Below, piece after piece: positions 1 through 64,000 of a DNA stretch of 64,000 nt; the stretch's first letter is position 1; each line of letters begins with the position of its first letter. Made by a program: the position numbers and the translations under genes. The notes beneath the pieces are model-generated. The model ran no database searches, was not told the origin of the DNA, and was given only the letters and a program-made list of their open reading frames with translations. Source of the DNA: an uncultured Paracoccaceae bacterium (GTDB lineage Bacteria; Pseudomonadota; Alphaproteobacteria; Rhodobacterales; Rhodobacteraceae); contig CANLSM010000016.1 in assembly GCA_947493745.1 (NCBI GenBank), positions 1-64,000 of the forward strand. The letters are read 5' to 3'.

Positions 1-1041
1 GCCCAGATCACGCTGGAGATCACCGCCACCGATCCCGGCGGGCTCGCCACAGCCCAGACCGTCACGATCAATGTGACGGATGAAGTCACACCCGAACCGC
101 TGATCAGTCTGAATTCGGCATTTCAAGTACAGCAGTTCGCAGTTGTCGACGGCGTGACCGACCTGGCAGGTGTTGATTTCGGTTCGGATCCGCTGGGCGA
201 GGTGTTTGTGCGACATATCGACTTCGAGGACAGCGCGAACGCGTTCATCAGCCATCTGCCCCAGGATGCCTATGCCACGTTGGCGATCGGAAACATCGAG
301 GCACCGATAAGCGGAACCTATGAGTTCGAGGTGAGTTCGCCTGATACAGCTTTGCTCTGGATCAACGGGGACATCGTTGGCATCGAGACGCTCGACGGGC
401 TGTTGGACACAGGCATTGCCTCAATCTCGCTTGACGCAGGCATCCATGAGATCGTCATCAAGCACCTTGATCTGGACGGGGATACCGGGCTGACGCTCTC
501 CTGGCGGGCCGAGGGCGAGACCGGGTTTTCACCGACGCCTGCAAGCGAGACGCTTGTGGTTGAGGAGAGCGATGATATCGGCATTCTCATCGATGTGGAT
601 CTGCAGGGACAGACCGCCGGGCAGACGATACTCCACGACGTTCCGGCCAATTGGATCGTAACCGCGGGTGATGACAGTTTTGCCACCACCGGCGCGCCGC
701 TTGATCTGACAGGCTATGACATCTCGCAGATGTCGTTCAGTCCGGCGATCGGAGATGTCGGGACAACCACGCTGACACTCGAGATCACCGGCCTCTCTCC
801 AACCGGCGAGCCCGGCACGATGAGTGTCCCCATCGAGATCACGGTGGAGCCGGATGACGGTCTCTCAATTCTTGATCTTGATGTCGGCGATGTTCTTGGG
901 GGCCTGGGGCTCGGCGGTGGCGGAGGGCTTCTGGCGGACCCGTTTGCCGACCTCGATCCAGAAGGTGAGGGCGACAGCCTCGATCATATTGATATTCTGA
1001 CCTCACCTCCCGACCCGGGATATCTCGGCCTCGGGCTGTGA
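1..1041 (+). CDS. C-terminal part of a large surface/secreted protein with a PA14-like domain (5' end outside window)
   Basis: The frame is open from base 1, so this is the 3' end of a longer gene (346 visible residues). The first 28 residues look like the last strands of a cadherin/Ig-like repeat (ITATDPGGLAT). Residues about 65-175 resemble a PA14/GLEYA-type beta-sandwich (ALLWINGD, then GIHEIVIKH and LTLSW), a fold that often binds sugars. A second Ig-like stretch covers about 195-300, and the protein ends in an Asp-rich and Gly-rich tail (GLGGGGGLL). Almost no Cys and many Asp/Thr fit an extracellular protein. No calcium-binding RTX nonapeptides are visible in this part. An adhesin role is inference. 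Confidence 0.75.
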   Translation, partial: AQITLEITATDPGGLATAQTVTINVTDEVTPEPLISLNSAFQVQQFAVVDGVTDLAGVDFGSDPLGEVFVRHIDFEDSANAFISHLPQDAYATLAIGNIEAPISGTYEFEVSSPDTALLWINGDIVGIETLDGLLDTGIASISLDAGIHEIVIKHLDLDGDTGLTLSWRAEGETGFSPTPASETLVVEESDDIGILIDVDLQGQTAGQTILHDVPANWIVTAGDDSFATTGAPLDLTGYDISQMSFSPAIGDVGTTTLTLEITGLSPTGEPGTMSVPIEITVEPDDGLSILDLDVGDVLGGLGLGGGGGLLADPFADLDPEGEGDSLDHIDILTSPPDPGYLGLGL

Positions 1042-1133
1042 TCGGGCCACTGCTCGACAGGCAAAGCTGCGGATTTATCTTTCGCTAACCGCTTTCGGCC
1101 AGACTGCAGCCGCGCAGACAGGAGGACGAGGCA

Positions 1134-2276
1134 ATGGCGAGGTCGACCTACGACAACCTGCAACAGGCAACCGACATGCGTCGGATGTGGGTTTACGCTT
1201 TGGGAATTCTTGTCGCTCCGCTGCTGACGATGGGTTTTCTTTCAGCCGATCTGCATCGATCAAATCTGGAGGAGATCCAGCTGGTGGAGAGCCAGCGAAC
1301 CCAGATTGAACTCGCAGAGCTTATGGCTGGACTTGTCTCTGAGCTGCAGCGGGAGCGGGGGCGATCAACGGCATATCTCGCATCATCCGGTCAGCAGTAC
1401 GAGCCCGAGATGCAAAGCCAGCGAGAGACGACAGACAGCGTGCTTGAGCAGACCCGGAAGGACCTCAACGCCATTGATCAGGGAAAGCTGAGCAAGGGAT
1501 TTGGCGCCAGCCCCCCTGCCGCTGAGAGCTTGGAACACGCATTGGCCGACGCGCGTGATCTTCTGGGGGCGCTGCCCGAAATCCGGGAGCGGGTCGATGA
1601 CCTGTCGATAACCGCTCCCGATCAGCAGGCGCGTTACACGGAGATCATCCGATCCCTGATGGGGGTCGCGAACATGAGCGCAGGTTTCGGCCTCACGGAT
1701 ACGGGTCAGAGACTGAGTGAAATGGCCGACATCCTGCAGGACGCCATCGAATATGCGGCACGGGAGCGCGCCGCCGGAACCCTGGGCTTCAGCACAGGCC
1801 GATTTGACACCGAAACAACCTTCCAGATGATCGAGTTCAACTCGGCGCAGCAGGTCCTGTTCGGGCAATTTCGCCGGGTCGCGCCGCCAAGCTACAGCCG
1901 TGAACTGGATACGATCGTCAGCAGCGCCGCATCGACGCAGTTGAACCGACTGAGGTCACGGGCTCTTTCGAATTCAGCCGGCAACTTCGCCCTGTTGTCG
2001 GACTGGTTCACGACGACGACCTCGATGATCGATGGCTACAAGGCTCTCGCGACAAAGCTGCGGCTTGATCAGTACCTCCTGCTCATGGAACGCCAGGAAC
2101 TGCTGCTGCGGGACTATCATCGCGCACTTGCCGCCGTCATCTTGTCCATGGTCATGTCGCTGACCATAGCGCTCTGGCTGTCACATCACTATATGAGGCC
2201 GTTTCGTCTCTTCGCGTCCAGTTTGGGTCAGTTCAGGGACAGCAAGGAACCAACGAAGGTCATTGGCCACAGCTGA
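1134..2276 (+). CDS. Membrane protein with nitrate/nitrite-sensing (NIT)-like periplasmic domain, no output domain
   Basis: 380 residues. The ATG follows GGAGGA at 7 bases. TM1 lies at about 14-36 and TM2 at about 328-348, enclosing a helical periplasmic domain whose start (LVSELQRERGRSTAYLASSG, residues about 63-82) is the recognisable helix of the NIT family, which senses nitrate or nitrite in receptors. After TM2 the beginning of a HAMP-like segment (MRPFRLFASS) is followed by only about 20 residues before the stop. Family members normally continue into a kinase, GGDEF or methyl-accepting domain. It is therefore either a truncated receptor or a sensor that acts on a partner protein. I found no convincing continuation in another frame downstream. 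Confidence 0.7.
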   Translation: MARSTYDNLQQATDMRRMWVYALGILVAPLLTMGFLSADLHRSNLEEIQLVESQRTQIELAELMAGLVSELQRERGRSTAYLASSGQQYEPEMQSQRETTDSVLEQTRKDLNAIDQGKLSKGFGASPPAAESLEHALADARDLLGALPEIRERVDDLSITAPDQQARYTEIIRSLMGVANMSAGFGLTDTGQRLSEMADILQDAIEYAARERAAGTLGFSTGRFDTETTFQMIEFNSAQQVLFGQFRRVAPPSYSRELDTIVSSAASTQLNRLRSRALSNSAGNFALLSDWFTTTTSMIDGYKALATKLRLDQYLLLMERQELLLRDYHRALAAVILSMVMSLTIALWLSHHYMRPFRLFASSLGQFRDSKEPTKVIGHS

Positions 2277-2744
2277 GTGCCCCATCTCGTCGCTTCGGAA
2301 GCAATTGCAAAGGGGGCAACGAGAAAACACAGGTGCTGCAAATGAGCTCAAACAGCGCAATATTCGTGGGAAGTCCCAGGGCCTTGATATGATCGGGGTT
2401 CAGAACACCGGGGCCGATACCCAAGCCGACCTTTGATCTGCTCGCCAAGTGTTCTCTCAGACTAGCGACGTCCCTTGACACGTCGCCGGCATGTCATATC
2501 AAGTCTGCAGTCATCGCCGACCAATTCGTTCAATGGGATGTCTCTTGATCACTCCAGTATCGTCCCTGCCCGACCGGGTTGCTGTTCGCGCGCTGCCGGT
2601 GAAAGTTAAAAAACCAGCAGGATGCACGATAGCCCTGCGTTGGACAGTGGCCGTCCCGGCACGGTGGGCGCTGATGGACTGAGGACCGGACTGACGTCCG
2701 GCGCCCGACCGTACTTGCTACCAGTCACGGCTCAGTCGCATGGA
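2277..2744. other. 468-base stretch without a convincing gene
   Basis: Short open frames exist on both strands, but none has a good ribosome site or a recognisable domain. A frame from about 2281 to 2438 encodes polar, coiled-coil-like sequence and could be a decayed remnant of the output region missing from the NIT protein, but I cannot show this. A perfect 6-bp hairpin (CCGGAC-TGAC-GTCCGG, 2686-2701) lies 44 bases beyond the stop of the minus-strand hydrolase, with no T run after it. Confidence 0.5.
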
Positions 2745-4028
2745 TCACCGCCCGGTTGTCTTGGTTTCAAACATCAACCCAAACGCACTGCGCGGCCGGA
2801 AACCTTTCCAATAGGTGTGATCCTCCTTTGGCTCACCATTGTCCTCGACAGACCAGACCGCATCATTTCCGTTCGGCACGAGATCGAAAAAATCGGGCCT
2901 TGCCACGTCCACCTTGAGGTGCAGGTCCAGATAGGCGGTGATGAAATGCTGACTGACATTGTTCATCCGTGTGGTGTCCCAGACCGCATCCGAATAATGG
3001 CCAAACGGAAACCAGCCACCATCTGCGGGCAGGTCATAGCTTTCGACAGGAGCAGGCATCGGCGCACCGGCATTGTGATTGGCGTTCTCGAAGGTCAGCA
3101 GATGCCGGGTGGTGTTTTTGGTGTCATCGAAAATTCCGCGGATCGCGTCATAGATCGACACATCGTCCACACTGCCGGCGATCAGCATCAGCGGTTTGTC
3201 GATCCCCGCCCATCCGTCGGCATCCCAGAAGCCGGTGTTATTCCCCCATGGGCCAAATGCCACAAAGGCCTTGACGCGGTCGTCCGCCAGCTCGGCGTGG
3301 CTCTCCGATCCCATCATGTTCCGCTCAAGCAGGCCTTGCGGCACCCCCCACGTGTATTCGGTCGAGGCCTTCGTCACTCCGGCCCCGGCATAGATCAGCG
3401 CCCCGTAACCACCCATGGAATAGCCGATGATAGCGACATTGTTGCTCTCAATGATGCTGCCGAGATCACCCTCCAGCGCGCCCATCTGATCGATGACAAA
3501 CCGCTGGTCCCAAGGCCGGTTCACAAGTGTGGAGCCAAAGGCCGTCTGGTCGTCATAGGTGCTGTCGGGATGATCAATGGAGGCCACGACATATCCCTTG
3601 GAGGCGAGGTTCTCACCCAGATGCGACATCAGAAACCTGTTGCCGGGATAACCATGCGAGATGATCACCAGCGGAAAGACCTGCCCGGTATCCGGCTCTG
3701 CGTCGCGGGCGGCCCGGCCGGTCAGGGTCGTTTGGGTCACGCCATCGCGGATAAGTGCAGTAAGGGTCCCCCCCGGCTCCGTCTCCGCCGTGGCCGGATA
3801 CCAGATTTCGACCGTCAGCTCGCGGTCCTTGCGTGCGATATCGCCCTCGCTTCCCGTGTTCACAACGTCGATCTGGTCGGGATTCGTGAAGACCATCGTC
3901 GTGACCCCGATCTTGTGATCACCATAGCGCGCCAGTTCCGGCGCATCGGGCCGAACCACATCGATCCGGTTTTCAGCCTGAGCGACGGCAGTTCCGAGCA
4001 GGGTCAGAGTTAGAGCGAGGGCGCGCAT
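2745..4028 (-). CDS. Secreted alpha/beta hydrolase (dienelactone hydrolase / PAF-acetylhydrolase-like)
   Basis: 427 residues. I take the second in-frame ATG (4028) because GGAGAG stands 6 bases upstream; the earlier ATG at 4040 overlaps that ribosome site. The N-terminus is a clean signal peptide (MRALALTLTLLGTAVAQA). The oxyanion segment ISHGYPGN (about 123-130) and the nucleophile elbow GYSMGG (about 202-207, Ser204) mark a serine hydrolase; DPH-type His candidates follow near the C-terminus (ENANHN). The layout matches prokaryotic PAF-acetylhydrolase II/dienelactone-hydrolase-like proteins. Periplasmic or secreted esterase activity is likely; the substrate is unknown. It is monocistronic. 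Confidence 0.85.
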   Translation of the reverse strand: MRALALTLTLLGTAVAQAENRIDVVRPDAPELARYGDHKIGVTTMVFTNPDQIDVVNTGSEGDIARKDRELTVEIWYPATAETEPGGTLTALIRDGVTQTTLTGRAARDAEPDTGQVFPLVIISHGYPGNRFLMSHLGENLASKGYVVASIDHPDSTYDDQTAFGSTLVNRPWDQRFVIDQMGALEGDLGSIIESNNVAIIGYSMGGYGALIYAGAGVTKASTEYTWGVPQGLLERNMMGSESHAELADDRVKAFVAFGPWGNNTGFWDADGWAGIDKPLMLIAGSVDDVSIYDAIRGIFDDTKNTTRHLLTFENANHNAGAPMPAPVESYDLPADGGWFPFGHYSDAVWDTTRMNNVSQHFITAYLDLHLKVDVARPDFFDLVPNGNDAVWSVEDNGEPKEDHTYWKGFRPRSAFGLMFETKTTGR

Positions 4029-4255
4029 GGGTCTCTCCATTGATGGTGTGTCCGCAAGGTAGCGCCGGAACCGCCCAAAGCCTACCGTTGAGCGTCAGGC
4101 GTACTGGACTGGGCGACACAAAGCCCGGACTGTTGCTGGCATGTCCCATTTTATGATGCTGCAATCGGGTTGCTTCGGTTCATGCCTGGAAACATTGACA
4201 GCGCCGCTCCCCGTTATGCGAAAAAGCACGCAATATCAATGAGATGCTTAAGTAC

Positions 4256-4332
4256 TGGCGACCCCTGAAGGACTCGAACCCTCAACCTGCTGATTAGAAG
4301 TCAGCTGCTCTATCCAGTTGAGCTAAGGGGTC
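4256..4332 (-). tRNA. tRNA-Arg (anticodon TCT)
   Basis: Read on the minus strand, the 7-bp acceptor GACCCCT/AGGGGTC, the D arm, the anticodon arm GCTGA-CTTCTAA-TCAGC (anticodon TCT) and a T arm with TTCGAGT all fold correctly. A genomically encoded CCA follows the discriminator G. It decodes AGA/AGG, rare codons in this GC-rich genome. I looked for a duplicated 3' end that would mark an integrated element and found none in the window. Confidence 0.97.
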
Positions 4333-4368
4333 GCTGATATTTCAAAGCCATGCGGCCGATATTTCGTA

Positions 4369-4396
4369 GTTCTAGACGCATGGCGCCGATTTGCAA
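4369..4396 (-). promoter_or_regulatory. Candidate sigma-70 promoter of tRNA-Arg
   Basis: On the minus strand TTGCAA (-35) and TAGAAC (-10) are separated by 16 bases and end 36 bases before the mature tRNA 5' end. Spacing and sequence are reasonable; no transcript data. Confidence 0.35.
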
Positions 4397-4594
4397 GACG
4401 GACGTTGCCCATGTGTCGTTGATCGGACTGCCTGAGCCGAGATGATCAGGCACTTCAGGCTGCGCCATCTGGCATCCCTTCAGCAAACCCGTTCGGCGGT
4501 TTGGCTCCAACCGGGAAACACCTGACAAACTTGCCACATTTTGACCGCAGATGCGCTCTAGCCCTGCGCTGTTGATCGAATTCCAGAGGCGGAA

Positions 4595-5848
4595 ATGCAG
4601 AAATCGACGGTAAGATCGGGGTTGGTTGTGATCCTGCCGCTTCTTCTCGGCGGAGCGCCAATTCTGTCTGCTTTGGGCTTTTTTGCGTTCACAGACATCT
4701 CGAACGCGGCTTCAAACGACCCGTTCCGCTTCAATATCCTTTTTCAGGTGGCCGTATTGCTTGGGGCCATGCTGCTGGGGTTTTCCAGCAATGAGATGCC
4801 GCGCAACCAGTCGCTTGCATATATTTTGCTGGTCGTGTTTCTCGGGTCCGCCGTATTGGGCCTTGCATTGACATCCATCGACCCGGCTTTCGGCGTATTG
4901 AGCCTGACATTCAGACTTTTCAACCTGCCACTGGCCCTTCTGCTGATCTTCCTGATCTCCAGGTTGGAGCCGACATTCTCCGCCCGGCTGCTCTTTGCCC
5001 TTGTGATCGGCTTTTCGCTCCATGCGATCCTGATTGTCGCCACGACCCCGTTCATGCCGCCCGAGCCGCATTATCTGTTCCTCAATGGTCCGCCCGGCAT
5101 CTTTCAGGTCCGGCTTTGGGGAATGGTGCTGGTCGGCGTCATCGGAGCGGGTATCGGGCTGACATTGCAAAGCCAGGGGCGGGAACGCGCGCTGCTGTGG
5201 ATGGCGCTGATCCTGCTGACAGCGGCGATGTTCTGGTCCGGGACACGCGCCAGCGTGCTGTCCCTGCCCGGCTCCGCGATCTTTGGTCTGCTGGTGCTGC
5301 CAAGGGTCACGACGAAGCTTTTGCCGGTCATGATCGGAACTTTCATAGCGGGCGCGGGGCTCAGCCTTTTGCTTGAAGCCCCCGCTCCGTCCTGGGGTAT
5401 GCTGAACTCATATGTCGAGACCGTTACGGCCAGCGGAGCAGACGCATTGAGTGCGGGCCGCATAAGCCTGTGGAAAGAAACTGTCCGGCTCATTTCCGAG
5501 GCGCCGCTTTTTGGCCACGGCTTCGATCACTTCCGCTGGCTTGACCAGGCATCCGAGACCAATTTCGTCCATCCCCACAACAGCCCATTGCATATTCTGG
5601 TTTCATTCGGGCTGATCGGTGGGACAGCGTTGATTTTGCTGATACTGATGTTCTGGATACAGAGCATTCGCAATGTCCGGAGCAATCCGAGCCCGGTCAT
5701 GACAGGAGCCTTTTTCGGATTGAACGGCCTGCTGATCTTCTCCCTTGTCGATGCGGTGTTCTATCATGTGGACACGCTGATCCTTCTTGCGGTCTTCTTC
5801 GCGATCCTTCTGGCCAATCCCCCTTATCGGCAGCATGAGCAGGGCTAG
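4595..5848 (+). CDS. O-antigen ligase/polymerase-like membrane protein (first of tandem pair)
   Basis: 417 residues, starting at an ATG 5 bases after GAGGCG. About ten to twelve hydrophobic segments. The large hydrophilic loop at about 290-330 carries the family signature GHGFDHFRW followed by HPHNSPLH, as in Wzy_C/WaaL proteins (O-antigen ligases and polysaccharide polymerases). Members join undecaprenyl-linked glycans to an acceptor in the periplasm. No glycosyltransferase, flippase or LPS core gene is adjacent, so the substrate cannot be read from context. It overlaps the next, homologous gene by 14 bases. Confidence 0.85.
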   Translation: MQKSTVRSGLVVILPLLLGGAPILSALGFFAFTDISNAASNDPFRFNILFQVAVLLGAMLLGFSSNEMPRNQSLAYILLVVFLGSAVLGLALTSIDPAFGVLSLTFRLFNLPLALLLIFLISRLEPTFSARLLFALVIGFSLHAILIVATTPFMPPEPHYLFLNGPPGIFQVRLWGMVLVGVIGAGIGLTLQSQGRERALLWMALILLTAAMFWSGTRASVLSLPGSAIFGLLVLPRVTTKLLPVMIGTFIAGAGLSLLLEAPAPSWGMLNSYVETVTASGADALSAGRISLWKETVRLISEAPLFGHGFDHFRWLDQASETNFVHPHNSPLHILVSFGLIGGTALILLILMFWIQSIRNVRSNPSPVMTGAFFGLNGLLIFSLVDAVFYHVDTLILLAVFFAILLANPPYRQHEQG

Positions 5849-7079
5849 GGCATCCATCATACCTATGGCGCTCGCGCTCAGCTTTGGCGGCGCACCCCTG
5901 ATTGCAGCCATCTGGTTCTATGCAGGCACCGACTGGTCGGAACTCGCATCTCGTCTGCCCCGGCGGGCCACCTGGATCTTCGTCGGGACCGTCTTTTTCG
6001 CTGCAGTAGTGGTCGCGAGACGCGGAGTACCGAGATTTTCCCTTGATCGGACCACTGGCATTCTTGGGCTGATCTTTATAGCCGCCGCCCTTGTGGGGCT
6101 GATGCGCAACACCATTGATCCGCAGATCGCGCTCTACAGTTTCCTGCCCAAGGCCCTGCATCTGGCAGCCGGCATACCGCTATTGTTTGTCCTCGGTGTC
6201 GAAGACAGACGGTTGCCGCGGATGCTGATTGTAGGCTTTCTGGTGGGTCTGGGGATGCATGCTGTCCTGACACTGGGGTTCATCGACGCGCTTGCGCAGC
6301 ACGAGGGGCACAACCTTGTTTTCAGTCCGCCGGGGATGTTTCACATCCGGGCCTGGGGCATGTTGCTGACTTGTGGTGTCGCCTGCGGGTTGGGCCTTTG
6401 CCTCGATATGTCCGGGTCCTCGCGCTGGCTTCTGATCGTCATGCTGGCCTGCCTTTCGGCTTTGATGTTCTGTACCGGAACGCGGGCGGCACCGATTGCT
6501 CTGCTTGCCAGTGCTGCCTTCTCCGCGATGCTCTTTCGGCAAGCGGACCTGCGCTGGTTCATGCTGGCCTGCGGCGTGATCGTTGCGGGTGCCGCCCTCT
6601 CGCTGACGCTGCCGGTGCCGCATCCCAGCTGGGGCTTGTTCAACTCGGTGGCCGAGAGCACATCGGCTGCCACGCTTGATACCCTGTCCGCAGGTCGTCT
6701 TAAACTTTGGCAGCAGACCGTTGAACTGATTTCCCAAAAGCCACTTCTGGGTCACGGCTATCACCAGTTTTCATATCTGCGCGCGCCGCCCTACGAGACA
6801 TTCACACATCCGCACAACGCTCCGCTCAACTTTCTGCTGTCCTTCGGGCTGATCGGCGGCGGCGCTCTCATTGCCCTCTTGCTGCTGCTTTGGAAACGCG
6901 CCATCCGCCGGACCCTCGACGATCCGTCAGCCACGCGGATTGCGGCCTTCACCGCACTGAACGCTTTACTGGCGCTTTCCGTGGTCGGGGGGGTGTTTTT
7001 CCGGCTGGAAACCCTGATGGCTCTCGCCGTCTTCTGGTCCATTGCGATCGCAAAGGCCGAGACTGTGGACAGGCTTTGA
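5835..7079 (+). CDS. O-antigen ligase/polymerase-like membrane protein (second of tandem pair)
   Basis: 414 residues from the ATG at 5835, which lies inside the end of the preceding gene, so the two are probably translationally coupled; ATG 5865 is an alternative start. Multiple membrane helices and the same loop motif as its neighbour (GHGYHQFSYL, then HPHNAPLN), with parallel stretches such as LSAGR and PSWG in the same order. This indicates an old tandem duplication. The two sequences have diverged clearly, so they may have different glycan substrates or acceptors. Confidence 0.83.
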   Translation: MSRARASIIPMALALSFGGAPLIAAIWFYAGTDWSELASRLPRRATWIFVGTVFFAAVVVARRGVPRFSLDRTTGILGLIFIAAALVGLMRNTIDPQIALYSFLPKALHLAAGIPLLFVLGVEDRRLPRMLIVGFLVGLGMHAVLTLGFIDALAQHEGHNLVFSPPGMFHIRAWGMLLTCGVACGLGLCLDMSGSSRWLLIVMLACLSALMFCTGTRAAPIALLASAAFSAMLFRQADLRWFMLACGVIVAGAALSLTLPVPHPSWGLFNSVAESTSAATLDTLSAGRLKLWQQTVELISQKPLLGHGYHQFSYLRAPPYETFTHPHNAPLNFLLSFGLIGGGALIALLLLLWKRAIRRTLDDPSATRIAAFTALNALLALSVVGGVFFRLETLMALAVFWSIAIAKAETVDRL

Positions 7080-7127
7080 ACCCTCGGCTATAGGCCAGCA
7101 GAGCAATTTTCACGGACAGGACCCGCC

Positions 7128-7691
7128 ATGCCCAAGATCAATGGAAACGAAATCCGCCCCGGCAATGTGCTGGAGCACAATGACGGCCTGTGGGTCGCGG
7201 TGAAGGTTGGCCATGTGAAACCCGGCAAAGGTGGCGCCTTTGCGCAGGTCGAAATGAAAAACTTGCGCAACGGATCCAAACTCAACGAACGGTTTCGCGC
7301 AGCCGACAAGGTCGAGCGGGTCCGGCTGGAGCAGAAAGATCAGCAGTTTCTCTACGAGAATGACGGGATGCTGGTGTTCATGGACACCGAAACATACGAG
7401 CAGATCGAACTCCCCGCCGACATCCTCGGCGAGCGGCGGCCGTTCCTTCAGGACGGCATGATGGTGACAATGGAGTATTACGAGGCCGAAGCGCTCAGCG
7501 CGACCCTGCCCCAGAAAGTGACCTGCACAATCTCCGAGACCGAGCCTGCTGTGAAGGGCCAGACAGCCGCCAACAGCTTCAAACCGGCGGTTCTGGACAA
7601 TGGCGTGCGCGTGATGATCCCGCCCTTTGTCGATCAGGGCGAAGCGATCGTGGTGAATACCGAGACGATGGAATACTCCGAACGGGCCTGA
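7128..7691 (+). CDS. efp: Elongation factor P
   Basis: 187 residues, full length for the family. It relieves ribosome stalling at polyproline by binding next to the P-site tRNA. The N-terminal KOW-like domain carries the tip loop PGKGGAF with Lys34, the position modified in many bacteria; the central OB domain and the C-terminal OB domain ([17 protein letters not shown]) follow. No EpmA/EpmB modification gene is nearby. It is separate from the ligase pair and ends 5 bases before the convergent protoglobin-like gene. Confidence 0.97.
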
Positions 7692-7696
7692 CCCTT

Positions 7697-8344
7697 TCAG
7701 ACGCTCGCCCCCTCTCTCGCGCCTTCCGGGCTGCCCATCAGCGCGCTGCCGACGGGACCGACCGATTGCAGCGCCGGGTCCTTTGCGAGGCATTGATTAT
7801 AGGCGACATAGACACGCTGGATCTGATGCAGTTCCAGCACGAGAAGCGTTGTGAGCGACATCGTCATTGATCGCCGCCCCCGGGTGTCCTTCTCATCATA
7901 AACCTCTGATATCGCGCCCATAATGACCGCCTTCAGGGCACCTGCAACCCAGAGAGGCCAGACCTTGTGGTAGATGAAAAAGAGCGCGATATCCTCCAGC
8001 GACGAAAAGAAGTCCTCCTCGAACCGGCCGGCCAGAATGCAGCGCCCGTGCTGGACAAAGAGCTGTCGCAGCCGGTCCATGTCATCGGCCTCGAACTCCC
8101 AGGACATCTGTTGAAATTGCATGAGGTTCAGCATGAACTGATCCGGCCAGGACTCGATCCGGCTGGCCAGATGCCGCCTCGCAAGTGCGAATTCCTGTTT
8201 GAACTGTTGGTCAAGGCGCAGGGACAGGGTCACACGGTCAATCAACCCGTCATTGCGGATCAACGGTTTGAAATCCCGCCGAAATTCATCAAAACTCATC
8301 ATGAAATGACCGATTGTCTGCTTTGAAATCGGTTTAACCAACAT
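7697..8344 (-). CDS. Stand-alone protoglobin/globin-sensor-like protein
   Basis: 215 residues, all-helical. The middle (about 95-135) matches the protoglobin/globin-coupled-sensor pattern around the proximal histidine: a His (VQHGRC), then LAGRFEEDFF, then a run ending KVWPLWVAGALKAVI, which parallels the WY-x-G-x-Y segment of sensor globins. There is no kinase, cyclase or methyl-accepting domain; the C-terminus is an extra helix and a disordered tail. If haem is bound, it could sense or handle O2, NO or CO. The start is uncertain (ATG 8344, 8302 or 8299; none has a good ribosome site). The assignment rests on pattern similarity only. Confidence 0.6.
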   Translation of the reverse strand: MLVKPISKQTIGHFMMSFDEFRRDFKPLIRNDGLIDRVTLSLRLDQQFKQEFALARRHLASRIESWPDQFMLNLMQFQQMSWEFEADDMDRLRQLFVQHGRCILAGRFEEDFFSSLEDIALFFIYHKVWPLWVAGALKAVIMGAISEVYDEKDTRGRRSMTMSLTTLLVLELHQIQRVYVAYNQCLAKDPALQSVGPVGSALMGSPEGAREGASV

Positions 8345-8370
8345 GATTTAAGAAAGGATTTAGCCGCGCC

Positions 8371-8402
8371 CCGACGATTGCCCCCGGGGCTGTCGGCTTT
8401 TT
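8371..8402. terminator. Stem-loop between nucleotidase and protoglobin-like genes
   Basis: CCGAC (8371-8375) pairs with GTCGG (8392-8396) around an inner CCCC/GGGG stem. A CTTTTT run follows on the plus strand only, whereas both flanking genes are on the minus strand, where the stem is preceded rather than followed by the run. It could still limit read-through or protect the 3' end of the nucleotidase mRNA. Confidence 0.35.
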
Positions 8403-10378
8403 CAGAGATTGATCCGGTATTTGGCAAAGCCGTCCGCGCCGTCTCCGGCGGGCTCGATCTCCACGCCCTTGACGTCATCGATATGCTCCGCACCTGCCGG
8501 GCCGGTCTCGAAGATCACAGATGTATCTCCGAGTTTTGAGAAGGCCCAGTTGGCATCGGCAGACGGGTTGATCGTGCCCTGATCAACGATGTAGCGGACG
8601 ATCACATCACGGTTGGTGTCAGGCCCAACAAAGATCACGGTCGAGCCGTCAGCACCGGGAAACTTGCCGCCGCCGCCAGCACGGTAGTTGTTGGTTGCCA
8701 CCACGAATTTCTGATCAGGATCAATGGGTTCGCCTTGATACTTGAGGTTCCTGATACGGTTCGCCGATGCGTTCAGCAACTCTCCCTTGGGATCGTATTT
8801 GGACGGTTCCGTCAGGTCGATCTCATAGGTCACCCCGTCAATGACATCGAAATTGTAGCTCGGGAACTCCGGGTTGATCAGCGGGGCGTCGGATGCCCCG
8901 GCCTCGACCTGGTTGAAGATGCCCGCCGACCGCTCCAGCCAGTCCTTCACGGTCGCACCGTCAATCAGCACCGCGCGCGTGGTGTTGGGATAGAGGTAGA
9001 GGTCGGCGACGTTCTTGATCGCCACGGCACCCGGTTTCACATCCGTGTAGTAATCCGGCCCGCCCCGGCCACCGGCCTTGAAGGGGGCCGCAGCCGACAG
9101 GATCGGCAGCCCTTCCCATTCGGTTCCCTTCATCATCTGGCCAATGTACCAAAGCTGCGCCTGACTGACGATCTGCACACTCGGGTCGTCTGCTACCAGC
9201 GCAAAATAGGAATGCAGCGCAGCCGAGGTCTCGCCCACCGGACGGCGGATATATTCCAGCGTCTCGGCATGAATATCAGCCACCGAATCGAGAACGCCCT
9301 GCTGGCTCTCGACCAGCGGCGTGTTGGTGCGATCTACCCGCTCATAGATCGGGCGCGTGGCGCTTTCGGAGGCAAGGACGCGCCAGTCAGCACCGTCTTT
9401 TTCCAGCATCAGATCAATGAGGCCAAGATGGGAGCCCCAGAAACCGCCCATGGCCGCCGGTTTGCCCATCAGGGTTCCGGCCTCCGGGTCGATGCCGTCT
9501 GCCGCCTGATACCCACCGCCCGGGAAGACAAGGTGATGGTGGCCGGTCACAATCGCATCAATACCGTCAATGCCAGCGAGATGGAGCGAGGCGTTCTCCA
9601 TGCCTTCGGTCTCCGCACCGGCTTGAATGCCGGAATGGCTGAGCGCCACGATGATATCGGCCCCTGCCTCTTTCATCTCGGGCACGAAAGCGCGGGCGGC
9701 CTGCAGGATGTCGCGGGCATTGGCCTTGCCGTCGAGATGCCGCTGGTCCCAGTTCATGATCTGGGGTGGACAGACGCCGATCAGACCGACTTTTATCGCA
9801 TGCTCGGCCCCTGCCCCGTCGGTCACCTTCCGGTCGAGGATCACATAAGGCTTGAAGAACAGATCATCCTCGCGCGCAGAGCCCTTGAGGTCCCCACGCA
9901 CCACATTGGCGCAGACCATCGGGAAATTCGCGCCCGCCGTCGTCTTCATCAGAAAATCGAGGCCGTAGTTGAACTCGTGATTGCCGATGGTGCCTGCATC
10001 ATAGCCCAGCGTATTCATTGCCGTGATCACGGGATGCATGTCGCCATCCTTCATGCCCCGCTCATAGGCGATATAGTCGCCCATGGGATTGCCCTGAAGA
10101 AAATCGCCATTGTCCACCAGAAGCGCATTGCCCGCCTCGGCCCGGATCCCGTCTATGATTGTCGCGGTCCGCGCCAGACCCATCGTGTCCGCCTCGCGGT
10201 CGCCGTAGTAGTCGTATGGGTAGACATGCACATGCAGATCCGTCGTCGACATGATCCGCAAATGGGCGCTCCCCGCCTGCGCGCGCGCTGCATATGGATG
10301 GAGCGCGATGAAAGCACCTGACATGGCGGTCCCTTTTAAGAACTGACGACGAGAACTGTTCGACACAACCTTAAGCAT
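8402..10378 (-). CDS. cpdB: 2',3'-cyclic-nucleotide 2'-phosphodiesterase/3'-nucleotidase, Tat-exported
   Basis: 658 residues from the ATG at 10378, which has GGAGA 9 bases upstream. The N-terminus has a twin-arginine signal (SSRRQFLKG, then hydrophobic, ending ARA). The calcineurin-like metallophosphatase motifs follow in order: TDLHVH, DNGDFLQG, GNHEFNYGLDF, ALSHSG, GHHH. The C-terminal 5'-nucleotidase domain carries YRAGGGGKFPG. Such enzymes hydrolyse 2',3'-cNMP and 3'-nucleotides in the periplasm and support phosphate and nucleoside scavenging. It is monocistronic and diverges from the suhB-type gene across 185 bases. Confidence 0.93.
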   Translation of the reverse strand: MLKVVSNSSRRQFLKGTAMSGAFIALHPYAARAQAGSAHLRIMSTTDLHVHVYPYDYYGDREADTMGLARTATIIDGIRAEAGNALLVDNGDFLQGNPMGDYIAYERGMKDGDMHPVITAMNTLGYDAGTIGNHEFNYGLDFLMKTTAGANFPMVCANVVRGDLKGSAREDDLFFKPYVILDRKVTDGAGAEHAIKVGLIGVCPPQIMNWDQRHLDGKANARDILQAARAFVPEMKEAGADIIVALSHSGIQAGAETEGMENASLHLAGIDGIDAIVTGHHHLVFPGGGYQAADGIDPEAGTLMGKPAAMGGFWGSHLGLIDLMLEKDGADWRVLASESATRPIYERVDRTNTPLVESQQGVLDSVADIHAETLEYIRRPVGETSAALHSYFALVADDPSVQIVSQAQLWYIGQMMKGTEWEGLPILSAAAPFKAGGRGGPDYYTDVKPGAVAIKNVADLYLYPNTTRAVLIDGATVKDWLERSAGIFNQVEAGASDAPLINPEFPSYNFDVIDGVTYEIDLTEPSKYDPKGELLNASANRIRNLKYQGEPIDPDQKFVVATNNYRAGGGGKFPGADGSTVIFVGPDTNRDVIVRYIVDQGTINPSADANWAFSKLGDTSVIFETGPAGAEHIDDVKGVEIEPAGDGADGFAKYRINL

Positions 10379-10564
10379 AGTACAATCTCCGCTATTCTCC
10401 AAAAGTTAGAAATCAGGCACCGTTTACGGCTGCTTCACTGATCGTCACAGGGCGTCATGCATTTGTGACACCGCCGGTCGGCCTGATGATCTATGGGGGG
10501 TTGGCGGCGCTCGCAGTTGCGCGTAAGACGGGCCGGATTTCACTGATCTTACGGAAACACCCCC

Positions 10565-11356
10565 ATGTCGCAAGCCTCTGCCAATCTCAATATCATGATC
10601 AAGGCTGCGCGCAAAGCGGCACGTGGGCTGATCCGCGACTTCAACGAGGTTGAGAACCTTCAGGTGTCCTCCAAGGGTCCGGGTGATTTCGTGAGCAAGG
10701 CGGACCGCAAGGCCGAGGAGATCATCAAGACCGAACTGACCGAGGCGCGCCCCACCTACGGCTATCTTGGCGAGGAAACCGGAGAGACCAAGGGCGAGGA
10801 CCCGACCCGCCGCTGGATCGTGGATCCGCTGGACGGCACCACCAACTATCTGCACGGGATGCCCCACTGGGCGGTCTCGATCGCATTGGAGCACAAGGGC
10901 AAGATCGTCGCCGCCGTGATCTATGATCCGGTCAAGGACGAGATGTTCACATCCGAGAAGGGCCAGGGCGCCTGGCTGAATGATCGCCGCATCCGGGTCT
11001 CGGCCCGTCGTGACTTGATCGAGATGGTGTTCTCAACCGGCGTGCCCTTTGCCAACAATCCCGATCTGCCACAGGTCCTGCAGCAGATCGCCCGGATTTC
11101 ACCGCATTGTGCCGGTCTGCGCCGCTGGGGGGCTGCATCGCTCGATCTGGCCTATGTCGCAGCCGGTCGGTTTGACGGATTCTGGGAGCTGGGGCTGAAG
11201 CCCTGGGACATGGCAGCAGGCCTGTTGCTGGCCACCGAGGCCGGCGCGCTGGTCGAGGCGTGGGATGAGAGCGAGGACATCCTCTCAGCCCCCGGCCTGA
11301 TCGTGGCCAATGAGCCGGTTTTCGAGCGCTTCGCCGGCATCATCCGCGGCACCTGA
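10565..11356 (+). CDS. suhB: Inositol monophosphatase family protein
   Basis: 263 residues, full family length. The metal-binding motifs are visible: GEETGE (about 69-74), WIVDPLDGTTN (about 84-94) and the C-terminal WDMAAG (about 213-218). Members dephosphorylate inositol-1-phosphate or related sugar phosphates; SuhB homologues also bind RNA polymerase in antitermination complexes. Which role applies cannot be told from the sequence. The ribosome site is weak (ACGGAAAC). The stop lies 4 bases from the stop of the convergent YgfZ gene. Confidence 0.93.
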   Translation: MSQASANLNIMIKAARKAARGLIRDFNEVENLQVSSKGPGDFVSKADRKAEEIIKTELTEARPTYGYLGEETGETKGEDPTRRWIVDPLDGTTNYLHGMPHWAVSIALEHKGKIVAAVIYDPVKDEMFTSEKGQGAWLNDRRIRVSARRDLIEMVFSTGVPFANNPDLPQVLQQIARISPHCAGLRRWGAASLDLAYVAAGRFDGFWELGLKPWDMAAGLLLATEAGALVEAWDESEDILSAPGLIVANEPVFERFAGIIRGT

Positions 11357-11360
11357 TGCC

Positions 11361-12125
11361 TCAGAGGCGGGTCAGCCTCGCGTCACCTGCCATCATCTCA
11401 TCCCCTGCCCTGTCAAAACGCAGGTAAGCCAAGGCCGCCGTCTTGCCGACAGTTGTGATCTGACCTGCAATCTTGCCGTCCGAGACGATATCCGTACCGG
11501 GCTCGGGCCGCGCATCGGGAAACTCAACTCTGGCCAGGCCCTTTTTGAGCTCGGTCTTGTGTTTCATGCGGGCGGTCACCTCCTGACCGACATAGCACCC
11601 CTTCCTGAAATCGACCCCGTTCAGGCGCTCAAACCCCTGTTCGAGGATGTAGCTGTCATTGGGGATCAGTTCGCACCCGGCCTCCGGGATGAGATGCGCG
11701 ACCCGCCGCTCCTGCCAGTCCTCCAGCGGCAGAACGGGGGCATCGCCGACGGCCTTGTAGGCCCGCCATCCAAGTTCGGGATGTCGTGGATCGGAGAACG
11801 CGCCATCGGGCGGCGTATCGAAGCCGATGATCACCGAAAGCTCTGTCTCGGCAATCCGCACATCCGCGCGCAGCTTGTACATGGACAGGCGCTGGATCAG
11901 TCCGGCAGACTGCCCGGCTGACACGTCGAGCAGGATGGCATCCCCCTCATCGCACATCAGGAAATCAGCCAGATATTTCCCCTGCGGTGTGAGCAGCGCG
12001 GCATAGATCAGCCCGTCCTTCATCCCCGCCAGATCGTTTGTGACCAGATCCTGAAGGAATTTCCGGGCGTCTTCGCCTGACACCCTCAGAACCTTGCGGT
12101 CTGGGAAAACGGACCCTGCTTTCAT
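11361..12125 (-). CDS. ygfZ: tRNA-modifying/Fe-S assembly protein YgfZ (folate-binding GcvT-like)
   Basis: 254 residues from the ATG at 12125, preceded by a strong AGGAGAGG. The YgfZ/IBA57 hallmark KGCYVGQE lies at residues 175-182, including the functionally essential Cys. The N-terminal part (VSGEDARKFLQDLVTNDL) is typical of GcvT-like folate-binding folds. YgfZ proteins assist repair or assembly of certain Fe-S enzymes such as MiaB and link to folate metabolism. It is divergent from the glycosyltransferase gene at 12191. Confidence 0.93.
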   Translation of the reverse strand: MKAGSVFPDRKVLRVSGEDARKFLQDLVTNDLAGMKDGLIYAALLTPQGKYLADFLMCDEGDAILLDVSAGQSAGLIQRLSMYKLRADVRIAETELSVIIGFDTPPDGAFSDPRHPELGWRAYKAVGDAPVLPLEDWQERRVAHLIPEAGCELIPNDSYILEQGFERLNGVDFRKGCYVGQEVTARMKHKTELKKGLARVEFPDARPEPGTDIVSDGKIAGQITTVGKTAALAYLRFDRAGDEMMAGDARLTRL

Positions 12126-12190
12126 TTGCCTCTCCTGCGCCGATGGGTCAGATATAGGAGCGCCGGACGCCCAAGGAAACCACCTGATCC

Positions 12191-12880
12191 ATGCCTGCCC
12201 CTCTGACCGTTGTGATCCCGACCCTGAATGCGACGACAACGCTGGGGTCTTGCGTCGCATCCCTCATCGAAGGTGTCTCGGAAGGGCTGATCGCGGAACT
12301 GGTGCTCAGCGATGGCGGCTCGACAGACGATATCGCGATTTTGGCCGAGGATCTGGGGGCGAAAGTGCTGACCGGCACCCCCGGGCGAGGCTGTCAGCTT
12401 GCTCGCGGGGCCGAGGCAGCAAAGAGCCCCTGGCTTCTGTTCCTCCACTCCGACACCGTCCTGTCCGACGGCTGGGTAAAGACCGTTCTGACCCATATCA
12501 CCGATCACCCGGACCGCGCCGGGTATGGTCGCCTGCGCTTTGCGGAACAGGGCCTGATGGCGCGGATCACCGCTGGCTGGGCCAATCTGCGAAGCGGTGT
12601 CCTGGGATTGCCCTATGGCGATCAGGGGCTGTTGATTTCTCGACAGCTTTATAACGCGTGTGGCGGCTATCCCGATCAGCCGCTGATGGAAGATGTTGCA
12701 ATCGCGCGGCGGTTGCGTGGACGACTGCGCCCGCTGGGGTTTGTTGCCACCACCTCGGGCGAGAGATACACGCGCGCGGGATGGATCCGGCAGGGAACCC
12801 GCAATCTCGTTACGCTCGGCCTCTACTTTATGGGCCGCAGCGCAGAAGAACTTGCGGAGCGCTATCAGTCGCGAAACTGA
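12191..12880 (+). CDS. Family 2 glycosyltransferase, TIGR04283-like
   Basis: 229 residues. The GT-A nucleotide-sugar fold is visible: VVIPTLNA at the start, SDGGSTDD, and LFLHSDT as the metal-binding DxD-like element. GRGCQLARGA is characteristic of the TIGR04283 subfamily (rSAM/selenodomain- or arsenosugar-associated glycosyltransferases). The usual partners of that subfamily are not next to it. The last 16 bases overlap the end of the convergent ABC transporter gene. Confidence 0.88.
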   Translation: MPAPLTVVIPTLNATTTLGSCVASLIEGVSEGLIAELVLSDGGSTDDIAILAEDLGAKVLTGTPGRGCQLARGAEAAKSPWLLFLHSDTVLSDGWVKTVLTHITDHPDRAGYGRLRFAEQGLMARITAGWANLRSGVLGLPYGDQGLLISRQLYNACGGYPDQPLMEDVAIARRLRGRLRPLGFVATTSGERYTRAGWIRQGTRNLVTLGLYFMGRSAEELAERYQSRN

Positions 12881-14610
12881 AGCCGGTAGAGATCGGCGTA
12901 AAGCGCGCCTCTGGCCAGCAGTTCCTCATGGGTTCCCTGTTCCATGATGCGCCCGTCCTCCATCACCACGATCATGTCCGCATCGAGGATTGTCGCGAGC
13001 CGGTGAGCAATCACCAGCGTCGTGCGCCCCTCCGACAGCCTGTCGAGAGCAGCACGAATGGAGGCCTCGCTATGCGCATCAAGCGCCGATGTCGGCTCGT
13101 CCAGCAGCAGCACGGGCGCGTCGCGCAAGATGGCGCGGGCAATGGAAAGCCGTTGCCGTTCCCCCCCCGAGAACGTGCCTTCTGTCGGGGAGATCATCGT
13201 GTCAAAGCCTTCCGGGAGGGCTGTGATAAAGTCCGTCGCCGCAGCCGCCTCGGCGGCGGCCTCGATCTCGTCCCGGTTCGCATCTGGACGCCCGAAACCG
13301 ATATTGTCGGCCACCGTACCGCTCAGCAAAACCGAATCCTGCCCCACCACTGCGATCTGGTTTCGCAAGGCTGCCATCCTGATCTGCCGGATATCGGTCC
13401 CGTCAAGCCGGATCGCCCCGGAACTGGGGTCATAGAGCCGCGGGATCAGGTTGAAGAGGCTGGACTTGCCCGCGCCGGAGCGTCCCACGAAGGCCACCTT
13501 GCTGCCCGCCGGAACATCAAGCGAGATGTCCGACAGCGCCGCATGCCCGTCGGGATACAGAAAGGAGACATCCTCAAAGCTCAGCGCGCCTGTCACGGTG
13601 CCAAGCTCCTCCGGATCGTTCGCGTCAAGAATGATGTTTTGCGCATCGAACAGAGAATAGATCCGTTCCAGCGCCGCACGACCCTGTTGGGTGGTTGCGT
13701 AAACGCCGCCCAGCCTGCGAACCGGGCTTGAGACAATCCCCAGACCGGTCAAAAGCGCCATGAAGTCGGCCAGCGTGGTGGCACCGTCAAGCATCCGCCA
13801 TCCCATCGCAAAGAGCAGAACGGCCACAGCCCAGCCTGCGAGTAACTCCATCACCGGCGACACGCGCGCCTTCCAGTTCGCAGCCTTGAGGTTGAGCATG
13901 AAGAGCTGCTCGAAAATCCCGTTGGCATAGCGTGAGAGCGGCCTTTCCAACTGATAGGTGCGTGCCATACGAATGCCCGACAACCCCTCGCTGACCTGCG
14001 AGGTCATCGCCGCGACGCTTGCCTGCGTGCGGCGCGACAGAACCTTGACGCGCCGCCCGATGATCAGCATCGGGAACAGCGCCATGGCGAAAACCACGAT
14101 CAGGATCAGGGTCATCTTCCAGTCGATTGTCAGCATGACGATGAAGGTGGCTATGACGATCAGACAGGCCGTGAGGCCTGATATGATCTCCTTGGTCGCC
14201 ATGCTCACCATGCGGATATCCGACGAAAACCGCGTCGCCAATGCAGCGGGAGGCTCGGAGGCCAGACGTGTGAGATCGGCTTCGATCAGCGTGTCATACA
14301 TCCGGCTTTGCAAGGCCACATCAATGCGTCCCGTGACCCGGTTGGTGATGCTGATCTGAAAATACTGGGCCGCTCCTTTCAGGGTCGTCAGAGCAATCAC
14401 CATCGCAGGCCCCCAGTACATCACCGAGGTCGAACTTGTCTCAAATCCATTGATAACCAACTGGATCGCCTTGGAATATGCCGCCGACGTAGCGGCCACG
14501 ATCACCATGAAGAACAGCGACACCGAGAGCGCCTTCCAGTGGGCGCGCGCGCAGTCACGCCACAGGCGGCGATAGGCTCCAAAAGTCGTTTCAGTCTCGT
14601 CTCGCATCAT
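12865..14610 (-). CDS. ABC exporter, fused permease and ATPase (MsbA/multidrug type)
   Basis: About 581 residues. I chose the start at 14610 (MMRDETE); upstream ATG 14631 and TTG 14643 are possible and no ribosome site decides. The N-terminal half holds six membrane helices (about 35-310). The ATPase half has Walker A GRSGAGKSS (about 376-384), the signature FSGGERQRLS and Walker B VLLLDEPTSALD with a following H-loop AHRL. It should act as a homodimer exporting lipid, peptide or drug; the substrate is unknown. Convergent with, and overlapping, the glycosyltransferase gene. Confidence 0.9.
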   Translation of the reverse strand: MMRDETETTFGAYRRLWRDCARAHWKALSVSLFFMVIVAATSAAYSKAIQLVINGFETSSTSVMYWGPAMVIALTTLKGAAQYFQISITNRVTGRIDVALQSRMYDTLIEADLTRLASEPPAALATRFSSDIRMVSMATKEIISGLTACLIVIATFIVMLTIDWKMTLILIVVFAMALFPMLIIGRRVKVLSRRTQASVAAMTSQVSEGLSGIRMARTYQLERPLSRYANGIFEQLFMLNLKAANWKARVSPVMELLAGWAVAVLLFAMGWRMLDGATTLADFMALLTGLGIVSSPVRRLGGVYATTQQGRAALERIYSLFDAQNIILDANDPEELGTVTGALSFEDVSFLYPDGHAALSDISLDVPAGSKVAFVGRSGAGKSSLFNLIPRLYDPSSGAIRLDGTDIRQIRMAALRNQIAVVGQDSVLLSGTVADNIGFGRPDANRDEIEAAAEAAAATDFITALPEGFDTMISPTEGTFSGGERQRLSIARAILRDAPVLLLDEPTSALDAHSEASIRAALDRLSEGRTTLVIAHRLATILDADMIVVMEDGRIMEQGTHEELLARGALYADLYRLQFRD

Positions 14611-14713
14611 CCAGCGCCTATCATGTGGCATCGAAAAGGCCAATTACAGTTTACCCTCACGAAAGCTTCGACTACGCCTAGGGCAATTGATGCATTTATC
14701 AGGACCATCGCCC

Positions 14714-15913
14714 ATGTCTCTTGCATTCGGTCGCCATGCCATGTCGATCCCCGGCCCTTCCGTGATCCCCGACCGGGTTCTGCAGGCCATGCATATCCCG
14801 GCGCCGAACATATATGAGGGCAAGCTGGTGGATTTAACCCATTCCCTTCTGCCGGATCTCAAAAAGATGGCGCGCACGGAAGGGGATGTCGCGATCTATA
14901 TCTCAAATGGCCACGGCGCATGGGAGGCCTCTCTGGCCAACACGCTTGAGGCCGGGGACCGGGTACTCGTGCTCTATACGGGCCGTTTCGGGCGTGGCTG
15001 GGCCGAGATGGCCATGAGCCTGGGCGTTGACGTGCAGAGCATGGATTTCGGCACCGCCCTGCCGGTCGATGCCGAGGCTGTGGCGGAGACACTTCGGGCC
15101 GATACGGATCACAGCATCAAGGCCGTTCTGACGGTGCATACCGACACGGCCAGTTCTGTTCGCAACGACATTCCCGCTCTCCGGGCGGCAATGACCGAGG
15201 CCGGACACCCCGCCCTTCTGATGGTGGACTGCATCGCGTCGCTGGCTTGCGAGCCGTTCGAGATGGATGACTGGGGTGTCGATGTCATGGTCGCGGGCTG
15301 TCAGAAGGGGCTGATGACACCGCCCGGTCTCGGGTTTGTCTTCCTCAACGAGAAGGCGAAGGCCGCACGCAACAGGCTGACCCGTGTGTCGGGGTATTGG
15401 GACTGGGTGCCGCGCATTCAACCCAATCTCTACTATCAGTTCTTCGGTGGCACGGCTCCCACGCATCACCTCTTTGGTCTGCGCGAAGCCCTGACAATGC
15501 TGCTGGAGGAAGAAGGGCTGGAGGCCGTCTGGTCCCGCCACGCGCTCTTTGCCCGCACCATCTGGGCTGCGATCGACACATGGGCGGAGGGCGGCAATCT
15601 GAGCTGCAATGTGGTCGACCCCGCGCACCGCTCCATTGCCGTTACCTCCGTACAGACCGGCGAGGACGAGGCCGGACGGCTGAGGCGCTGGTGCGAGGAC
15701 GAGGCGGGGCTGACGCTTGGCATCGGGCTGGGGCTGGAAGCGCCCGACAGCCATCCCGGCGACAGCCTCTTTCGGATCGGCCATATGGGACACCTCAGCC
15801 CGCCGATGATCCTGGGCACGCTGGGCACGATTGACGCGGGCCTCAAGACGCTTGGGATCAGCCACGGAAACGGGGCGGTCGAGGCGGCCATAAGGACATT
15901 GAGCGCTGGCTGA
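14714..15913 (+). CDS. Class V aminotransferase (serine/alanine-glyoxylate aminotransferase)
   Basis: 399 residues from the ATG at 14714, with AGGA upstream; an ATG at 14687 is less likely. The class V fold is visible from PGPSVIPDRVL and SNGHGAWEASL to the PLP-lysine region VAGCQKGLMTPPGLGFV. It transfers an amino group from serine or alanine to glyoxylate; in methylotrophs and many roseobacters serine-glyoxylate aminotransferase feeds the serine cycle or photorespiratory-like salvage. No other serine-cycle gene is adjacent, so donor preference is unresolved. Confidence 0.87.
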   Translation: MSLAFGRHAMSIPGPSVIPDRVLQAMHIPAPNIYEGKLVDLTHSLLPDLKKMARTEGDVAIYISNGHGAWEASLANTLEAGDRVLVLYTGRFGRGWAEMAMSLGVDVQSMDFGTALPVDAEAVAETLRADTDHSIKAVLTVHTDTASSVRNDIPALRAAMTEAGHPALLMVDCIASLACEPFEMDDWGVDVMVAGCQKGLMTPPGLGFVFLNEKAKAARNRLTRVSGYWDWVPRIQPNLYYQFFGGTAPTHHLFGLREALTMLLEEEGLEAVWSRHALFARTIWAAIDTWAEGGNLSCNVVDPAHRSIAVTSVQTGEDEAGRLRRWCEDEAGLTLGIGLGLEAPDSHPGDSLFRIGHMGHLSPPMILGTLGTIDAGLKTLGISHGNGAVEAAIRTLSAG

Positions 15914-15995
15914 GACGGGGAGATGCCCGCCACTTCTCCCCTTATCGGCAAAGCCACCTATATCTATATCTGACCTCTGAGAGACGGAGCCGCCC

Positions 15996-17054
15996 ATGTT
16001 CATGAACGCCACCACCCCGCGGGAGGCCGCCCGGGCCGAACTGGAAGCCACCTATGACCTCGCGCCGTCACTGGCGCTAGCGCGGGAGACCGCCGATATC
16101 TACGAGACCGTGAAATCGGTCATTCCCGAGCCTGACTGGGCGATGCACGCGCCCTACATCGCTGCGATCAACCGCCTGAAGGCCGAGAAAGACGCGGTGA
16201 TCCTGGCGCATAACTACATGACGCCCGAGATATTCCACGGCATATCGGATGTGCGCGGCGACAGCCTGCAACTGGCGATCGCAGCAACCGAGGTCAGCCA
16301 GCAGACCATCGTGCAATGCGGTGTGCATTTCATGGCCGAGACCTCGAAAATCCTGAACCCCGAAAAGACCGTGCTGATCCCCGACAGCCGGGCCGGATGC
16401 TCGCTCGCCTCCTCGATCAAGCCTGCGGATATCGCGAAGATGCGTGCCGACTATCCCGGGGCGGAGGTCGTCTCGTACGTGAACACGACAGCCGAGATCA
16501 AGGCCGTCTCGGACATCTGCTGCACGTCATCGAACGCACTTGAGATCGTCGAGAGCCGCGAAGGCGACACCGTGATCATGACGCCGGACGGCTATCTGGC
16601 GCAGAATGTCGCCAAGGAAAGCCGCAAACGGGTGGTCTATTGGGAAGGCGCCTGCATCGTTCATGAGCAGTTTACCGCCGAAGAATTGCGGCAATTTCGG
16701 GAAGATTACCCCGGTATCACCATAATTGCGCACCCCGAATGCCCGCCGAATGTGATCGCAGAGGCCGATTTTTCAGGCTCTACGGCAGCAATGATTGGCT
16801 GGGTGAAGAAAAACCGGCCTGAAAAGGTCGTCATGGTGACCGAATGTTCCATGTCCGACAATGTCGCCGCAGAATTGCCGGAAACGAATTTTATACGACC
16901 ATGCAATATATGTCCTCATATGAAGAGAATCACTTTGGAGAACATCCTTTGGTCACTTCATTCTGGGGGCGAGAAAGTAGAAGTCGCGGATCACCTGCTG
17001 GAACCTGCGCGAAGGGCTGTCGAACGCATGATTGCGATCAATCGGCAGGACTGA
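15996..17054 (+). CDS. nadA: Quinolinate synthase
   Basis: 352 residues. NadA condenses iminoaspartate (from NadB) with dihydroxyacetone phosphate to quinolinate and needs a [4Fe-4S] cluster held by three cysteines. The candidates are Cys108 (VQCGVHF), Cys220 (EGACIVH) and one of Cys303/306 (CNICPHMK). The AHNYM, PDSRAGCSLA and CCTSSNA segments are conserved. The last third uses codons rare in the rest of the window (ATA, AGA, CGA, CCT); see the separate entry. nadB follows after an intervening gene; nadC is not in the window. Confidence 0.96.
   Translation: MFMNATTPREAARAELEATYDLAPSLALARETADIYETVKSVIPEPDWAMHAPYIAAINRLKAEKDAVILAHNYMTPEIFHGISDVRGDSLQLAIAATEVSQQTIVQCGVHFMAETSKILNPEKTVLIPDSRAGCSLASSIKPADIAKMRADYPGAEVVSYVNTTAEIKAVSDICCTSSNALEIVESREGDTVIMTPDGYLAQNVAKESRKRVVYWEGACIVHEQFTAEELRQFREDYPGITIIAHPECPPNVIAEADFSGSTAAMIGWVKKNRPEKVVMVTECSMSDNVAAELPETNFIRPCNICPHMKRITLENILWSLHSGGEKVEVADHLLEPARRAVERMIAINRQD
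16860..16985 (+). other. Low-GC, rare-codon patch at the Fe-S end of nadA
   Basis: Between about 16860 and 16985 the frame is intact and the protein is conserved, but codons such as TTT, ATA, CGA, AGA, CCT, TCA and TCT replace the usual GC-ending ones. I count 52 G/C in the 120 bases 16861-16980, well below the flanks. This may be a recombined segment from a lower-GC relative or a deliberately slow-translated stretch around the cluster ligands. Confidence 0.5.
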
Positions 17055-17094
17055 AGGTTTCCGGCAAGAGCCGCCCTTGGTCGGGACGATTGAA

Positions 17095-17730
17095 TTGAGA
17101 TCCTGTTTTTATGTCTTTGCTCTGATGCTGGCGCTGTTCGTCGCCGGTTTCTCTGCCGTTGCAGAGGCCTGTCAGGTGACCGCCCTGTCGTCGCGCCATA
17201 ACACGCCGATCAACGTCAACCGCCCCAACAATCGGCTCTTCAACGAGGTGGTTCTGCACTACACCAATATTGAGCGCTGCCGCAGGGGCAAAGCCCCCTT
17301 CCGCTCGGACGCGAAACTCGCCGGGATGGCTTCGGGCCATTCAAAGGGCATGGGGCAGACCGGCGTTTTCTCGCACAGGGTTCCCAAGCGCGGGTACGAG
17401 ACCATGCGCGACCGCCTCGACAAGGCGCGGGTGCGCTGGCGCACCGTGGCCGAGAACATCGCCAAGAACTATGTCTACGCCATCAACCGGCGGCCGATCA
17501 TGGCCAAGGTCAATGGCCCGTGCCAGTTCCGCTACACCAACGGTCAGCCGGTGCCGAAGCACACCTATGCCTCGCTGGGCAAAGCCGCCGTGGCGCAGTG
17601 GATGGGTTCATCCGGCCACCGCAAGAACATCCTGAACGGCCGGTTCAACCGGATGGGTGCGGGCATGTTCGTCAACCCGCGAACGTCCACCTGTGGCGAT
17701 GTCTTTCTGACCCAGAATTTCGCGGACTGA
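17095..17730 (+). CDS. Secreted CAP/SCP-domain protein
   Basis: 211 residues if translation begins at TTG 17095, which has GGGACGA 6 bases upstream and gives a complete signal peptide (FALMLALFVAGFSAVAEA). The frame is open further upstream into nadA, and ATG 17125 is an alternative. The CAP fold is indicated by the start-of-domain pattern VLHYTNIERCRRGK, the conserved His-containing SHSKGM-like and GVFSHRVP stretches, and WMGSSGHRKNILN near the end. Bacterial CAP proteins are secreted; most have no assigned function. It sits between nadA and nadB on the same strand. Confidence 0.8.
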   Translation: MRSCFYVFALMLALFVAGFSAVAEACQVTALSSRHNTPINVNRPNNRLFNEVVLHYTNIERCRRGKAPFRSDAKLAGMASGHSKGMGQTGVFSHRVPKRGYETMRDRLDKARVRWRTVAENIAKNYVYAINRRPIMAKVNGPCQFRYTNGQPVPKHTYASLGKAAVAQWMGSSGHRKNILNGRFNRMGAGMFVNPRTSTCGDVFLTQNFAD

Positions 17731-17741
17731 ACCGGCCCTTG

Positions 17742-17761
17742 CCTCGCTCCTGGCAGCGAGG
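17742..17761 (+). terminator. Stem-loop between the CAP gene and nadB
   Basis: CCTCGCT (17742-17748) pairs perfectly with AGCGAGG (17755-17761) over a 6-base loop. There is no T run, so it may be a processing or attenuation hairpin rather than a strong terminator. It lies just upstream of the nadB ribosome site. Confidence 0.4.
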
Positions 17762-17795
17762 TAGCAAAGGCTCCTGACGTGAAGGGGGCTCGGGC

Positions 17796-19367
17796 ATGAC
17801 ATCGGCAAACTCGGTCATCTATACCGGCGGCACTCTCATTGTCGGGGCTGGCCTCGCGGGCCTTTTCACGGCGTTGAAGCTTTCACCGGTTCCCTGCACG
17901 GTGTTGTCGCCCTCGCCGCTGGGGGATGGAGCCTCATCCGCCTGGGCGCAAGGCGGTGTCGCAGCAGCCCTGGCAGAGGACGACCGGCCCGAATTTCATG
18001 CTCAGGATACGATTGTTGCCGGTGCCGGAACCGTCGATGCAGAGACCGCAAGCGCGGTTACCACAGAAGCCGCGGCCCGGATCGATGATCTTCTGCGTTT
18101 CGGAACGCCGTTCGACAGGGGCGAGGACGGAAAACTGCTTCAATCGCGCGAGGCGGCACATTCGCATAACCGTGTGGTCCGGGTCTCGGGCGACCGGGCG
18201 GGGCGTGCCATCATGGACGCCCTGATTGCCGAGGTCCGCAGGATGCCCTCGATCAGGGTTGTCGAAGGCATTCTGGTCGATGATATCGCCGTGGAGGACG
18301 GTCGCGTGGTGGGCGTCTTCGCGCGGCAGATCACTGACGCATATGCGCAACCGATTTACTATCGTGCCCGGGCAACGGTGCTCGCAACCGGCGGGCTGGG
18401 CGGGCTCTATGCGATCTCCACCAATCCTTCAAAGGTGCGCGGCCAGGGTCTCGGAATGGCTGCCAGGGCCGGTGCGATCATCGCCGATGCCGAATTTGTC
18501 CAGTTCCATCCCACCGGCATCGCCGTCGACCGGACGCCCTGCCCGCTTGCGACCGAGGCCCTGCGCGGCGAAGGGGCGACGCTGATCGACGAGACAGGCC
18601 ATCGCTTTGTCTTTGATGCCCATCCCGACGGCGAACTCGCACCGCGTGACATCGTGGCCCGTGCGATCTTTCGCAAGATCCAGAGCGGCGGGAAGGCCTA
18701 TCTCGACACCCGGGACGCAATCGGTGCCCATATCGAAACCGAGTTCCCCACGGTTTTCGGATACTGCAAGGAGGCTGGCATCGATCCTGTCAGGCATCCG
18801 ATCCCGGTCCAGCCGGCCCAGCATTTTCACATGGGCGGTGTGAAGGTCGATGCATGGGGCCGCAGTTCCCTGCCCGGTCTCTGGGTCTGTGGCGAAGCGG
18901 CATCCTCGGGCCTGCACGGCGCCAATCGGCTGGCCTCGAACTCGCTGCTGGAAGCGGTGGTGTTTGCGGCCCGGATCGCGAACGATATCACAGGTCTTGA
19001 AAGCTCTGTCTCCGCCCTGCCCGCGCCCGAGCCTTCACCGGGTGGGGCCGATGGGCCCGATCGCCTCGCCCCGGCGGAACCGGTTGCGCAACTCTGTCAG
19101 ATCATGAGCACCCATGTCGGTGTCGAGCGGAACGCAGCGGGACTGAAGCAAGCTCTGGCGGAAATCGCCCGGCTGGAACATCAGTATGCCCCCTGCTCGC
19201 GCGCATTTCTGAACATGACGACCGCCGCGACGCTGGTGGCGTCCTCTGCCCTCCTGCGCTCGGAGAGCCGCGGCGGACATCACAGATCGGATTTTCCGGA
19301 TACAGACCCCGCGCAGCAAAGACGCAGCGAGATCACGCTTGAGGGGGCTCTGGCGCTCCGGGCCTAA
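17796..19367 (+). CDS. nadB: L-aspartate oxidase
   Basis: 523 residues, normal for the family. The flavoenzyme oxidises L-aspartate to iminoaspartate, the substrate of NadA. The N-terminal FAD motif is GAGLAGLFTAL; the succinate-dehydrogenase-type fold follows with SSAWAQGGVAAAL, HSHNRVVRVSGD, QFHPTGIA, the active-site stretch EALRGEGA, HMGGV and GLHGANRLASNSLLEA. The start ATG has AGGGGGC upstream. It is cut off from nadA by the CAP gene. The stop overlaps the convergent cell-wall hydrolase by 4 bases. Confidence 0.96.
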   Translation: MTSANSVIYTGGTLIVGAGLAGLFTALKLSPVPCTVLSPSPLGDGASSAWAQGGVAAALAEDDRPEFHAQDTIVAGAGTVDAETASAVTTEAAARIDDLLRFGTPFDRGEDGKLLQSREAAHSHNRVVRVSGDRAGRAIMDALIAEVRRMPSIRVVEGILVDDIAVEDGRVVGVFARQITDAYAQPIYYRARATVLATGGLGGLYAISTNPSKVRGQGLGMAARAGAIIADAEFVQFHPTGIAVDRTPCPLATEALRGEGATLIDETGHRFVFDAHPDGELAPRDIVARAIFRKIQSGGKAYLDTRDAIGAHIETEFPTVFGYCKEAGIDPVRHPIPVQPAQHFHMGGVKVDAWGRSSLPGLWVCGEAASSGLHGANRLASNSLLEAVVFAARIANDITGLESSVSALPAPEPSPGGADGPDRLAPAEPVAQLCQIMSTHVGVERNAAGLKQALAEIARLEHQYAPCSRAFLNMTTAATLVASSALLRSESRGGHHRSDFPDTDPAQQRRSEITLEGALALRA

Positions 19368-20224
19368 TTGCGCGCGACCTTCTGGGGCAGACGATAGAAG
19401 ATATGCACCCCGATATCGGCGGTCTTTTCCAGCCGACGCGACCAGCTGGGCTTGACGGCCTGCGTGTGATAATGCGTCGCCCCGTCGGTCAGAATGCGGT
19501 CGCGACCATCGATCATGATCCGCGCAATCTTCGCAACCCGGTCATAGGCCTTCGGCTCGTGGATCACTTCCTTGCGGCCATCACATTTGAACGAGAACTG
19601 GCAGCGATGAAGACGATGCTCGCCCTGGGTCACGACACCACAGATCGAGTTAGGATACTTGCGGCTGTCAACGCGGTTGAGAATGACTTCAGCCACCGCA
19701 ATCTGCCCGACAAGGGTTTCCCCACGCGCCTCGAAATAAAGCGCTTCCGACAGACACTCCCACTCCGCGCCACCGGCTGCCGCGGGCATCGCGTCCAGAC
19801 CATGGACATCAAATCCGAACTGCCGCGGACGCTCCGTGTCGAGAGCAACCGGGCCTGACTGGCTGTCGGTCGCCATCGCATAGGCCCGGAAATCCTCGAA
19901 CTCATGGGCAGATACGGGTGTCGGGTTCGACAGACCGACCACGCGGGACATGCGTGGCGCGCTTGATGCGAGTGCTGCTGGACGAGCCAGCGCATTCGGC
20001 AAGGACATGGCCGCGCGGTCATTCATCGAATGGGAAACCGCCTGCTCCTGGGTCAGAACCGAATGGACCTGGGCGAGAACGGCAGCATCAATTGACCGGT
20101 CAGTGAGAACCGTCGGACTTTCCGGGACCGGAGCGGCGGCGGACACGACGGTCAACCCCAGCGCCAGACACATGGTCTGTGATGTTCTTGTGGCAGCACC
20201 ACAAGCCCGACGAAAACCAGTCAT
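19364..20224 (-). CDS. SleB-like cell wall hydrolase (Hydrolase_2 family)
   Basis: 286 residues. An N-terminal hydrophobic segment (about 15-34) suggests export or anchoring. The C-terminal 130 residues match SleB/CwlJ-type lytic enzymes: ECLSEALYFEARGE carries the catalytic Glu candidate, VILNRVDSRKYPNSICGVV follows, and ATHYHT is near the end. Such enzymes cleave peptidoglycan; in non-sporulating alphaproteobacteria they act in wall remodelling. The middle third is low-complexity linker. A good promoter lies about 90 bases upstream. Confidence 0.87.
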   Translation of the reverse strand: MTGFRRACGAATRTSQTMCLALGLTVVSAAAPVPESPTVLTDRSIDAAVLAQVHSVLTQEQAVSHSMNDRAAMSLPNALARPAALASSAPRMSRVVGLSNPTPVSAHEFEDFRAYAMATDSQSGPVALDTERPRQFGFDVHGLDAMPAAAGGAEWECLSEALYFEARGETLVGQIAVAEVILNRVDSRKYPNSICGVVTQGEHRLHRCQFSFKCDGRKEVIHEPKAYDRVAKIARIMIDGRDRILTDGATHYHTQAVKPSWSRRLEKTADIGVHIFYRLPQKVARN

Positions 20225-20523
20225 GGCTTCGCACCCTCTCGACTATTACCTGCCAGCACCCAGGCAAGGTGCCGGACCCCCATAAGGCACGCCAAAAACG
20301 TGCTTAGGAACGGGTATATGGCAATCGGGATACGTTCTGTCCACGAAAAACTGGTGCCGAGGGACGAGACGCCGCATGCTGCAAGCCCTTGGCAAAACAA
20401 GAATACTCTCATGATGTCAATGCGGTTCGATAATTTCGTAAAGTGCTTTCTCAGCGGTTCATTTGTTGTAAACGATTTTGTGTTCAGGCTGACAAGCACA
20501 TCAGATTCAACCGATTTTCCGAA
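20225..20523. other. 299-base intergenic region between ppdK and the SleB-like gene
   Basis: AT-richer than its flanks. It contains the candidate promoter at 20315-20343. A 92-codon minus-strand frame (20221-20499) overlaps the hydrolase start and has no recognisable domain. The ppdK stop sits inside a small palindrome (CCGAA-TGA-TTCGG) without a T run. Confidence 0.6.
20315..20343 (-). promoter_or_regulatory. Candidate sigma-70 promoter of the SleB-like hydrolase
   Basis: On the minus strand TGGACA and CATATA are separated by exactly 17 bases, giving a leader of roughly 85 bases to the ATG at 20224. Confidence 0.45.
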
Positions 20524-23124
20524 TCATTCGGCTGCCGCACGGGTCTCGCTTTTTGCCCGCTGCGACAGGAGAGACGCCTGCGCCGCCGCCAGCCGCGCAA
20601 TCGGCACGCGATAGGGTGAACAGGAGACATAGTCGAAATCGGCGATTTTGCAGAAGCGGATGGAGGCCGGGTCGCCACCATGCTCACCGCAAAGGCCGAG
20701 CGTGATGTCCGGGTTGACCTCACGCGCCCTTCGGGCGGCCAGCAAGACCAGTTCCCCCACGCCTTCCAGATCGAGCGTGTGGAAAGGATCCTCGGCAAAG
20801 ACACCAAGATTGACATAGTCGCGCATGAACCGTCCGGCATCATCACGGCTGAGCCCATAGGTCATCTGTGTCAGATCATTCGTCCCGAAACTGAGAAACG
20901 CGCTGGAACGGGCCAGATCGCCCGCACGCAGTGCGCCGCGCGGCGTCTCGATCATCACACCGATCTTGTACGCGAAATTGCAGCCGCTGCTGTCCCGGAT
21001 CTCGGTCGCGATCTGGTCAACCCGCAGCTTCACCAGTTCCGCCTCGCGATTGGCCGAGACCAGCGGGATCATGATTTCCGGCGTCACCAGATCGCCGCCC
21101 GATCGGGCAATCTCGACAATCGCCTCGAAAATCGCCCGGATCTGCATGTCATAGATCTCGGGCATGGTGATGCCGAGCCGGACGCCGCGTTTGCCGAGCA
21201 TCGGATTGAACTCGCGCAGATCTTCCGCCCGCGCGATCACCTGCTCGACCGGAATGTCCATGGCCTTGGCCACAAGCCCCATCTCGTCCTTTGAGTGCGG
21301 CAGGAACTCGTGCAGCGGCGGGTCAAGTAGGCGAATGGTAACCGGCATGCCTTCCATGATCCGGAACAGCTCGGAGAAGTTCTCGCGCTGCATCGGCAAA
21401 AGCCGGTCGAGGGCCGCTTTCCGACTGGTCTCGTCTTCGGCCAGAATGACCTCACGCATGGCGGTGATGCGATCCCCTTCGAAGAACATGTGCTCGGTCC
21501 GGCAGAGCCCGATCCCGTCCACGTTGAAATCGCGTGCAACCTGCGCATCCGACGGCGTGTCAGCATTGGCCCGGACACCGATGCTGCGCACCTCATCAGC
21601 CCAGTTCATCAGAACCGTATAGGCCCCGGTGAGTTCAGGCTGGATCGTCCGCGGTGCGCCGTTCAGTGCATGCCCGGCGGTGCCGTCAACGGTCACCACA
21701 TCGCCTTCGTGGAACACCCGCCCATCGGCAGATTTCAGTGTCTTTTCAACAGGGTTGAGGCGCAGATCGGATGCACCCACGACACATGGCAGCCCCAGTC
21801 CGCGGGCAATCACCGCAGCGTGGCTTGTCATGCCACCGCGCACGGTCAGCACGCCCGAAGCCGCATGCATGCCCCTGATATCCTCGGGGCTTGTCTCCGT
21901 GCGCACCAGAATTGTCGTCTCGCCCTGCGCGTGGCTGGCCATCGCCGCCTCGGGCGAGAAAACGATCTTGCCGGTTGCGGCACCGGGGCTCGCGGCGAGT
22001 CCGTTGCCGAACACATCGCGCCTTGCGTTCGGATCGATCTGGGGGTGCAGGCTTTCGATCAGGTTCTGCGGCTCAACGCGCAAAATCGCGTCTTCCCGGC
22101 TGATCGCGCCATCCTCCGCCAAGTCTATCGCGATCCGCACCGACGCGCGGGCTGACCGGCGCGCGGGCGCCAGATCAAGCACCGAGGGCCGTCCGTTCTC
22201 GATGGTGAAAGCCATCTGAAAGCTGTCGCCAAGCGCCCGCCTGATCTTGTCATGATCCTGCTGCAAGGCCTTCAAGGCATCGGGTGCAATCTCTTCGAGA
22301 GACGGAAGAACCTGCCCGGCCCCCTCACGCTCGGCGATGGTGGCCAGATGCGGCGTCCGCGCGCCGGTAACCGCATCCTGGCCTTGAGCATCGGGCAGAT
22401 AGCGCCCGCTGATCCGGCCCTGACCGCTGCCCTGATCGACGAACTGGATCAGTCCCGCACCGTTGCCATCCCCCAGCCCGAACGCCATGGCCTGGACGAT
22501 CAGCCCCAGCCGGGCGTCCTCTGGCGCACCCTTTGCCCGCCTCAGAATCCGCGCCGTCGGTTTGTTCCAGGCCCGCGTCATGGCGCGCAGGCAATTGACC
22601 AGCTGCTCACCGGCATCCTGCGGAAAGGGCTGGCCGACCTCGTCGGCATAGAATGCCATCGAGGTTTCAACCAGGGTTTCAAGAGCTGCCGCATCCAGCG
22701 TCGGCGAAAGCTTCAACTGATCGTAGTAGAGGTTCTCGAAATCCTCCGGGTCGAGCCCTTCGACACGGACGCCGTAGGTCTTGATGAAGCGACGGTATAT
22801 CTCCAGCGCACCTTGCCGTCCGATCTTCTTTTCCAGAACGGTCAGGTTTTGGTCCGTCAGCCCGACATTCATGATGGCCGGCACGCCGCCCCAGGCGGCC
22901 TGTCCGGCAGAGGCCCGGATCGACAGAAATTCCGACGGCAGATCGAAGGTAGGAATAATTCCCGATTGCGCAAATTTCTCAACGAAATCAAAGGAGAGGG
23001 CAAGACCATCGGGAACCGGAACACCGAGGTCGCGAACGCGTGCCAGACGGACCGATCGCGCGCCGAAATCGTCTTCGGACCCGTCAAAGGCGCTGAGGCG
23101 CTGAATACCCGGTATCGCCGCCAA
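20524..23124 (-). CDS. ppdK: Pyruvate, phosphate dikinase
   Basis: I place the start at TTG 23124 because AGGAGGG stands 9 bases upstream (866 residues); the frame runs further upstream without a better start. PPDK interconverts pyruvate+ATP+Pi and PEP+AMP+PPi. Three parts are visible: the N-terminal nucleotide-binding domain, the swivelling phosphohistidine domain with RGGMTSHAAVIARGLG, and the C-terminal PEP domain ending GLCGEHGGDP with the catalytic Cys. The N-terminus (RSVRLARVRDLGVPVPDG) departs from the usual KGANLAEM form, so this is an alphaproteobacterial variant. Role: anaplerosis/gluconeogenesis. Confidence 0.93.
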   Translation of the reverse strand: MAAIPGIQRLSAFDGSEDDFGARSVRLARVRDLGVPVPDGLALSFDFVEKFAQSGIIPTFDLPSEFLSIRASAGQAAWGGVPAIMNVGLTDQNLTVLEKKIGRQGALEIYRRFIKTYGVRVEGLDPEDFENLYYDQLKLSPTLDAAALETLVETSMAFYADEVGQPFPQDAGEQLVNCLRAMTRAWNKPTARILRRAKGAPEDARLGLIVQAMAFGLGDGNGAGLIQFVDQGSGQGRISGRYLPDAQGQDAVTGARTPHLATIAEREGAGQVLPSLEEIAPDALKALQQDHDKIRRALGDSFQMAFTIENGRPSVLDLAPARRSARASVRIAIDLAEDGAISREDAILRVEPQNLIESLHPQIDPNARRDVFGNGLAASPGAATGKIVFSPEAAMASHAQGETTILVRTETSPEDIRGMHAASGVLTVRGGMTSHAAVIARGLGLPCVVGASDLRLNPVEKTLKSADGRVFHEGDVVTVDGTAGHALNGAPRTIQPELTGAYTVLMNWADEVRSIGVRANADTPSDAQVARDFNVDGIGLCRTEHMFFEGDRITAMREVILAEDETSRKAALDRLLPMQRENFSELFRIMEGMPVTIRLLDPPLHEFLPHSKDEMGLVAKAMDIPVEQVIARAEDLREFNPMLGKRGVRLGITMPEIYDMQIRAIFEAIVEIARSGGDLVTPEIMIPLVSANREAELVKLRVDQIATEIRDSSGCNFAYKIGVMIETPRGALRAGDLARSSAFLSFGTNDLTQMTYGLSRDDAGRFMRDYVNLGVFAEDPFHTLDLEGVGELVLLAARRAREVNPDITLGLCGEHGGDPASIRFCKIADFDYVSCSPYRVPIARLAAAQASLLSQRAKSETRAAAE

Positions 23125-23199
23125 GCTGAAAAACCCTCCTTTGCGTGCGGTGCAGCATAGGCGGGATTCTCGCAAAGGCAATCAGTCCTTTTGGCGCCC

Positions 23200-25407
23200 T
23201 CAGCCCTCGATTTCGCTGAAGATCGCCACCCGGTTCATGGTCACGCGGATGCGGTTCAGCAGGCAGAGCCGGTTGCGACGCACAATCGCACTGTCCGCAT
23301 TCACGGTCACCTTGTCGAAGAACGTATCAATCGGCGCGCGCAGGCTGGCAAGCGCGGTCATAGCGGCAGCGAAATCCTCGGCCTCCAGCGCGGGCGCGAT
23401 CGTCGCCTCGACCTGATCGAGTGCCGTAAAGATGTCGGTTTCGGCCTCACCTTCACTCAGCTTCGGATCGGGGTCGAGTTCATAGGACACGCCGTCCTTC
23501 TTCTCCTCGACATTGAGGATATTGTTGGCCCGCTTGTACCCGCTGAGCAGGTTCGCCCCGTCCTCGGTATCAAGGAAGGCCTGAAGGGCACGAGTGCGGT
23601 TCGCCAGCAGAACGAGATCGTCGTTCTGCGGCATCGGCAGGCAGGCGTCGATCACGTCATGGCGGATACCGTCCGAGCGAAGATGAACCTTGAGGCGTTC
23701 ATGGAGGAAGGCAAGGAGGTCGCCGACCTCATTTCCCCCAAAACCACAACGTTGGATAACTACTCGGCGTCCTGCTTTAGTTAGTTCTTTAAGATCAAAT
23801 TTATTTGAGAGTAGTTTGTATGAGCCAACTTCTAGAGTCTTTTCACCCTCCTTAGCGAAAGCAATAGTATCCGGAATCAAAGTAGCTGAATAATTAAGTA
23901 ATAACTGACGAAGGCGGATACGCTTTTTGCCTTGCTCCATTATCCGAATAACCCCCAACGCCGCCCGCCGCAGCGCAAACGGATCCTTACTGCCTGTGGG
24001 TTTCTCGTCAATCGCCCAGAACCCGGTCAGCGTGTCGATCTTGTCAGCCAGCGCCACAGCAACTGACACCGGCTCGGTCGGCACGTCGTCGGACGGCCCC
24101 AGAGGAGCATAGTGGGTCTGGGCCGCCTCGGCGACCGCGTCGCTCAAGCCCTGCACCTTGGCATAGTAGCGGCCCATGACGCCCTGCAATTCGGGGAACT
24201 CATAGACCATCTCGGAGGCCAGATCGGCCTTGGCGACGCGGGCCGCCTGCGCGGCCTCGTCCGCATCGGCACCCACCCGCGGTGCGATCTCGCGGGCGAG
24301 GCTTGCGATCCGGTCAATCCGCTCCGCCTGGGTGCCGAGCTTGGCGTGGAACGTCACGTTTTCCAGCGGCTTCGCCATGCCCTCCAGCCCGACCGACCTA
24401 ATCGTGCGCAGGTCATTCTCCCAGAAGAACTTGGCGTCTGACAGCCGCGCGGCCAGCACCTTGGAGTTGCCAGCCAGGATCGTAGCCCCGTTATCAGCCG
24501 TCTCGCGGTTGGCAACCGTCACATATCTCTCGATCCGGCCCGTCTTCGGATTGCGCACGGAGAAGAATTTCTGATGCTCGCGCATCGAGGTCTGCAGCAC
24601 CTCCGGCGGCAAGTCGAGGAAATCCGCGCCGATATCGCCCATCAGCACGACAGGCCATTCGACCAGCCCGGCGACCTCGGCCAGAAGTCCTTTGTCCTCA
24701 ACCACTTCAAGGCCCTGAGCGAAGGCCATGTTGGTTGCGTCCGCCCAGATCGTCTCGGCGCGCGCGCCTGCGTCCAGCACTACATGTGCGCGGCCCAGCT
24801 TCTGCTGATAATCCTCGAATGAGGTCACACGCAGCTGCGCGGGCGCCATGAAACGGTGGCCATGGGTCGTGTCGGACGCGGAGATGCCTGCAATCTCGAA
24901 CGGCACCACGCTGGCGCCTGCCTCATCGCTGAGCACGCAAAGGATCGAGTGGAGCGGGCGCACCCAGCGCAGGCTCCCTGCCCCCCAGCGCATCGACTTG
25001 GGCCATGGGAAATTCTGGATGATGCCCGGCATGACCTCGGCGATGATCTCGGAGGCCGTCCGCCCTTCCCGGGTGATCTTCGCGAACCAGACCTGCCCCT
25101 TCTTGTCGTCGCGCGCCTCAAGATCATCCTTTGTCAGTCCGGTTGAGCGCAGGAACCCCTCAAGCGCCTTCTCGGGCGCGTCCGTGCGCGGACCCTTGCG
25201 TTCTTCGGTCAGGGTCGGGGACATCGCGGTCAGCCCCTCAACCGTCAGGGCGAGCCTGCGCGGGGTTGAGAATGCACCCGCACTCTCATAGGTCAGACCG
25301 GCCTCGACCAGCGCGTCGGTGACCAGCCGCTTCAGATCATCGGCGGCCCTGGTCTGCATCCGCGCGGGGATTTCTTCGGAGAAGAGTTCGAGAAGGAGAT
25401 CAGGCAT
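23200..25407 (-). CDS. glyS: Glycyl-tRNA synthetase beta subunit, with AT-rich internal segment
   Basis: 735 residues from the ATG at 25407, which overlaps the stop of the upstream gene (TGATG); a GTG one codon earlier is possible. With GlyQ it forms the alpha2beta2 synthetase; the beta chain supplies tRNA-binding and HD-like/anticodon domains. MPDLLLELFSEEIPARM is the classical N-terminus and DPFALRRAALGVIRI the conserved middle. Residues about 496-554 are encoded by a markedly AT-rich segment (separate entry), after which conserved sequence resumes (DLLAFLHERLKVHLR). The reading frame is intact throughout. Confidence 0.95.
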   Translation of the reverse strand: MPDLLLELFSEEIPARMQTRAADDLKRLVTDALVEAGLTYESAGAFSTPRRLALTVEGLTAMSPTLTEERKGPRTDAPEKALEGFLRSTGLTKDDLEARDDKKGQVWFAKITREGRTASEIIAEVMPGIIQNFPWPKSMRWGAGSLRWVRPLHSILCVLSDEAGASVVPFEIAGISASDTTHGHRFMAPAQLRVTSFEDYQQKLGRAHVVLDAGARAETIWADATNMAFAQGLEVVEDKGLLAEVAGLVEWPVVLMGDIGADFLDLPPEVLQTSMREHQKFFSVRNPKTGRIERYVTVANRETADNGATILAGNSKVLAARLSDAKFFWENDLRTIRSVGLEGMAKPLENVTFHAKLGTQAERIDRIASLAREIAPRVGADADEAAQAARVAKADLASEMVYEFPELQGVMGRYYAKVQGLSDAVAEAAQTHYAPLGPSDDVPTEPVSVAVALADKIDTLTGFWAIDEKPTGSKDPFALRRAALGVIRIMEQGKKRIRLRQLLLNYSATLIPDTIAFAKEGEKTLEVGSYKLLSNKFDLKELTKAGRRVVIQRCGFGGNEVGDLLAFLHERLKVHLRSDGIRHDVIDACLPMPQNDDLVLLANRTRALQAFLDTEDGANLLSGYKRANNILNVEEKKDGVSYELDPDPKLSEGEAETDIFTALDQVEATIAPALEAEDFAAAMTALASLRAPIDTFFDKVTVNADSAIVRRNRLCLLNRIRVTMNRVAIFSEIEG
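23745..23925 (-). other. In-frame AT-rich segment with foreign codon use inside glyS
   Basis: Bases 23761-23920 hold 60 G/C of 160 by my count, in a gene otherwise near 60 percent GC. The codons are TTA, ACT, AAT, ATT, AAA, GTT rather than the usual CTG, ACC, AAC, ATC. It encodes a Lys-, Tyr- and Leu-rich stretch (NYSATLIPDTIAFAKEGEK and following) between two conserved GlyS blocks where other alphaproteobacterial GlyS proteins, as I recall them, have a shorter Ala-rich linker. No inverted or direct repeats bound it. Confidence 0.7.
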
Positions 25408-25856
25408 CACTCGGTCTTGTTGTATTGGCGCCAGAGGAAGGCGCGGCCATCAGGATACACCGCCACATAGCGGAGGATTTCGTAGGTGGACCCGGTTGCG
25501 GGCGTCTCGTCGCCTGCGACATACGCAATTGCGGCACCACTGTCGATATCGCGGGTCAGGGCCGCGAAGTCGAAGCACTCGAACCATCGGGGGGCGGCGA
25601 GCGGGGTGGCGTCGCTTGCCGCCGGTATGGCCGCAAAGACCTCGGGATTTACCGTGAAGCAGCCCCGGATTTTCAGGGGTGAGGTGCTGGCATCAATGCC
25701 CCGATAATCGGTCACGGGCACCGGCTGCCCCTGCAGGTCGATCTGGCTGATCCCCTCCACCCGGTCGTAGAAGGCATAGACCTGCGTGTAGAAGAGAACG
25801 GCGCCGAGGACGATGACAAGCCCCAGAAATCCGCCGACAAAAATCCGTCCGGTCAT
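25407..25856 (-). CDS. Membrane-anchored protein, DUF6446-like
   Basis: 149 residues. One N-terminal membrane helix (FVGGFLGLVIVLGAVLFY, about 6-23) is followed by a periplasmic domain with two Cys (RGCFTVN, WFECFDF) that could form a disulphide. The sequence resembles the Rhodobacterales family DUF6446, of unknown function. Its ATG overlaps the stop of the VOC gene (ATGA) and its stop overlaps the glyS start (TGATG), so it is translated as a coupled member of the glyQ-glyS operon. Confidence 0.8.
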   Translation of the reverse strand: MTGRIFVGGFLGLVIVLGAVLFYTQVYAFYDRVEGISQIDLQGQPVPVTDYRGIDASTSPLKIRGCFTVNPEVFAAIPAASDATPLAAPRWFECFDFAALTRDIDSGAAIAYVAGDETPATGSTYEILRYVAVYPDGRAFLWRQYNKTE

Positions 25857-26209
25857 GCGTCCTGCCCGAAGCAGACGACGTTGCCATCCGGGTCGGCAAT
25901 CTCGATCTCGCGCATCCCGTATTCGGTCACGGTCGGGCCTTTGAAATCCGCTCCCGCCTCGGTGAGGGATTTTGCGATACCGTCCAGATCGGAGCTGTGA
26001 AAATAGGCGCGCCAACGGTGGTAGGGGGCTTCCGGCCCTTGCCAGGCCTCCAGAAACACCCGCGCTGCGTCGCGGCGGAATATGCCGAAGCCCACGACCG
26101 GATCGCCGGCCTCCTCGGCCACGGAGAAGCCGAGCACCTCGGTCCAGAAAGCCTTGGCACGCTGATAGTCGGAGACGCGCAGGACGGGGATGGAGGATGT
26201 GAGGCTCAT
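25853..26209 (-). CDS. VOC-fold (glyoxalase/bleomycin-resistance-like) protein
   Basis: 118 residues, one VOC unit pair. [20 protein letters not shown] is the classical first beta-alpha element and [16 protein letters not shown] the classical last. VOC proteins are metal enzymes (glyoxalase, dioxygenase, epimerase) or ligand-sequestering resistance proteins; the metal ligands cannot be assigned with confidence. Its ATG overlaps the glyQ stop by ATGA and its stop overlaps the next start by ATGA, placing it between the two GlyRS subunit genes in one coupled operon. Confidence 0.9.
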
Positions 26210-27132
26210 GCCGCCTGCCCCGCTGCCTCGGTCTGCACGAAGGCATCCGCGCATTGTTTGGCAAGCGCCCGGACCCGGCCTATGTAGGCTTGGCGCTCCG
26301 TCACCGAGATCACGCCGCGCGCATCCAGTAGGTTGAAGACATGACTGGCCTTGATGCATTGGTCGTATGCGGGATGGGCCATGACGATGCGTTTGCCGGT
26401 CTTCGGGTCCTCGGCAGGCTCGGCAAGGATGCGGGCGCATTCGGCCTCGGCATCCTCAAAGTGCTTGAGCAGCGTGTCTGTGTCGGCCACATCGAAATTC
26501 CAGCGGCTGTATTCCTGCTCGGTCTGGCGAAAGATGTCGCCATAGCTCAGCGGAATGGGCGATTGCGGGTCGTTGAACGGCATGTCCATGACGTGATCGA
26601 CGCCGAGTATATACATCGCCAGACGCTCCAGCCCGTAGGTCAGCTCGCCCGAAACCGGTTTGCAATCATAGCCGCCGACCTGCTGGAAATAGGTGAACTG
26701 GCTGACCTCCATCCCGTCGCACCAGACCTCCCAGCCGAGACCCCAGGCCCCCAGCGTCGGGCTCTCCCAGTCATCCTCGACAAAGCGGATATCATGCAGG
26801 TCCATGTCCACGCCGATTGCCTCGAGCGAGCCGAGATAGAGCGCCTGAAGGTCGGGTGGCGAGGGTTTGATGATCACCTGATACTGGTAGTAGTGCTGAA
26901 GACGGTTGGGGTTCTCGCCATAGCGCCCGTCGGTCGGGCGGCGCGAGGGCTGGACATAGGCCGCGGCCCAGGCAGTTGACCCCAGCGCACGCAATGTCGT
27001 CGCGGGATGGAAGGTCCCGGCGCCCACTTCCATGTCATAGGGTTGGAGGATGGCACAGCCACGCGCACTCCAATAGGTCTGAAGGCGCAGAATGATTTCC
27101 TGAAAGCTGCGGGGCGCGTTGGTCTGGGCCAT
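26206..27132 (-). CDS. glyQ: Glycyl-tRNA synthetase alpha subunit
   Basis: 308 residues, full length. It carries the catalytic class II core that activates glycine. [33 protein letters not shown]-type N-terminus, [28 protein letters not shown] and [14 protein letters not shown] are nearly invariant in the family. The start has GAGG 7 bases upstream. It heads the coupled series glyQ, VOC, DUF6446, glyS, with a good promoter directly upstream. Confidence 0.97.
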
Positions 27133-27163
27133 GACATCCTCTGAAGAACCGGCGATTGCGCCT

Positions 27164-27192
27164 GTCTTATGCAGAGCCTGTCACAGCGTCAA
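27164..27192 (-). promoter_or_regulatory. Candidate sigma-70 promoter of the glyQ operon
   Basis: On the minus strand TTGACG and TAAGAC (overlapping CATAAG) are separated by 17 bases, giving a short leader of about 25 bases before the glyQ ATG. Confidence 0.45.
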
Positions 27193-27225
27193 TCACTGAT
27201 CAGAAAAGGCCGGTGGCAGCGCGTT

Positions 27226-27861
27226 TCAGTTGCGATAGTGATCGCGCGTTTCCATCCGGCGCGCAAATCCGCTATCGACGCCTTCGCGCAGCATCTGGGC
27301 CTGCTTCACCCAGTTGTCACGCTTGACGCAACCGTTTGCCGCATCGAGCCGGGCGTTGAACCAGTCGACATGCCGCTTGTCCCAGCCGGCGATCTGGTCG
27401 AAATGATAGACGCCCATCTGGTGCAGCAAGGTCTCAACATGATCGCTCACACCCTTGATCCGTTTGAGATCGTCAGCCGAGCCGTTGCGAGGCGACGTAA
27501 GGGTCGTGGGCTTGAAGTCGTCATATGCCAGAAAGCCGGGACGCGCGGTCGCAGGATCATTCGCGCCGGCCGCGTTGTGCAGACGCCCGGCGGGTTCTGC
27601 ATGCCCCTCAGCGGAAACGGATGCCTCAGCCGGCCGCGAAACGCCGGCGGCCACTTTCGGACTTTCGCCGACACCTTCCGCATCGCGAAGCTCGGCTGCT
27701 GCCAGCAAGGCACGCAACTCCTTCAACTCCCGCGATGCAGCGTCCGTGGCGTCGAACTCGCGCCGCGACCAGATGAGCCAACCGCTCAACAATCCCAGAA
27801 CGGCTGCCAGAAACAGCAGCCCCCAAATTTCACCTAGTAGAAAACCCCAGTTTTGAAACAT
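27226..27861 (-). CDS. Membrane-anchored protein with C-terminal helix-hairpin-helix-like domain
   Basis: 211 residues from the ATG at 27861, with AGGA 8 bases upstream. A membrane helix (about 12-30) is followed by a charged, probably coiled segment (RELKELRALLAAAELRD), a variable linker, and a C-terminal domain DDLKRIKGVSDHVETLLHQ then FDQIAGW and RDNWVKQA. The same domain is fused to the C-terminus of some alphaproteobacterial NuoE proteins and is HhH-like. It begins 14 bases after the BON-OmpA gene, so the two probably form an operon. Function unknown. Confidence 0.8.
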   Translation of the reverse strand: MFQNWGFLLGEIWGLLFLAAVLGLLSGWLIWSRREFDATDAASRELKELRALLAAAELRDAEGVGESPKVAAGVSRPAEASVSAEGHAEPAGRLHNAAGANDPATARPGFLAYDDFKPTTLTSPRNGSADDLKRIKGVSDHVETLLHQMGVYHFDQIAGWDKRHVDWFNARLDAANGCVKRDNWVKQAQMLREGVDSGFARRMETRDHYRN

Positions 27862-27874
27862 GCCGCAGGTCCTG

Positions 27875-29920
27875 TCAGCGTTGGGTCCAATGCACGACCG
27901 CTTGCGTATTCCGCAATCGTCCGTCATCGGTATTGTTGTCATTTGTCGCCAGCGTTTCCCCCAAATCGCGTACAACTATTCTGTCGGCCAAGACCCCCCG
28001 AATGACCAGTGCCTCAACAACGCTTTCAGCGCGATCGGCAGCGAGGAAGAGGTTTTCGGAAACCTCACCCGTCGCATCGTTTTGTCCCTCGATCTCCACC
28101 ACCAGTCGACTGTCGGTGGAGAAACACCTCACTACCACATCTGCTATATTGTCCAGCGCCCGGTTCGAGCGATCCAGCAACTGTGCCGAGCCCGGCTCGA
28201 ACTCGATGCGATACCGGCTCAGCACGGCCCGTGTCGAGTTCTGACATTGCGTCAACGCATCGACCGGCGCCACATTTGTCAGCGAAGCAACCTTCTGCTC
28301 GCCCAGCTTCGAAATCTGCCAGGCATCGCCACGGAACACTTCGAGATTTCCGGTGATCCGATTGAGCCGAAGGTAGCCCTCACTCGGGATGCGGTCAGGC
28401 GCGCGGACCTGCGCGAAGTCCGGCCCCGGCACTGTCTTATCCATGTCCGACTGCAAGAGCCCCGCATCGAAATTCGGCAGGATCGTTCCGCTCAGGATGA
28501 TCCGGTCAGCCTCCTGGCGCAGTTCAAAACGATCAAAATATCTCAGATAGGGCGCGAATTTAGCCAGCCGCCATTCCAGGTTATCGACCGGAGACGCATT
28601 GCTCGGCGTGAGCGACCCGACCAGCGAGGGCAGATTGAGTGCCTCTTTCAGACTGTCCGTTGTCACACCGCTCGGGGCTGTTCCGCCCACGAAAATGCCC
28701 TTGGTCACATTGTAGCGGATCGAGAACATGGCGCCCGGCTCGACAGGTCCGAAAACGGGCGACTGCGGCTTTGGAGCCGAATTGGTCTGTGGTCTTGGGG
28801 CCGAATTGGTCTGCAATGTGGGTGCCGTCGGCTTGGTGATCGTGACCGTCTTGCTGGCGATGTCTTCCCGCCGTGGAAGCGACAGTTCGGACGGTGTCGC
28901 AATCGCATCCGACATCTCAAGCTTGCTCTGCGGGTTCGTCAGCGCTGTCATCGCCACCGGCAGCGTCCGGATCTCGACCGTCGCCGAGTAAAGCGGCGGC
29001 AGACTGGCGAAGCGCGCGTTGATCTCGTTGGCAATGTCTTCGCTTGAAGCAAGCCCCGCGAGATGGATGTCACGCCCCTTGATCTCAAGCTGGCCGAAAT
29101 CAAGCTGGTCTAGGCTGTCGATACCGCGCCCCAGCATTTTCATCCAGCCCGCTGGCGCATTGCTTGCCAGACGGATCTCCGGTTCGGCAAGACCGGCGAG
29201 GCGCGCGCGCAGTTCACGCTCGTCCTTCTCCGATCCCAGAACGCCATGGGCTATCCAGGATGTTCCGTTCTTGGACGCAGCGAAGGTAAAGCTCGACAGC
29301 TTCGGTCGAAGAACCTCGATCGTGACTTTCCAGTCATAGCCGGGCGGCGCCTGATCGATATGCGTCCGCAGCATGGCAGCATCGGACTCCGTATTTACGC
29401 GCGCGCTGACACGCACCGAGGAGCCAATGATATCGGCAGAGCCGGTGACCGCATAATCCATCGAAGACAAGGCAAGCCGTGCTGTTTCCACCCAGACCGG
29501 GTCGGTTTTCTGATTGAGCAGCGTGATCCGGACACCGGGGTCCATGGCCTCGATGCCGGACAAATCGATTGATGCCAGAACGCCCGCGTCGGCGATCAGC
29601 GCCGGATCGTCCTTCAGCAATTTGAGTGATGGCGGTTCCTGAGGCGGCCCGACCTCGATCGCATCGCGGATTTCACGAAGTCCCGGAATACCCTGAACCT
29701 CGGCCAGAATGCGCTCTTTGTCTTCCTCACTCTCGGCAAGCCCGGTTACGATAATGTCCCGGCCGGACACGCTGGTCGATATGGACCCGTTGTCCTCAAG
29801 GATGTTTTCGGCCTTTTCGGAGAGATTTGCCTCGATTGCCGGAGCATGGTCAAAACGCGCCCAAACACCCAGGACAAGAAGTCCCAGGATAAAGACTGAC
29901 CATCCGACTATAGGCCGCAT
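27875..29920 (-). CDS. OmpA-family protein with BON-like repeats
   Basis: 681 residues from the ATG at 29920 (GGGGAA upstream). One N-terminal membrane helix (about 3-20), then a BON-like domain (NGSISTSVSGRDIIVTGLAE, about 45-105). At least two further BON-like beta-alpha units follow, then a Pro/Ser/Asn-rich linker with repeated TNSAPKPQ and TNSAPRPQ. The C-terminal OmpA-like peptidoglycan-binding domain (about 565-681) has LDRSNRALDNIADVV and RAESVVEALVIRGV. The BON plus OmpA layout recalls mycobacterial ArfA and may tether the inner membrane or envelope to the wall. Co-operonic with the HhH protein. Confidence 0.88.
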   Translation of the reverse strand: MRPIVGWSVFILGLLVLGVWARFDHAPAIEANLSEKAENILEDNGSISTSVSGRDIIVTGLAESEEDKERILAEVQGIPGLREIRDAIEVGPPQEPPSLKLLKDDPALIADAGVLASIDLSGIEAMDPGVRITLLNQKTDPVWVETARLALSSMDYAVTGSADIIGSSVRVSARVNTESDAAMLRTHIDQAPPGYDWKVTIEVLRPKLSSFTFAASKNGTSWIAHGVLGSEKDERELRARLAGLAEPEIRLASNAPAGWMKMLGRGIDSLDQLDFGQLEIKGRDIHLAGLASSEDIANEINARFASLPPLYSATVEIRTLPVAMTALTNPQSKLEMSDAIATPSELSLPRREDIASKTVTITKPTAPTLQTNSAPRPQTNSAPKPQSPVFGPVEPGAMFSIRYNVTKGIFVGGTAPSGVTTDSLKEALNLPSLVGSLTPSNASPVDNLEWRLAKFAPYLRYFDRFELRQEADRIILSGTILPNFDAGLLQSDMDKTVPGPDFAQVRAPDRIPSEGYLRLNRITGNLEVFRGDAWQISKLGEQKVASLTNVAPVDALTQCQNSTRAVLSRYRIEFEPGSAQLLDRSNRALDNIADVVVRCFSTDSRLVVEIEGQNDATGEVSENLFLAADRAESVVEALVIRGVLADRIVVRDLGETLATNDNNTDDGRLRNTQAVVHWTQR

Positions 29921-30008
29921 TTGCGTTCCCCAACGGAATAAGGGCTTCCCCACCCAAGGCAGAGTATTCCATAATCGGTGCCCGTCTGGCAACCTGCGGT
30001 AGCAAATT

Positions 30009-31589
30009 TCACGCATCGGGGACGACATGCAACAGGGTCGGACCGTTGGTGCCAAGCGCTTCTGTCAGCCCCGCGGCAAGTTCGGCCGGTGTTCCGATCC
30101 GTTTCGCATCTGCCCCAAAGGCCTTTGCCAGGGCAATAAAATCAGGGTTTTGAAGCTGCACCGCATTGGGGGCGATCTGGCTGCGGATCATCGCCTCCTC
30201 GATCTCTTTCAGCTTGTGATTGTCCCACAGGACGATCGGCAGATTAATGCCTAATTCCACAGCGGTTCCAAGCTCTTGCAAGGTGTAGTGAAAGCCGTAA
30301 TCGCCAGCGATGCAGATCACAGGCGCATCCGGGCACCCCAGTTTTGCACCGATCGCGGCAGGCAGCGCATAGCCCAGCGTGCCAAATCCGAACGGATGGA
30401 ACCAGCGACGCGGCTCGGCCAGATCGACAAGCTCCTTCGCCGTGTAGGCAAACTGGGTCATGTCAGACACAATGAGACTGGTCTTCGGGATGGCGGCCAT
30501 CATCGCCTCGATAAACGGAGCGATGCCAGGGCGTTCCGCATCCGTTTCCGCGCGAAAGGCGGCACGCGCCGTTCTGATGCGCCCGACATCCCAATCGCTT
30601 GCCTTCTGGTGCAGTAGCGGCAGCAACGCAGTGCAGAAGGCTGTCACGTCCGCCTGAATTGATATCTCGGCGCGGAAACGGCTGGCCAGCATCGCGGGGT
30701 CGATATCCACCCGGATCATCGAACAGCGATGGCCCGGATGGTCGCGCCAGAGATCGGTTTCGCTGAGCTCGGAGCCGATCACCACGAAGCAGTCGGCCTC
30801 CGCAATCAGGGCAGCACTGTCGGGCCGCGCAAGATTTGCCCCGAAGCTGAGCGGGCGATTGTCCGGCACCGTCCCCTTGCCCGCATAGGTCGGCACCGTG
30901 GCCGCCGCGAGCATATCGACGATGTCACGAAGCGGGTCGCGGGCATCGCAGGCCCCGCCACCGATCAGGAAAAGCGGCTTTCGCGCCTCGTTCAGTAGAC
31001 GCGCAACCCCGGCCAGGGCCGTCGCATCGGGACCGGCCCTGACCGCAGGTGCAGGTCTCGGCGGGGCCGCGTCGGCCAGATCGCCCAACACATCGATGGG
31101 AACCTGGATGTGCCTGGCCCCGGGGCGCCCGGCGTGAAACTCCCCAAAGGCCCGGTCGATGAGATCATAGGCGCTGCTTGCATCAAGCGCCGTATGTGAC
31201 CAGCCGCAGACCGCAGCGGCGGCGGCCTCCTGATCTCCCATGTCATGCAGACGCGCGCAGGCCATCCGGAGATCCTTGCGTTCCAGACAAGACGAGACAA
31301 CCAGAAGCGGCACGCTGTCGGACTGCGCCTGTCCCATCGGCGTCATGATGTTGGTCAGACCGGGTCCCGAGATGACATAGGCCACGCCCGGTTTGCCGGT
31401 GGCCCGCGCGTACCCGTCGGCCATGAAGCCCGCGCCCTGTTCGTGCCGTGCGAGGACATGAGTAATCCCCGCCTCCTCGATGCCGCGATACATCTCGACA
31501 TTATGAACTCCGGGAATGCCGAAGATGGTATTGACGCCGCGCGCTTTCAGTGCATGGCTGATCTGGGCTCCCAGGGGGCGTCTGGTCAT
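30009..31589 (-). CDS. Thiamine-pyrophosphate enzyme of the acetolactate synthase/2-oxoacid decarboxylase family
   Basis: 526 residues. All three TPP-enzyme domains are present. The catalytic Glu is in RHEQGAGFMADGYAR (about 49-63). The central domain runs from about 190, and the cofactor-binding stretch is AGDYGFHYT to LWDNHK, with GDY in place of the usual GDG. Close relatives are often labelled acetolactate synthase or 5-guanidino-2-oxopentanoate decarboxylase; the sequence does not settle the substrate. There is no small regulatory (ilvH-like) subunit and no FAD-site certainty. It begins 15 bases after trkH ends, suggesting co-transcription. Confidence 0.82.
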   Translation of the reverse strand: MTRRPLGAQISHALKARGVNTIFGIPGVHNVEMYRGIEEAGITHVLARHEQGAGFMADGYARATGKPGVAYVISGPGLTNIMTPMGQAQSDSVPLLVVSSCLERKDLRMACARLHDMGDQEAAAAAVCGWSHTALDASSAYDLIDRAFGEFHAGRPGARHIQVPIDVLGDLADAAPPRPAPAVRAGPDATALAGVARLLNEARKPLFLIGGGACDARDPLRDIVDMLAAATVPTYAGKGTVPDNRPLSFGANLARPDSAALIAEADCFVVIGSELSETDLWRDHPGHRCSMIRVDIDPAMLASRFRAEISIQADVTAFCTALLPLLHQKASDWDVGRIRTARAAFRAETDAERPGIAPFIEAMMAAIPKTSLIVSDMTQFAYTAKELVDLAEPRRWFHPFGFGTLGYALPAAIGAKLGCPDAPVICIAGDYGFHYTLQELGTAVELGINLPIVLWDNHKLKEIEEAMIRSQIAPNAVQLQNPDFIALAKAFGADAKRIGTPAELAAGLTEALGTNGPTLLHVVPDA

Positions 31590-31604
31590 GAGGGTCTCCC
31601 TGAG

Positions 31605-33053
31605 TTATCTGCGCCAGAAACCGACGGTGAAAAGCACGTAGACGGACATCAGTTCGAGCCGCCCTGTCAGCATCGCGAAGGCAAGCAGCCATTTGGCCCC
31701 GTCCGGCAGCCCGGCGAAGTTTTCGGTCGGGCCGATCTCGCTGCCCAGACCGGGGCCGACATTGGCAAGCGCGGTCGCCGCACCCGATACGGCCGTAATC
31801 GGGTCCAGCCCCATCATACCGAGCGCAATCGCAAAAAGGCCGAAGGACAGCGTGAAGAGTACGAAAAACGCCATCACCGAATTCAGAACATCATCCGAGA
31901 TCGGTCGTTTCTCGTAACGCGGGCTGAACACGCCGTTGGGCGAGTGGATGCGTCTGATCTGCGCGCGCACGGCGGAGAACAGGATCTGGAACCTGAACAC
32001 CTTGATCGAACAGCAGGTCGAGCCCGCGCATCCCCCGATCAGACCGATCAGGAAAAAGACGGCAACCGGAAAACTGCCCCAGTTGTTGTAGTCGTCGCTG
32101 GCATATCCTGTCCCGGTCAGGATCGAGACGCCGTTGAAAAGCGCCTTGCGAAACGCGAGCTCCAGCGAGCCCGCGTCGAAGGTTGCCTGCCAGAGAGAAA
32201 GGACCACGACAACACAGATCGCGAGCCCGAAAAACGCACGGACCTGGGTGTCGTAGAGCAGCGGCTGAGCAGTTCCCGCAACGACCTGAACGTAGCGGAC
32301 AAAGGGCAGGCTCGCGAGCAGCATGAAAAGTGCAGCCACATATTCCGCACCGGCCCCGAGGTCGGCAAACGAGTTGTTGTAGTTCGCGAACCCACCGGTT
32401 GCGATCGTCGTCATCGCGTGAACGATTGCATCGAAGAAGCTGAGACCGGCCCAGCTGTAGCCCAGAAAGCAAAACAGCGTGAGCGCGACATAGATCGACG
32501 ATATGGAACCGGCGATCTCGGCGGCGCGCGGCAGGATCTTGCCAAAGGTGTCAAAGCTCTCGGAGCGGAAGATCTGCATGCCGCCAACCTTCAGCATCGG
32601 CAGAAATGCCATCGCAACGACAATGATCCCGATGCCGCCGAACCATTGCATCAGCCCGCGCCACAAGAGCGTGCCCTGGGGCAGCTCGTCGAGGTTCTCG
32701 AAAACCGTCGAGCCGGTCGTGGTCAGCCCCGACATCGCCTCAAAAAACGCATCCGTGTAGTCGACTTGCGGTGCCCCGAAATAGAACGGCAAGGCACCGA
32801 AAATCGGCAGCGCCACCCAGACACCCGTGGTGAGCAGGAAGGTTTGCTGGATGTTCAGGCCGGTCGTGCGCGCCTCCGAACAGGCCAGTGCAACCAGCCC
32901 GCCTGACAGGATGGTGATCGCGCCCGAGATCGCAAATGCGGCCGCATGGCCATTGCCCGCAATCGTGTCGGCCAACCACGGCAGGACCATGGAAACGCCC
33001 AGCGTAGCCACAAGAAGCCCGATTACATATCCCACTGGACGCATGTTGAACAT
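31605..33053 (-). CDS. trkH: TrkH-family potassium uptake protein
   Basis: 482 residues, 10 or more membrane helices. The selectivity-filter loops are recognisable: GLTTTGSTVFENL (first), TGGFANYNNSF (second), LTGTGYASDDYNNW (third) and NVGPGLGSEIG (fourth). TrkH imports K+ in complex with the cytosolic regulator TrkA, which is not in this window. A second ATG nearby (33044) is an alternative start. It diverges from the CNB-flavoprotein gene across 112 bases and is followed closely by the TPP enzyme. Confidence 0.95.
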   Translation of the reverse strand: MFNMRPVGYVIGLLVATLGVSMVLPWLADTIAGNGHAAAFAISGAITILSGGLVALACSEARTTGLNIQQTFLLTTGVWVALPIFGALPFYFGAPQVDYTDAFFEAMSGLTTTGSTVFENLDELPQGTLLWRGLMQWFGGIGIIVVAMAFLPMLKVGGMQIFRSESFDTFGKILPRAAEIAGSISSIYVALTLFCFLGYSWAGLSFFDAIVHAMTTIATGGFANYNNSFADLGAGAEYVAALFMLLASLPFVRYVQVVAGTAQPLLYDTQVRAFFGLAICVVVVLSLWQATFDAGSLELAFRKALFNGVSILTGTGYASDDYNNWGSFPVAVFFLIGLIGGCAGSTCCSIKVFRFQILFSAVRAQIRRIHSPNGVFSPRYEKRPISDDVLNSVMAFFVLFTLSFGLFAIALGMMGLDPITAVSGAATALANVGPGLGSEIGPTENFAGLPDGAKWLLAFAMLTGRLELMSVYVLFTVGFWRR

Positions 33054-33165
33054 GACGAAAAGCCATGATGCGATGCCGGGGCCAAGTCAAGCCGGGGTCT
33101 GCCTTGATCTCGTGCTCTGAAGGGCCACCTCTCAGATGAGCCCAATCCGATGAAGGAGTTGATGA

Positions 33166-34785
33166 ATGGACACGATGGCCGCCGATCTGCGCCAGATGCA
33201 GCGCACCCCTTTGCACAAGGCTCATGTCGAGGCGCTTCGCGAGGAAGGGCGGCAGATTCATTTCTCCAAGGGCGACATCATTGCCAGACCGGGCGACCCG
33301 ATCACCGAATTTCTCTATCTTGAAAGTGGCGAGATCGAGGTTGTCGATCCCCACACCGGAGAGCGCTATCTCCCCAATACACTGGGGCCGACCCAGTTTC
33401 TGGGCGAGATTTCATTTCTCAGCGGAGGGATCTACTCCCTGCCGTTCCGTGCGGTGCAGGACACGGTCGTGATCGCGGTGGAACGCGCCCAGATGCTCGA
33501 TCTGATGTCCCGCATTCCAGAGATGTCCGATATCATCATTTCGGTCTTTGCCGCCCGAAGGCGGCGACAGATCGAGGATCGGGATCGCGGGCTGACGCTT
33601 GTCGGTGCGGATCAGAGCCGCGCCATCCGCCGGATCGCCAGTTTCGTAAGCCGCAACCGGATCCCTTTTCACTCGGTCGAGCTCGATGGCGAGCATTGCG
33701 AAGAGGACAACGCCCTGCTTGAACAGGCAGGACATGAGCCTGCCGTCATTTTCGGGCGCGACGAGATCCTGCGCGAGCCCGAGCCTGCCGATGTCTCGAA
33801 GCTCTTCGGACTGACGCTCGACCTGACCGATGACACCTGCGTCGATGTCCTGATCGTGGGCGGTGGTCCGGCCGGTGTCGCAGCCGGTGTCTATGCGGGT
33901 GCCGAGGGCCTGCGCGCGCTTGTGATCGAGGACATGGCGATCGGCGGGCAGGCAGGCACATCAAGCCGGATCGAGAACTACATGGGCTTCCCGACCGGCA
34001 TTTCGGGCGCCGATCTGGTCTGGCGCGGCGAGATACAGGCGCTCAAATTCGGCACCCGTTTCGCCATGCCCAGACGCGCTACCGCACTGATGCAAAGAGA
34101 CGACGCCACCTTTTGCGTCACGCTGGACGGCAAGACACCGATCACCGCGCGTTCCATTGTTGTTGCGACCGGCGTTCAGTACCGCCGTCTGTCCGTTGAC
34201 CGTCTGGAGGACTTTGAGGGTGCGGGAATTTATTATGCCGCGACCGATCTAGAGGCCCGCTATTGCCGCGGCACCGAAGCGGTGGTGATCGGGGGCGGGA
34301 ACTCTGCCGGTCAGGCCGCGATGTATCTCAGCCGCACGGCAAGCCATGTGCATGTGCTTGTGCGCGGCGGGTCACTCGCGGCGTCCATGTCAGACTATCT
34401 TCTGAACCGGCTGGAGGCCGATCCCGCGATCACCATTCATTACAACACCCAGATGACAGCACTGGAGGGCGATGAGGCGCTCTGTGGCGTCAGCGTTCAT
34501 GACGCCGAGCGCGACAGCACGCGCAAGATCAGCTCGAAGGCGGTCTTCGTCATGGTCGGCGCCGCGCCCAACTCGGACTGGCTGAGCGGCATGGTCGATC
34601 TCGACCCGCGCGGCTTCGTGCTGACCGGAGCGGATGCCGGCCGGTCCTCGGTCTATGCGACCTCGCATCCGGGCATCTTCGCCGTGGGCGATGTGCGCTC
34701 TGGCTCGGTCAAACGCGTGGCCTCCGCCGTGGGCGAAGGCTCGGTGGTGATTTCCCGGGTCTGGGACTATCTCAACGCGCCCTAG
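33166..34785 (+). CDS. Cyclic-nucleotide-binding domain fused to a thioredoxin-reductase-like flavoprotein lacking CxxC
   Basis: 539 residues; AAGGAG 7 bases upstream of ATG. Residues about 15-130 form a CNB (CRP-like) beta-barrel ([29 protein letters not shown]). A 150-210 linker resembles a thioredoxin-like remnant. Residues 225-539 carry the thioredoxin-reductase fold: FAD motif GGGPAG (232-237), NADPH motif GGGNSAG (376-382) and [11 protein letters not shown]. Where reductases have SYCATCDG, this protein has YYAATDLE (356-363); the cysteines are Ala358 and Asp361, and a single Cys367 follows. It is therefore not a standard thioredoxin reductase. A cNMP-gated oxidoreductase is inference. 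Confidence 0.88.
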
Positions 34786-35414
34786 GAGGCCCGGTTCACC
34801 GGATTGCCGATGATGTTGAGGAACTCCTTGCGGGTCGTCCGGTCCTCTCGGAAACAGCCGAGCATCGTGGATGTCACCATGGAGACACCCGGCTTGTGGA
34901 CCCCGCGCGTCGACATGCAGTGATGCTCACCCTCCAGGACGACCGCCACACCTTGCGGCTTGAGGATGTCCATCAGGGTCTGGGCGATCTGCGCATTCAT
35001 CTTCTCCTGAACCTGAAGACGTTTGGAATAGGCATTCACGACACGCGCCAGCTTGGATATTCCGACAACCCGGTCGGTCGGGATATACCCCACATGCGCC
35101 TTGCCGATGATCGGTGCCATGTGATGTTCGCAAAAACTCTCGAAACGGATGTCGCGCAGGACGACCATTTCGTCATACCCCTCCACCTCCTCAAAGGTGC
35201 GCTGGAGCATCTCTTCTGGGTCCTCGTCATAGCCACGAAACCACTCGCCATAGGCCTTGGTCACCCGTTTCGGGGTGTCCCGCAGGCCCTCGCGGGCCGG
35301 ATCGTCACCGGCCCATCTGAGCAATGTGCGAACCGCTTCCTCGGCCTCTTCCCGGGTCGGACGCGAGGCGGGCCCTGTTTGCTGGGCTTGCGGTTTGGGG
35401 TCGTGTCTGTTCAT
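34782..35414 (-). CDS. folE: GTP cyclohydrolase I
   Basis: 210 residues. It converts GTP to dihydroneopterin triphosphate, the first step of folate and pterin synthesis. The zinc and active-site motifs are visible: [18 protein letters not shown] and, downstream, [12 protein letters not shown]. The N-terminal 30 residues are a variable extension. The stop overlaps the end of the convergent CNB-flavoprotein by 4 bases. Confidence 0.96.
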
Positions 35415-35543
35415 CGCGTCGGCGTCCTCGTCGGTGTCATCAGGCTCTTTGAGTATCCCAGAAATGGTGCGAATGGGGGATAAGTAAACGCCAGATGGCG
35501 CTCTTTTTACCAGACCTGCTGCCAGCCGTCGTCAGGACGGGTC

Positions 35544-36725
35544 TCAGACCGCCGCAAGCCCGCCGCGCAGATCCGCCAGCAGATCCGCCTTGTCCTCAAG
35601 CCCGACCGAAAGACGGATCAGACCCGGCGTGATCCCCAGTTCGACCTTCTGTGCATCGCTCAGGCGCTGATGGGTTGTGGTGGCAGGATGGGTCGCGATC
35701 GACTTCGCATCACCCAGGTTGTTCGAGATCAACACGATGTCGAGCGCATTGAGGAACCGGAACGCCGCCGCCTGACCACCGGCGATCTCCAGGGACAGAA
35801 CCGTCCCGCCCGCCGACATCTGCCGCTTGGCAAGCGCGTGCTGCGGGTGCGATGCGCAATACGGGAAGATCACCCGGGCGAGCTTCGCGTCCCCTTCCAG
35901 ATGGTCGGCCAGATACTGCGCACTCTCGGTCTGGGCGCGAACCCTGAGGTCCAGCGTCTCCAGCCCCTTGAGCATCACCCACGCGTTGAACGGGCTCAGC
36001 GCCGCCCCGGTATGCTTCAGATACGGCTCAAGCGTGTCGCGGATATAGGCCCGCGATCCCAGCACGACCCCGCCCAGACACCGCCCCTGCCCATCAATAT
36101 GCTTTGTGGCCGAATAGATGATGACATCGGCGCCGAGCTCCATCGAGCGCTGCAGGATGGGGGTCGCGAAGACATTGTCCACCACCAGATCCGCGCCTCC
36201 CGCATGGGCAATCTCGGCCACGCCCGAGATATCGATCACCTCCAGCGTCGGGTTCGACAGCGCCTCCAGAAAGCAGACCCGGGTGTTGGGCCGCATCGCG
36301 GCCTTCCACGCATCAAGATCGGTGCCATCTACAAAGCTCACCTCGACACCAAAGCGCGGCAGCAGGGTCTCCACGATGAAAAGGCAGGACCCGAACAGCG
36401 CCCGCGCCGAGACCACATGATCGCCTGCCCTGAGCATGGAGAACAGCGCACCATTGACCGCCGCCATGCCCGAGGCCGTCGCAAATGCGTCCTCGGCCCC
36501 TTCAAGGGCAGCAATCCGCTCCTCGAACATCCGCACGGTCGGGTTTCCATAACGCGCATAGATGAACCCGTCCCCCGGGCCGTTGAGAAACCGGTCCTCC
36601 GCCGTCTCCGCATCAGGATAGACAAACCCCTGGGTCAGATAGATCGCCTCGGACACTTCGGAATACTGCGAGCGGCGAACACCGCTATGCACAAGCTTAG
36701 TTCGCGGCTTCCAGGTCTCGGACAT
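35544..36725 (-). CDS. metZ: O-succinylhomoserine sulfhydrylase
   Basis: 393 residues. I prefer the ATG at 36725 because GGGAGG stands 7 bases upstream; the ATG at 36731 is too close to it. This PLP enzyme of the Cys/Met metabolism family makes homocysteine from O-succinylhomoserine and sulfide. The PLP lysine lies in YSATKHIDGQGR, with YARYGNPT and the ATASGMAAV segment also typical. A SAM-II riboswitch lies about 85 bases upstream, so expression should fall when S-adenosylmethionine is abundant. Confidence 0.95.
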   Translation of the reverse strand: MSETWKPRTKLVHSGVRRSQYSEVSEAIYLTQGFVYPDAETAEDRFLNGPGDGFIYARYGNPTVRMFEERIAALEGAEDAFATASGMAAVNGALFSMLRAGDHVVSARALFGSCLFIVETLLPRFGVEVSFVDGTDLDAWKAAMRPNTRVCFLEALSNPTLEVIDISGVAEIAHAGGADLVVDNVFATPILQRSMELGADVIIYSATKHIDGQGRCLGGVVLGSRAYIRDTLEPYLKHTGAALSPFNAWVMLKGLETLDLRVRAQTESAQYLADHLEGDAKLARVIFPYCASHPQHALAKRQMSAGGTVLSLEIAGGQAAAFRFLNALDIVLISNNLGDAKSIATHPATTTHQRLSDAQKVELGITPGLIRLSVGLEDKADLLADLRGGLAAV

Positions 36726-36811
36726 GACCATGCCTCCCTTTCAAACATTCAAACACTGCCCTCATCTGCAAGGGCGCGACATGATCGGGGTGGCGCGTAT
36801 CGGCTGGACCT

Positions 36812-36872
36812 CGACCTCTTTAGCGGCTTGTTTTACGTGGCCCGCAATCCGGTGAAACAAATCGCCACGGGA
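36812..36872 (-). promoter_or_regulatory. SAM-II riboswitch upstream of metZ
   Basis: On the minus strand the conserved core appears in order: CGTGGCGATTTG, then CCGGATTGCGGGCCACG closing the P1 stem (CGTGG/CCACG), then the A-rich strand and the pseudoknot strand CAAGCCGCTAAAGAGG. This matches the alphaproteobacterial SAM-II (SAM-alpha) consensus, an H-type pseudoknot that sequesters the ribosome site on S-adenosylmethionine binding. Position before metZ is the expected one. No second tandem aptamer is seen. Confidence 0.85.
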
Positions 36873-37006
36873 CCTTTGACTACAAAGACTGCAGCCCAGC
36901 GTCAAGCGTGCGCTGCGCGGAAACACAGCGTTCAAAACCGACACATGGGCTGACGTCGGCATGCGCCTTGCTATAGGCTGAGATCACAACCAAATCAGGA
37001 GCCTCC

Positions 37007-37717
37007 ATGACATCGCCGATAGATCTCCATTACTGGCCGACGCCCAATGGCTGGAAAATCTCGATAGCGCTCGAAGAAATGGGCCTTCCCTACAGCCTCC
37101 ACCTTGTCGATATCGGAGCGGGCGATCAGTTCAAACCGGATTTCCTGAAGATCGCACCAAACAACCGCATGCCCGCGATCGTCGACCCGGACGGGCCGGG
37201 CGGCACCCCGGTCTCGATCTTCGAATCCGGTGCCATCCTGCAATATCTCGCCCGAAAGACGGGTCGTTTCTATGGCGAGACCGAGCGGGACCGCATCGAG
37301 GTCGATCAATGGTTGATGTGGCAGATGGGCGGTCTTGGCCCGATGGCGGGCCAGGCGCATCACTTCCTGAAATACGCCCCGGCCATGGACCCGCCCAATG
37401 ACCTGCCATATGCCAAGGATCGCTATCGCAACGAGACCGGACGGCTCTACGGTGTCCTGAACAAACGTCTCGCCGACCGCTCTTATGTGGCAGGTGACTT
37501 CTTCTCCATCGCCGATATGGCCATCTGGCCCTGGGCAAGCCTCTGGGAAGGCCAGCAGCAGGACATCACAGAGTTCCCGCACATGCGCGCCTGGCTGGAC
37601 CGCTGCGCCGCGCGCGAGGGCGTCCGTAAAGGCCGCGCGGTTGCCGAGGACAAGCGCTCGAACATTCAGGACGACAGGAAGGCCCAGAACACACTCTTCG
37701 GCCAGAAAGCCCGCTAG
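37007..37717 (+). CDS. Glutathione S-transferase-family protein (nu-class, YfcG/YghU-like)
   Basis: 236 residues; CAGGAG 5 bases upstream. The N-terminal thioredoxin-like domain has HYWPTPNGWKISIALEEMG, the TPNG motif of nu-class GSTs (YfcG/YghU), which bind two glutathiones and reduce disulphides. IFESGAILQYLA is the conserved SNAIL/TRAIL-like glutathione site. The helical C-terminal domain includes YVAGDFFSIADMAIWPW. It is divergent from metZ, sharing a 281-base region that also holds the riboswitch. Confidence 0.9.
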   Translation: MTSPIDLHYWPTPNGWKISIALEEMGLPYSLHLVDIGAGDQFKPDFLKIAPNNRMPAIVDPDGPGGTPVSIFESGAILQYLARKTGRFYGETERDRIEVDQWLMWQMGGLGPMAGQAHHFLKYAPAMDPPNDLPYAKDRYRNETGRLYGVLNKRLADRSYVAGDFFSIADMAIWPWASLWEGQQQDITEFPHMRAWLDRCAAREGVRKGRAVAEDKRSNIQDDRKAQNTLFGQKAR

Positions 37718-37724
37718 CCCTTCA

Positions 37725-37742
37725 TTTTTCCCAAAAATATCC
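37725..37742. repeat. TTTTT-NNC-AAAAATATCC motif, copy 1
   Basis: 18-base motif that recurs at 57163-57180 with 16 of 18 bases identical. Both copies lie just past the 3' end of a minus-strand gene and supply the T run of the reverse strand. Confidence 0.5.
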
Positions 37743-37765
37743 CCGCCGGAGGCAATCCCGGCGGG
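37733..37765 (-). terminator. Intrinsic terminator of olsB
   Basis: On the minus strand an 8-bp GC stem (CCCGCCGG/CCGGCGGG, 37765-37758 and 37749-37742) is followed by GATATTTTTG, a proper U-tract. It sits 11 bases past the olsB stop and may also serve the convergent GST gene. Confidence 0.7.
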
Positions 37766-37775
37766 CCCAGCCGCC

Positions 37776-38510
37776 TCAGGTCGCGCGCAAAAGCCGCTTG
37801 CGCGCCGCGGGCACCGCCTTGATCTCCAGCCCGGTGAACACATGGAGCGTGTTGAGATCCCGGTCCACAACCGCATGATCCGACACCCATCCCCCCATCG
37901 CGAGATAGGTCCTCAGCAGCGGCGGCATGCCTTTCATGGCAAGCTTCAGGTTGGGCTTGCGCAGCCGCAACCGGGCGGCAAACCGAAACACGGAGGGTGC
38001 CTTGACCCGCGGCAACCACCTTTTGGGGGCCAGATGCCGCTCCTTGAGAAGCGCGAACGCATCCATGTAAACCGCCTCTTCCGTGCCCTTGAAACTTGAA
38101 CAACCGAACAGAAGATCGACGCGGTGGCGATCCACATAGGCCGTCATCGCCCCCCAGGCGACCCGCAGGATATCGGCGTCCATGCAGTCGGGATCGATGC
38201 AGAACCGCCCCATTTCCACCATGGTGCCATCATAGGCCTCCAGATTGCTGAGGTTGTAGAATTGCGCCGAATAGGACCGCCCGATCTCCGAGCCGCTGTC
38301 CAGACGAAGCAGGCGGAAACAGCACACAAGCCTGCCGCTCGCGGTCTCCTCGATCAGGACATGTGTGCAGATCGGATCGAATGCATCACCGTCGATCCCG
38401 TCGCTTTCCCGGCCCCGAAAGGCCCTGTGTCTCAGACGCTGGGCGGCCTCGACATCTTCCGGTCCCGCTGCCATCCGCGCCTGATACCGACCACGCAGAA
38501 ATCTACCCAT
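37776..38510 (-). CDS. olsB: L-ornithine N-alpha-acyltransferase (OlsB-like, GNAT fold)
   Basis: 244 residues. OlsB transfers a 3-hydroxyacyl chain from ACP to ornithine, the first step to ornithine lipids, which replace phospholipids under phosphate limitation in many roseobacters. Family features: EDVEAAQRLRHRAFR, LVCCFRLLRL, the acidic MVEMGRFCIDP core, LFGCSSFKG and the C-terminal PPLLRTYLAMGGWVSDHAV. The O-acyltransferase olsA is not adjacent. Confidence 0.87.
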   Translation of the reverse strand: MGRFLRGRYQARMAAGPEDVEAAQRLRHRAFRGRESDGIDGDAFDPICTHVLIEETASGRLVCCFRLLRLDSGSEIGRSYSAQFYNLSNLEAYDGTMVEMGRFCIDPDCMDADILRVAWGAMTAYVDRHRVDLLFGCSSFKGTEEAVYMDAFALLKERHLAPKRWLPRVKAPSVFRFAARLRLRKPNLKLAMKGMPPLLRTYLAMGGWVSDHAVVDRDLNTLHVFTGLEIKAVPAARKRLLRAT

Positions 38511-38641
38511 ATGCGTCCACCATTGTGTTTGTTGACGACAGACCTATCTCATGCCTTGATCAGCGATAATCGTGACGAGACCGTGACAATAGTCCTTCTG
38601 AGATTTGGTGAACGGCCGTCGGTTGCAAGGAAAAACTTCTC

Positions 38642-39037
38642 ATGAGTGACAAAATATCCAAATCAGACGCCGAATGGCGGGCGCAGCTTTCAGATCTCGC
38701 TTTCAAGGTGACGCGCAAGAAGGGTACCGAGCGGGCCTTCACCCATGACAATTTTCCAAAGACCACCGGCACGTTCCGCTGCATCTGCTGCGATGAGCCG
38801 CTTTTCTCGTCGGATGCAAAGTTCGACAGCGGCACCGGATGGCCGAGCTTCTATCAGCCCCTGAGCGACGATGCCGTCGCCGAACATGAGGACCGTTCGT
38901 TCTTCATGCGCCGCACCGAGGTGGTCTGCGCCCGCTGCGACGCGCATCTGGGCCATGTCTTTCCCGACGGACCGGAACCCACCGGTCAGCGCTACTGCAT
39001 GAACGGTGTGGCCCTGAGGTTCGAGGAGAAATCCTAG
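38642..39037 (+). CDS. msrB: Peptide-methionine (R)-S-oxide reductase
   Basis: 131 residues. It repairs methionine-R-sulfoxide in proteins. The structural zinc is held by two CxxC pairs (CICC, CARC). GTGWPSFY and the catalytic RYCMNG (Cys near 119) are diagnostic. AAAAACTTCTC precedes the start without a strong ribosome site. No msrA is fused or adjacent. The last 4 bases overlap the end of the convergent BamE gene. Confidence 0.97.
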
Positions 39038-39498
39038 CGGTCCGCGAGGATATCGGCGGCGTTGAAATTCACCAGGTTGCCGAAGATCTGCTCCAGGATC
39101 GACAGGCGCTTGGCCGAGGTCTCGGTCACGCGCGGCGACAGGTTCACGACGCGCCCGTCCTCAAGCCCGTAGCGCTGGACATCCTGCACGATCCCGTCGT
39201 CATCAAAGGCAACGGCCACGACAACCCGGTCAGTGACTTCGGGCGGATTATAGGTCAGCTGCGAAATCGTGGTCTGGACATAATACCAGGACTGCTCGCG
39301 CAGGAGACCGGATGTAGAGGGGCGCCCGATCCGCTCTTCAAGCGAAAAGATCGTGTCGATGCCCGGTTCAATGCTTTCAAGATCCGTCTGGGACGGCGCA
39401 TAGCCATGCACCGTCACAGTCGGCGCGCAGGCAGACAGTCCCAATGCGATGACACCAGCGACCCCCAAAAGACGCGCGCGTTCCGCCAAAAACACCAT
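39034..39498 (-). CDS. bamE: Outer-membrane assembly lipoprotein BamE (SmpA/OmlA)
   Basis: 154 residues. A lipoprotein signal with lipobox GLSAC (Cys about 24) is followed by the BamE pattern: [21 protein letters not shown], the AWYY-like QSWYYVQ strand, then [18 protein letters not shown]. BamE is a small periplasmic-side member of the beta-barrel assembly machine. The C-terminal extension (about 110-154) is typical of alphaproteobacteria. It is divergent from yceD, the usual neighbour in Rhodobacterales. Confidence 0.9.
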
Positions 39499-39616
39499 TC
39501 AAAGTCCCAACATGCCTTGTTCTGTAACAGCTGACCTAGCCGCTGCAGGGGTTGAATTCAAGCCGTAGATGGGCTTTGAACGCCGCCATACCGAAGCCGC
39601 CGAAAGGTTCTTTTGC

Positions 39617-40177
39617 ATGAGCGATCAGGGCTCACCCGCCGATCTTGCGTTCAGCCGTCCCGTGAAGGTTTCCAAGCTGAACCCGTCCGAAGTTCTCGGT
39701 TTTGACGAAACCGCCGATCAGGCCGAACGCGCAGCGATTGCCAGCCTGTTGAAGGCCACCGATGTCTCGAAATTGCGCTTTGCCGGCACGCTCACAGCCG
39801 TTGGCAAGACCGACTGGCAACTGGACGCGCAACTTGGTGCAACGGTCACGCAGACCTGTGTGGTTTCGCTTGAACCGGTCAAGACCCGCATCGAAACAGC
39901 CGTCACCCGGCTTTTCCTGCCGCCTGCGGCGTTCGATCAACGTGTTAGAGATTCGGAAGAAGATCTTGATGAGATTGAGGAACTGGCGCCCGAGATCGAC
40001 CTGGGGCAGATCGCGGTTGAGGCCCTTTCGCTGGCCCTTCCGGACTATCCAAGGGCACCCGGTGTGACGCTGGAGGAGGCGGTTTTTGCAGGCGAAGGCA
40101 TCACGCCCATGACCGATGACGACGCCAAGCCCTTTGCGGCACTTGCCGCCCTCAGGACACGGCTTGAGGAGGAATAG
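39617..40177 (+). CDS. yceD: YceD/DUF177 family protein
   Basis: 186 residues from the ATG at 39617 with AAAGG 9 bases upstream; an ATG at 39569 is less likely. YceD proteins bind ribosomal precursors or affect 23S rRNA accumulation and nearly always stand before rpmF. Here it has the two-Cys-poor alphaproteobacterial form, with VTQTCVVSLEPVKTRIE and the acidic EEDLDEIEELAPEIDLGQ block as recognition points. It is the first gene of the yceD-rpmF-plsX-fabH series. Confidence 0.88.
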   Translation: MSDQGSPADLAFSRPVKVSKLNPSEVLGFDETADQAERAAIASLLKATDVSKLRFAGTLTAVGKTDWQLDAQLGATVTQTCVVSLEPVKTRIETAVTRLFLPPAAFDQRVRDSEEDLDEIEELAPEIDLGQIAVEALSLALPDYPRAPGVTLEEAVFAGEGITPMTDDDAKPFAALAALRTRLEEE

Positions 40178-40357
40178 CGCAACACCCCTGCAGGATCGCC
40201 CAAAAAAGACTTGCGGGCTTTTGAATAATCGCTATTTTCCGCGCTTCGTTTCCATCGCCGGATTCTCAACCCAATCGCGCGTGACAAAGGTGCAGATTGT
40301 TGATAGGGCCGGATGTGACGGGCAAAAAGCCCCAGAAGAAGTTTGAGGATTTAGGAC

Positions 40358-40564
40358 ATGGCAGTCCCCAAGAGTAAGATCACACGCTCCAGGCGTGGTA
40401 TGCGCCGCTCGCATGATGCGCTGGTGGCAGGCAACCCGAACGAATGTTCGAACTGTGGCGAGTTGAAGCGTCCGCATCATGTCTGCGGCGCCTGCGGCCA
40501 CTATGGTGAGCGTGAAGTCGTCGCAATGGTCGAAGATATCGATCTGGACGAAGACGCGGCGTAA
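40358..40564 (+). CDS. rpmF: 50S ribosomal protein L32
   Basis: 68 residues. [20 protein letters not shown] is the invariant basic N-terminus, followed by a zinc ribbon of two CxxC pairs (CSNC and CGAC). The acidic tail ([10 protein letters not shown]) is normal in alphaproteobacteria. A strong AGGA ribosome site (GAGGATTTAGGACATGG) precedes it. A 180-base gap separates it from yceD, with a weak GCCC/GGGC-TTTT hairpin near 40198-40222 that may reduce read-through. Confidence 0.98.
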
Positions 40565-40600
40565 CTCCGCCCTTGGTCAAAGGCAGGCCCTGCCCCACAG

Positions 40601-41704
40601 ATGACTGACGGTTCCGCCCCTCCCTCAGACAAAGCCCGTCGCACAGTGATTTCCATTGATGCGATGGGAGGGGAAGGCGGCCTTTCCGCAATTGTCGGAG
40701 GGATGGCAAAATCCGCGAAAAAGAACGCGGACATTCACTATATCGTGCATGGCGACCAGAAGCCGCTGGAGCGGCTTTTGCGCAAACGCCCCGATCTTCT
40801 GGACCGGACCGAGATCCGGCATGTGACCAAAACCATCTCGATGGACGAGAAGCCCTCCCGCGCGATGCGGCAGGGCAAGGGTTCATCCATGTGGAATGCG
40901 CTGGAGACCGTCGAGCATGGCGAGGCCACGGTGGCCGTCTCCTGCGGCAACACCGGCGCATTGATGGCGATGTCCATGCTGCGCCTGCGCAAACTGCCCG
41001 GCATCACCCGCCCGGCCATCGCCGTCCTGTGGCCCTCGCGCAATCCCGCCGGCTACAATGTCGTGCTCGACATGGGTGCGGATATCCGCGCCGAGGCGGA
41101 AGATCTGCTGCAATATGCAATCATGGGGGCCAGCTATGCCCGCAACGGACTTGGCCTTACAAAGCCGCGTGTCGGCCTGCTGAATGTCGGCACCGAAGAA
41201 CACAAGGGCCGGACCGCGCTTCGCGATGCCTCCCAGATGATTGAAGAGGCAGCCCCTGCATCGGATTTCGACTTTGTCGGCTTCGTCGAGGGGTCCGATA
41301 TCTCAAGTGCTGACGTCGATATCATCGTAACGGACGGGTTCACCGGCAATGTTGCGCTGAAAACCGCCGAGGGCACCGCCTCACTGATCCGGGACCTGTT
41401 GCGCGAGGCCTTTGCGCATACGCCGCTCAGCCGGATCGGCGCGCTTTTCGCAATGACCTCGCTCAGGCGTTTGACCAAGCGTATCGACCCCAGACGAGTG
41501 AATGGCGGGGTTTTTCTGGGTCTGAACGGCACGGTTGTGAAGTCCCATGGCAGCGCCGATGCAACCGGGATTTCCGCCGCCATAAAGCTTGCATTTATCC
41601 TGGCCCAGAACGGATTTTCGGAAAAACTTGCAGCACGCGTTGCATCTGGTCGCTCAGAGCGCGAGGATCAACGCCAAAACCAAGAAAAAGAGATAGGCGA
41701 ATAG
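40601..41704 (+). CDS. plsX: Phosphate acyltransferase PlsX
   Basis: 367 residues. PlsX makes acyl-phosphate from acyl-ACP for phosphatidic acid synthesis. Motifs: [11 protein letters not shown] at the N-terminus, [34 protein letters not shown] and [14 protein letters not shown]. It is followed by fabH with a single intervening base, as usual. Confidence 0.96.
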
Positions 41705-41705
41705 C

Positions 41706-42683
41706 ATGGCAGGAGTACGCGCGGTTGCGCTTGGGTGCGGGCATTACCTGCCTGCACGTGTTGTCGAGAACGCCGAGTTCGAAAAGACGCTGGACACCAA
41801 TGACGAGTGGATCAGGACCCGCTCGGGCATTGAGCGGCGCCATTTTGCGGCTGACGACGAGAAGACATCCGATCTTGCCATTGCCGCATCCAGAATGGCG
41901 CTGGAAGACGCCGGTCTGAGTGGTGCGGATATTGACGCCATCGTTCTGGCCACAGCGACCCCGGATCAGACCTTTCCATCCACCGCTACCCGCCTGCAAC
42001 ACGCGATAGGCATGACGGGCGGCTTTGCCTTTGATATCCAGGCGGTCTGTGCGGGCTTTCTCTATGCTCTGGCCAATGCCAATGCGCTGATCGTCTCGGG
42101 CCAGGCCAAACGCGTTCTCGTGGTGGGTGCCGAGACCTTCTCGCGCATTCTCAACTGGGAGGATCGCGCAACGGCGGTGCTTTTTGGCGACGGGGCCGGT
42201 GCGCTCATCCTTGAGGCGCAACCGGGCACGGACACCGCCAGCGACCGGGGTGTTCTCTCCAGCTGCCTTGCGTCCGACGGGCAATACAACGATCTGCTCT
42301 ATGTCGATGGTGGTGTTTCCAGCACGCAATCGACCGGCGTCCTGCGCATGCAGGGACGCGAAGTCTTCAAGCATGCGGTCTCCAAACTGGCATCTGCGGG
42401 CGAAGACGTTCTGCAAAAGGCCGGATTGACGGTGGCGGATATCGACTGGGTGATCCCGCATCAGGCGAATCTGAGGATCATCAAGGCAACCGCCCAGAAA
42501 CTCGCCATCCCGATGGAGAAGGTCGTGGTCACGGTTCAGGACCACGGCAACACATCGGCTGCGTCGATTCCACTTGCCCTGTCGGTTGCGCACCGGTCCG
42601 GGCGCATCAAACAGGGTGATCTGCTGCTGATGGAGGCCATTGGCGGCGGTCTTGCCTGGGGGGCTGCAACCCTCCGCTGGTGA
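41706..42683 (+). CDS. fabH: 3-oxoacyl-ACP synthase III
   Basis: 325 residues. FabH condenses acetyl-CoA with malonyl-ACP to start fatty acid synthesis. The Cys-His-Asn triad is visible: [10 protein letters not shown] (active Cys), PHQANLRI (His) and HGNTSAAS (Asn). [15 protein letters not shown] is the typical N-terminal substrate segment. Start ATG lies one base past the plsX stop. Confidence 0.97.
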
Positions 42684-42762
42684 ACCGAAACCCAGTTTCG
42701 GCGCATTTGAGCAGGACCCCGCTTGAATCCCGATCTTTACAAAGCTCGCCAACCCCTTGTTA

Positions 42763-42791
42763 TTGACTCGCTTTCCCGACCTCACATAGGT
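42763..42791 (+). promoter_or_regulatory. Candidate promoter before ihfA
   Basis: TTGACT and ATAGGT separated by 17 bases in the 142-base gap after fabH, about 28 bases before the ihfA ribosome site. It suggests that ihfA and the merR gene can be transcribed separately from the lipid genes. Confidence 0.4.
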
Positions 42792-42825
42792 TGTTAAAGT
42801 AAGTACAATGGGGATAGGATTTGTG

Positions 42826-43128
42826 ATGAGTGACAGAACGCTGACCAGAATGGACCTGAGCGAGGCCGTCTTCCGAGAAGTGGGGCTGTCGCGGAACGAG
42901 AGCGCCGATCTGGTGGAGTCTGTTCTCAAGCACATGTCGGACGCTCTCGTTAAAGGCGAAAGCGTCAAGATTTCCTCATTCGGAACGTTTAATGTGCGCA
43001 CCAAGACCGCCCGCATCGGACGCAACCCCAAGACAGGTCAGGAAGTCCCGATCGAGCCGCGCCGCGTGCTCACATTCCGCCCCTCTCACCTGATGAAGGA
43101 CCGCGTTGACGCTGGCAACAAGCGTTGA
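42826..43128 (+). CDS. ihfA: Integration host factor alpha subunit
   Basis: 100 residues from the ATG at 42826, with AGGA 7 bases upstream; the GTG/ATG codons at 42808 would add six residues with no support. IHF bends DNA at specific sites. [20 protein letters not shown] is the dimerisation helix and [14 protein letters not shown] the beta-arm with the intercalating Pro. Typical place, between fabH and a MerR regulator. Confidence 0.96.
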
Positions 43129-43132
43129 TGTC

Positions 43133-43636
43133 GTGACTGCCTTGACGACCGAGAAGTCACCAGACGCTTTCAGGACCATCTCCGAAGTCTCGACCGCGCT
43201 CGATATCCCGGCGCATGTGTTGCGGTTCTGGGAAAGCAAGTTCAGCCAGATCAAGCCCGTCAAACGCGGCGGCGGCAGGCGGTATTACCGCCCGCAGGAC
43301 GTCAACCTGCTGCGCGGCATTCGCGATCTGCTCAAGGCCGATGGATTGACGATCAAGGGGGTCCAGAAGGTCCTGAAAGATCGTGGCGTGCGTTATGTCT
43401 CGGGGTTGGGCACGCAACAAAGCCCGGAAGTCGTGGTCGAGAAGACCGTCCCGCCCCCGATAACCGCCCCTGCCCCCACAGCGGAACCTGTGCGGGCCGC
43501 CTTCACCGAAGAACAGGGCGATCTCTTTGGCACCCCGCAACCGACGCCCATAGCCGTGCCGGACCGTCGCCGTCTCAAGGCGATACTGGGTGAGCTTCAG
43601 GCACTCCGCGACGCCATGAAAGCGCAAGACTGGTGA
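43133..43636 (+). CDS. MerR-family transcriptional regulator
   Basis: 167 residues if started at GTG 43133; TTG 43106, overlapping ihfA, is the alternative and there is no clear ribosome site. The winged-helix MerR domain (about 12-80) has [23 protein letters not shown] and the wing [15 protein letters not shown]. No metal-binding Cys cluster follows; instead a Pro-rich linker and a short C-terminal helix. In Rhodobacterales this MerR protein regularly follows ihfA; its ligand and targets are not known to me. Confidence 0.87.
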
Positions 43637-43642
43637 AGCCCT

Positions 43643-43671
43643 CTTGCGCCCGTCCCGTTTGTCGATATAAC
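43643..43671 (+). promoter_or_regulatory. Candidate promoter of tRNA-Pro
   Basis: TATAAC (43666-43671) ends 9 bases before the mature tRNA, with CTTGCG 17 bases upstream as a weak -35. The placement is good for a tRNA transcript with a very short leader. Confidence 0.4.
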
Positions 43672-43680
43672 GCAACCCGT

Positions 43681-43757
43681 CGGGCTATAGCGCAGTCTGG
43701 TAGCGCGTTCGTCTGGGGGACGAAAGGTCGTGAGTTCGAATCTCGCTAGCCCGACCA
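43681..43757 (+). tRNA. tRNA-Pro (anticodon GGG)
   Basis: CGGGCTA/TAGCCCG acceptor, GCGC D stem, TTCGT-CTGGGGG-ACGAA anticodon arm (anticodon GGG), GTGAG/CTCGC T stem around TTCGAAT, discriminator A and encoded CCA. The cloverleaf is complete. It sits between the MerR gene and the dCTP deaminase gene. Confidence 0.97.
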
Positions 43758-43814
43758 GAATTCTTGAAACGTCAGCCCGGGATGCCAGGCTGGCGTTTTT
43801 CACAGGAGCGAGCC

Positions 43815-44906
43815 ATGGCTGATCCGACCGGCGTCCTGCCCTCCCAGACCCTGCGAGACATGCTGGCAAACGGTCAGATCACTGTCACCAGTCCGGTGCC
43901 TGACGATCAGGTGCAGCCCGCCAGTCTCGACTTGCGTCTGGGGGAGACCGCCTACCGGGTTCGCGCCTCCTTCCTGCCCGGTGCGGGCAGAACGCTGCTG
44001 GACCGGCTGCCCGAGTTCTCCATGCATCAGATCGACCTGCGCCCCGGTGCGGTGCTGGAAAAGGGCTGCGTCTACCTTGTGCCACTGATGGAAGGGCTCG
44101 CCCTGCCCGCAGATGTCTCGGCAGTCGCCAACGCCAAGAGCTCCACCGGTAGGCTGGATCTTTTCACCCGGCTGATCACCGATAACGGGACCGAGTTCGA
44201 CCGCATCGACGCAGGCTACACCGGGCCGCTTTATGCGGAAATTTCGCCGCGCTCCTTCTCGGTTCTCGCGCGGCCCGGTCTTCGCCTCAACCAGATCCGT
44301 TTCCGGCGTGGTCAGGCGGTGCTGAGCGATGCTGAACTCACGGATCTGCACCACAATGCGGCGCTGGTTGACGGGCCTGCGCATATTGATCACGGTCTTG
44401 GCTTCTCGGTCGATCTTGATCTGGGTGGCACTGATATCATCGGCTACCGCGCGAAACCGCATACCGGTCTCATCGATCTCGACCGGCTCAACCACTACAA
44501 TCCGGCAGAGTTCTGGGAGCCGGTCCGGGCACAGGCTGGTCACATCATCCTTGATCCCGGCGCCTTCTATATCCTGGTCAGCCGCGAGGCCGTGCACGTG
44601 CCCCCAGATTGCGCCGCTGAAATGGCCCCCTATCTGGCCATGGTGGGCGAGTTCCGCGTTCATTACGCAGGCTTCTTCGATCCCGGTTTTGGCCACGCGG
44701 CCGCTGGCGGGAAGGGTTCCCGCGGAGTGCTGGAAGTCCGCTGCCACGAGGCCCCCTTCGCCCTGGAACACGGCCAGATTGTCGGGCGTCTGGTCTATGA
44801 ACGCATGGCAGACACGCCCGACAGCCTCTATGGTGCCGGTCTGGGCTCGAACTATCAGGGCCAGGGGTTGAAGCTGAGCAAGCATTTCAAGGCGCCGGAC
44901 ACTTGA
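43815..44906 (+). CDS. dcd: 2'-deoxycytidine 5'-triphosphate deaminase (long alphaproteobacterial form)
   Basis: 363 residues from the ATG at 43815, preceded by CAGGAG at 7 bases. dCTP deaminase makes dUTP for thymidylate supply. The length is nearly twice that of the E. coli enzyme: it reads as two dUTPase-like halves, the first with QVQPASLDLRLGETAYRV and AKSSTGRLDLFTRLI, the second with IILDPGAFYILVSREAVHVP and GSRGVLEVRC. This long form is usual in alphaproteobacteria. It starts 57 bases after tRNA-Pro. Confidence 0.9.
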   Translation: MADPTGVLPSQTLRDMLANGQITVTSPVPDDQVQPASLDLRLGETAYRVRASFLPGAGRTLLDRLPEFSMHQIDLRPGAVLEKGCVYLVPLMEGLALPADVSAVANAKSSTGRLDLFTRLITDNGTEFDRIDAGYTGPLYAEISPRSFSVLARPGLRLNQIRFRRGQAVLSDAELTDLHHNAALVDGPAHIDHGLGFSVDLDLGGTDIIGYRAKPHTGLIDLDRLNHYNPAEFWEPVRAQAGHIILDPGAFYILVSREAVHVPPDCAAEMAPYLAMVGEFRVHYAGFFDPGFGHAAAGGKGSRGVLEVRCHEAPFALEHGQIVGRLVYERMADTPDSLYGAGLGSNYQGQGLKLSKHFKAPDT

Positions 44907-44966
44907 TTTGAGCAAGATGGCGAAGACCCAATCACCGCCCACGCGAACGACAAAGGAGCCTTCAAA

Positions 44967-45908
44967 ATGCCTCTAAATCATCAATTGGTCTGCGCCCTCG
45001 CCGCTTTGAGCTTGACGGCCTGCGGTGGTGGCGGCGGCGGAAACAGTTTCACAAGCCTGGGCGGCGAAGGCAGTGTCAGCGCCCTGTCGGCGACGAGCGG
45101 CTTTGCAACGCCCACCTCCAGCTTCAATGGAACGACTTTCGCAGGCACGGCGAGAGCAAATGCTGCGTCAAACGTGCGCTTCGACATCGGCGGCAACGTG
45201 ACGTCCGGGAATTTCAGCTATGGCAGCAAGGATGTGACACTGACCATTGTGGATGATGACACGATCCGAATGACCATTGGCGGACGCACATTCAATCTGG
45301 AGCGCGATCCCTTTTTTCCCGAAGACTTCGAAAGCACCGGGGGGCCGGGCTTCGCATCACTGACCGAAGTGGCAAATCTTGAGTTCGCAAGGGTGTTCTA
45401 CGGCGGCGGTGCCGTGGATAACTCAAGTGTTGTGGGCGTCATCGGCGCGTATGGGTTTGTGACCGACCCGGCGACAGTTGAGGCGAGAATAGATGGCAGC
45501 GCCACATATAACGGCATCATGTATCTCTCTGCCATTAGCGAAGGAGGCACGGACGGTGAAGTTCAGGGAGCGATGCAACTGACCGTAAACTTTGGACCGG
45601 ACACGGCGACCGGCAGCGCCAATCTGGAAAGTTCGTTCGGCGACAATTCTCTGGGCCTGGGCGGTGCAAATGAAACGGTTGAGGTGATCATTGCAGGCGA
45701 CCTGTCCGGCAACAGAATTGACGGTGTCATAGGCGTGGGTGATCCTTCGGAACTGGCCAGCACAAATCTGACCTCGCTCGATCTTGACGGAACCTTTTTC
45801 GGAGACAACCTTCAGGAGGTTGCAGGCAGTGTGGGCGGTGTCGGTCAATCCAACAATGGTGAAGGTCGGGTCTTCTATTTGGGCGCTTTCGGGGCGAACC
45901 AGCCCTGA
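44967..45908 (+). CDS. TbpB-like (transferrin-binding-protein-type beta-barrel) lipoprotein
   Basis: 313 residues. Signal peptide with lipobox LTACGG (Cys about 19) followed by a Gly6 anchor linker, common in surface-exposed lipoproteins. The C-terminal part reads as a small 8-strand barrel of the TbpB_B_D/Slam-dependent type: a strand ending LDGTFFGDNLQEVAGSVGGV and then VFYLGAFGANQ. No TonB-dependent receptor or Slam translocon lies next to it. The ligand is unknown. GC content is somewhat lower than in neighbouring genes. Confidence 0.75.
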   Translation: MPLNHQLVCALAALSLTACGGGGGGNSFTSLGGEGSVSALSATSGFATPTSSFNGTTFAGTARANAASNVRFDIGGNVTSGNFSYGSKDVTLTIVDDDTIRMTIGGRTFNLERDPFFPEDFESTGGPGFASLTEVANLEFARVFYGGGAVDNSSVVGVIGAYGFVTDPATVEARIDGSATYNGIMYLSAISEGGTDGEVQGAMQLTVNFGPDTATGSANLESSFGDNSLGLGGANETVEVIIAGDLSGNRIDGVIGVGDPSELASTNLTSLDLDGTFFGDNLQEVAGSVGGVGQSNNGEGRVFYLGAFGANQP

Positions 45909-45915
45909 TCACGCT

Positions 45916-46131
45916 TTAGAATCGCCCGATCCGACGGATCATTCTCAGCGCCTTCGTGGCGTTCCGGGTCATTGACCGGGTCTGGCGGTGCTTCTTGCGT
46001 TCCTGCGCCGTCATCTGCGCATTTGACTTGTTCGTGCCATCCGCGTTTTTCGGACGCGACAGATGATCCGACGCCTTTCCCATGGTCCGGAACAAAAACC
46101 GGTTCATCACCATTCGAATGAGACGGTTCAT
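45916..46131 (-). CDS. Small basic protein of unknown function
   Basis: 71 residues from the ATG at 46131 with AGGGGA upstream. Very rich in Arg and Lys (MNRLIRMVMNRFLFRTMGK at the start, IRRIGRF at the end). No signal peptide, membrane helix or named domain. It lies 20 bases after scpB on the same strand, so it is probably the last gene of that operon. I do not recognise it; a nucleic-acid or membrane-surface binding role is only a guess from charge. Confidence 0.6.
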   Translation of the reverse strand: MNRLIRMVMNRFLFRTMGKASDHLSRPKNADGTNKSNAQMTAQERKKHRQTRSMTRNATKALRMIRRIGRF

Positions 46132-46150
46132 AGGGTGATCCCCTTGTGCA

Positions 46151-46813
46151 TCAGACGAACATATCGTCCTGACCACGAACCTCTTCGGTCTCCTCGTCAT
46201 CGTCTGCTTCCAGCCCCAGAGCCATGCCGGGTGGCGGGCGGTTGTCGAGCAGGCCGGTCGCGCGAAGCTCCTTCAGGCCCGGAAGGTCGCGGCTGCTCTC
46301 CAGCCCGAAATGATCGAGGAAATGCTGGGTGACGATGAATGTCACCGGCCGACCCGGTGTCATCCGGCGGCGGCCCAGCTTGATCCATTCCAGTTCCAGC
46401 AGCAGATCGATGGTGCCCCGCGAGACCGAAACCCCGCGGATTTCCTCGATCTCGGCCCGGGTGACGGGCTGATGATAGGCAATGATCGCAAGTGTTTCGA
46501 TGGCCGCCCGCGACAGTTTGCGGGTCTCGACCGTCTCGCGCTGCATCAGGAAACCAAGATCGGGTGCGGTGCGAAACGCCCAGGCATCGCCCACCTTGAC
46601 CAGAGCCACCCCGCGCCCCTCGTAGCGCTTCCTGAGATAGACCAGCGCCTCAGCAGCGTCCGAGCCATGCGGCATCCGGGCCTCGATCTGGCGCGTGCTC
46701 AGCGGCTCGGCCGAGGCAAAGAGAATGGCTTCGACCATCCGCTCCTGCTCGGCCATCGGCGGGGCCTCGAAGAGCGAGCTGATATCTTCCTCTTTCATGT
46801 GATCTTCGGCCAT
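46151..46813 (-). CDS. scpB: Segregation and condensation protein B
   Basis: 220 residues from the ATG at 46813, with AGGGG 9 bases upstream. ScpB dimers are tandem winged helices that, with ScpA, bridge Smc in chromosome condensation. Recognition: MVEAILFASAEPLSTRQIEARMP, RKLSRAAIETLAIIAYHQPVTRAEIEEIRG and TPGRPVTFIVTQHFLDHFGL. Only 2 bases separate it from scpA. Confidence 0.95.
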   Translation of the reverse strand: MAEDHMKEEDISSLFEAPPMAEQERMVEAILFASAEPLSTRQIEARMPHGSDAAEALVYLRKRYEGRGVALVKVGDAWAFRTAPDLGFLMQRETVETRKLSRAAIETLAIIAYHQPVTRAEIEEIRGVSVSRGTIDLLLELEWIKLGRRRMTPGRPVTFIVTQHFLDHFGLESSRDLPGLKELRATGLLDNRPPPGMALGLEADDDEETEEVRGQDDMFV

Positions 46814-46815
46814 GC

Positions 46816-47583
46816 TCAAGCCCCTTTCAATCGCAGTTCCAGTGGCGCAAAACTCTCGGCCTGACGTAGTTCGACCCGGCCCGCCTTGGCTAGCTCCAGC
46901 GAGGCCGCAAATGTCGATGCCGTTGCAGAGCGCCGTTTCTTGGGGTCGAGCAGCCAGGCCTCGGGCAGGAATTGCGACAACTCCCCCCACTCGATCGCGT
47001 GGCCGATAAGGCCCTTCATCCGCTCCAGTGCCTGCTCCATCGTGTAGACCGGCCCGCGCCGGAAATGCAGCGGCTCGAAGTCGTCACGGGTTTTCACCCG
47101 CGCATAGGCCTGCATCAGGTCGAGCACGGTCGCCTTGTAGTCCACCTTGCGATGCGCCTTGATATCCTCGGTCTGTCCACGCGCGAAGAAATCTCGGCCA
47201 AGCTGATCACGCCCCATCAGTTGGGCGGCAACCCTTCGCATCGCTTCCAGCCGTTCAAGCTGAAAGGCCAGATGTGCGGCCAGTTCCTCACCCGAAGGCC
47301 CCTCTTCATCGGGATCGGGCGGCAAAAGCAGGCGGGATTTCAGGAATGCAAGCCAGGCCGCCATCACCAGATAGTCGGCGGCCAATTCGATCCGAAGCCG
47401 TTTGGCTTCCTCCACAAAGCGCAGATACTGCTCGGCCAGCGCCAGAATGGAGATCTTGCGCAGATCCACTTTCTGCGTGCGCGACAGTGTCAGAAGCACA
47501 TCAAGCGGGCCCTCGAACCCGTCGAGATCGACGACGAGGGCTTCAGCCGCCAACCGGTCTTCGATAAACTGATCGTCAGGCAT
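46816..47583 (-). CDS. scpA: Segregation and condensation protein A
   Basis: 255 residues from the ATG at 47583. The kleisin subunit of the Smc-ScpAB complex: DGFEGPLDVLLTLSRTQKVDL at the N-terminus contacts Smc, YLVMAAWLAFLKSRLLLP is conserved, and the C-terminal winged helix ends the protein. Its start overlaps the nagZ stop by 8 bases, so translation is coupled. Confidence 0.95.
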   Translation of the reverse strand: MPDDQFIEDRLAAEALVVDLDGFEGPLDVLLTLSRTQKVDLRKISILALAEQYLRFVEEAKRLRIELAADYLVMAAWLAFLKSRLLLPPDPDEEGPSGEELAAHLAFQLERLEAMRRVAAQLMGRDQLGRDFFARGQTEDIKAHRKVDYKATVLDLMQAYARVKTRDDFEPLHFRRGPVYTMEQALERMKGLIGHAIEWGELSQFLPEAWLLDPKKRRSATASTFAASLELAKAGRVELRQAESFAPLELRLKGA

Positions 47584-48592
47584 CAAGCGGCTCCTTCCTC
47601 AGGGTCTCGATCTGGCGCAACAGCGCCGGAATATCGACCTCACCGGCAGTCTTGCGCTGTGCAAGGGCTGCCTCTGCCCGTGCGAGCGCCCTACCCGTCA
47701 GCACCGGCGCGGCATCGGACACAGCCGCCATCTCGTCCCCATCGCCGTTGCAATGCAGGATCATGTCGCACCCGGCATCGAGCGCGCGTCTGACCCGTTC
47801 GTCGAACGGACCGCCGAGCGCCTTCATCGACAGATCATCGGTCATCAGAAGACCGTCAAAGCCGATCTCGCCCCTGATCTCGTTAATCACGGTCTTTGAC
47901 AGCGTCGCCGGGTTGTCCGCATCAAGCGCCGGATAGACGATATGCGCAGTCATCCCCATGCGGATATGCGCAGCTTCGCGGAACGGGCGGAACTCGATCT
48001 CGCGCAGCACCTCCAGCGGAACGTCGATCACCGGCAGGTCGTGATGGCTGTCGAGCGCCGTGCGGCCATGTCCGGGGATATGTTTGAGGATCGGCAGCAC
48101 CCCGCCGTCGAGCAGCCCACGCGCCACATGATGGGCGAGCATTCCGATCTCGGAACGGTAGAGGCTGTAGCAGCGGTTGCGGATGATCTCGTGGGTCTGA
48201 TCGAACGGAATGTCGGCCATCGGCGCGCAGTTGACGTCGATCCCGAGCGCAAGCAACTCCGCCGCGATGATCAGATAGCGGGCATAAAAAGCCTCCGCCC
48301 GCGCTCTCGGATCGTCAAAGCTCTGACCGAAATCAAGCGGTGGCAGCCATTCGGTGGCCAGAGGCGGACGCAGCCGAGCGACCCGACCGCCTTCCTGATC
48401 GATCAGAATGGGCGCATCACGACCGACGCTTTCGCGCAGATCGGTCGTCAGCGCCCGGATCTGGTCCGCATCCGCCAGATTGCGCGCGAAAAGAATGAAA
48501 CCCCAGGGCTGCGCCTCTGAGAAGAACGCCCGCTCCCGTGGCGACACCTCCGTGCCGAGACAGCCGAAGATCGTCGCGCGCGCCGCGCTCAT
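47576..48592 (-). CDS. nagZ: Beta-N-acetylhexosaminidase
   Basis: 338 residues from the ATG at 48592, which overlaps the stop of the SPOR gene by ATGA. NagZ (GH3) removes N-acetylglucosamine from anhydro-muropeptides in peptidoglycan recycling. The catalytic loop KHIPGHGRTALDSHHDLP carries the His/Asp acid-base pair, and DDLSMKALGG supplies the nucleophile Asp. LIDQEGGRVARL is also typical. Cytoplasmic. Confidence 0.96.
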   Translation of the reverse strand: MSAARATIFGCLGTEVSPRERAFFSEAQPWGFILFARNLADADQIRALTTDLRESVGRDAPILIDQEGGRVARLRPPLATEWLPPLDFGQSFDDPRARAEAFYARYLIIAAELLALGIDVNCAPMADIPFDQTHEIIRNRCYSLYRSEIGMLAHHVARGLLDGGVLPILKHIPGHGRTALDSHHDLPVIDVPLEVLREIEFRPFREAAHIRMGMTAHIVYPALDADNPATLSKTVINEIRGEIGFDGLLMTDDLSMKALGGPFDERVRRALDAGCDMILHCNGDGDEMAAVSDAAPVLTGRALARAEAALAQRKTAGEVDIPALLRQIETLRKEPLDA

Positions 48593-49566
48593 CTCTGCGT
48601 CACCGGGATGCAGGCTTCGCCGCGGGCCTGAAGCGCGTCGCACATGGCTTTGCTCTCGTTCGATGTCTCGAAACCCACCGCGCGCAGACGATAGAAGGTG
48701 CGCCCCGCATTGGTCGCCTGCTCGATATAGCGTGCCTTGGAGATCAGCAGATCGGCATGGGTTCCCACCAGCCGCGCCCATTCGGCCTCTGCATCCTCGG
48801 GTGTGTCATAGGCGCCCAGCTGTACCACGCGGGTGCCCGGCGGCACTTCCGCACGGCTCGCAACCGGCGTCTCTGTCGGGCCGAGCGTCACGGATGTGTT
48901 CAGATTGCTCGGGCGGATCCGGGGTCTGACACTGGGTGTTGCCGTGAGCGGGCCCGAAGATGTCTGCGCCTCGGCCTGCACAGCCTCGACCAGGGCCGTG
49001 ATGTCGACCGGCTCGGGTTCCACCTCGATCACCGGGGCGGCCTCGGGCTGGGCAACAACCTCGGTGCCGGGCACAAGCTCAACCTGGGGTGCCGGTTGGC
49101 TCGAACCCGGTGGCGGCGGCGGCTGGTCATCGAAATCAGGCACGATCAGATCATCGGAGACAACCGAACTCGACGTCAGCCCCTCTTCCAGCGGCTCGAC
49201 CGGTGTCTCGGGCTGCGGGACGGTCAGACCCGCGACGTCCTCGTTGGTGAGGCCCGTGCCCTGGGGCGCGAGAGCAATCGCGGAGGGAGCCTGATCGGGA
49301 TTGCCCGCCAGAACCCCATTGACCTCAAGTCCCTGATGATCGGCCTGTGCACCCCCCGGATCGGCGGGCTGCGTCCGGGCCGGGCCTTCCATGGCGCGGA
49401 TCACCGGCACTTCGCGAACGTCGCGCACGCCCAGCTTGTAGGCCCAGATCACGATCGACACGATCAAGGCAGCCGAAATGGCCGCCCCACCCCAGCGCAG
49501 GGCACGCTCGATGTGGCCCCCCAGCCCGGAATAGCCACCAGAATCGTCGATGTAACTGTCCTGCAT
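48589..49566 (-). CDS. SPOR-domain inner-membrane protein
   Basis: 325 residues. One membrane helix (WGGAAISAALIVSIVIWAY, about 25-43), a long Pro/Glu/Val-rich periplasmic linker (about 60-235) and a C-terminal SPOR domain (about 245-325: RVVQLGAYDTPEDAEAEWARL and FYRLRAVGF). SPOR domains bind septal, denuded glycan strands, so the protein should localise to the division site. Common between argS and nagZ in Rhodobacterales. Confidence 0.9.
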   Translation of the reverse strand: MQDSYIDDSGGYSGLGGHIERALRWGGAAISAALIVSIVIWAYKLGVRDVREVPVIRAMEGPARTQPADPGGAQADHQGLEVNGVLAGNPDQAPSAIALAPQGTGLTNEDVAGLTVPQPETPVEPLEEGLTSSSVVSDDLIVPDFDDQPPPPPGSSQPAPQVELVPGTEVVAQPEAAPVIEVEPEPVDITALVEAVQAEAQTSSGPLTATPSVRPRIRPSNLNTSVTLGPTETPVASRAEVPPGTRVVQLGAYDTPEDAEAEWARLVGTHADLLISKARYIEQATNAGRTFYRLRAVGFETSNESKAMCDALQARGEACIPVTQR

Positions 49567-49649
49567 TCGGATCTTCGCCTCTTTGAGAGCACACCTTATC
49601 TTGTGTACTGCCCTGCTCCAACCCCGAAATGTGTATATGCCTGGATGTT

Positions 49650-51392
49650 TTACATCTCGTTAACCGGGGTTACCCCCAGAATACCAAGTCCAGCAGCTAT
49701 GACAACTGCCACCGACCGGACAAGCGCCAGCCGGGCAAGTGTTGTCTCAGGCGCGTTCTCGCGCAGGAAACGCAACTCAGGATCGACCTTGCCCAGATGC
49801 TGGAGGGCATGAAATTCACTCGCAAGATCATAGAGGTAGAATGCAATCCTGTGGGGCTCATGAGCCTTCGCGGCCGTCTCGACCAGCCGTGGCCATTCGC
49901 CCAGCTTGCGGACAAGCGCCTGTTCGGCTGCATGGGCAAGCGCGCTCAGATCCGCCTTTGCAAGCGACGCATCACTGGTGTCAAACCCAGCCTCGGTGCT
50001 TTTGCGCAACACCGATGCAATCCGCGCATGGGCATATTGCACATAGAAGACCGGATTGTCTTTCGACTGCTCCAGCGCCTTGGCGAAGTCGAAATCGAGC
50101 GGCGCGTCGTTCTTGCGGGTCAACATGACGAACCGCGTCACGTCCGCACCGGCCTGATCCACGACATCGCGCAGTGTGACGAAGGTCCCTGCCCGTTTCG
50201 ACATCTTGAACGGCTCGCCGTTCCTGAAAAGCCGCACCAGCTGCGTGAGCTTGATATCGAGCGGCACGGTGCCGTCACTCAGCGCCGACACAGCCGCCTT
50301 CATCCGCTTGACATAACCGCCATGATCGGCCCCGAAAACATCGATCAGAATATCAAAGCCCCGTTCGATCTTGTCATAGTGATAGGCGATATCCGGCGCG
50401 AAATAGGTCCATCCGCCATCGGATTTCTTCACCGGGCGATCCACGTCGTCACCATGCGCGGTGGAGCGGAAAAGGGTCTGCTCACGCGGCTCCCAATCCT
50501 CGGGCGTCTTGCCTTTGGGTGGCTCCAGAATACCCTCGTAGATGAGGCCCTTGTCTTCCAACGCCTTGAGCGCCGCCTCGATCCGGCCAGTGCCGTAGAG
50601 CGACTTTTCCGAGAACCAGACATCCATCTTGACGCCGAGCGCCTCAAGATCGGACCGGATCAGGTCCAGCATGGCGTGCATGGCGAAGTCCTTGATCTCC
50701 GCCAGCCAGACCTCTTCGGGCCGGTCCACGAAAGCGTCGCCATGGGTGTCCTTGAGCGCCTGCCCGAGAGGGATCAGATAGTCGCCGGGATAGGTTCCAT
50801 CGGGAAACTCGACGGCCTGACCATGAGCTTCAAGATACCGCAGATAGACCGAACGCGCGAGCGTGTCGACCTGCGCGCCACCATCATTGATGTAGTATTC
50901 CCGGGTGACATTGAAACCCGCGAAATCCAGCAGACCAGCCAGCGCGTCGCCGAAAACAGCGCCGCGTGTATGGCCGACATGCAAGGGTCCGGTCGGGTTG
51001 GCCGAGACATATTCGACGTTGATCTTGGTGCCCGCTCCGATGCCTGAGCGCCCGAAATCCGCCCCCTGTTCCAGCGCGCCCGGGATCACGGACCGCCACA
51101 TGGCCGTATCCAGCCGGAGATTGAGAAACCCCGGCCCTGCCACGTCTGCCGAGGTCACCCTCGGGTCCCCCAGCAGTACCGGCGCAATCGCCTCGGCAAT
51201 GTCGCGCGGCTTCAAGCCTGCCGGTTTGGCCAGCACCATGGCCGCATTCGTCGCCATATCGCCATGCGCGGCATCCCGAGGCGGCTCCACTGCGACCGCA
51301 CTCATATCGAGGCCGGTGGGCAATGTGCCACGCTCAACCAGTTGCTCCAGCCCGGCGAGAACAAGGGTTTTGATGTCGGCAAAGATATTCAT
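49650..51392 (-). CDS. argS: Arginyl-tRNA synthetase
   Basis: 580 residues. Class I synthetase. The HIGH-type motif is in [18 protein letters not shown] and the KMSK loop is [18 protein letters not shown] and the DALR anticodon-binding C-terminus ([16 protein letters not shown]) are also characteristic. It lies between dgt (69 bases upstream) and the SPOR gene (83 bases downstream) on the minus strand. Confidence 0.97.
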
Positions 51393-51461
51393 GTCTGTGG
51401 TCCCGAATGTGCTGCGGCGGCAGGTAACACAGGCTCGCCCGCGATGCCAGTTGGATGTCGC

Positions 51462-52592
51462 CTAGAAGATCTCGGCATGCTCCTGCAAGGCAAAGCGGTC
51501 CGTCATGCCCGCGATGTAGTCGCATATCACACGCGCGCGTTGCGTTTCATCCTCGACCAGCGCCTCGGCGCTCCATTCGGGCGGCATCAGGCGCGGATCG
51601 TCCATGAACTCGGCAAAGAGATCCCGGACCACGCCTGCGGCCCGCCTGCGCATCCGGCGCACCTGCCAGTGACGATACATGTTCTCGAACAGAAACTGGC
51701 GCAAGCCTTTCAGTTCATTGAACATCTCATCAGAGAACCGGATCACGGAATGATCCAGCACGCGTATGTCCGAGACCGTTTCCGCCCCGCTTCTCTGCAA
51801 CAGACCCCGACTGGTCGCGAGCACATCCTCGACCATCCGACCAAAGAGCCGCCGCAACGCCTCGTGCTGGCGGCGCGAGGGCTCAAGGCCGGGATATAGC
51901 TCATCCACTCGCGCAAAACAGCCGCCGATCAGGGGCATCTCGCAGATCTGGTCAATGGTGATCACACCTGCCCGCAGGCCATCGGCCAGATCATGATTGT
52001 TGTAAGCCACGTCATCGGCGATCGCGGCGACCTGCGCCTCGGCGCTCGCATGGGTGCCAAGTTCGAGATCATGCTGCGCAACATATTCCGCCAGCCCATG
52101 AGGGATCGGCAGGGCAACCGGGCCATTGTGCTTGGCAATCCCTTCAAGCGTCTCCCAGGTCAGGTTCAGCCCGTCGAACTCCGCATAGTGCTTTTCGAGC
52201 TGGGTGACGATCTTGATCGCCTGTGCATTGTGATCGAAGCCGCCATAGGGCGCCATCATCTCGTTGAGTGCGTCCTCTCCGGTATGCCCGAACGGCGGGT
52301 GGCCCAGGTCATGGGCAAGCGCCACCGCCTCGGTCAGCTCATCCTCCAGCCCCAGAGCACGGCTCAGCGTGCGGGCGACCTGCGCGACCTCGATCGAATG
52401 GGTCAGACGGGTGCGATAGTAGTCCCCTTCATGCTCTACAAAGACCTGTGTCTTGTGCTTGAGCCTGCGAAAGGCGGAAGAATGAATAATCCGGTCGCGA
52501 TCGCGCTGATAAGGCGACCGATGGGCCGACCCGTCCTCGGCCACCAGCCTGCCGCGGCTGTCGCCCGCGCTCTGCGCATAGCTTGCCAGCAT
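51462..52592 (-). CDS. dgt: dGTP triphosphohydrolase-like protein
   Basis: 376 residues. HD-domain dNTPase. DRDRIIHSSAFRRLKHKTQVF, the metal site THSIEVAQ with LAHDLGHPPFGHTGE, and AYNNHDLADG are visible in order. The alphaproteobacterial branch is usually called deoxyguanosinetriphosphate triphosphohydrolase-like; the preferred dNTP is not known from sequence. It is divergent from the A-type carrier gene across 72 bases. Confidence 0.94.
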   Translation of the reverse strand: MLASYAQSAGDSRGRLVAEDGSAHRSPYQRDRDRIIHSSAFRRLKHKTQVFVEHEGDYYRTRLTHSIEVAQVARTLSRALGLEDELTEAVALAHDLGHPPFGHTGEDALNEMMAPYGGFDHNAQAIKIVTQLEKHYAEFDGLNLTWETLEGIAKHNGPVALPIPHGLAEYVAQHDLELGTHASAEAQVAAIADDVAYNNHDLADGLRAGVITIDQICEMPLIGGCFARVDELYPGLEPSRRQHEALRRLFGRMVEDVLATSRGLLQRSGAETVSDIRVLDHSVIRFSDEMFNELKGLRQFLFENMYRHWQVRRMRRRAAGVVRDLFAEFMDDPRLMPPEWSAEALVEDETQRARVICDYIAGMTDRFALQEHAEIF

Positions 52593-52664
52593 TCTCTTGC
52601 CCTCTTGTTGCGACGCCTGTCCCGTCTTACATTCCCCTTATAGCAGTTGAACGAGCGCTGAAAG

Positions 52665-53000
52665 ATGGACCTGTCCCTGCCACCCAAAGTCACCGACCGG
52701 GCCTTTGCCCAGTTGCAGAGCATCTCTGAAAATACCGGGGATAACAAATTCTTGCGGGTCGCCGTTGAAGGTGGCGGATGCTCCGGTTTCCAGTATGAGA
52801 TCAAGCTGGAGGATGTGGCCGCCGAGGATGATCTGATCCTTGAGAAGAACGGGCAGAAGGTTCTGATCGATCCGGTGTCACTGCCTTTTCTGAGCAACGC
52901 GGAGATTGATTTCAGTCAGGAACTGATTGGCGCGCGCTTCGTGATCAACAATCCCAACGCGACCTCAAGCTGCGGCTGCGGCACCAGTTTTTCGATCTGA
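52665..53000 (+). CDS. erpA: A-type iron-sulfur cluster carrier/insertion protein
   Basis: 111 residues. The three cluster cysteines stand in GGCSGF (about residue 39) and SCGCG (about 103 and 105), as in IscA/ErpA/HesB proteins that deliver clusters to apo-enzymes. ErpA versus IscA cannot be separated by eye. The last 36 bases overlap, tail to tail, the coding end of the sulfotransferase-like gene, so one stretch of DNA encodes protein on both strands. Confidence 0.92.
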   Translation: MDLSLPPKVTDRAFAQLQSISENTGDNKFLRVAVEGGGCSGFQYEIKLEDVAAEDDLILEKNGQKVLIDPVSLPFLSNAEIDFSQELIGARFVINNPNATSSCGCGTSFSI

Positions 53001-53852
53001 GCCGCGCGCCAGACCGGCAGCAAGCAGAGCCTCGGCCCGGTCGCTTCGCGTTGCGGGAAAATCGGCGGCTGACAGGGGTATGTAACCAAAGGCCTGTGCC
53101 AGATCCCAGTCCACCTGATCGTTTATCATGTCCACGTTTTCAGCCGTGAGACATTCCCGCCACGTCTCCGCCCGGTAGTATTCCTGCCGGTCCTCAAGCG
53201 TCTGGCCGTCCTTCTTCGTGTATTCGACCGCCTGCAAGGGCTTGCGGGGTTGGAAACCCACATTGGCAAGTGCCGAGTGCAGCACATCTGTCGGCTCCAG
53301 AACAAACCGCTCGAACTGTATGATCTCACATGACAAACCCTGATCCACCGCCTGGGAGATATAGCACTTGTAGGCCGACAGCTTCGTCGACCAGAGCGCG
53401 ACGGGCGAGACAAGGAGAGACGGCGCGTTCTCACGTGCCTCGGTCATCCAGGGACGGCGCAGGAAAGCTTCGAATGAGCGGACCTTCGGACCCTTGATAT
53501 GATAGGGTCGCCGGGCCAGCGCGAGCGCCCATGAATAGGGATCGCGAACTGCAAAGAATGTCGTGACCCGCTCCGAGACAAGGCGTTGTGTCAGGACCGG
53601 GCAGGCATGCTTCCACTGATCATCGGGATTGATATCGCCCTGCTGGGTATCACGCAGTTCCTGAAGGTAATGACGGCGCCAGCCACCCTTCAACTCGGTC
53701 CGGATGGCGGTTTCAAGCGTCGGGTCCATCCTAGGTGGGGGCACGAATGGATGGACCCGTTGCCTCACGGCTTCTGCCTGCCGTAACATCTGACTGATCG
53801 CTCTTGTTCCGGTATTGCGTTCACCAAAAAGTTTGATCAGCCGTTTGGTCAT
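52965..53852 (-). CDS. Sulfotransferase-like protein
   Basis: 295 residues. The PAPS-binding 5' loop candidate is LFGERNTGTRAISQM (about 8-22) and the 3'-phosphate motif candidate is FFAVRDPYSWALAL (about 100-113); both fit the sulfotransferase P-loop layout. No signal peptide or membrane helix. Acceptor unknown: such stand-alone enzymes sulfate lipids, glycans or small molecules. The C-terminus ends in an Ala-rich tail that overlaps the 3' end of the erpA gene by 36 bases. Confidence 0.65.
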   Translation of the reverse strand: MTKRLIKLFGERNTGTRAISQMLRQAEAVRQRVHPFVPPPRMDPTLETAIRTELKGGWRRHYLQELRDTQQGDINPDDQWKHACPVLTQRLVSERVTTFFAVRDPYSWALALARRPYHIKGPKVRSFEAFLRRPWMTEARENAPSLLVSPVALWSTKLSAYKCYISQAVDQGLSCEIIQFERFVLEPTDVLHSALANVGFQPRKPLQAVEYTKKDGQTLEDRQEYYRAETWRECLTAENVDMINDQVDWDLAQAFGYIPLSAADFPATRSDRAEALLAAGLARGSDRKTGAAAAA

Positions 53853-53937
53853 GAGCCTTATTATCGCCTTTTAGATTAAAGATTGATTAACGCAGCCGAC
53901 CTGATAGCTCTGAGCCTGTCAGACCGGGGATCACATC

Positions 53938-54717
53938 ATGAAAATTGCCTCCTTCAACATCAACGGGATCAAGGCGCGGATCACCGCCCTGCCGGACTGG
54001 TTGAAAGAGGCCGAACCTGACGTGGTGTGTCTTCAGGAGATCAAATCCGTCGATGAGAACTTCCCCCGCGAAATCTTCGAGGATCTGCGCTACAGCGTCG
54101 AGACCCATGGCCAGAAGGGCTTCAACGGCGTGGCGATCCTTTCCAAACTGCCCCTGGAAGATGTCGCGCGCGGATTGCCGGGCGATGATGAGGACACACA
54201 GGCGCGCTGGATCGAGGCCACCGTCATGGGCGAGATACCGGTCCGTGTCTGCGGTCTCTACCTGCCAAACGGAAACCCGGTTCCGGGTCCGAAATATGAC
54301 TACAAGCTGTCCTGGATGGAGCGGCTGAGGCAACGCGCCCAGGCGCTTTTGGAGACTGAAGAAATCGCCCTAATGTGCGGCGATTACAACATAATACCAC
54401 AACAGGAGGATGTGGCCCGCCCCGATGACTGGCGGGAGGATGCGCTCTTCCGTCCCGAAAGTCGTGCCGCCTATCAGCGCATCCTGAATCTCGGCTTCAC
54501 CGACGCCCTGAGGTCGGTAAACGGGGCGTCCGGGACCTATTCCTTCTGGGACTATCAGGCCGGGGCCTGGGACAAGAATGACGGCATCCGCATCGATCAT
54601 TTCCTGCTCTCTCCGCAGGCAGCGGATCGTCTGAACACCTGCGAGATCGACGCGCATGTCCGGGGACGGGAAAAGCCGTCCGATCATGTGCCGATCTCGG
54701 TCGATCTCGACGCCTGA
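53938..54717 (+). CDS. xth: Exodeoxyribonuclease III
   Basis: 259 residues. AP endonuclease/3'-5' exonuclease of base-excision repair. The EEP-fold signature residues are present: SFNINGIKARI, LQEIKSVD (metal Glu), GLYLPNGNPV, GDYNIIP, DYQAGAWDKNDGIRIDHFL and SDHVPI (catalytic His). AT-rich upstream region, no clear ribosome site beyond GGGGATC. It is convergent with the monooxygenase gene, 4 bases apart. Confidence 0.96.
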   Translation: MKIASFNINGIKARITALPDWLKEAEPDVVCLQEIKSVDENFPREIFEDLRYSVETHGQKGFNGVAILSKLPLEDVARGLPGDDEDTQARWIEATVMGEIPVRVCGLYLPNGNPVPGPKYDYKLSWMERLRQRAQALLETEEIALMCGDYNIIPQQEDVARPDDWREDALFRPESRAAYQRILNLGFTDALRSVNGASGTYSFWDYQAGAWDKNDGIRIDHFLLSPQAADRLNTCEIDAHVRGREKPSDHVPISVDLDA

Positions 54718-54721
54718 GCCG

Positions 54722-55894
54722 TTACCCGCGCGTCACATCCGCCCCATAAAGCCAGTCAAACCGAGACTGCATTCGCGTCGGTGCAAATGCCCCCTGAAGC
54801 CGCATTCCGAGATGCAGGATCTGAGCTCTCGGAGCGCGCGCATGATAGATGCGGGCGTTCCCGGCCGAAGCTGTCTGAACCCGGGTCGCCCGCGGTTTTC
54901 GGCGCGCTTCATAGACCTCTATGGCCTGTTCGATGGTGTTGGCTGCCAGCGATTCGGACAAAACAAAGGCATCCTCGATAGCCATTCCGGCACCCTGCGC
55001 CATGAATGGCAGCATCGGATGGGCCGCATCTCCCAGAAGCACAATCCGCCCGGCGCGCCAGCTCGGCAGTGGCGGATGCGAAAAAAGCCCCCAGAGAAAA
55101 CAACTCTCCAACCCTTCCAGAAGCGCCTGCACCTCGTCCGCCCATCCGCAAAAGGCTGCGCGGACATTCGACACGTCACCCGGTGTGCTCCACCCCTCTT
55201 CCGCCCATTGGTCACGCTCCTCGACGGCAACCACATTCCAGACCTGCCCGCGACGCAGGGGATATGTCACGAAATGCCGCCCCGGCCCCAGATAGACACT
55301 GGCCGCATTCGGCAAGGGCTTGGCAAGGCGTTCGACCGGGACAATGCCCCTCCAGGCGACTTGTCCGTTGAAGCGGGCCTGCCTGGGCGAGATATGCTGC
55401 GCCCGGATGCGCGAACGCACCCCGTCGGCGGCAACAACCAGATCAAAGCGCTGAGCCTGCCCGTTGCAGATGACCTCGCCGCTCACGTCCGTGTTCTGGA
55501 CAGGGCTTCCGGTCTGAATGCGCACCCCGGCAGCGCTTGCTGCGTTGATCAGGCAATCCAGCAGATCCCGGCGATGGATCTGCAGGAATTCGCCCCCCCA
55601 GCGCTGGACAGCCGCCGCCCCCAACGGCACACGCGCCAGAAGACTGCCGGACCTGAAATGCCGCAGATCGGCGCTGTCAGGGTAGTTGCCTGCCGCGAGA
55701 ACCGCCTCTCCGACACCAAGCGCCTTCAGCACCTTGATCGCGTTCGGTGCCAGTTGCAGACCTGCCCCCACCTCGCCAAGCGTCTCTGATTTCTCGAAGA
55801 TTACGACCTCTGCACCTTGCCGGGCGCAGGCGAGCGCGGCAGTCATCCCGCCGATCCCTGCCCCAATGACGGCAATCTTTCGGCCAGCAATCAT
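54722..55894 (-). CDS. FAD-dependent monooxygenase (salicylate-hydroxylase-like)
   Basis: 390 residues. Group A flavoprotein monooxygenase: GAGIGGMTAALACARQG (FAD/ADP site, about 10-26), the DG motif VVAADGVRSRIR, and GDAAHPMLPFMAQGAGMAIED (ribityl-binding). Relatives hydroxylate salicylate or 3-hydroxybenzoate, but the substrate is not fixed. Its ATG overlaps the stop of the CoA-transferase gene (ATGA), so the two are coupled. Confidence 0.9.
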   Translation of the reverse strand: MIAGRKIAVIGAGIGGMTAALACARQGAEVVIFEKSETLGEVGAGLQLAPNAIKVLKALGVGEAVLAAGNYPDSADLRHFRSGSLLARVPLGAAAVQRWGGEFLQIHRRDLLDCLINAASAAGVRIQTGSPVQNTDVSGEVICNGQAQRFDLVVAADGVRSRIRAQHISPRQARFNGQVAWRGIVPVERLAKPLPNAASVYLGPGRHFVTYPLRRGQVWNVVAVEERDQWAEEGWSTPGDVSNVRAAFCGWADEVQALLEGLESCFLWGLFSHPPLPSWRAGRIVLLGDAAHPMLPFMAQGAGMAIEDAFVLSESLAANTIEQAIEVYEARRKPRATRVQTASAGNARIYHARAPRAQILHLGMRLQGAFAPTRMQSRFDWLYGADVTRG

Positions 55895-57021
55895 GCCACT
55901 GAGCCGCCTTTGCGATATGCGGATATCTCCACCTCGCTCAACCCAAGCTCGCGGAGTACTTCGGCGGTATCCTCACCGTCGCGCGGAATGCGGGTGTTGC
56001 ATGGCAAGGGCGCGCCATCGAGGAACGGAGCGGGCGCGGGATGAGTGATATCCCCGTCCTCAACAAGAGCAGAGCGCGCGATCGCATGCGGGTGCAATGC
56101 TGCTTCCTCAAGGCTCAGAACCGGTGCTACGCATGCATCCGTTCCGTGAAAATGATCGGCCCATGCGTCGCGGCTTCGCGTCAGGAATTTCGCCGCCAGA
56201 AGAGCAGTCTGCTCGGGATATCGCACCGGGTCCATTTGATCGCCATATGCCTCCCGCGAGATGTCGAGCCCCGATAGCAGGGCTGCAAGAAACTGGGGCT
56301 CAATCGCGCCGACGGCCACATAGCGCCCATCCTTCGTCTCGTAGCAACGATAGAACGGCGCTGACCCGTCCAGCATGTTCCGACCTCTTGCAGGGCTCCA
56401 CTCTCCTGCGGCCTGCCAGCTTCGAAACATCCCCATCATCGATGTCACGCCGTCAAAGATCGAGGCATCCACGACGCGCCCGCGCCCGGTCCGCCGCACC
56501 TCGTTTAGCACCGCCAGAAGGCCCAGCGCCAGGTAGAGCGACCCGCCCCCGAAATCACCCACCAGATTGAGTGGCGGGGCTGGCGCGCGATCAGCATCAC
56601 CCATCGCATGCAGCGCGCCGGTGAGCGCGATATAGGTAAGATCGTGACCGGCCATCGGCGCACAGGGCCCGGCCTGCCCCCAGCCGGTCATGCGTCCATA
56701 GATCAGCGCGGGGTTTGCGCCATGACAGGCGTCAGGTCCCAGACCCAGCCGCTCCATGACACCGGGGCGCAATCCCTCGATCAGCATGTCCGAGCGGGCC
56801 GCCAGCCGCAGCGCCAGCGCCACCCCGTCGGCCTGCTTCAGATCAAGGACAATCGACCGCTTGCCCCGCCGCTCCACACTGCGCTCAAGAGAGACCGGTG
56901 CCCGACGCGGACGGTCGACAACCACCACGTCAGCCCCCAGATCAGCCAGCAACTGCCCGCAAAACGGCGCCGGACCAAGACCGGCAAATTCCAACACCCT
57001 GATCCCCGAAAGTGGTCCCAT
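55891..57021 (-). CDS. CaiB/BaiF-family CoA transferase (alpha-methylacyl-CoA racemase-like)
   Basis: 376 residues from ATG 57021 (GGGG 5 bases upstream; ATG 57063 is possible). Class III CoA-transferase fold: LSGIRVLEFAGLGPAPFCGQ, LADLGADVVVVDRP, and the catalytic-Asp region YIALTGALHAMGD. The sequence is closest in character to 2-methylacyl-CoA racemases, which share this fold. Coupled to the monooxygenase, perhaps for breakdown of an aromatic or branched acid via CoA thioesters; this is inference. Confidence 0.87.
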   Translation of the reverse strand: MGPLSGIRVLEFAGLGPAPFCGQLLADLGADVVVVDRPRRAPVSLERSVERRGKRSIVLDLKQADGVALALRLAARSDMLIEGLRPGVMERLGLGPDACHGANPALIYGRMTGWGQAGPCAPMAGHDLTYIALTGALHAMGDADRAPAPPLNLVGDFGGGSLYLALGLLAVLNEVRRTGRGRVVDASIFDGVTSMMGMFRSWQAAGEWSPARGRNMLDGSAPFYRCYETKDGRYVAVGAIEPQFLAALLSGLDISREAYGDQMDPVRYPEQTALLAAKFLTRSRDAWADHFHGTDACVAPVLSLEEAALHPHAIARSALVEDGDITHPAPAPFLDGAPLPCNTRIPRDGEDTAEVLRELGLSEVEISAYRKGGSVA

Positions 57022-57112
57022 AGGCCCCAACCGCTGCGATTCCCTCGCGGCGGATCGTGACATGCAAAGCCCGTTGCAGTCACCATAAAACGACCGCGAA
57101 GGTGTTGATCTC

Positions 57113-57153
57113 AAAACAGGAAAACGCCGACGCTTCGCAAAAACGCCGGCGTT
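57113..57153 (-). terminator. Candidate terminator downstream of dksA
   Basis: On the minus strand AACGCCG (57153-57147) pairs with CGGCGTT (57129-57123) over a 17-base loop and is followed by TTTTCCTGTTTT. The loop is long, so strength is uncertain. It separates dksA from the downstream CoA-transferase gene. Confidence 0.4.
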
Positions 57154-57162
57154 CTCGACTTC

Positions 57163-57180
57163 TTTTTGGCAAAAATATCC
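57163..57180. repeat. TTTTT-NNC-AAAAATATCC motif, copy 2
   Basis: Second copy of the motif seen at 37725-37742, again past the 3' end of a minus-strand gene (dksA). Confidence 0.5.
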
Positions 57181-57228
57181 AGATCCAGCCCCCGCCCACA
57201 GACGCAAGCCCCGGACCGGATCGCCGGA

Positions 57229-57657
57229 TCAATCGTCGCGGTGAACCTTTTCCTTGCGCTCATGACGTTCCTGCGCCTCAAGGCTCAGGGTCGCGATGGG
57301 TCGCGCATCGAGACGCTTGAGCGAAATCGGCTCGCCCGTGTCCTCGCAATACCCGTAGGAGCCGTCCTCGATCCGCCGCAGCGCCGCATCGATCTTGGAT
57401 ACGACTTTGCGCTGCCGGTCACGGGTGCGCAACTCCAGCGCCCGGTCGGTTTCCTCGGAGGCGCGATCCGCCACATCGGGAATGTTCCGGGTGCCTTCCT
57501 GCATGTCCTTGATGGTGCCGCTGCTTTCCTCCAGTATTGATGCCTTCCATGCCAACAGCTTGTTGCGGAAGAACTCCAACTGACGCTCATTCATAAACGG
57601 CTCGTCATCAGTCGGGTAATAGTCTGACTCAAACTTCTTTTCAGCCTTCATGGCCAT
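57229..57657 (-). CDS. dksA: RNA polymerase-binding factor DksA
   Basis: 142 residues. DksA enters the secondary channel and, with ppGpp, tunes promoters in the stringent response. The coiled-coil tip (NIPDVADRASEETDRALELRTRDR) carries the DxxDxA acidic residues. The globular end is YGYCEDTGEPISLKRLDARP: only one Cys, in place of the four zinc cysteines of E. coli DksA. This is the known alphaproteobacterial form, as in Rhodobacter. A poor ribosome context (GGGGTAACC) precedes the ATG. Confidence 0.96.
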   Translation of the reverse strand: MAMKAEKKFESDYYPTDDEPFMNERQLEFFRNKLLAWKASILEESSGTIKDMQEGTRNIPDVADRASEETDRALELRTRDRQRKVVSKIDAALRRIEDGSYGYCEDTGEPISLKRLDARPIATLSLEAQERHERKEKVHRDD

Positions 57658-57847
57658 GGTTACCCCGTCTTTTTTTTGAAAGCAGTTTTCGCGGCAAGCA
57701 ATCCGCGAGGCTGCTCCCTTATCTCTCCAACTGCGGCTGGCATAATGCCATTTGCCAAGGATGTCACGAGGAAGATATGTCGTTAATCATGATTTCGCCG
57801 TGATAGCGATGTCATCTGAGAATCACGAGGCAGGAGCGGACTGGCCC

Positions 57848-58690
57848 ATGAAGTTTTCGTCCACGGCGGACTATATCTCGACAGACGACCTGACGATTGC
57901 GGTCAATGCCGCGATAACGCTGGAGCGCCCGCTTCTGGTGAAGGGAGAGCCCGGAACCGGCAAGACGGAACTCGCCCGCCAGGTCTCGAAATCGCTTGGT
58001 CTGGAGATAGTCGAATGGTCGATCAAGTCGACCACCAAGGCGCAGCAGGGCCTTTACGAATATGACGCCGTGACACGCTTGCGCGACAGCCAGCTGGGCG
58101 ACGTCCGGGTCAAGGATATCGGCAACTATATCAAGCAGGGCAAGCTCTGGCAGGCCTTCACGGCAGACCAACGCAAGGTGCTTCTGATCGACGAGATCGA
58201 CAAGGCTGATATCGAGTTTCCCAACGATCTCCTGCAGGAACTCGACCGGATGGAGTTCTTCGTCTACGAGACCGGCCAGACGATCCGCGCGAAACACCGC
58301 CCCATCGTGATCATCACGTCGAACAACGAGAAGGAACTGCCCGACGCCTTCCTGCGTCGCTGCTTCTTCCACTACATCCGCTTTCCCGATGCCGAGACAC
58401 TGAAGGCCATTGTCGATGTGCATTTCCCCGGCATCAAACAGAGCCTTATCTCGGAGGCGCTCATGCAGTTCTTTGAGATCCGCGAGACGCCGGGGCTGAA
58501 GAAGAAGCCCTCGACCAGCGAAGTGCTCGACTGGCTGAAACTGCTGCTGGCCGAGGATCTTGACGCTGCGGACCTCAGGCGCGACGGCAAGGACGCCCTG
58601 CCCAAGCTGCACGGGGCGCTGCTCAAAAACGAGCAGGACGTGCATCTGTTTGAGCGCCTGGCCTTCATTGCGCGGCGGGACGGGCGCTGA
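57848..58690 (+). CDS. MoxR-family AAA+ ATPase
   Basis: 280 residues from the ATG at 57848, matching the MKFSSTADYI start usual for the family; ATG 57809 is an alternative. Walker A GEPGTGKTEL (about 35-44), Walker B VLLIDEIDKAD, sensor 1 ITSNNEKELPDAFLRRC. MoxR ATPases work with VWA proteins as chaperones for metalloenzyme maturation or membrane complexes. Its partner candidate is the VWA gene three genes downstream. It starts a five-gene series whose junctions overlap or lie within 5 bases. Confidence 0.95.
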   Translation: MKFSSTADYISTDDLTIAVNAAITLERPLLVKGEPGTGKTELARQVSKSLGLEIVEWSIKSTTKAQQGLYEYDAVTRLRDSQLGDVRVKDIGNYIKQGKLWQAFTADQRKVLLIDEIDKADIEFPNDLLQELDRMEFFVYETGQTIRAKHRPIVIITSNNEKELPDAFLRRCFFHYIRFPDAETLKAIVDVHFPGIKQSLISEALMQFFEIRETPGLKKKPSTSEVLDWLKLLLAEDLDAADLRRDGKDALPKLHGALLKNEQDVHLFERLAFIARRDGR

Positions 58691-59133
58691 TGGCGCTTGA
58701 GATCAGGCGGCCGGAGGCCGGGGATGAAGCGGACTGGCGCCGTCTCTGGCACGACTATCTCGACTTCTACGAGGCTTCTGTCCCCGACGCCGTGTACCAG
58801 ACCAGCTTTGCACGGCTGATCGGCAATGATCCGCAGGACTATCACGGATATCTCGCCTCCCTTGAGGGTCGACCTGTGGGTCTCGTACACTATCTCTTCC
58901 ACCGTCATATGTGGCGGAAGGAAAATGTTGTGTATCTGCAGGACCTCTATGTTGCCCCCGAAGCACGCGGGACCGGTGCCGGACGGGCGTTGATCGAGGC
59001 TGTTTACGCCGATGCAGATTTGCAAGGGTGCCCCAACGTTTACTGGTTAACGCAGGAGTTTAATTTGACCGCCAGACAGCTCTATGATCGGATCGCCGAG
59101 TTGACCCCGTTTATCAAGTATCAGCGAGGATAA
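58690..59133 (+). CDS. GNAT-family N-acetyltransferase
   Basis: 147 residues. The acetyl-CoA-binding signature YVAPEARGTGAGRALIEAVY (about 95-114) is clear. Start ATG overlaps the moxR stop by one base (TGATG). Substrate unknown; possibly modifies a component of the same operon. Confidence 0.92.
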   Translation: MALEIRRPEAGDEADWRRLWHDYLDFYEASVPDAVYQTSFARLIGNDPQDYHGYLASLEGRPVGLVHYLFHRHMWRKENVVYLQDLYVAPEARGTGAGRALIEAVYADADLQGCPNVYWLTQEFNLTARQLYDRIAELTPFIKYQRG

Positions 59134-59138
59134 GTATT

Positions 59139-60524
59139 TTGAAATTTCGGCTTCTTTTCCCGGTCCTTGTCGGAATGGCTCTTGCGGCCTGCGATACCCC
59201 CAATTCAGGCAATACACCCACTGCCTCGCGCAGTATCGAGAACGCCTCGTTTCGCCATCAGGTTCTCTCACGCGGGGTTGTGCGATCGAATGCGACGCTG
59301 GCCGAAGATTTCATCGGATTGACCTTTGCGCTGGAAAGCGGCCAGCCGCTGACCCGGCTCCTGCGCTACGAAGGGCCGATCGGGGTCGCTGTCCGGTCCC
59401 GCAGCCTGACGCCTTATGTCAGGGATCTGGACGCGCTTCTGAACCGGCTCCGGCGCGAAGCGGGGATCGAGATCAACCGGGTATCGGACCCTGAACTGGC
59501 GCAGATCCACATTGTCGCCGTTCCCTCCTCGCAGATCCAGCGGGTCTATCCGGGTGCCGCCTGCTTCATCGTTCCCGGCGAGACCTCGTGGAACGGATTT
59601 CGCAACCGCCCGCGACGGGACCGGCTGCGCTGGTCGGCACAGCGCACCCTTGGCACCACGGCCATTTTCCTGCCGACCGACAGCACGCCACAGGACGTTC
59701 GCGACTGCCTGCACGAGGAGATCGCGCAGGCCCTCGGCACGGCGAACGATATCTATCGCCTGCCCGACTCGGTGTTCAATGACGACAATTTCCATTCCAT
59801 CGTGACCCCCTTCGACATGCTAATGCTGCGCACGCTTTATGATCCGTCGCTGCGCTCGGGAATGACGAAGGCGGAAGTGTCCGCACGGGCTGTCGGCATT
59901 CTGGACCGTATCAATCCGCAGGGGCGCGGCGTGGGTCGCGTGACACGCGCCTCCAGCTCTCCCGCCTGGAAGTCCGCGATTGAGACCGCGCTCGCGCGCG
60001 ATGGTTCCAGGAACGCACGTCTGCGGTCCGCGGATCGGGCAGTACAGATCGCCAGCGGAATGCGTCCGCAGGATCATCGTCTGGGTGTCGCCCTTCTGAC
60101 GCGCGGACGGTTGCGCATGTCCTCCTCTCCCGATGAGGCTGCGAAGGATTTTGAGGCCGCGCATCAGGTCTTTGTCCGCCGTCTCGGGCGCAGGGATCTT
60201 CGCGCGGCCCAGTCGGCGCTGCATCTCGCTGTGGCCGAGTTGCGTCGTGGCCGGTTCGAGCAGACGCTGTCCCTTACCGAAGGCTCGCTGGAAACAGCGC
60301 TGCGGGGCGAGAATGCGATCCTTGCCTCCGGCCTCTATGCTGTCCGGTCCGAGGCGCTGACCGCCATGGGCCGCGGACGGGAGGCGCAAAGGTCGCGGGT
60401 CGAAAGCCTGAAATGGGCCCGGCTTGCCTTTGGCGACAGCGATGGAATGATGGCGGCCGCTCAGGCCGAGCTGGAAAATCTCGGGGTCGAACCTGAGGTG
60501 ATCTCGCGGGCGCTCCGACCATGA
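59139..60524 (+). CDS. DUF2927 lipoprotein, putative zinc-metallopeptidase-like
   Basis: 461 residues; TTG start 8 bases after GAGGA and 5 bases past the GNAT stop. Lipobox LAAC (Cys about 18). The DUF2927 domain (about 55-245) includes CLHEEIAQALG, which resembles a HExxxxxG metal site, and LPDSVFNDDNFHSIVTPFD. The C-terminal 200 residues are helical repeat-like (TPR-like spacing, RGENAILASGLYAVRSEAL). A peptidase role is unproven. It overlaps the next small gene by ATGA. Confidence 0.85.
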   Translation: MKFRLLFPVLVGMALAACDTPNSGNTPTASRSIENASFRHQVLSRGVVRSNATLAEDFIGLTFALESGQPLTRLLRYEGPIGVAVRSRSLTPYVRDLDALLNRLRREAGIEINRVSDPELAQIHIVAVPSSQIQRVYPGAACFIVPGETSWNGFRNRPRRDRLRWSAQRTLGTTAIFLPTDSTPQDVRDCLHEEIAQALGTANDIYRLPDSVFNDDNFHSIVTPFDMLMLRTLYDPSLRSGMTKAEVSARAVGILDRINPQGRGVGRVTRASSSPAWKSAIETALARDGSRNARLRSADRAVQIASGMRPQDHRLGVALLTRGRLRMSSSPDEAAKDFEAAHQVFVRRLGRRDLRAAQSALHLAVAELRRGRFEQTLSLTEGSLETALRGENAILASGLYAVRSEALTAMGRGREAQRSRVESLKWARLAFGDSDGMMAAAQAELENLGVEPEVISRALRP

Positions 60525-60688
60525 TCTACCTCATCGCCTTTGCAGCCGGCTTTGCCTTTGGCTGGTTCCGGGCTGCAAAACGCGGTGGAGATCGTCTCGA
60601 CAAGCTGCAATACGGCGCAGGTCACGGCATTGCCTTCGCACTTGCCGCCCTGGCGCTCAGCATCCTGATCGCCCGCCTGATCTACTAG
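60521..60688 (+). CDS. 55-residue protein with two membrane helices
   Basis: Starts at ATG 60521 overlapping the DUF2927 stop (ATGA) and ends with TAG 60688, 5 bases before the VWA gene. Helix 1 is MIYLIAFAAGFAFGWFRA, a polar loop KRGGDRLDKLQYGAGHG follows, and helix 2 is IAFALAALALSILIARLIY. Overlap with the upstream gene, good codon use and exact fit between neighbours support a real gene. Function unknown; it may anchor or regulate the neighbouring VWA/lipoprotein pair. Confidence 0.75.
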   Translation: MIYLIAFAAGFAFGWFRAAKRGGDRLDKLQYGAGHGIAFALAALALSILIARLIY

Positions 60689-60693
60689 GCACG

Positions 60694-61878
60694 ATGTTCA
60701 CCCGCTTCTTCGCCACTCTGCGCGATGCCGGTATTCCGGTCTCGCTGCGCGAATATCTGAGTTTTCTTGAAGCGCTTGACGCCCAGATCGTCCTTTATGA
60801 CATCGAAGGGTTCTACTATCTTGCACGCACGGCTCTGGTGAAGGACGAGCGGCATCTCGACCGCTTCGATCAGGCTTTCTCTCATAATTTCAAAGGGCTT
60901 GAGGCACTTGGCGTCGCGGATATCCTCAACGCCGTCGATATCCCCGAGGACTGGGTCCGCAAGCTGGCCGAAAAGCACCTGAGCGAGAAAGAGCGCGCGG
61001 AGATTGAGGCGCTCGGCGGGTTCGAGGAGCTGATGGAGACGCTGAAGGAGCGGTTGGCCGAACAGGAAAAACGTCATCAGGGCGGCAGCAAATGGATCGG
61101 GACCGCAGGCACGTCGCCGTTCGGGGCCTATGGCTACAACCCGGAAGGCGTTCGCATCGGTCAGAAGGAGAGCCGCCACCAGCGCGCGGTGAAGGTCTGG
61201 GACAAGCGCGAGTTCCGCAACCTCGATGACAGTGTCGAGCTTGGCACCCGCAACATCAAGGTCGCTCTCAAGCGCCTGCGCCGCTGGGCCCGCGACGGAG
61301 CAGACGAGGAACTGGATCTCGACAGCACGATCCGGGCCACCGCCGAGCATGGCTATCTGGATGTCCAGACCCGACCCGAGCGACGGAATGCGGTGAAAGT
61401 GCTTCTGTTTCTCGATGTCGGCGGCTCGATGGACCCTTACATCAAGCTGGTCGAGGAACTGTTCTCCGCCGCCCGGACCGAGTTCAAGCATCTCGACTTC
61501 TTCTACTTTCACAATTGCCTCTATGAGGGTGTCTGGCGCGACAACAGCAGACGCTGGCAGGAGCAAACGTCAACTCAGGACGTGCTCAGAACCTATGGCA
61601 AGGACTACAAGGTGATCTTTGTCGGCGATGCCTCCATGTCACCTTACGAGATCGCCTATCCCGGCGGCGCGAACGAGCACTGGAATGCCGAGGCTGGCTC
61701 CGTCTGGCTGACCCGCGCACGCGACCAGTGGCCTTCGAGCATCTGGATCAATCCGGTGAAAGAAGCGCATTGGGGCTATACCCAGTCGATTGCGATGATC
61801 CGCGAGCTGTTTGCAGACCTTATGTTCCCGATGACCCTGAAGGGCATCGAGGCCGCCATGCGCGAACTGGTCCGTTGA
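60694..61878 (+). CDS. VWA-domain protein (CoxE-like)
   Basis: 394 residues. N-terminal half is helical and charged (about 1-230); the VWA domain follows from about 230, with a MIDAS DVGGSMDPY (Asp-x-Gly-x-Ser, variant of DxSxS) and VIFVGDASMSPYE. This is the CoxE-like partner class of MoxR ATPases, which mature metalloenzymes such as CO dehydrogenase or gas-vesicle-like complexes in other bacteria. No target metalloenzyme is encoded nearby. Confidence 0.93.
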   Translation: MFTRFFATLRDAGIPVSLREYLSFLEALDAQIVLYDIEGFYYLARTALVKDERHLDRFDQAFSHNFKGLEALGVADILNAVDIPEDWVRKLAEKHLSEKERAEIEALGGFEELMETLKERLAEQEKRHQGGSKWIGTAGTSPFGAYGYNPEGVRIGQKESRHQRAVKVWDKREFRNLDDSVELGTRNIKVALKRLRRWARDGADEELDLDSTIRATAEHGYLDVQTRPERRNAVKVLLFLDVGGSMDPYIKLVEELFSAARTEFKHLDFFYFHNCLYEGVWRDNSRRWQEQTSTQDVLRTYGKDYKVIFVGDASMSPYEIAYPGGANEHWNAEAGSVWLTRARDQWPSSIWINPVKEAHWGYTQSIAMIRELFADLMFPMTLKGIEAAMRELVR

Positions 61879-61963
61879 TCTGGTAAGCGCCGGTCAGAGA
61901 CCTTAGGTTGGCCCCTACGAGCGAATAGCGGAGGCTGCGTGCCACATCTGACTGAGCCAGCCG

Positions 61964-62596
61964 ATGACTGAGCTGATTGCGGAATATGTCACCGCTTACG
62001 GGCTGTTCACGCTTTTCGGCTTCCTGTTCTTTGCCTGCCTGGGCATTCCCGCGCCGGCCTCGGTCGTGCTGCTGGTCGGCGGGGCTTTCGTGGAAAGCGG
62101 TGAGTTGCCACTGGTTGCGACCTTCGTCGTCTCGTTCGTCTCGTCCGTGCTGGGCAATCAGGCCGGGTATTTCCTGGGCCGAACGGGGGGCCGCCGGATG
62201 CGGGCCGGACTGTGGCGTCAGGGGCGCTGGAACCGGTCGATGAAACGCGCGGAACGCTACACCGCGAAATGGGGACTGATCGGGCTCTTTCTGAGTTGCT
62301 GGCTGATCACACCACTTGGGCCATATGTAGCCATTGTGTGCGGCATCAACCGCATCCGCTGGTTCGACTTTTCTCTGGTCAATGCCGCAGGCCTGCTCGT
62401 CTGGGTGGTGCTCTATATGTGGCTGGGTATGCGGTTCAGCGCCAACCTTGATGTCATCTCAACCTATCTGGGCCGGGTCAGCGGCGTGCTGGCGTTCATC
62501 GTCGCGGTCGTCGCAATCTACATGATCTTCTGGCGGCGCGGCAGTGGCACAGCCGAGACCGATGATCTGGAAAATCCCGATCTCCACCCCAAATAG
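61964..62596 (+). CDS. DedA/VTT-family membrane protein
   Basis: 210 residues, five or six membrane helices. GNQAGYFLGRTGGRR and the G-x-x-x-P-like LGIPAPASVVLLVGG match the DedA (SNARE-associated/VTT) family, implicated in undecaprenyl-phosphate or phospholipid recycling and membrane potential. The conserved loop segment is FLSCWLITPLGPYVAIVCGI. It is 85 bases after the VWA gene, so it may be transcribed from the same or its own promoter. Confidence 0.88.
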   Translation: MTELIAEYVTAYGLFTLFGFLFFACLGIPAPASVVLLVGGAFVESGELPLVATFVVSFVSSVLGNQAGYFLGRTGGRRMRAGLWRQGRWNRSMKRAERYTAKWGLIGLFLSCWLITPLGPYVAIVCGINRIRWFDFSLVNAAGLLVWVVLYMWLGMRFSANLDVISTYLGRVSGVLAFIVAVVAIYMIFWRRGSGTAETDDLENPDLHPK

Positions 62597-62602
62597 TAAT
62601 TC

Positions 62603-63109
62603 ATGTCAGGTTTTATGAAATTGGCGGATGTTCACGGGATGGATGATGCTGTCTGGCGTCGTCACGCGAACCCGTGGAGCGCCTGGACACGCCTGCCGAT
62701 CCTGCCGCTGGCCTGTATCGCGATCTGGGCGAGGGTCTGGATCGGCTGGTGGTGCCTTGTGCCGCTGGCGCTCCTCGTGCTGTGGACATGGGCCAACCCG
62801 AGGGCGTTCGGCGAGCCCGAGCGCACCGACAGCTGGACTTCCAGGGCCGTGATGGGCGAGCGGGTCTGGCTGAACCGCGCCGATATTCCGATCCCGCCGC
62901 ATCACGCACGCATGATCTGGATACTGGTCGCGATCCCGTCAATAGGCCTCCTGCCGCTGGTCTGGGGCCTCTGGCAGCTTTCTCTCTGGCCGGTTTTGCT
63001 GGGGCTGACGGCGGTGCTTGGCGGGAAACTCTGGTTTCTCGACCGCATGGTCTGGCTCTTCGACGACATGGCGACGCAGGACCCCTACAGGGGGTGGCTG
63101 AGATGCTGA
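62603..63109 (+). CDS. DUF6653-like membrane protein
   Basis: 168 residues. An N-terminal VWRRHANPWSAWTRLP block precedes two hydrophobic segments (about 30-60), then NRADIPIPPHHARMIW and two more helices, ending with WLFDDMATQDPYRGW. The pattern of a HANPWSxWTR start and MxxQDPY end is that of DUF6653, of unknown function. It begins 7 bases past the DedA gene and overlaps the M48 start by 7 bases. Confidence 0.8.
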   Translation: MSGFMKLADVHGMDDAVWRRHANPWSAWTRLPILPLACIAIWARVWIGWWCLVPLALLVLWTWANPRAFGEPERTDSWTSRAVMGERVWLNRADIPIPPHHARMIWILVAIPSIGLLPLVWGLWQLSLWPVLLGLTAVLGGKLWFLDRMVWLFDDMATQDPYRGWLRC

Positions 63110-63780
63110 AGCTCGGCCCGATCATCCTGGCGGTTCTGGTGGGGCTTGCGATGTACCGCTTCTCGGCCTGGCGCACCAAGCGGGAACTGGATGCGCGCTC
63201 AACCCTGCTTGCGGACGCACGGATCAAGGCCCTGACCGACCGGATGGCCCGCGAACTCGAACTAGATCAGATCCGGGTGCATATCTACGAGATCGCCCCG
63301 ATCAACGGGCTTGCGGCCCCAGACGGGCGGATTTTCATCACCCGCGGGTTCTTTGACAAATACCGGCTGGGCGAGGTCTCGGCCGAGGAGATGGCCAGCG
63401 TCATCGCCCATGAGCTTGGCCATGTGGCGCTGGGGCATTCCAAGCGGCGGATGATCGACTTTTCCGGGCAGAATGCGATCCGTATCATCTTGGCGACCGT
63501 ATTGGGCCGGTTCATTCCTTTTGTCGGTGTCTATCTCGCGAATTTCCTGACCGGCCTGCTGGCAGCGCGCCTGTCGCGGCAGGACGAATATGAGGCCGAC
63601 GCCTATGCTGCGGCACTCCTGACCAAGGCGGGGATCGGGGTTGAGCCGCAGATCACGCTTTTCGAGAAGCTTGAGAAGCTGACCGGCGCAGGCGGACAAC
63701 TGGCCTGGCTGATGAGCCATCCCAAGACTGTGGACCGGGTGGATGCGCTGAAGCGGCTCGACGCCGCCTGGCAGGCCTGA
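63103..63780 (+). CDS. M48-family (HtpX/Oma1-type) metallopeptidase
   Basis: 225 residues from ATG 63103. One N-terminal membrane helix (about 4-20), then the catalytic zinc motif HELGHVALGH (about 106-115) and the downstream metal ligand EYEADAYAAALL. M48 peptidases carry out membrane protein or lipoprotein quality control. It closes the DUF6653/M48 pair and may be part of the envelope-stress role of this whole stretch; the last point is inference. Confidence 0.92.
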   Translation: MLKLGPIILAVLVGLAMYRFSAWRTKRELDARSTLLADARIKALTDRMARELELDQIRVHIYEIAPINGLAAPDGRIFITRGFFDKYRLGEVSAEEMASVIAHELGHVALGHSKRRMIDFSGQNAIRIILATVLGRFIPFVGVYLANFLTGLLAARLSRQDEYEADAYAAALLTKAGIGVEPQITLFEKLEKLTGAGGQLAWLMSHPKTVDRVDALKRLDAAWQA

Positions 63781-63783
63781 CCC

Positions 63784-64000
63784 CTATCCCAGAACCTTTG
63801 CCAATCGCGGAAGTTTCGCGCGTTTGAGAAGCGCACGAAGCTCTTGCGACCTTCCGGACGCGGCCTCGGCCCGGGCCAGCATGGTCTGCGCGACAGCGGG
63901 GATCATGTCGCCCTTTGTGTGAAAAGCCTCCAGCAGCAACTCATCCGGGTTGCGGCGCAAGAGGCCGTATTGCCCCAGCACGCGGGTGGGAAAGTCCTTC
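63784..64000 (-). CDS. 3' end of an unidentified gene (5' end outside window)
   Basis: The minus-strand frame is open through the right edge, so only the last 71 or so residues are visible (from KDFPTRVLGQYGLLRRNPDE to LARLAKVLG-like end). The end is helical and basic (ALLKRAKLPRLAK). No domain can be named. It is convergent with the M48 gene, 3 bases apart. Confidence 0.6.
   Translation of the reverse strand, partial: KDFPTRVLGQYGLLRRNPDELLLEAFHTKGDMIPAVAQTMLARAEAASGRSQELRALLKRAKLPRLAKVLG

Follow-up and report, generated by a model that had tools for sequence, protein, structure and literature searches.

Mostly AT-rich cassettes, apparently exchanged, at a hypervariable slot in the beta subunit of Rhodobacterales glycyl-tRNA synthetase

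Toxins, surface structures and restriction specificity, in which it pays to be different, are known to have whole protein segments replaced between nearly identical genomes. In rhs and CdiA genes, whose toxin products are secreted or displayed at the surface, have an exchangeable C-terminus and are encoded next to immunity genes, a conserved gene body meets unrelated, AT-rich and horizontally shared cassettes at a fixed exchange point. The type I specificity subunit HsdS, part of a dispensable defence, carries an internal variable target-recognition domain between conserved recombination segments, and its variants are drawn from one fold family. Neisseria replaces a variable segment of pilE by gene conversion via short conserved blocks, using pilS as a silent store within the same genome. 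Rickettsia palindromic elements are in-frame additions to housekeeping genes and form repeat families spread over many genes, while the lineage-specific inserts of aminoacyl-tRNA synthetases are inherited within lineages. Displacement of rhs cassettes is the topic of PMC2935791, and antigenic variation at Neisseria pilE/pilS that of PMC10094033.

The stretch of DNA analysed here (the window, 64,000 nucleotides) carries glyS, the gene for the 735-residue beta subunit of glycyl-tRNA synthetase (GlyRS), on the minus strand at 23200..25407 (23203-25407 plus the stop codon). Its product gives a full-length match to profile TIGR00211 (747 bits against a cut-off of 300, residues 3-733 covered) and scores 608 bits with PF02092, and its predicted fold superposes on the solved structure 7yse_C (Z 35.7, rmsd 5.5, 633 residues aligned). 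On the strength of these matches, the gene is evidently an intact one for the beta subunit of a bacterial (alpha-beta)2 GlyRS. Within it lies an AT-rich, putatively exchangeable cassette of 66 residues (GlyS residues 497-562; 23722..23919, minus strand) with a GC content of 0.40, against 0.64 in the flanking gene.

The low GC of this segment is far beyond chance. An earlier note on this DNA had counted 60 G/C among the 160 bases at 23761-23920, and our recount gives exactly the same figure; the lowest-GC 160 bp of the window are 23770-23929 (58/160), and the runner-up has 68/160. The 54 inserted codons contain 62 G/C and fall 6.9 sd under 54-codon draws from the remaining glyS, the minimum in 20,000 draws being 71. 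The shift to A/T-ending synonymous codons described in the note is equally clear (GC3 0.24 in the segment versus 0.80 in the rest of glyS), and recoding the amino acids of the cassette with the codon usage of the remaining gene raises its GC to 0.58. The noncoding GC of the window is 0.57, a rough value from a greedy ORF call. Relaxed codon selection was rejected as the sole cause of the low GC, as cassette GC in three genomes (0.40, 0.47 and 0.50) lies below the roughly estimated noncoding GC of the hosts (0.57, 0.56 and 0.61, respectively). The reading frame stays open and similarity to GlyS resumes on both sides, as the note had stated, while its count of about 57 residues between RIRLRQLL and DLLAFLHE becomes 59 here.

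An AT-rich, in-frame segment of this kind could be explained as something confined to this one genome, either a single foreign or palindromic-element-like insertion or a run of slow codons. We find this reading very hard to credit. The segment is, like the Rickettsia elements, an in-frame addition to a housekeeping gene, but no bounding repeats occur within 23600-24100, in agreement with the note, and a search of the same interval for inverted repeats found no palindromic structure. The cassette DNA is present once in its own genome (next match E 2.3), a comparison the note had proposed, and the profile of the focal cassette family likewise gives a single match there (12 of 19 first-look candidates scored). 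A single copy without repeats does not fit the selfish element that the note had put forward. Folding of the segment as RNA is unremarkable (z +1.05), and a search of it against Rfam returned no matches at gathering scores. Slow codons would not account for unrelated sequences in near-identical genomes, and the same slot is variable throughout the family, as set out below; unlike the Rickettsia elements, it combines many sequence families with one gene.

To describe this variability, GlyS was collected from 61 genomes of relatives, from 394 genomes covering the family at close to one for each genus, and from two genera; from a contig search, the best 80 of at least 581 relatives were used. GlyS frames vary widely in length, and similarity often stops near residue 500 and restarts near residue 560. 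The slot was defined as the stretch between the conserved helices RRAALGVIR and DLLxFFHDRLKV, which could be extracted from 185 of 188 loci and gave 165 distinct loci after removal of duplicates and of one locus containing Ns (L016). Among these, 71 carry a conserved insert of about 70 residues ('...FIDxQLLRH...DEIADHGVFG...'), which we call class A, 13 are short (14-22 residues) and 81 hold other segments (28-106 residues). The contig and 394-genome sets both favour full-length matches and are therefore enriched for class A; the set of 61 genomes is less biased, and there the 31 loci of the family (f1, focal locus included) comprise 11 of class A, 13 others, 5 short and 2 unusable. Slot lengths overall run from 14 to 152 residues, non-A cassettes often having about 30-150, and short and long versions are found side by side within genera. 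Outside the family, 13 of the 16 extracted genes (18 fetched) hold 11-41 residues at the slot, and longer versions there have 53-70 (L198, L199, L213) or 74 residues (L030).

A further 59 genes (30 loci and 29 stretches) were added from the genus around genome G023, leaving out G467, whose frame is broken. Together with L028, L062 and L104 this makes 62 genes in that genus, which we take to be Paracoccus because L028 (from G023) groups with the Paracoccus genes L062 and L104 at 100*, and 224 distinct glyS overall. Clustering of the 204 segments of at least 25 residues (phmmer, E 0.002) gave 22 sequence families, of which class A is one, and 78 singletons. Besides class A there are thus about 99 sequence families, mostly AT-rich, that lack detectable similarity to one another; 'unrelated' is used here in this sense of sequence and says nothing on fold. 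These 22 families and 78 singletons do not fit a diversity-generating retroelement, whose variants would derive from one template and differ at adenine-based positions. By our own arithmetic, a Chao1-type lower bound lies near 280 families (78 singletons, 16 doubletons), an estimate that would be reduced by any remote similarity missed in the search.

Judged by these comparisons, the focal segment is one allele of a hypervariable GlyS slot in Rhodobacterales. The earlier note had set its reading against linkers of equal length and AT content in related GlyS proteins; relatives do often match the segment in length and low GC, but their sequences are unrelated. Its proposed replacement from a low-GC donor comes close, as other genera have relatives of this AT-rich cassette at the corresponding site of glyS, but the idea of a lone insertion falls. 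Cassettes of 67-68 residues related to the focal one occupy the same position in L039, L041, L062 and L104, with 41-44% identity over about 99 columns including flanks and 29-30% inside the cassette alone (two pairs measured), and L019 is a weaker relative. The focal family is present in three other lineages. At the slot of G001, the second genome of the focal genus, there is a 17-residue loop.

Cassettes also differ between very close relatives. Over the 5' ~1.47 kb of glyS, L179 and L180 share 98.5% identity, yet their cassettes are unrelated: L179 has a class A insert (71 residues, GC 0.55) and L180 an orphan of 89 residues (GC 0.47). Downstream, identity in 100-bp bins returns to 0.93-1.00, except in the first (0.89) and the incomplete last bin. 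In the two bins adjoining the L180 cassette (0.89 and 0.93), synonymous changes run toward the codons of other non-A genes, and these changed bins are, as we read them, the trace of an import. Unrelated cassettes are also found in L045/L188 (94%) and L058/L064 (92.5%). Five of 12 genomes in the genus of G364 lack the plain class A insert, and all five differ from one another; among 1377 pairs from the G023 genus with a full flank and a cassette of at least 25 residues, 15 have a cassette family in common, and the 25 closest pairs include none of these.

Recurrence in distant hosts is the other side of this pattern. Families are shared across genera in L060/L307, L023/L286/L304, L075/L256, L010/L262 and the focal family, whose 5 rows need 4 changes on a tree built from the flanks. 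On that tree (FastTree, 161 rows), the division into A and not-A needs at least 37 changes, of which 20 are forced by starred branches. The labels are nevertheless more clustered than in shuffles (mean 52 changes), which points to some inheritance. Based on these observations, it is very probable that unrelated in-frame cassettes replace one another at a fixed GlyS slot, that is, that the slot is polymorphic through cassette exchange. As in rhs and CdiA, unrelated segments meet near-identical genes at a fixed point (L179/L180, L045/L188, L058/L064) and families are common to distant hosts; the glyS cassette differs from theirs in being an internal segment of an essential cytosolic enzyme. It resembles the variable part of HsdS in being internal and flanked by conserved stretches, but the glyS cassettes have no detectable common family. 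Lineage-specific synthetase inserts are comparable as extra domains, and the conserved A insert resembles them; unlike such inserts, the glyS slot changes between near-identical genomes.

Base composition also separates the cassettes from their genes. Non-A cassettes have a mean GC of 0.510 in genes of 0.636 and are lower than the gene in 95% of 81 cases, while class A inserts have 0.604 in genes of 0.633. In the G023 genus, the corresponding values are 0.530 for cassettes and 0.680 for genes (lower in 54/55). Cassette GC partly tracks that of the host (slope 0.84, r 0.47), so a single recent AT-rich donor pool would be too simple an explanation.

The conserved flanks differ at synonymous sites between the cassette classes. 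Downstream, the 36 nt after the cassette carry a codon signature, GACCTCCTCTCCTTCTTCCACGACCGCCTCAAGGTC, matched at 653 of 808 codons in non-A genes, where 374 are expected from each gene's own usage; class A genes match at 399 of 743 (337 expected, z 5.4) and short ones at 82 of 131 (58 expected). Upstream, the signature (codons -5 to +5, core GTTATTCGGTTGGTGTTGGAGAATGGG) is matched at 264 of 502 codons in non-A genes (101 expected), at 87 of 413 in class A (78 expected) and at 36 of 88 in short genes (19 expected). Because the non-A set also served to define the signature, these match figures are optimistic. Among A genes the pair CTC CTC has z of -0.4 and +0.8, as against +15 in non-A genes; both groups show high values for CTC at +9 (+13 and +9.5), and other conserved glyS codons reach z +10, but in A and non-A genes alike. 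The codon difference between the classes is therefore concentrated next to the cassette. In the focal gene, the 3' arm (23686..23721, minus strand; in gene sense the 36 nt encoding DLLAFLHERLKV) agrees with the non-A signature at 30 of 36 positions, while the 5' arm (23926..23952, minus strand; codons -3 to +5 from the end of RRAALGVIR) matches at just 14 of 27, namely GTTATTCGG and scattered bases.

We read the arms as homology used for cassette exchange, or as DNA that travels along with the cassettes. The cassettes would be exchanged by homologous recombination through these short conserved arms, with some flanking donor DNA co-imported, and we regard this as the probable route. The short conserved blocks recall those that bound the variable segment of pilE. 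Three points sit less easily with homologous recombination, in that the signature could mark a site-specific element, the 3' flanks of class A also exceed expectation, and the focal 5' arm fits poorly. On the rival view of a mobile cassette, a site-specific recombination or homing system would act in trans, recognising the arms (about 27 bp on the 5' and 36 bp on the 3' side) as its ends or targets and carrying the cassettes as in-frame cargo. The concentration of the signature in the arms, CTC CTC above all, is what such a system would leave, and library searches with 66 cassettes gave two single, marginal matches of interest here, to models for a homing endonuclease (E 0.025) and for type II restriction (E 0.036). 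These matches are at chance level for 66 queries, however, and agreement with the 3' signature falls short of 30 of the 36 positions in 13 of the 81 carriers, while the 5' match averages 19.9 of 27. The flank changes of L180, moreover, extend about 100 bp beyond the cassette, and the one family searched for in 101 genomes was found in glyS only. Taken together, this makes a dedicated mobile system improbable, and homologous recombination remains our preferred route.

Whatever their origin, the inserts appear to be constrained as protein. In 11 class A pairs, dN/dS (Nei-Gojobori counts) is 0.08-0.17 in the insert and 0.01-0.13 in the N-terminal part of GlyS; purifying selection evidently acts on the class A inserts at the protein level. 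The L073 family contributes three pairs with 0.15-0.28, and dS is saturated in the remaining non-A pairs. Other cassette families also look constrained: in 22 pairs from 16 families (1656 codons), mismatches by codon position are 0.46, 0.35 and 0.69, and the glyS frame scores best in 16 of 16 frame tests, both results being tilted towards a positive outcome, since these families had been recognised through protein similarity in this very frame. One pair, L028/L269, lacks the codon-position pattern. In-frame stops are absent from 133 cassettes (9848 codons), whereas frame +1 contains one in 119 of them and frame +2 in 130; as only genes with an unbroken glyS frame were extracted, the absence says no more than what an essential gene demands. 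The hydrophobic content of the cassettes equals that of the N-terminal part of GlyS (0.31 in both). Direct evidence for diversifying selection did not emerge: the measurable dN/dS values are well under 1, and dS is saturated for most non-A families.

For the focal GlyS, structure prediction (mean pLDDT 92) places in the cassette a helix at 499-513, strands at 515-520 and 523-529, helices at 530-536 and 539-544 and a strand at 549-553, with pLDDT of 83-94 in 10-residue blocks across 491-560. The focal cassette is thus predicted to fold compactly (helix-strand-strand-helix-helix-strand). Residues 519-574 of the L109 cassette, unlike the focal one, fall below pLDDT 50, and the predicted folding is accordingly limited to the focal cassette. 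An RNA stem closing between the arms was sought and not found (mean z relative to synonymous recoding: -0.40 in non-A genes, -0.70 in A genes). The apparent protein constraint and the predicted fold speak against an intein, an intron or a bypassed segment.

The position of the slot can be placed on the E. coli enzyme. PMC8464048 gives residues 341-540 as the HD domain of E. coli GlyRS, and PMC9908026 describes binding of the tRNA acceptor stem by the loop preceding H19 and by the first part of that helix (Arg481, Arg482), with Arg531 as a further contact. By alignment and manual residue count, the slot corresponds to about residues 497-522, between H19 and the helix of Arg531. It thus lies within the HD domain, following the tRNA-contacting H19, and is not a linker joining domains, as the earlier note had supposed.

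A less demanding explanation is that the slot is merely permissive, any soluble segment being tolerated at an exposed place, with hypervariability a by-product of recombination and no selection for it. The range of lengths from 14 to 152 residues, with short and long versions in the same genera, is what this would predict, and searches of family libraries with 117 cassettes (66 and 51) pointed to no function or partner. Purifying selection in class A and the constraint suggested for other families (found by in-frame protein similarity) do not fit it, nor do the compact fold predicted for the focal cassette, a hydrophobic content equal to that of the N-terminal part, and a cassette GC under the rough noncoding GC of three hosts. 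Across 529 and 877 ORF pairs in close relatives, furthermore, no other ORF shows a swap of more than 29 residues. We therefore consider a merely permissive slot unlikely, and lean towards a slot whose variants may be selected.

The exchange process is of a known type; to our knowledge, its site and the pool of segments are apparently unreported, and we found no report of a hypervariable GlyS segment in the literature searched, in which subscription journals are thinly covered. Such replacement is surprising for an essential housekeeping enzyme and suggests an undescribed enemy or partner of GlyRS. Diversity would be maintained by diversifying selection on an enzyme surface targeted by phage, mobile-element or toxin proteins, and a rare or new cassette would protect its host from an enemy that binds GlyRS. 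Escape from such an enemy fits best with the fast turnover, the sharing across genera, the orphan AT-rich sequences and the restriction to one gene in the stretches compared; we rate it a real possibility, if somewhat short of an even chance, as the cause of the diversity. The account as a whole, a polymorphic cassette exchanged by homologous recombination under diversifying selection, seems to us rather likely to be right. Only tentatively would we extend it to a Rhodobacterales GlyRS that is a polymorphic self-protection locus, whose exchangeable domain would come from a horizontally shared pool of unrelated families, perhaps hundreds of them, and would continue to change under recognition of the enzyme by proteins of phages, mobile elements or competitors. 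If true, this self-protection reading would mean arms-race variation in the core translation machinery. The slot is also a natural experiment in which some hundred unrelated segments have been grafted onto one scaffold and tolerated, a set useful for work on the origins of orphan domains and on how essential enzymes accept insertions. In PMC8711792, glyS is listed as one of the genes carrying SNPs in phage-resistant E. coli; the hint is weak and does not count as evidence here.

Alternatively, the cassettes could be active agents themselves, small immunity, antitoxin or anti-phage domains riding on a constantly expressed essential protein. In size, low GC, orphan status and horizontal sharing they would resemble immunity and antitoxin proteins. 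One of 51 cassettes matches BrxHI|BrxHII in PADLOC (E 0.0028), which is at chance level for 51 queries. That and DUF7178 (E 0.0023) were the best library matches; the 117 cassettes gave single marginal matches only, all treated as chance in view of so many queries, and no phage protein, toxin or antitoxin partner appeared. Free-standing relatives were not found in phage, plasmid and virus collections, in scans that were seeded by short peptide patterns and covered few queries (the focal cassette and families A2, A7, A9 and A5), nor for one family in 101 genomes. The focal cassette had no relative at E 1 or better among plasmids and phages, and virus contigs gave none for whole GlyS or families A7, A9 and A5 and one weak relative (L250) for family A2. 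We give this alternative little credence and return to a cassette that shields GlyRS. GroES, the best match of the focal cassette among PDB sequences, was dismissed as chance (E 0.53). A virus fold library gave nothing below E 0.2; it did give a short match to an Enterococcus phage protein (probability 0.96, 46 columns, E 2.4), for which the position in the model is not given.

The source of the cassettes may be the glyS genes of other species. In contrast to pilE with its pilS store, a second copy turned up neither for the focal cassette in its own genome (G000) nor for family A7 in 101 genomes of the G023 genus, and there is no sign of a silent store for either. Family A7 occurs in 5 of the 101 genomes, always in glyS; the next matches have E of at least 0.003, and the two inspected are not glyS. 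To see how far glyS stands alone, internal replaced segments with well-conserved flanks were sought between G426 and G427 (about 240 kb syntenic, ~98% identical; 877 ORF pairs) and between 400-kb stretches of two genomes from the G023 genus (529 ORF pairs), regions that amount to roughly 5-10% of each genome and ORF pairs that include spurious frames. The replaced segments in glyS measure 83/101 and 95/109 residues, and those in other passing ORFs at most 29. In the DNA of G426 and G427, high-GC, indel-rich spots of up to about 150 bp also lie inside long ORFs near 37.7, 61 and 218 kb; these failed the protein-level scan.

Loops of 17 aa, several of them reading FAKGYPGADxx, were found repeatedly across distant genera in the hypervariable slot of the GlyS HD domain. 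Those of the loci L285, L288, L290, L291, L293, L298 and L300 look alike and have normal GC, and same-looking 17-aa loops also occupy the slot in L017, L056, L059, L072 and L098. These loops may represent the empty state of the GlyS slot. The L098 record is titled Nocardioides marinus, and its glyS clusters with Leisingera sequences on a starred branch of the flank-based tree; this record is probably mislabelled.

The cassette filling the slot in L177 (2992-3243) has a mosaic look, in which an N-terminal portion resembling L157, L093 and L174 is followed by 'EISDHGVFGALIEAIKAK', a stretch similar to class A, the conserved insert of about 70 aa. This mosaic appearance suggests that recombination also occurs within cassettes.

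A piece of glyS covering GlyS residues 443-590 lies at the start (1-340) of the IMG/VR contig IMGVR_UViG_3300022549_000032 (L253). This piece carries a short cassette of its own, beyond which similarity is lost, and phage tail genes are found from 737 on. The arrangement could mean that a phage captured part of glyS, that the contig spans a prophage junction, or that the assembly is chimeric.

Outside glyS, the 392/393-aa ORF pair compared between L325-L344 and L345-L364, presumably a porin, contains two variable stretches of 20-25 aa each, with normal GC and well-conserved flanks. Within the window, two small minus-strand ORFs with overlapping frames (25407-26264 and 25853-26440) are located between glyS and glyQ (26206-27132).
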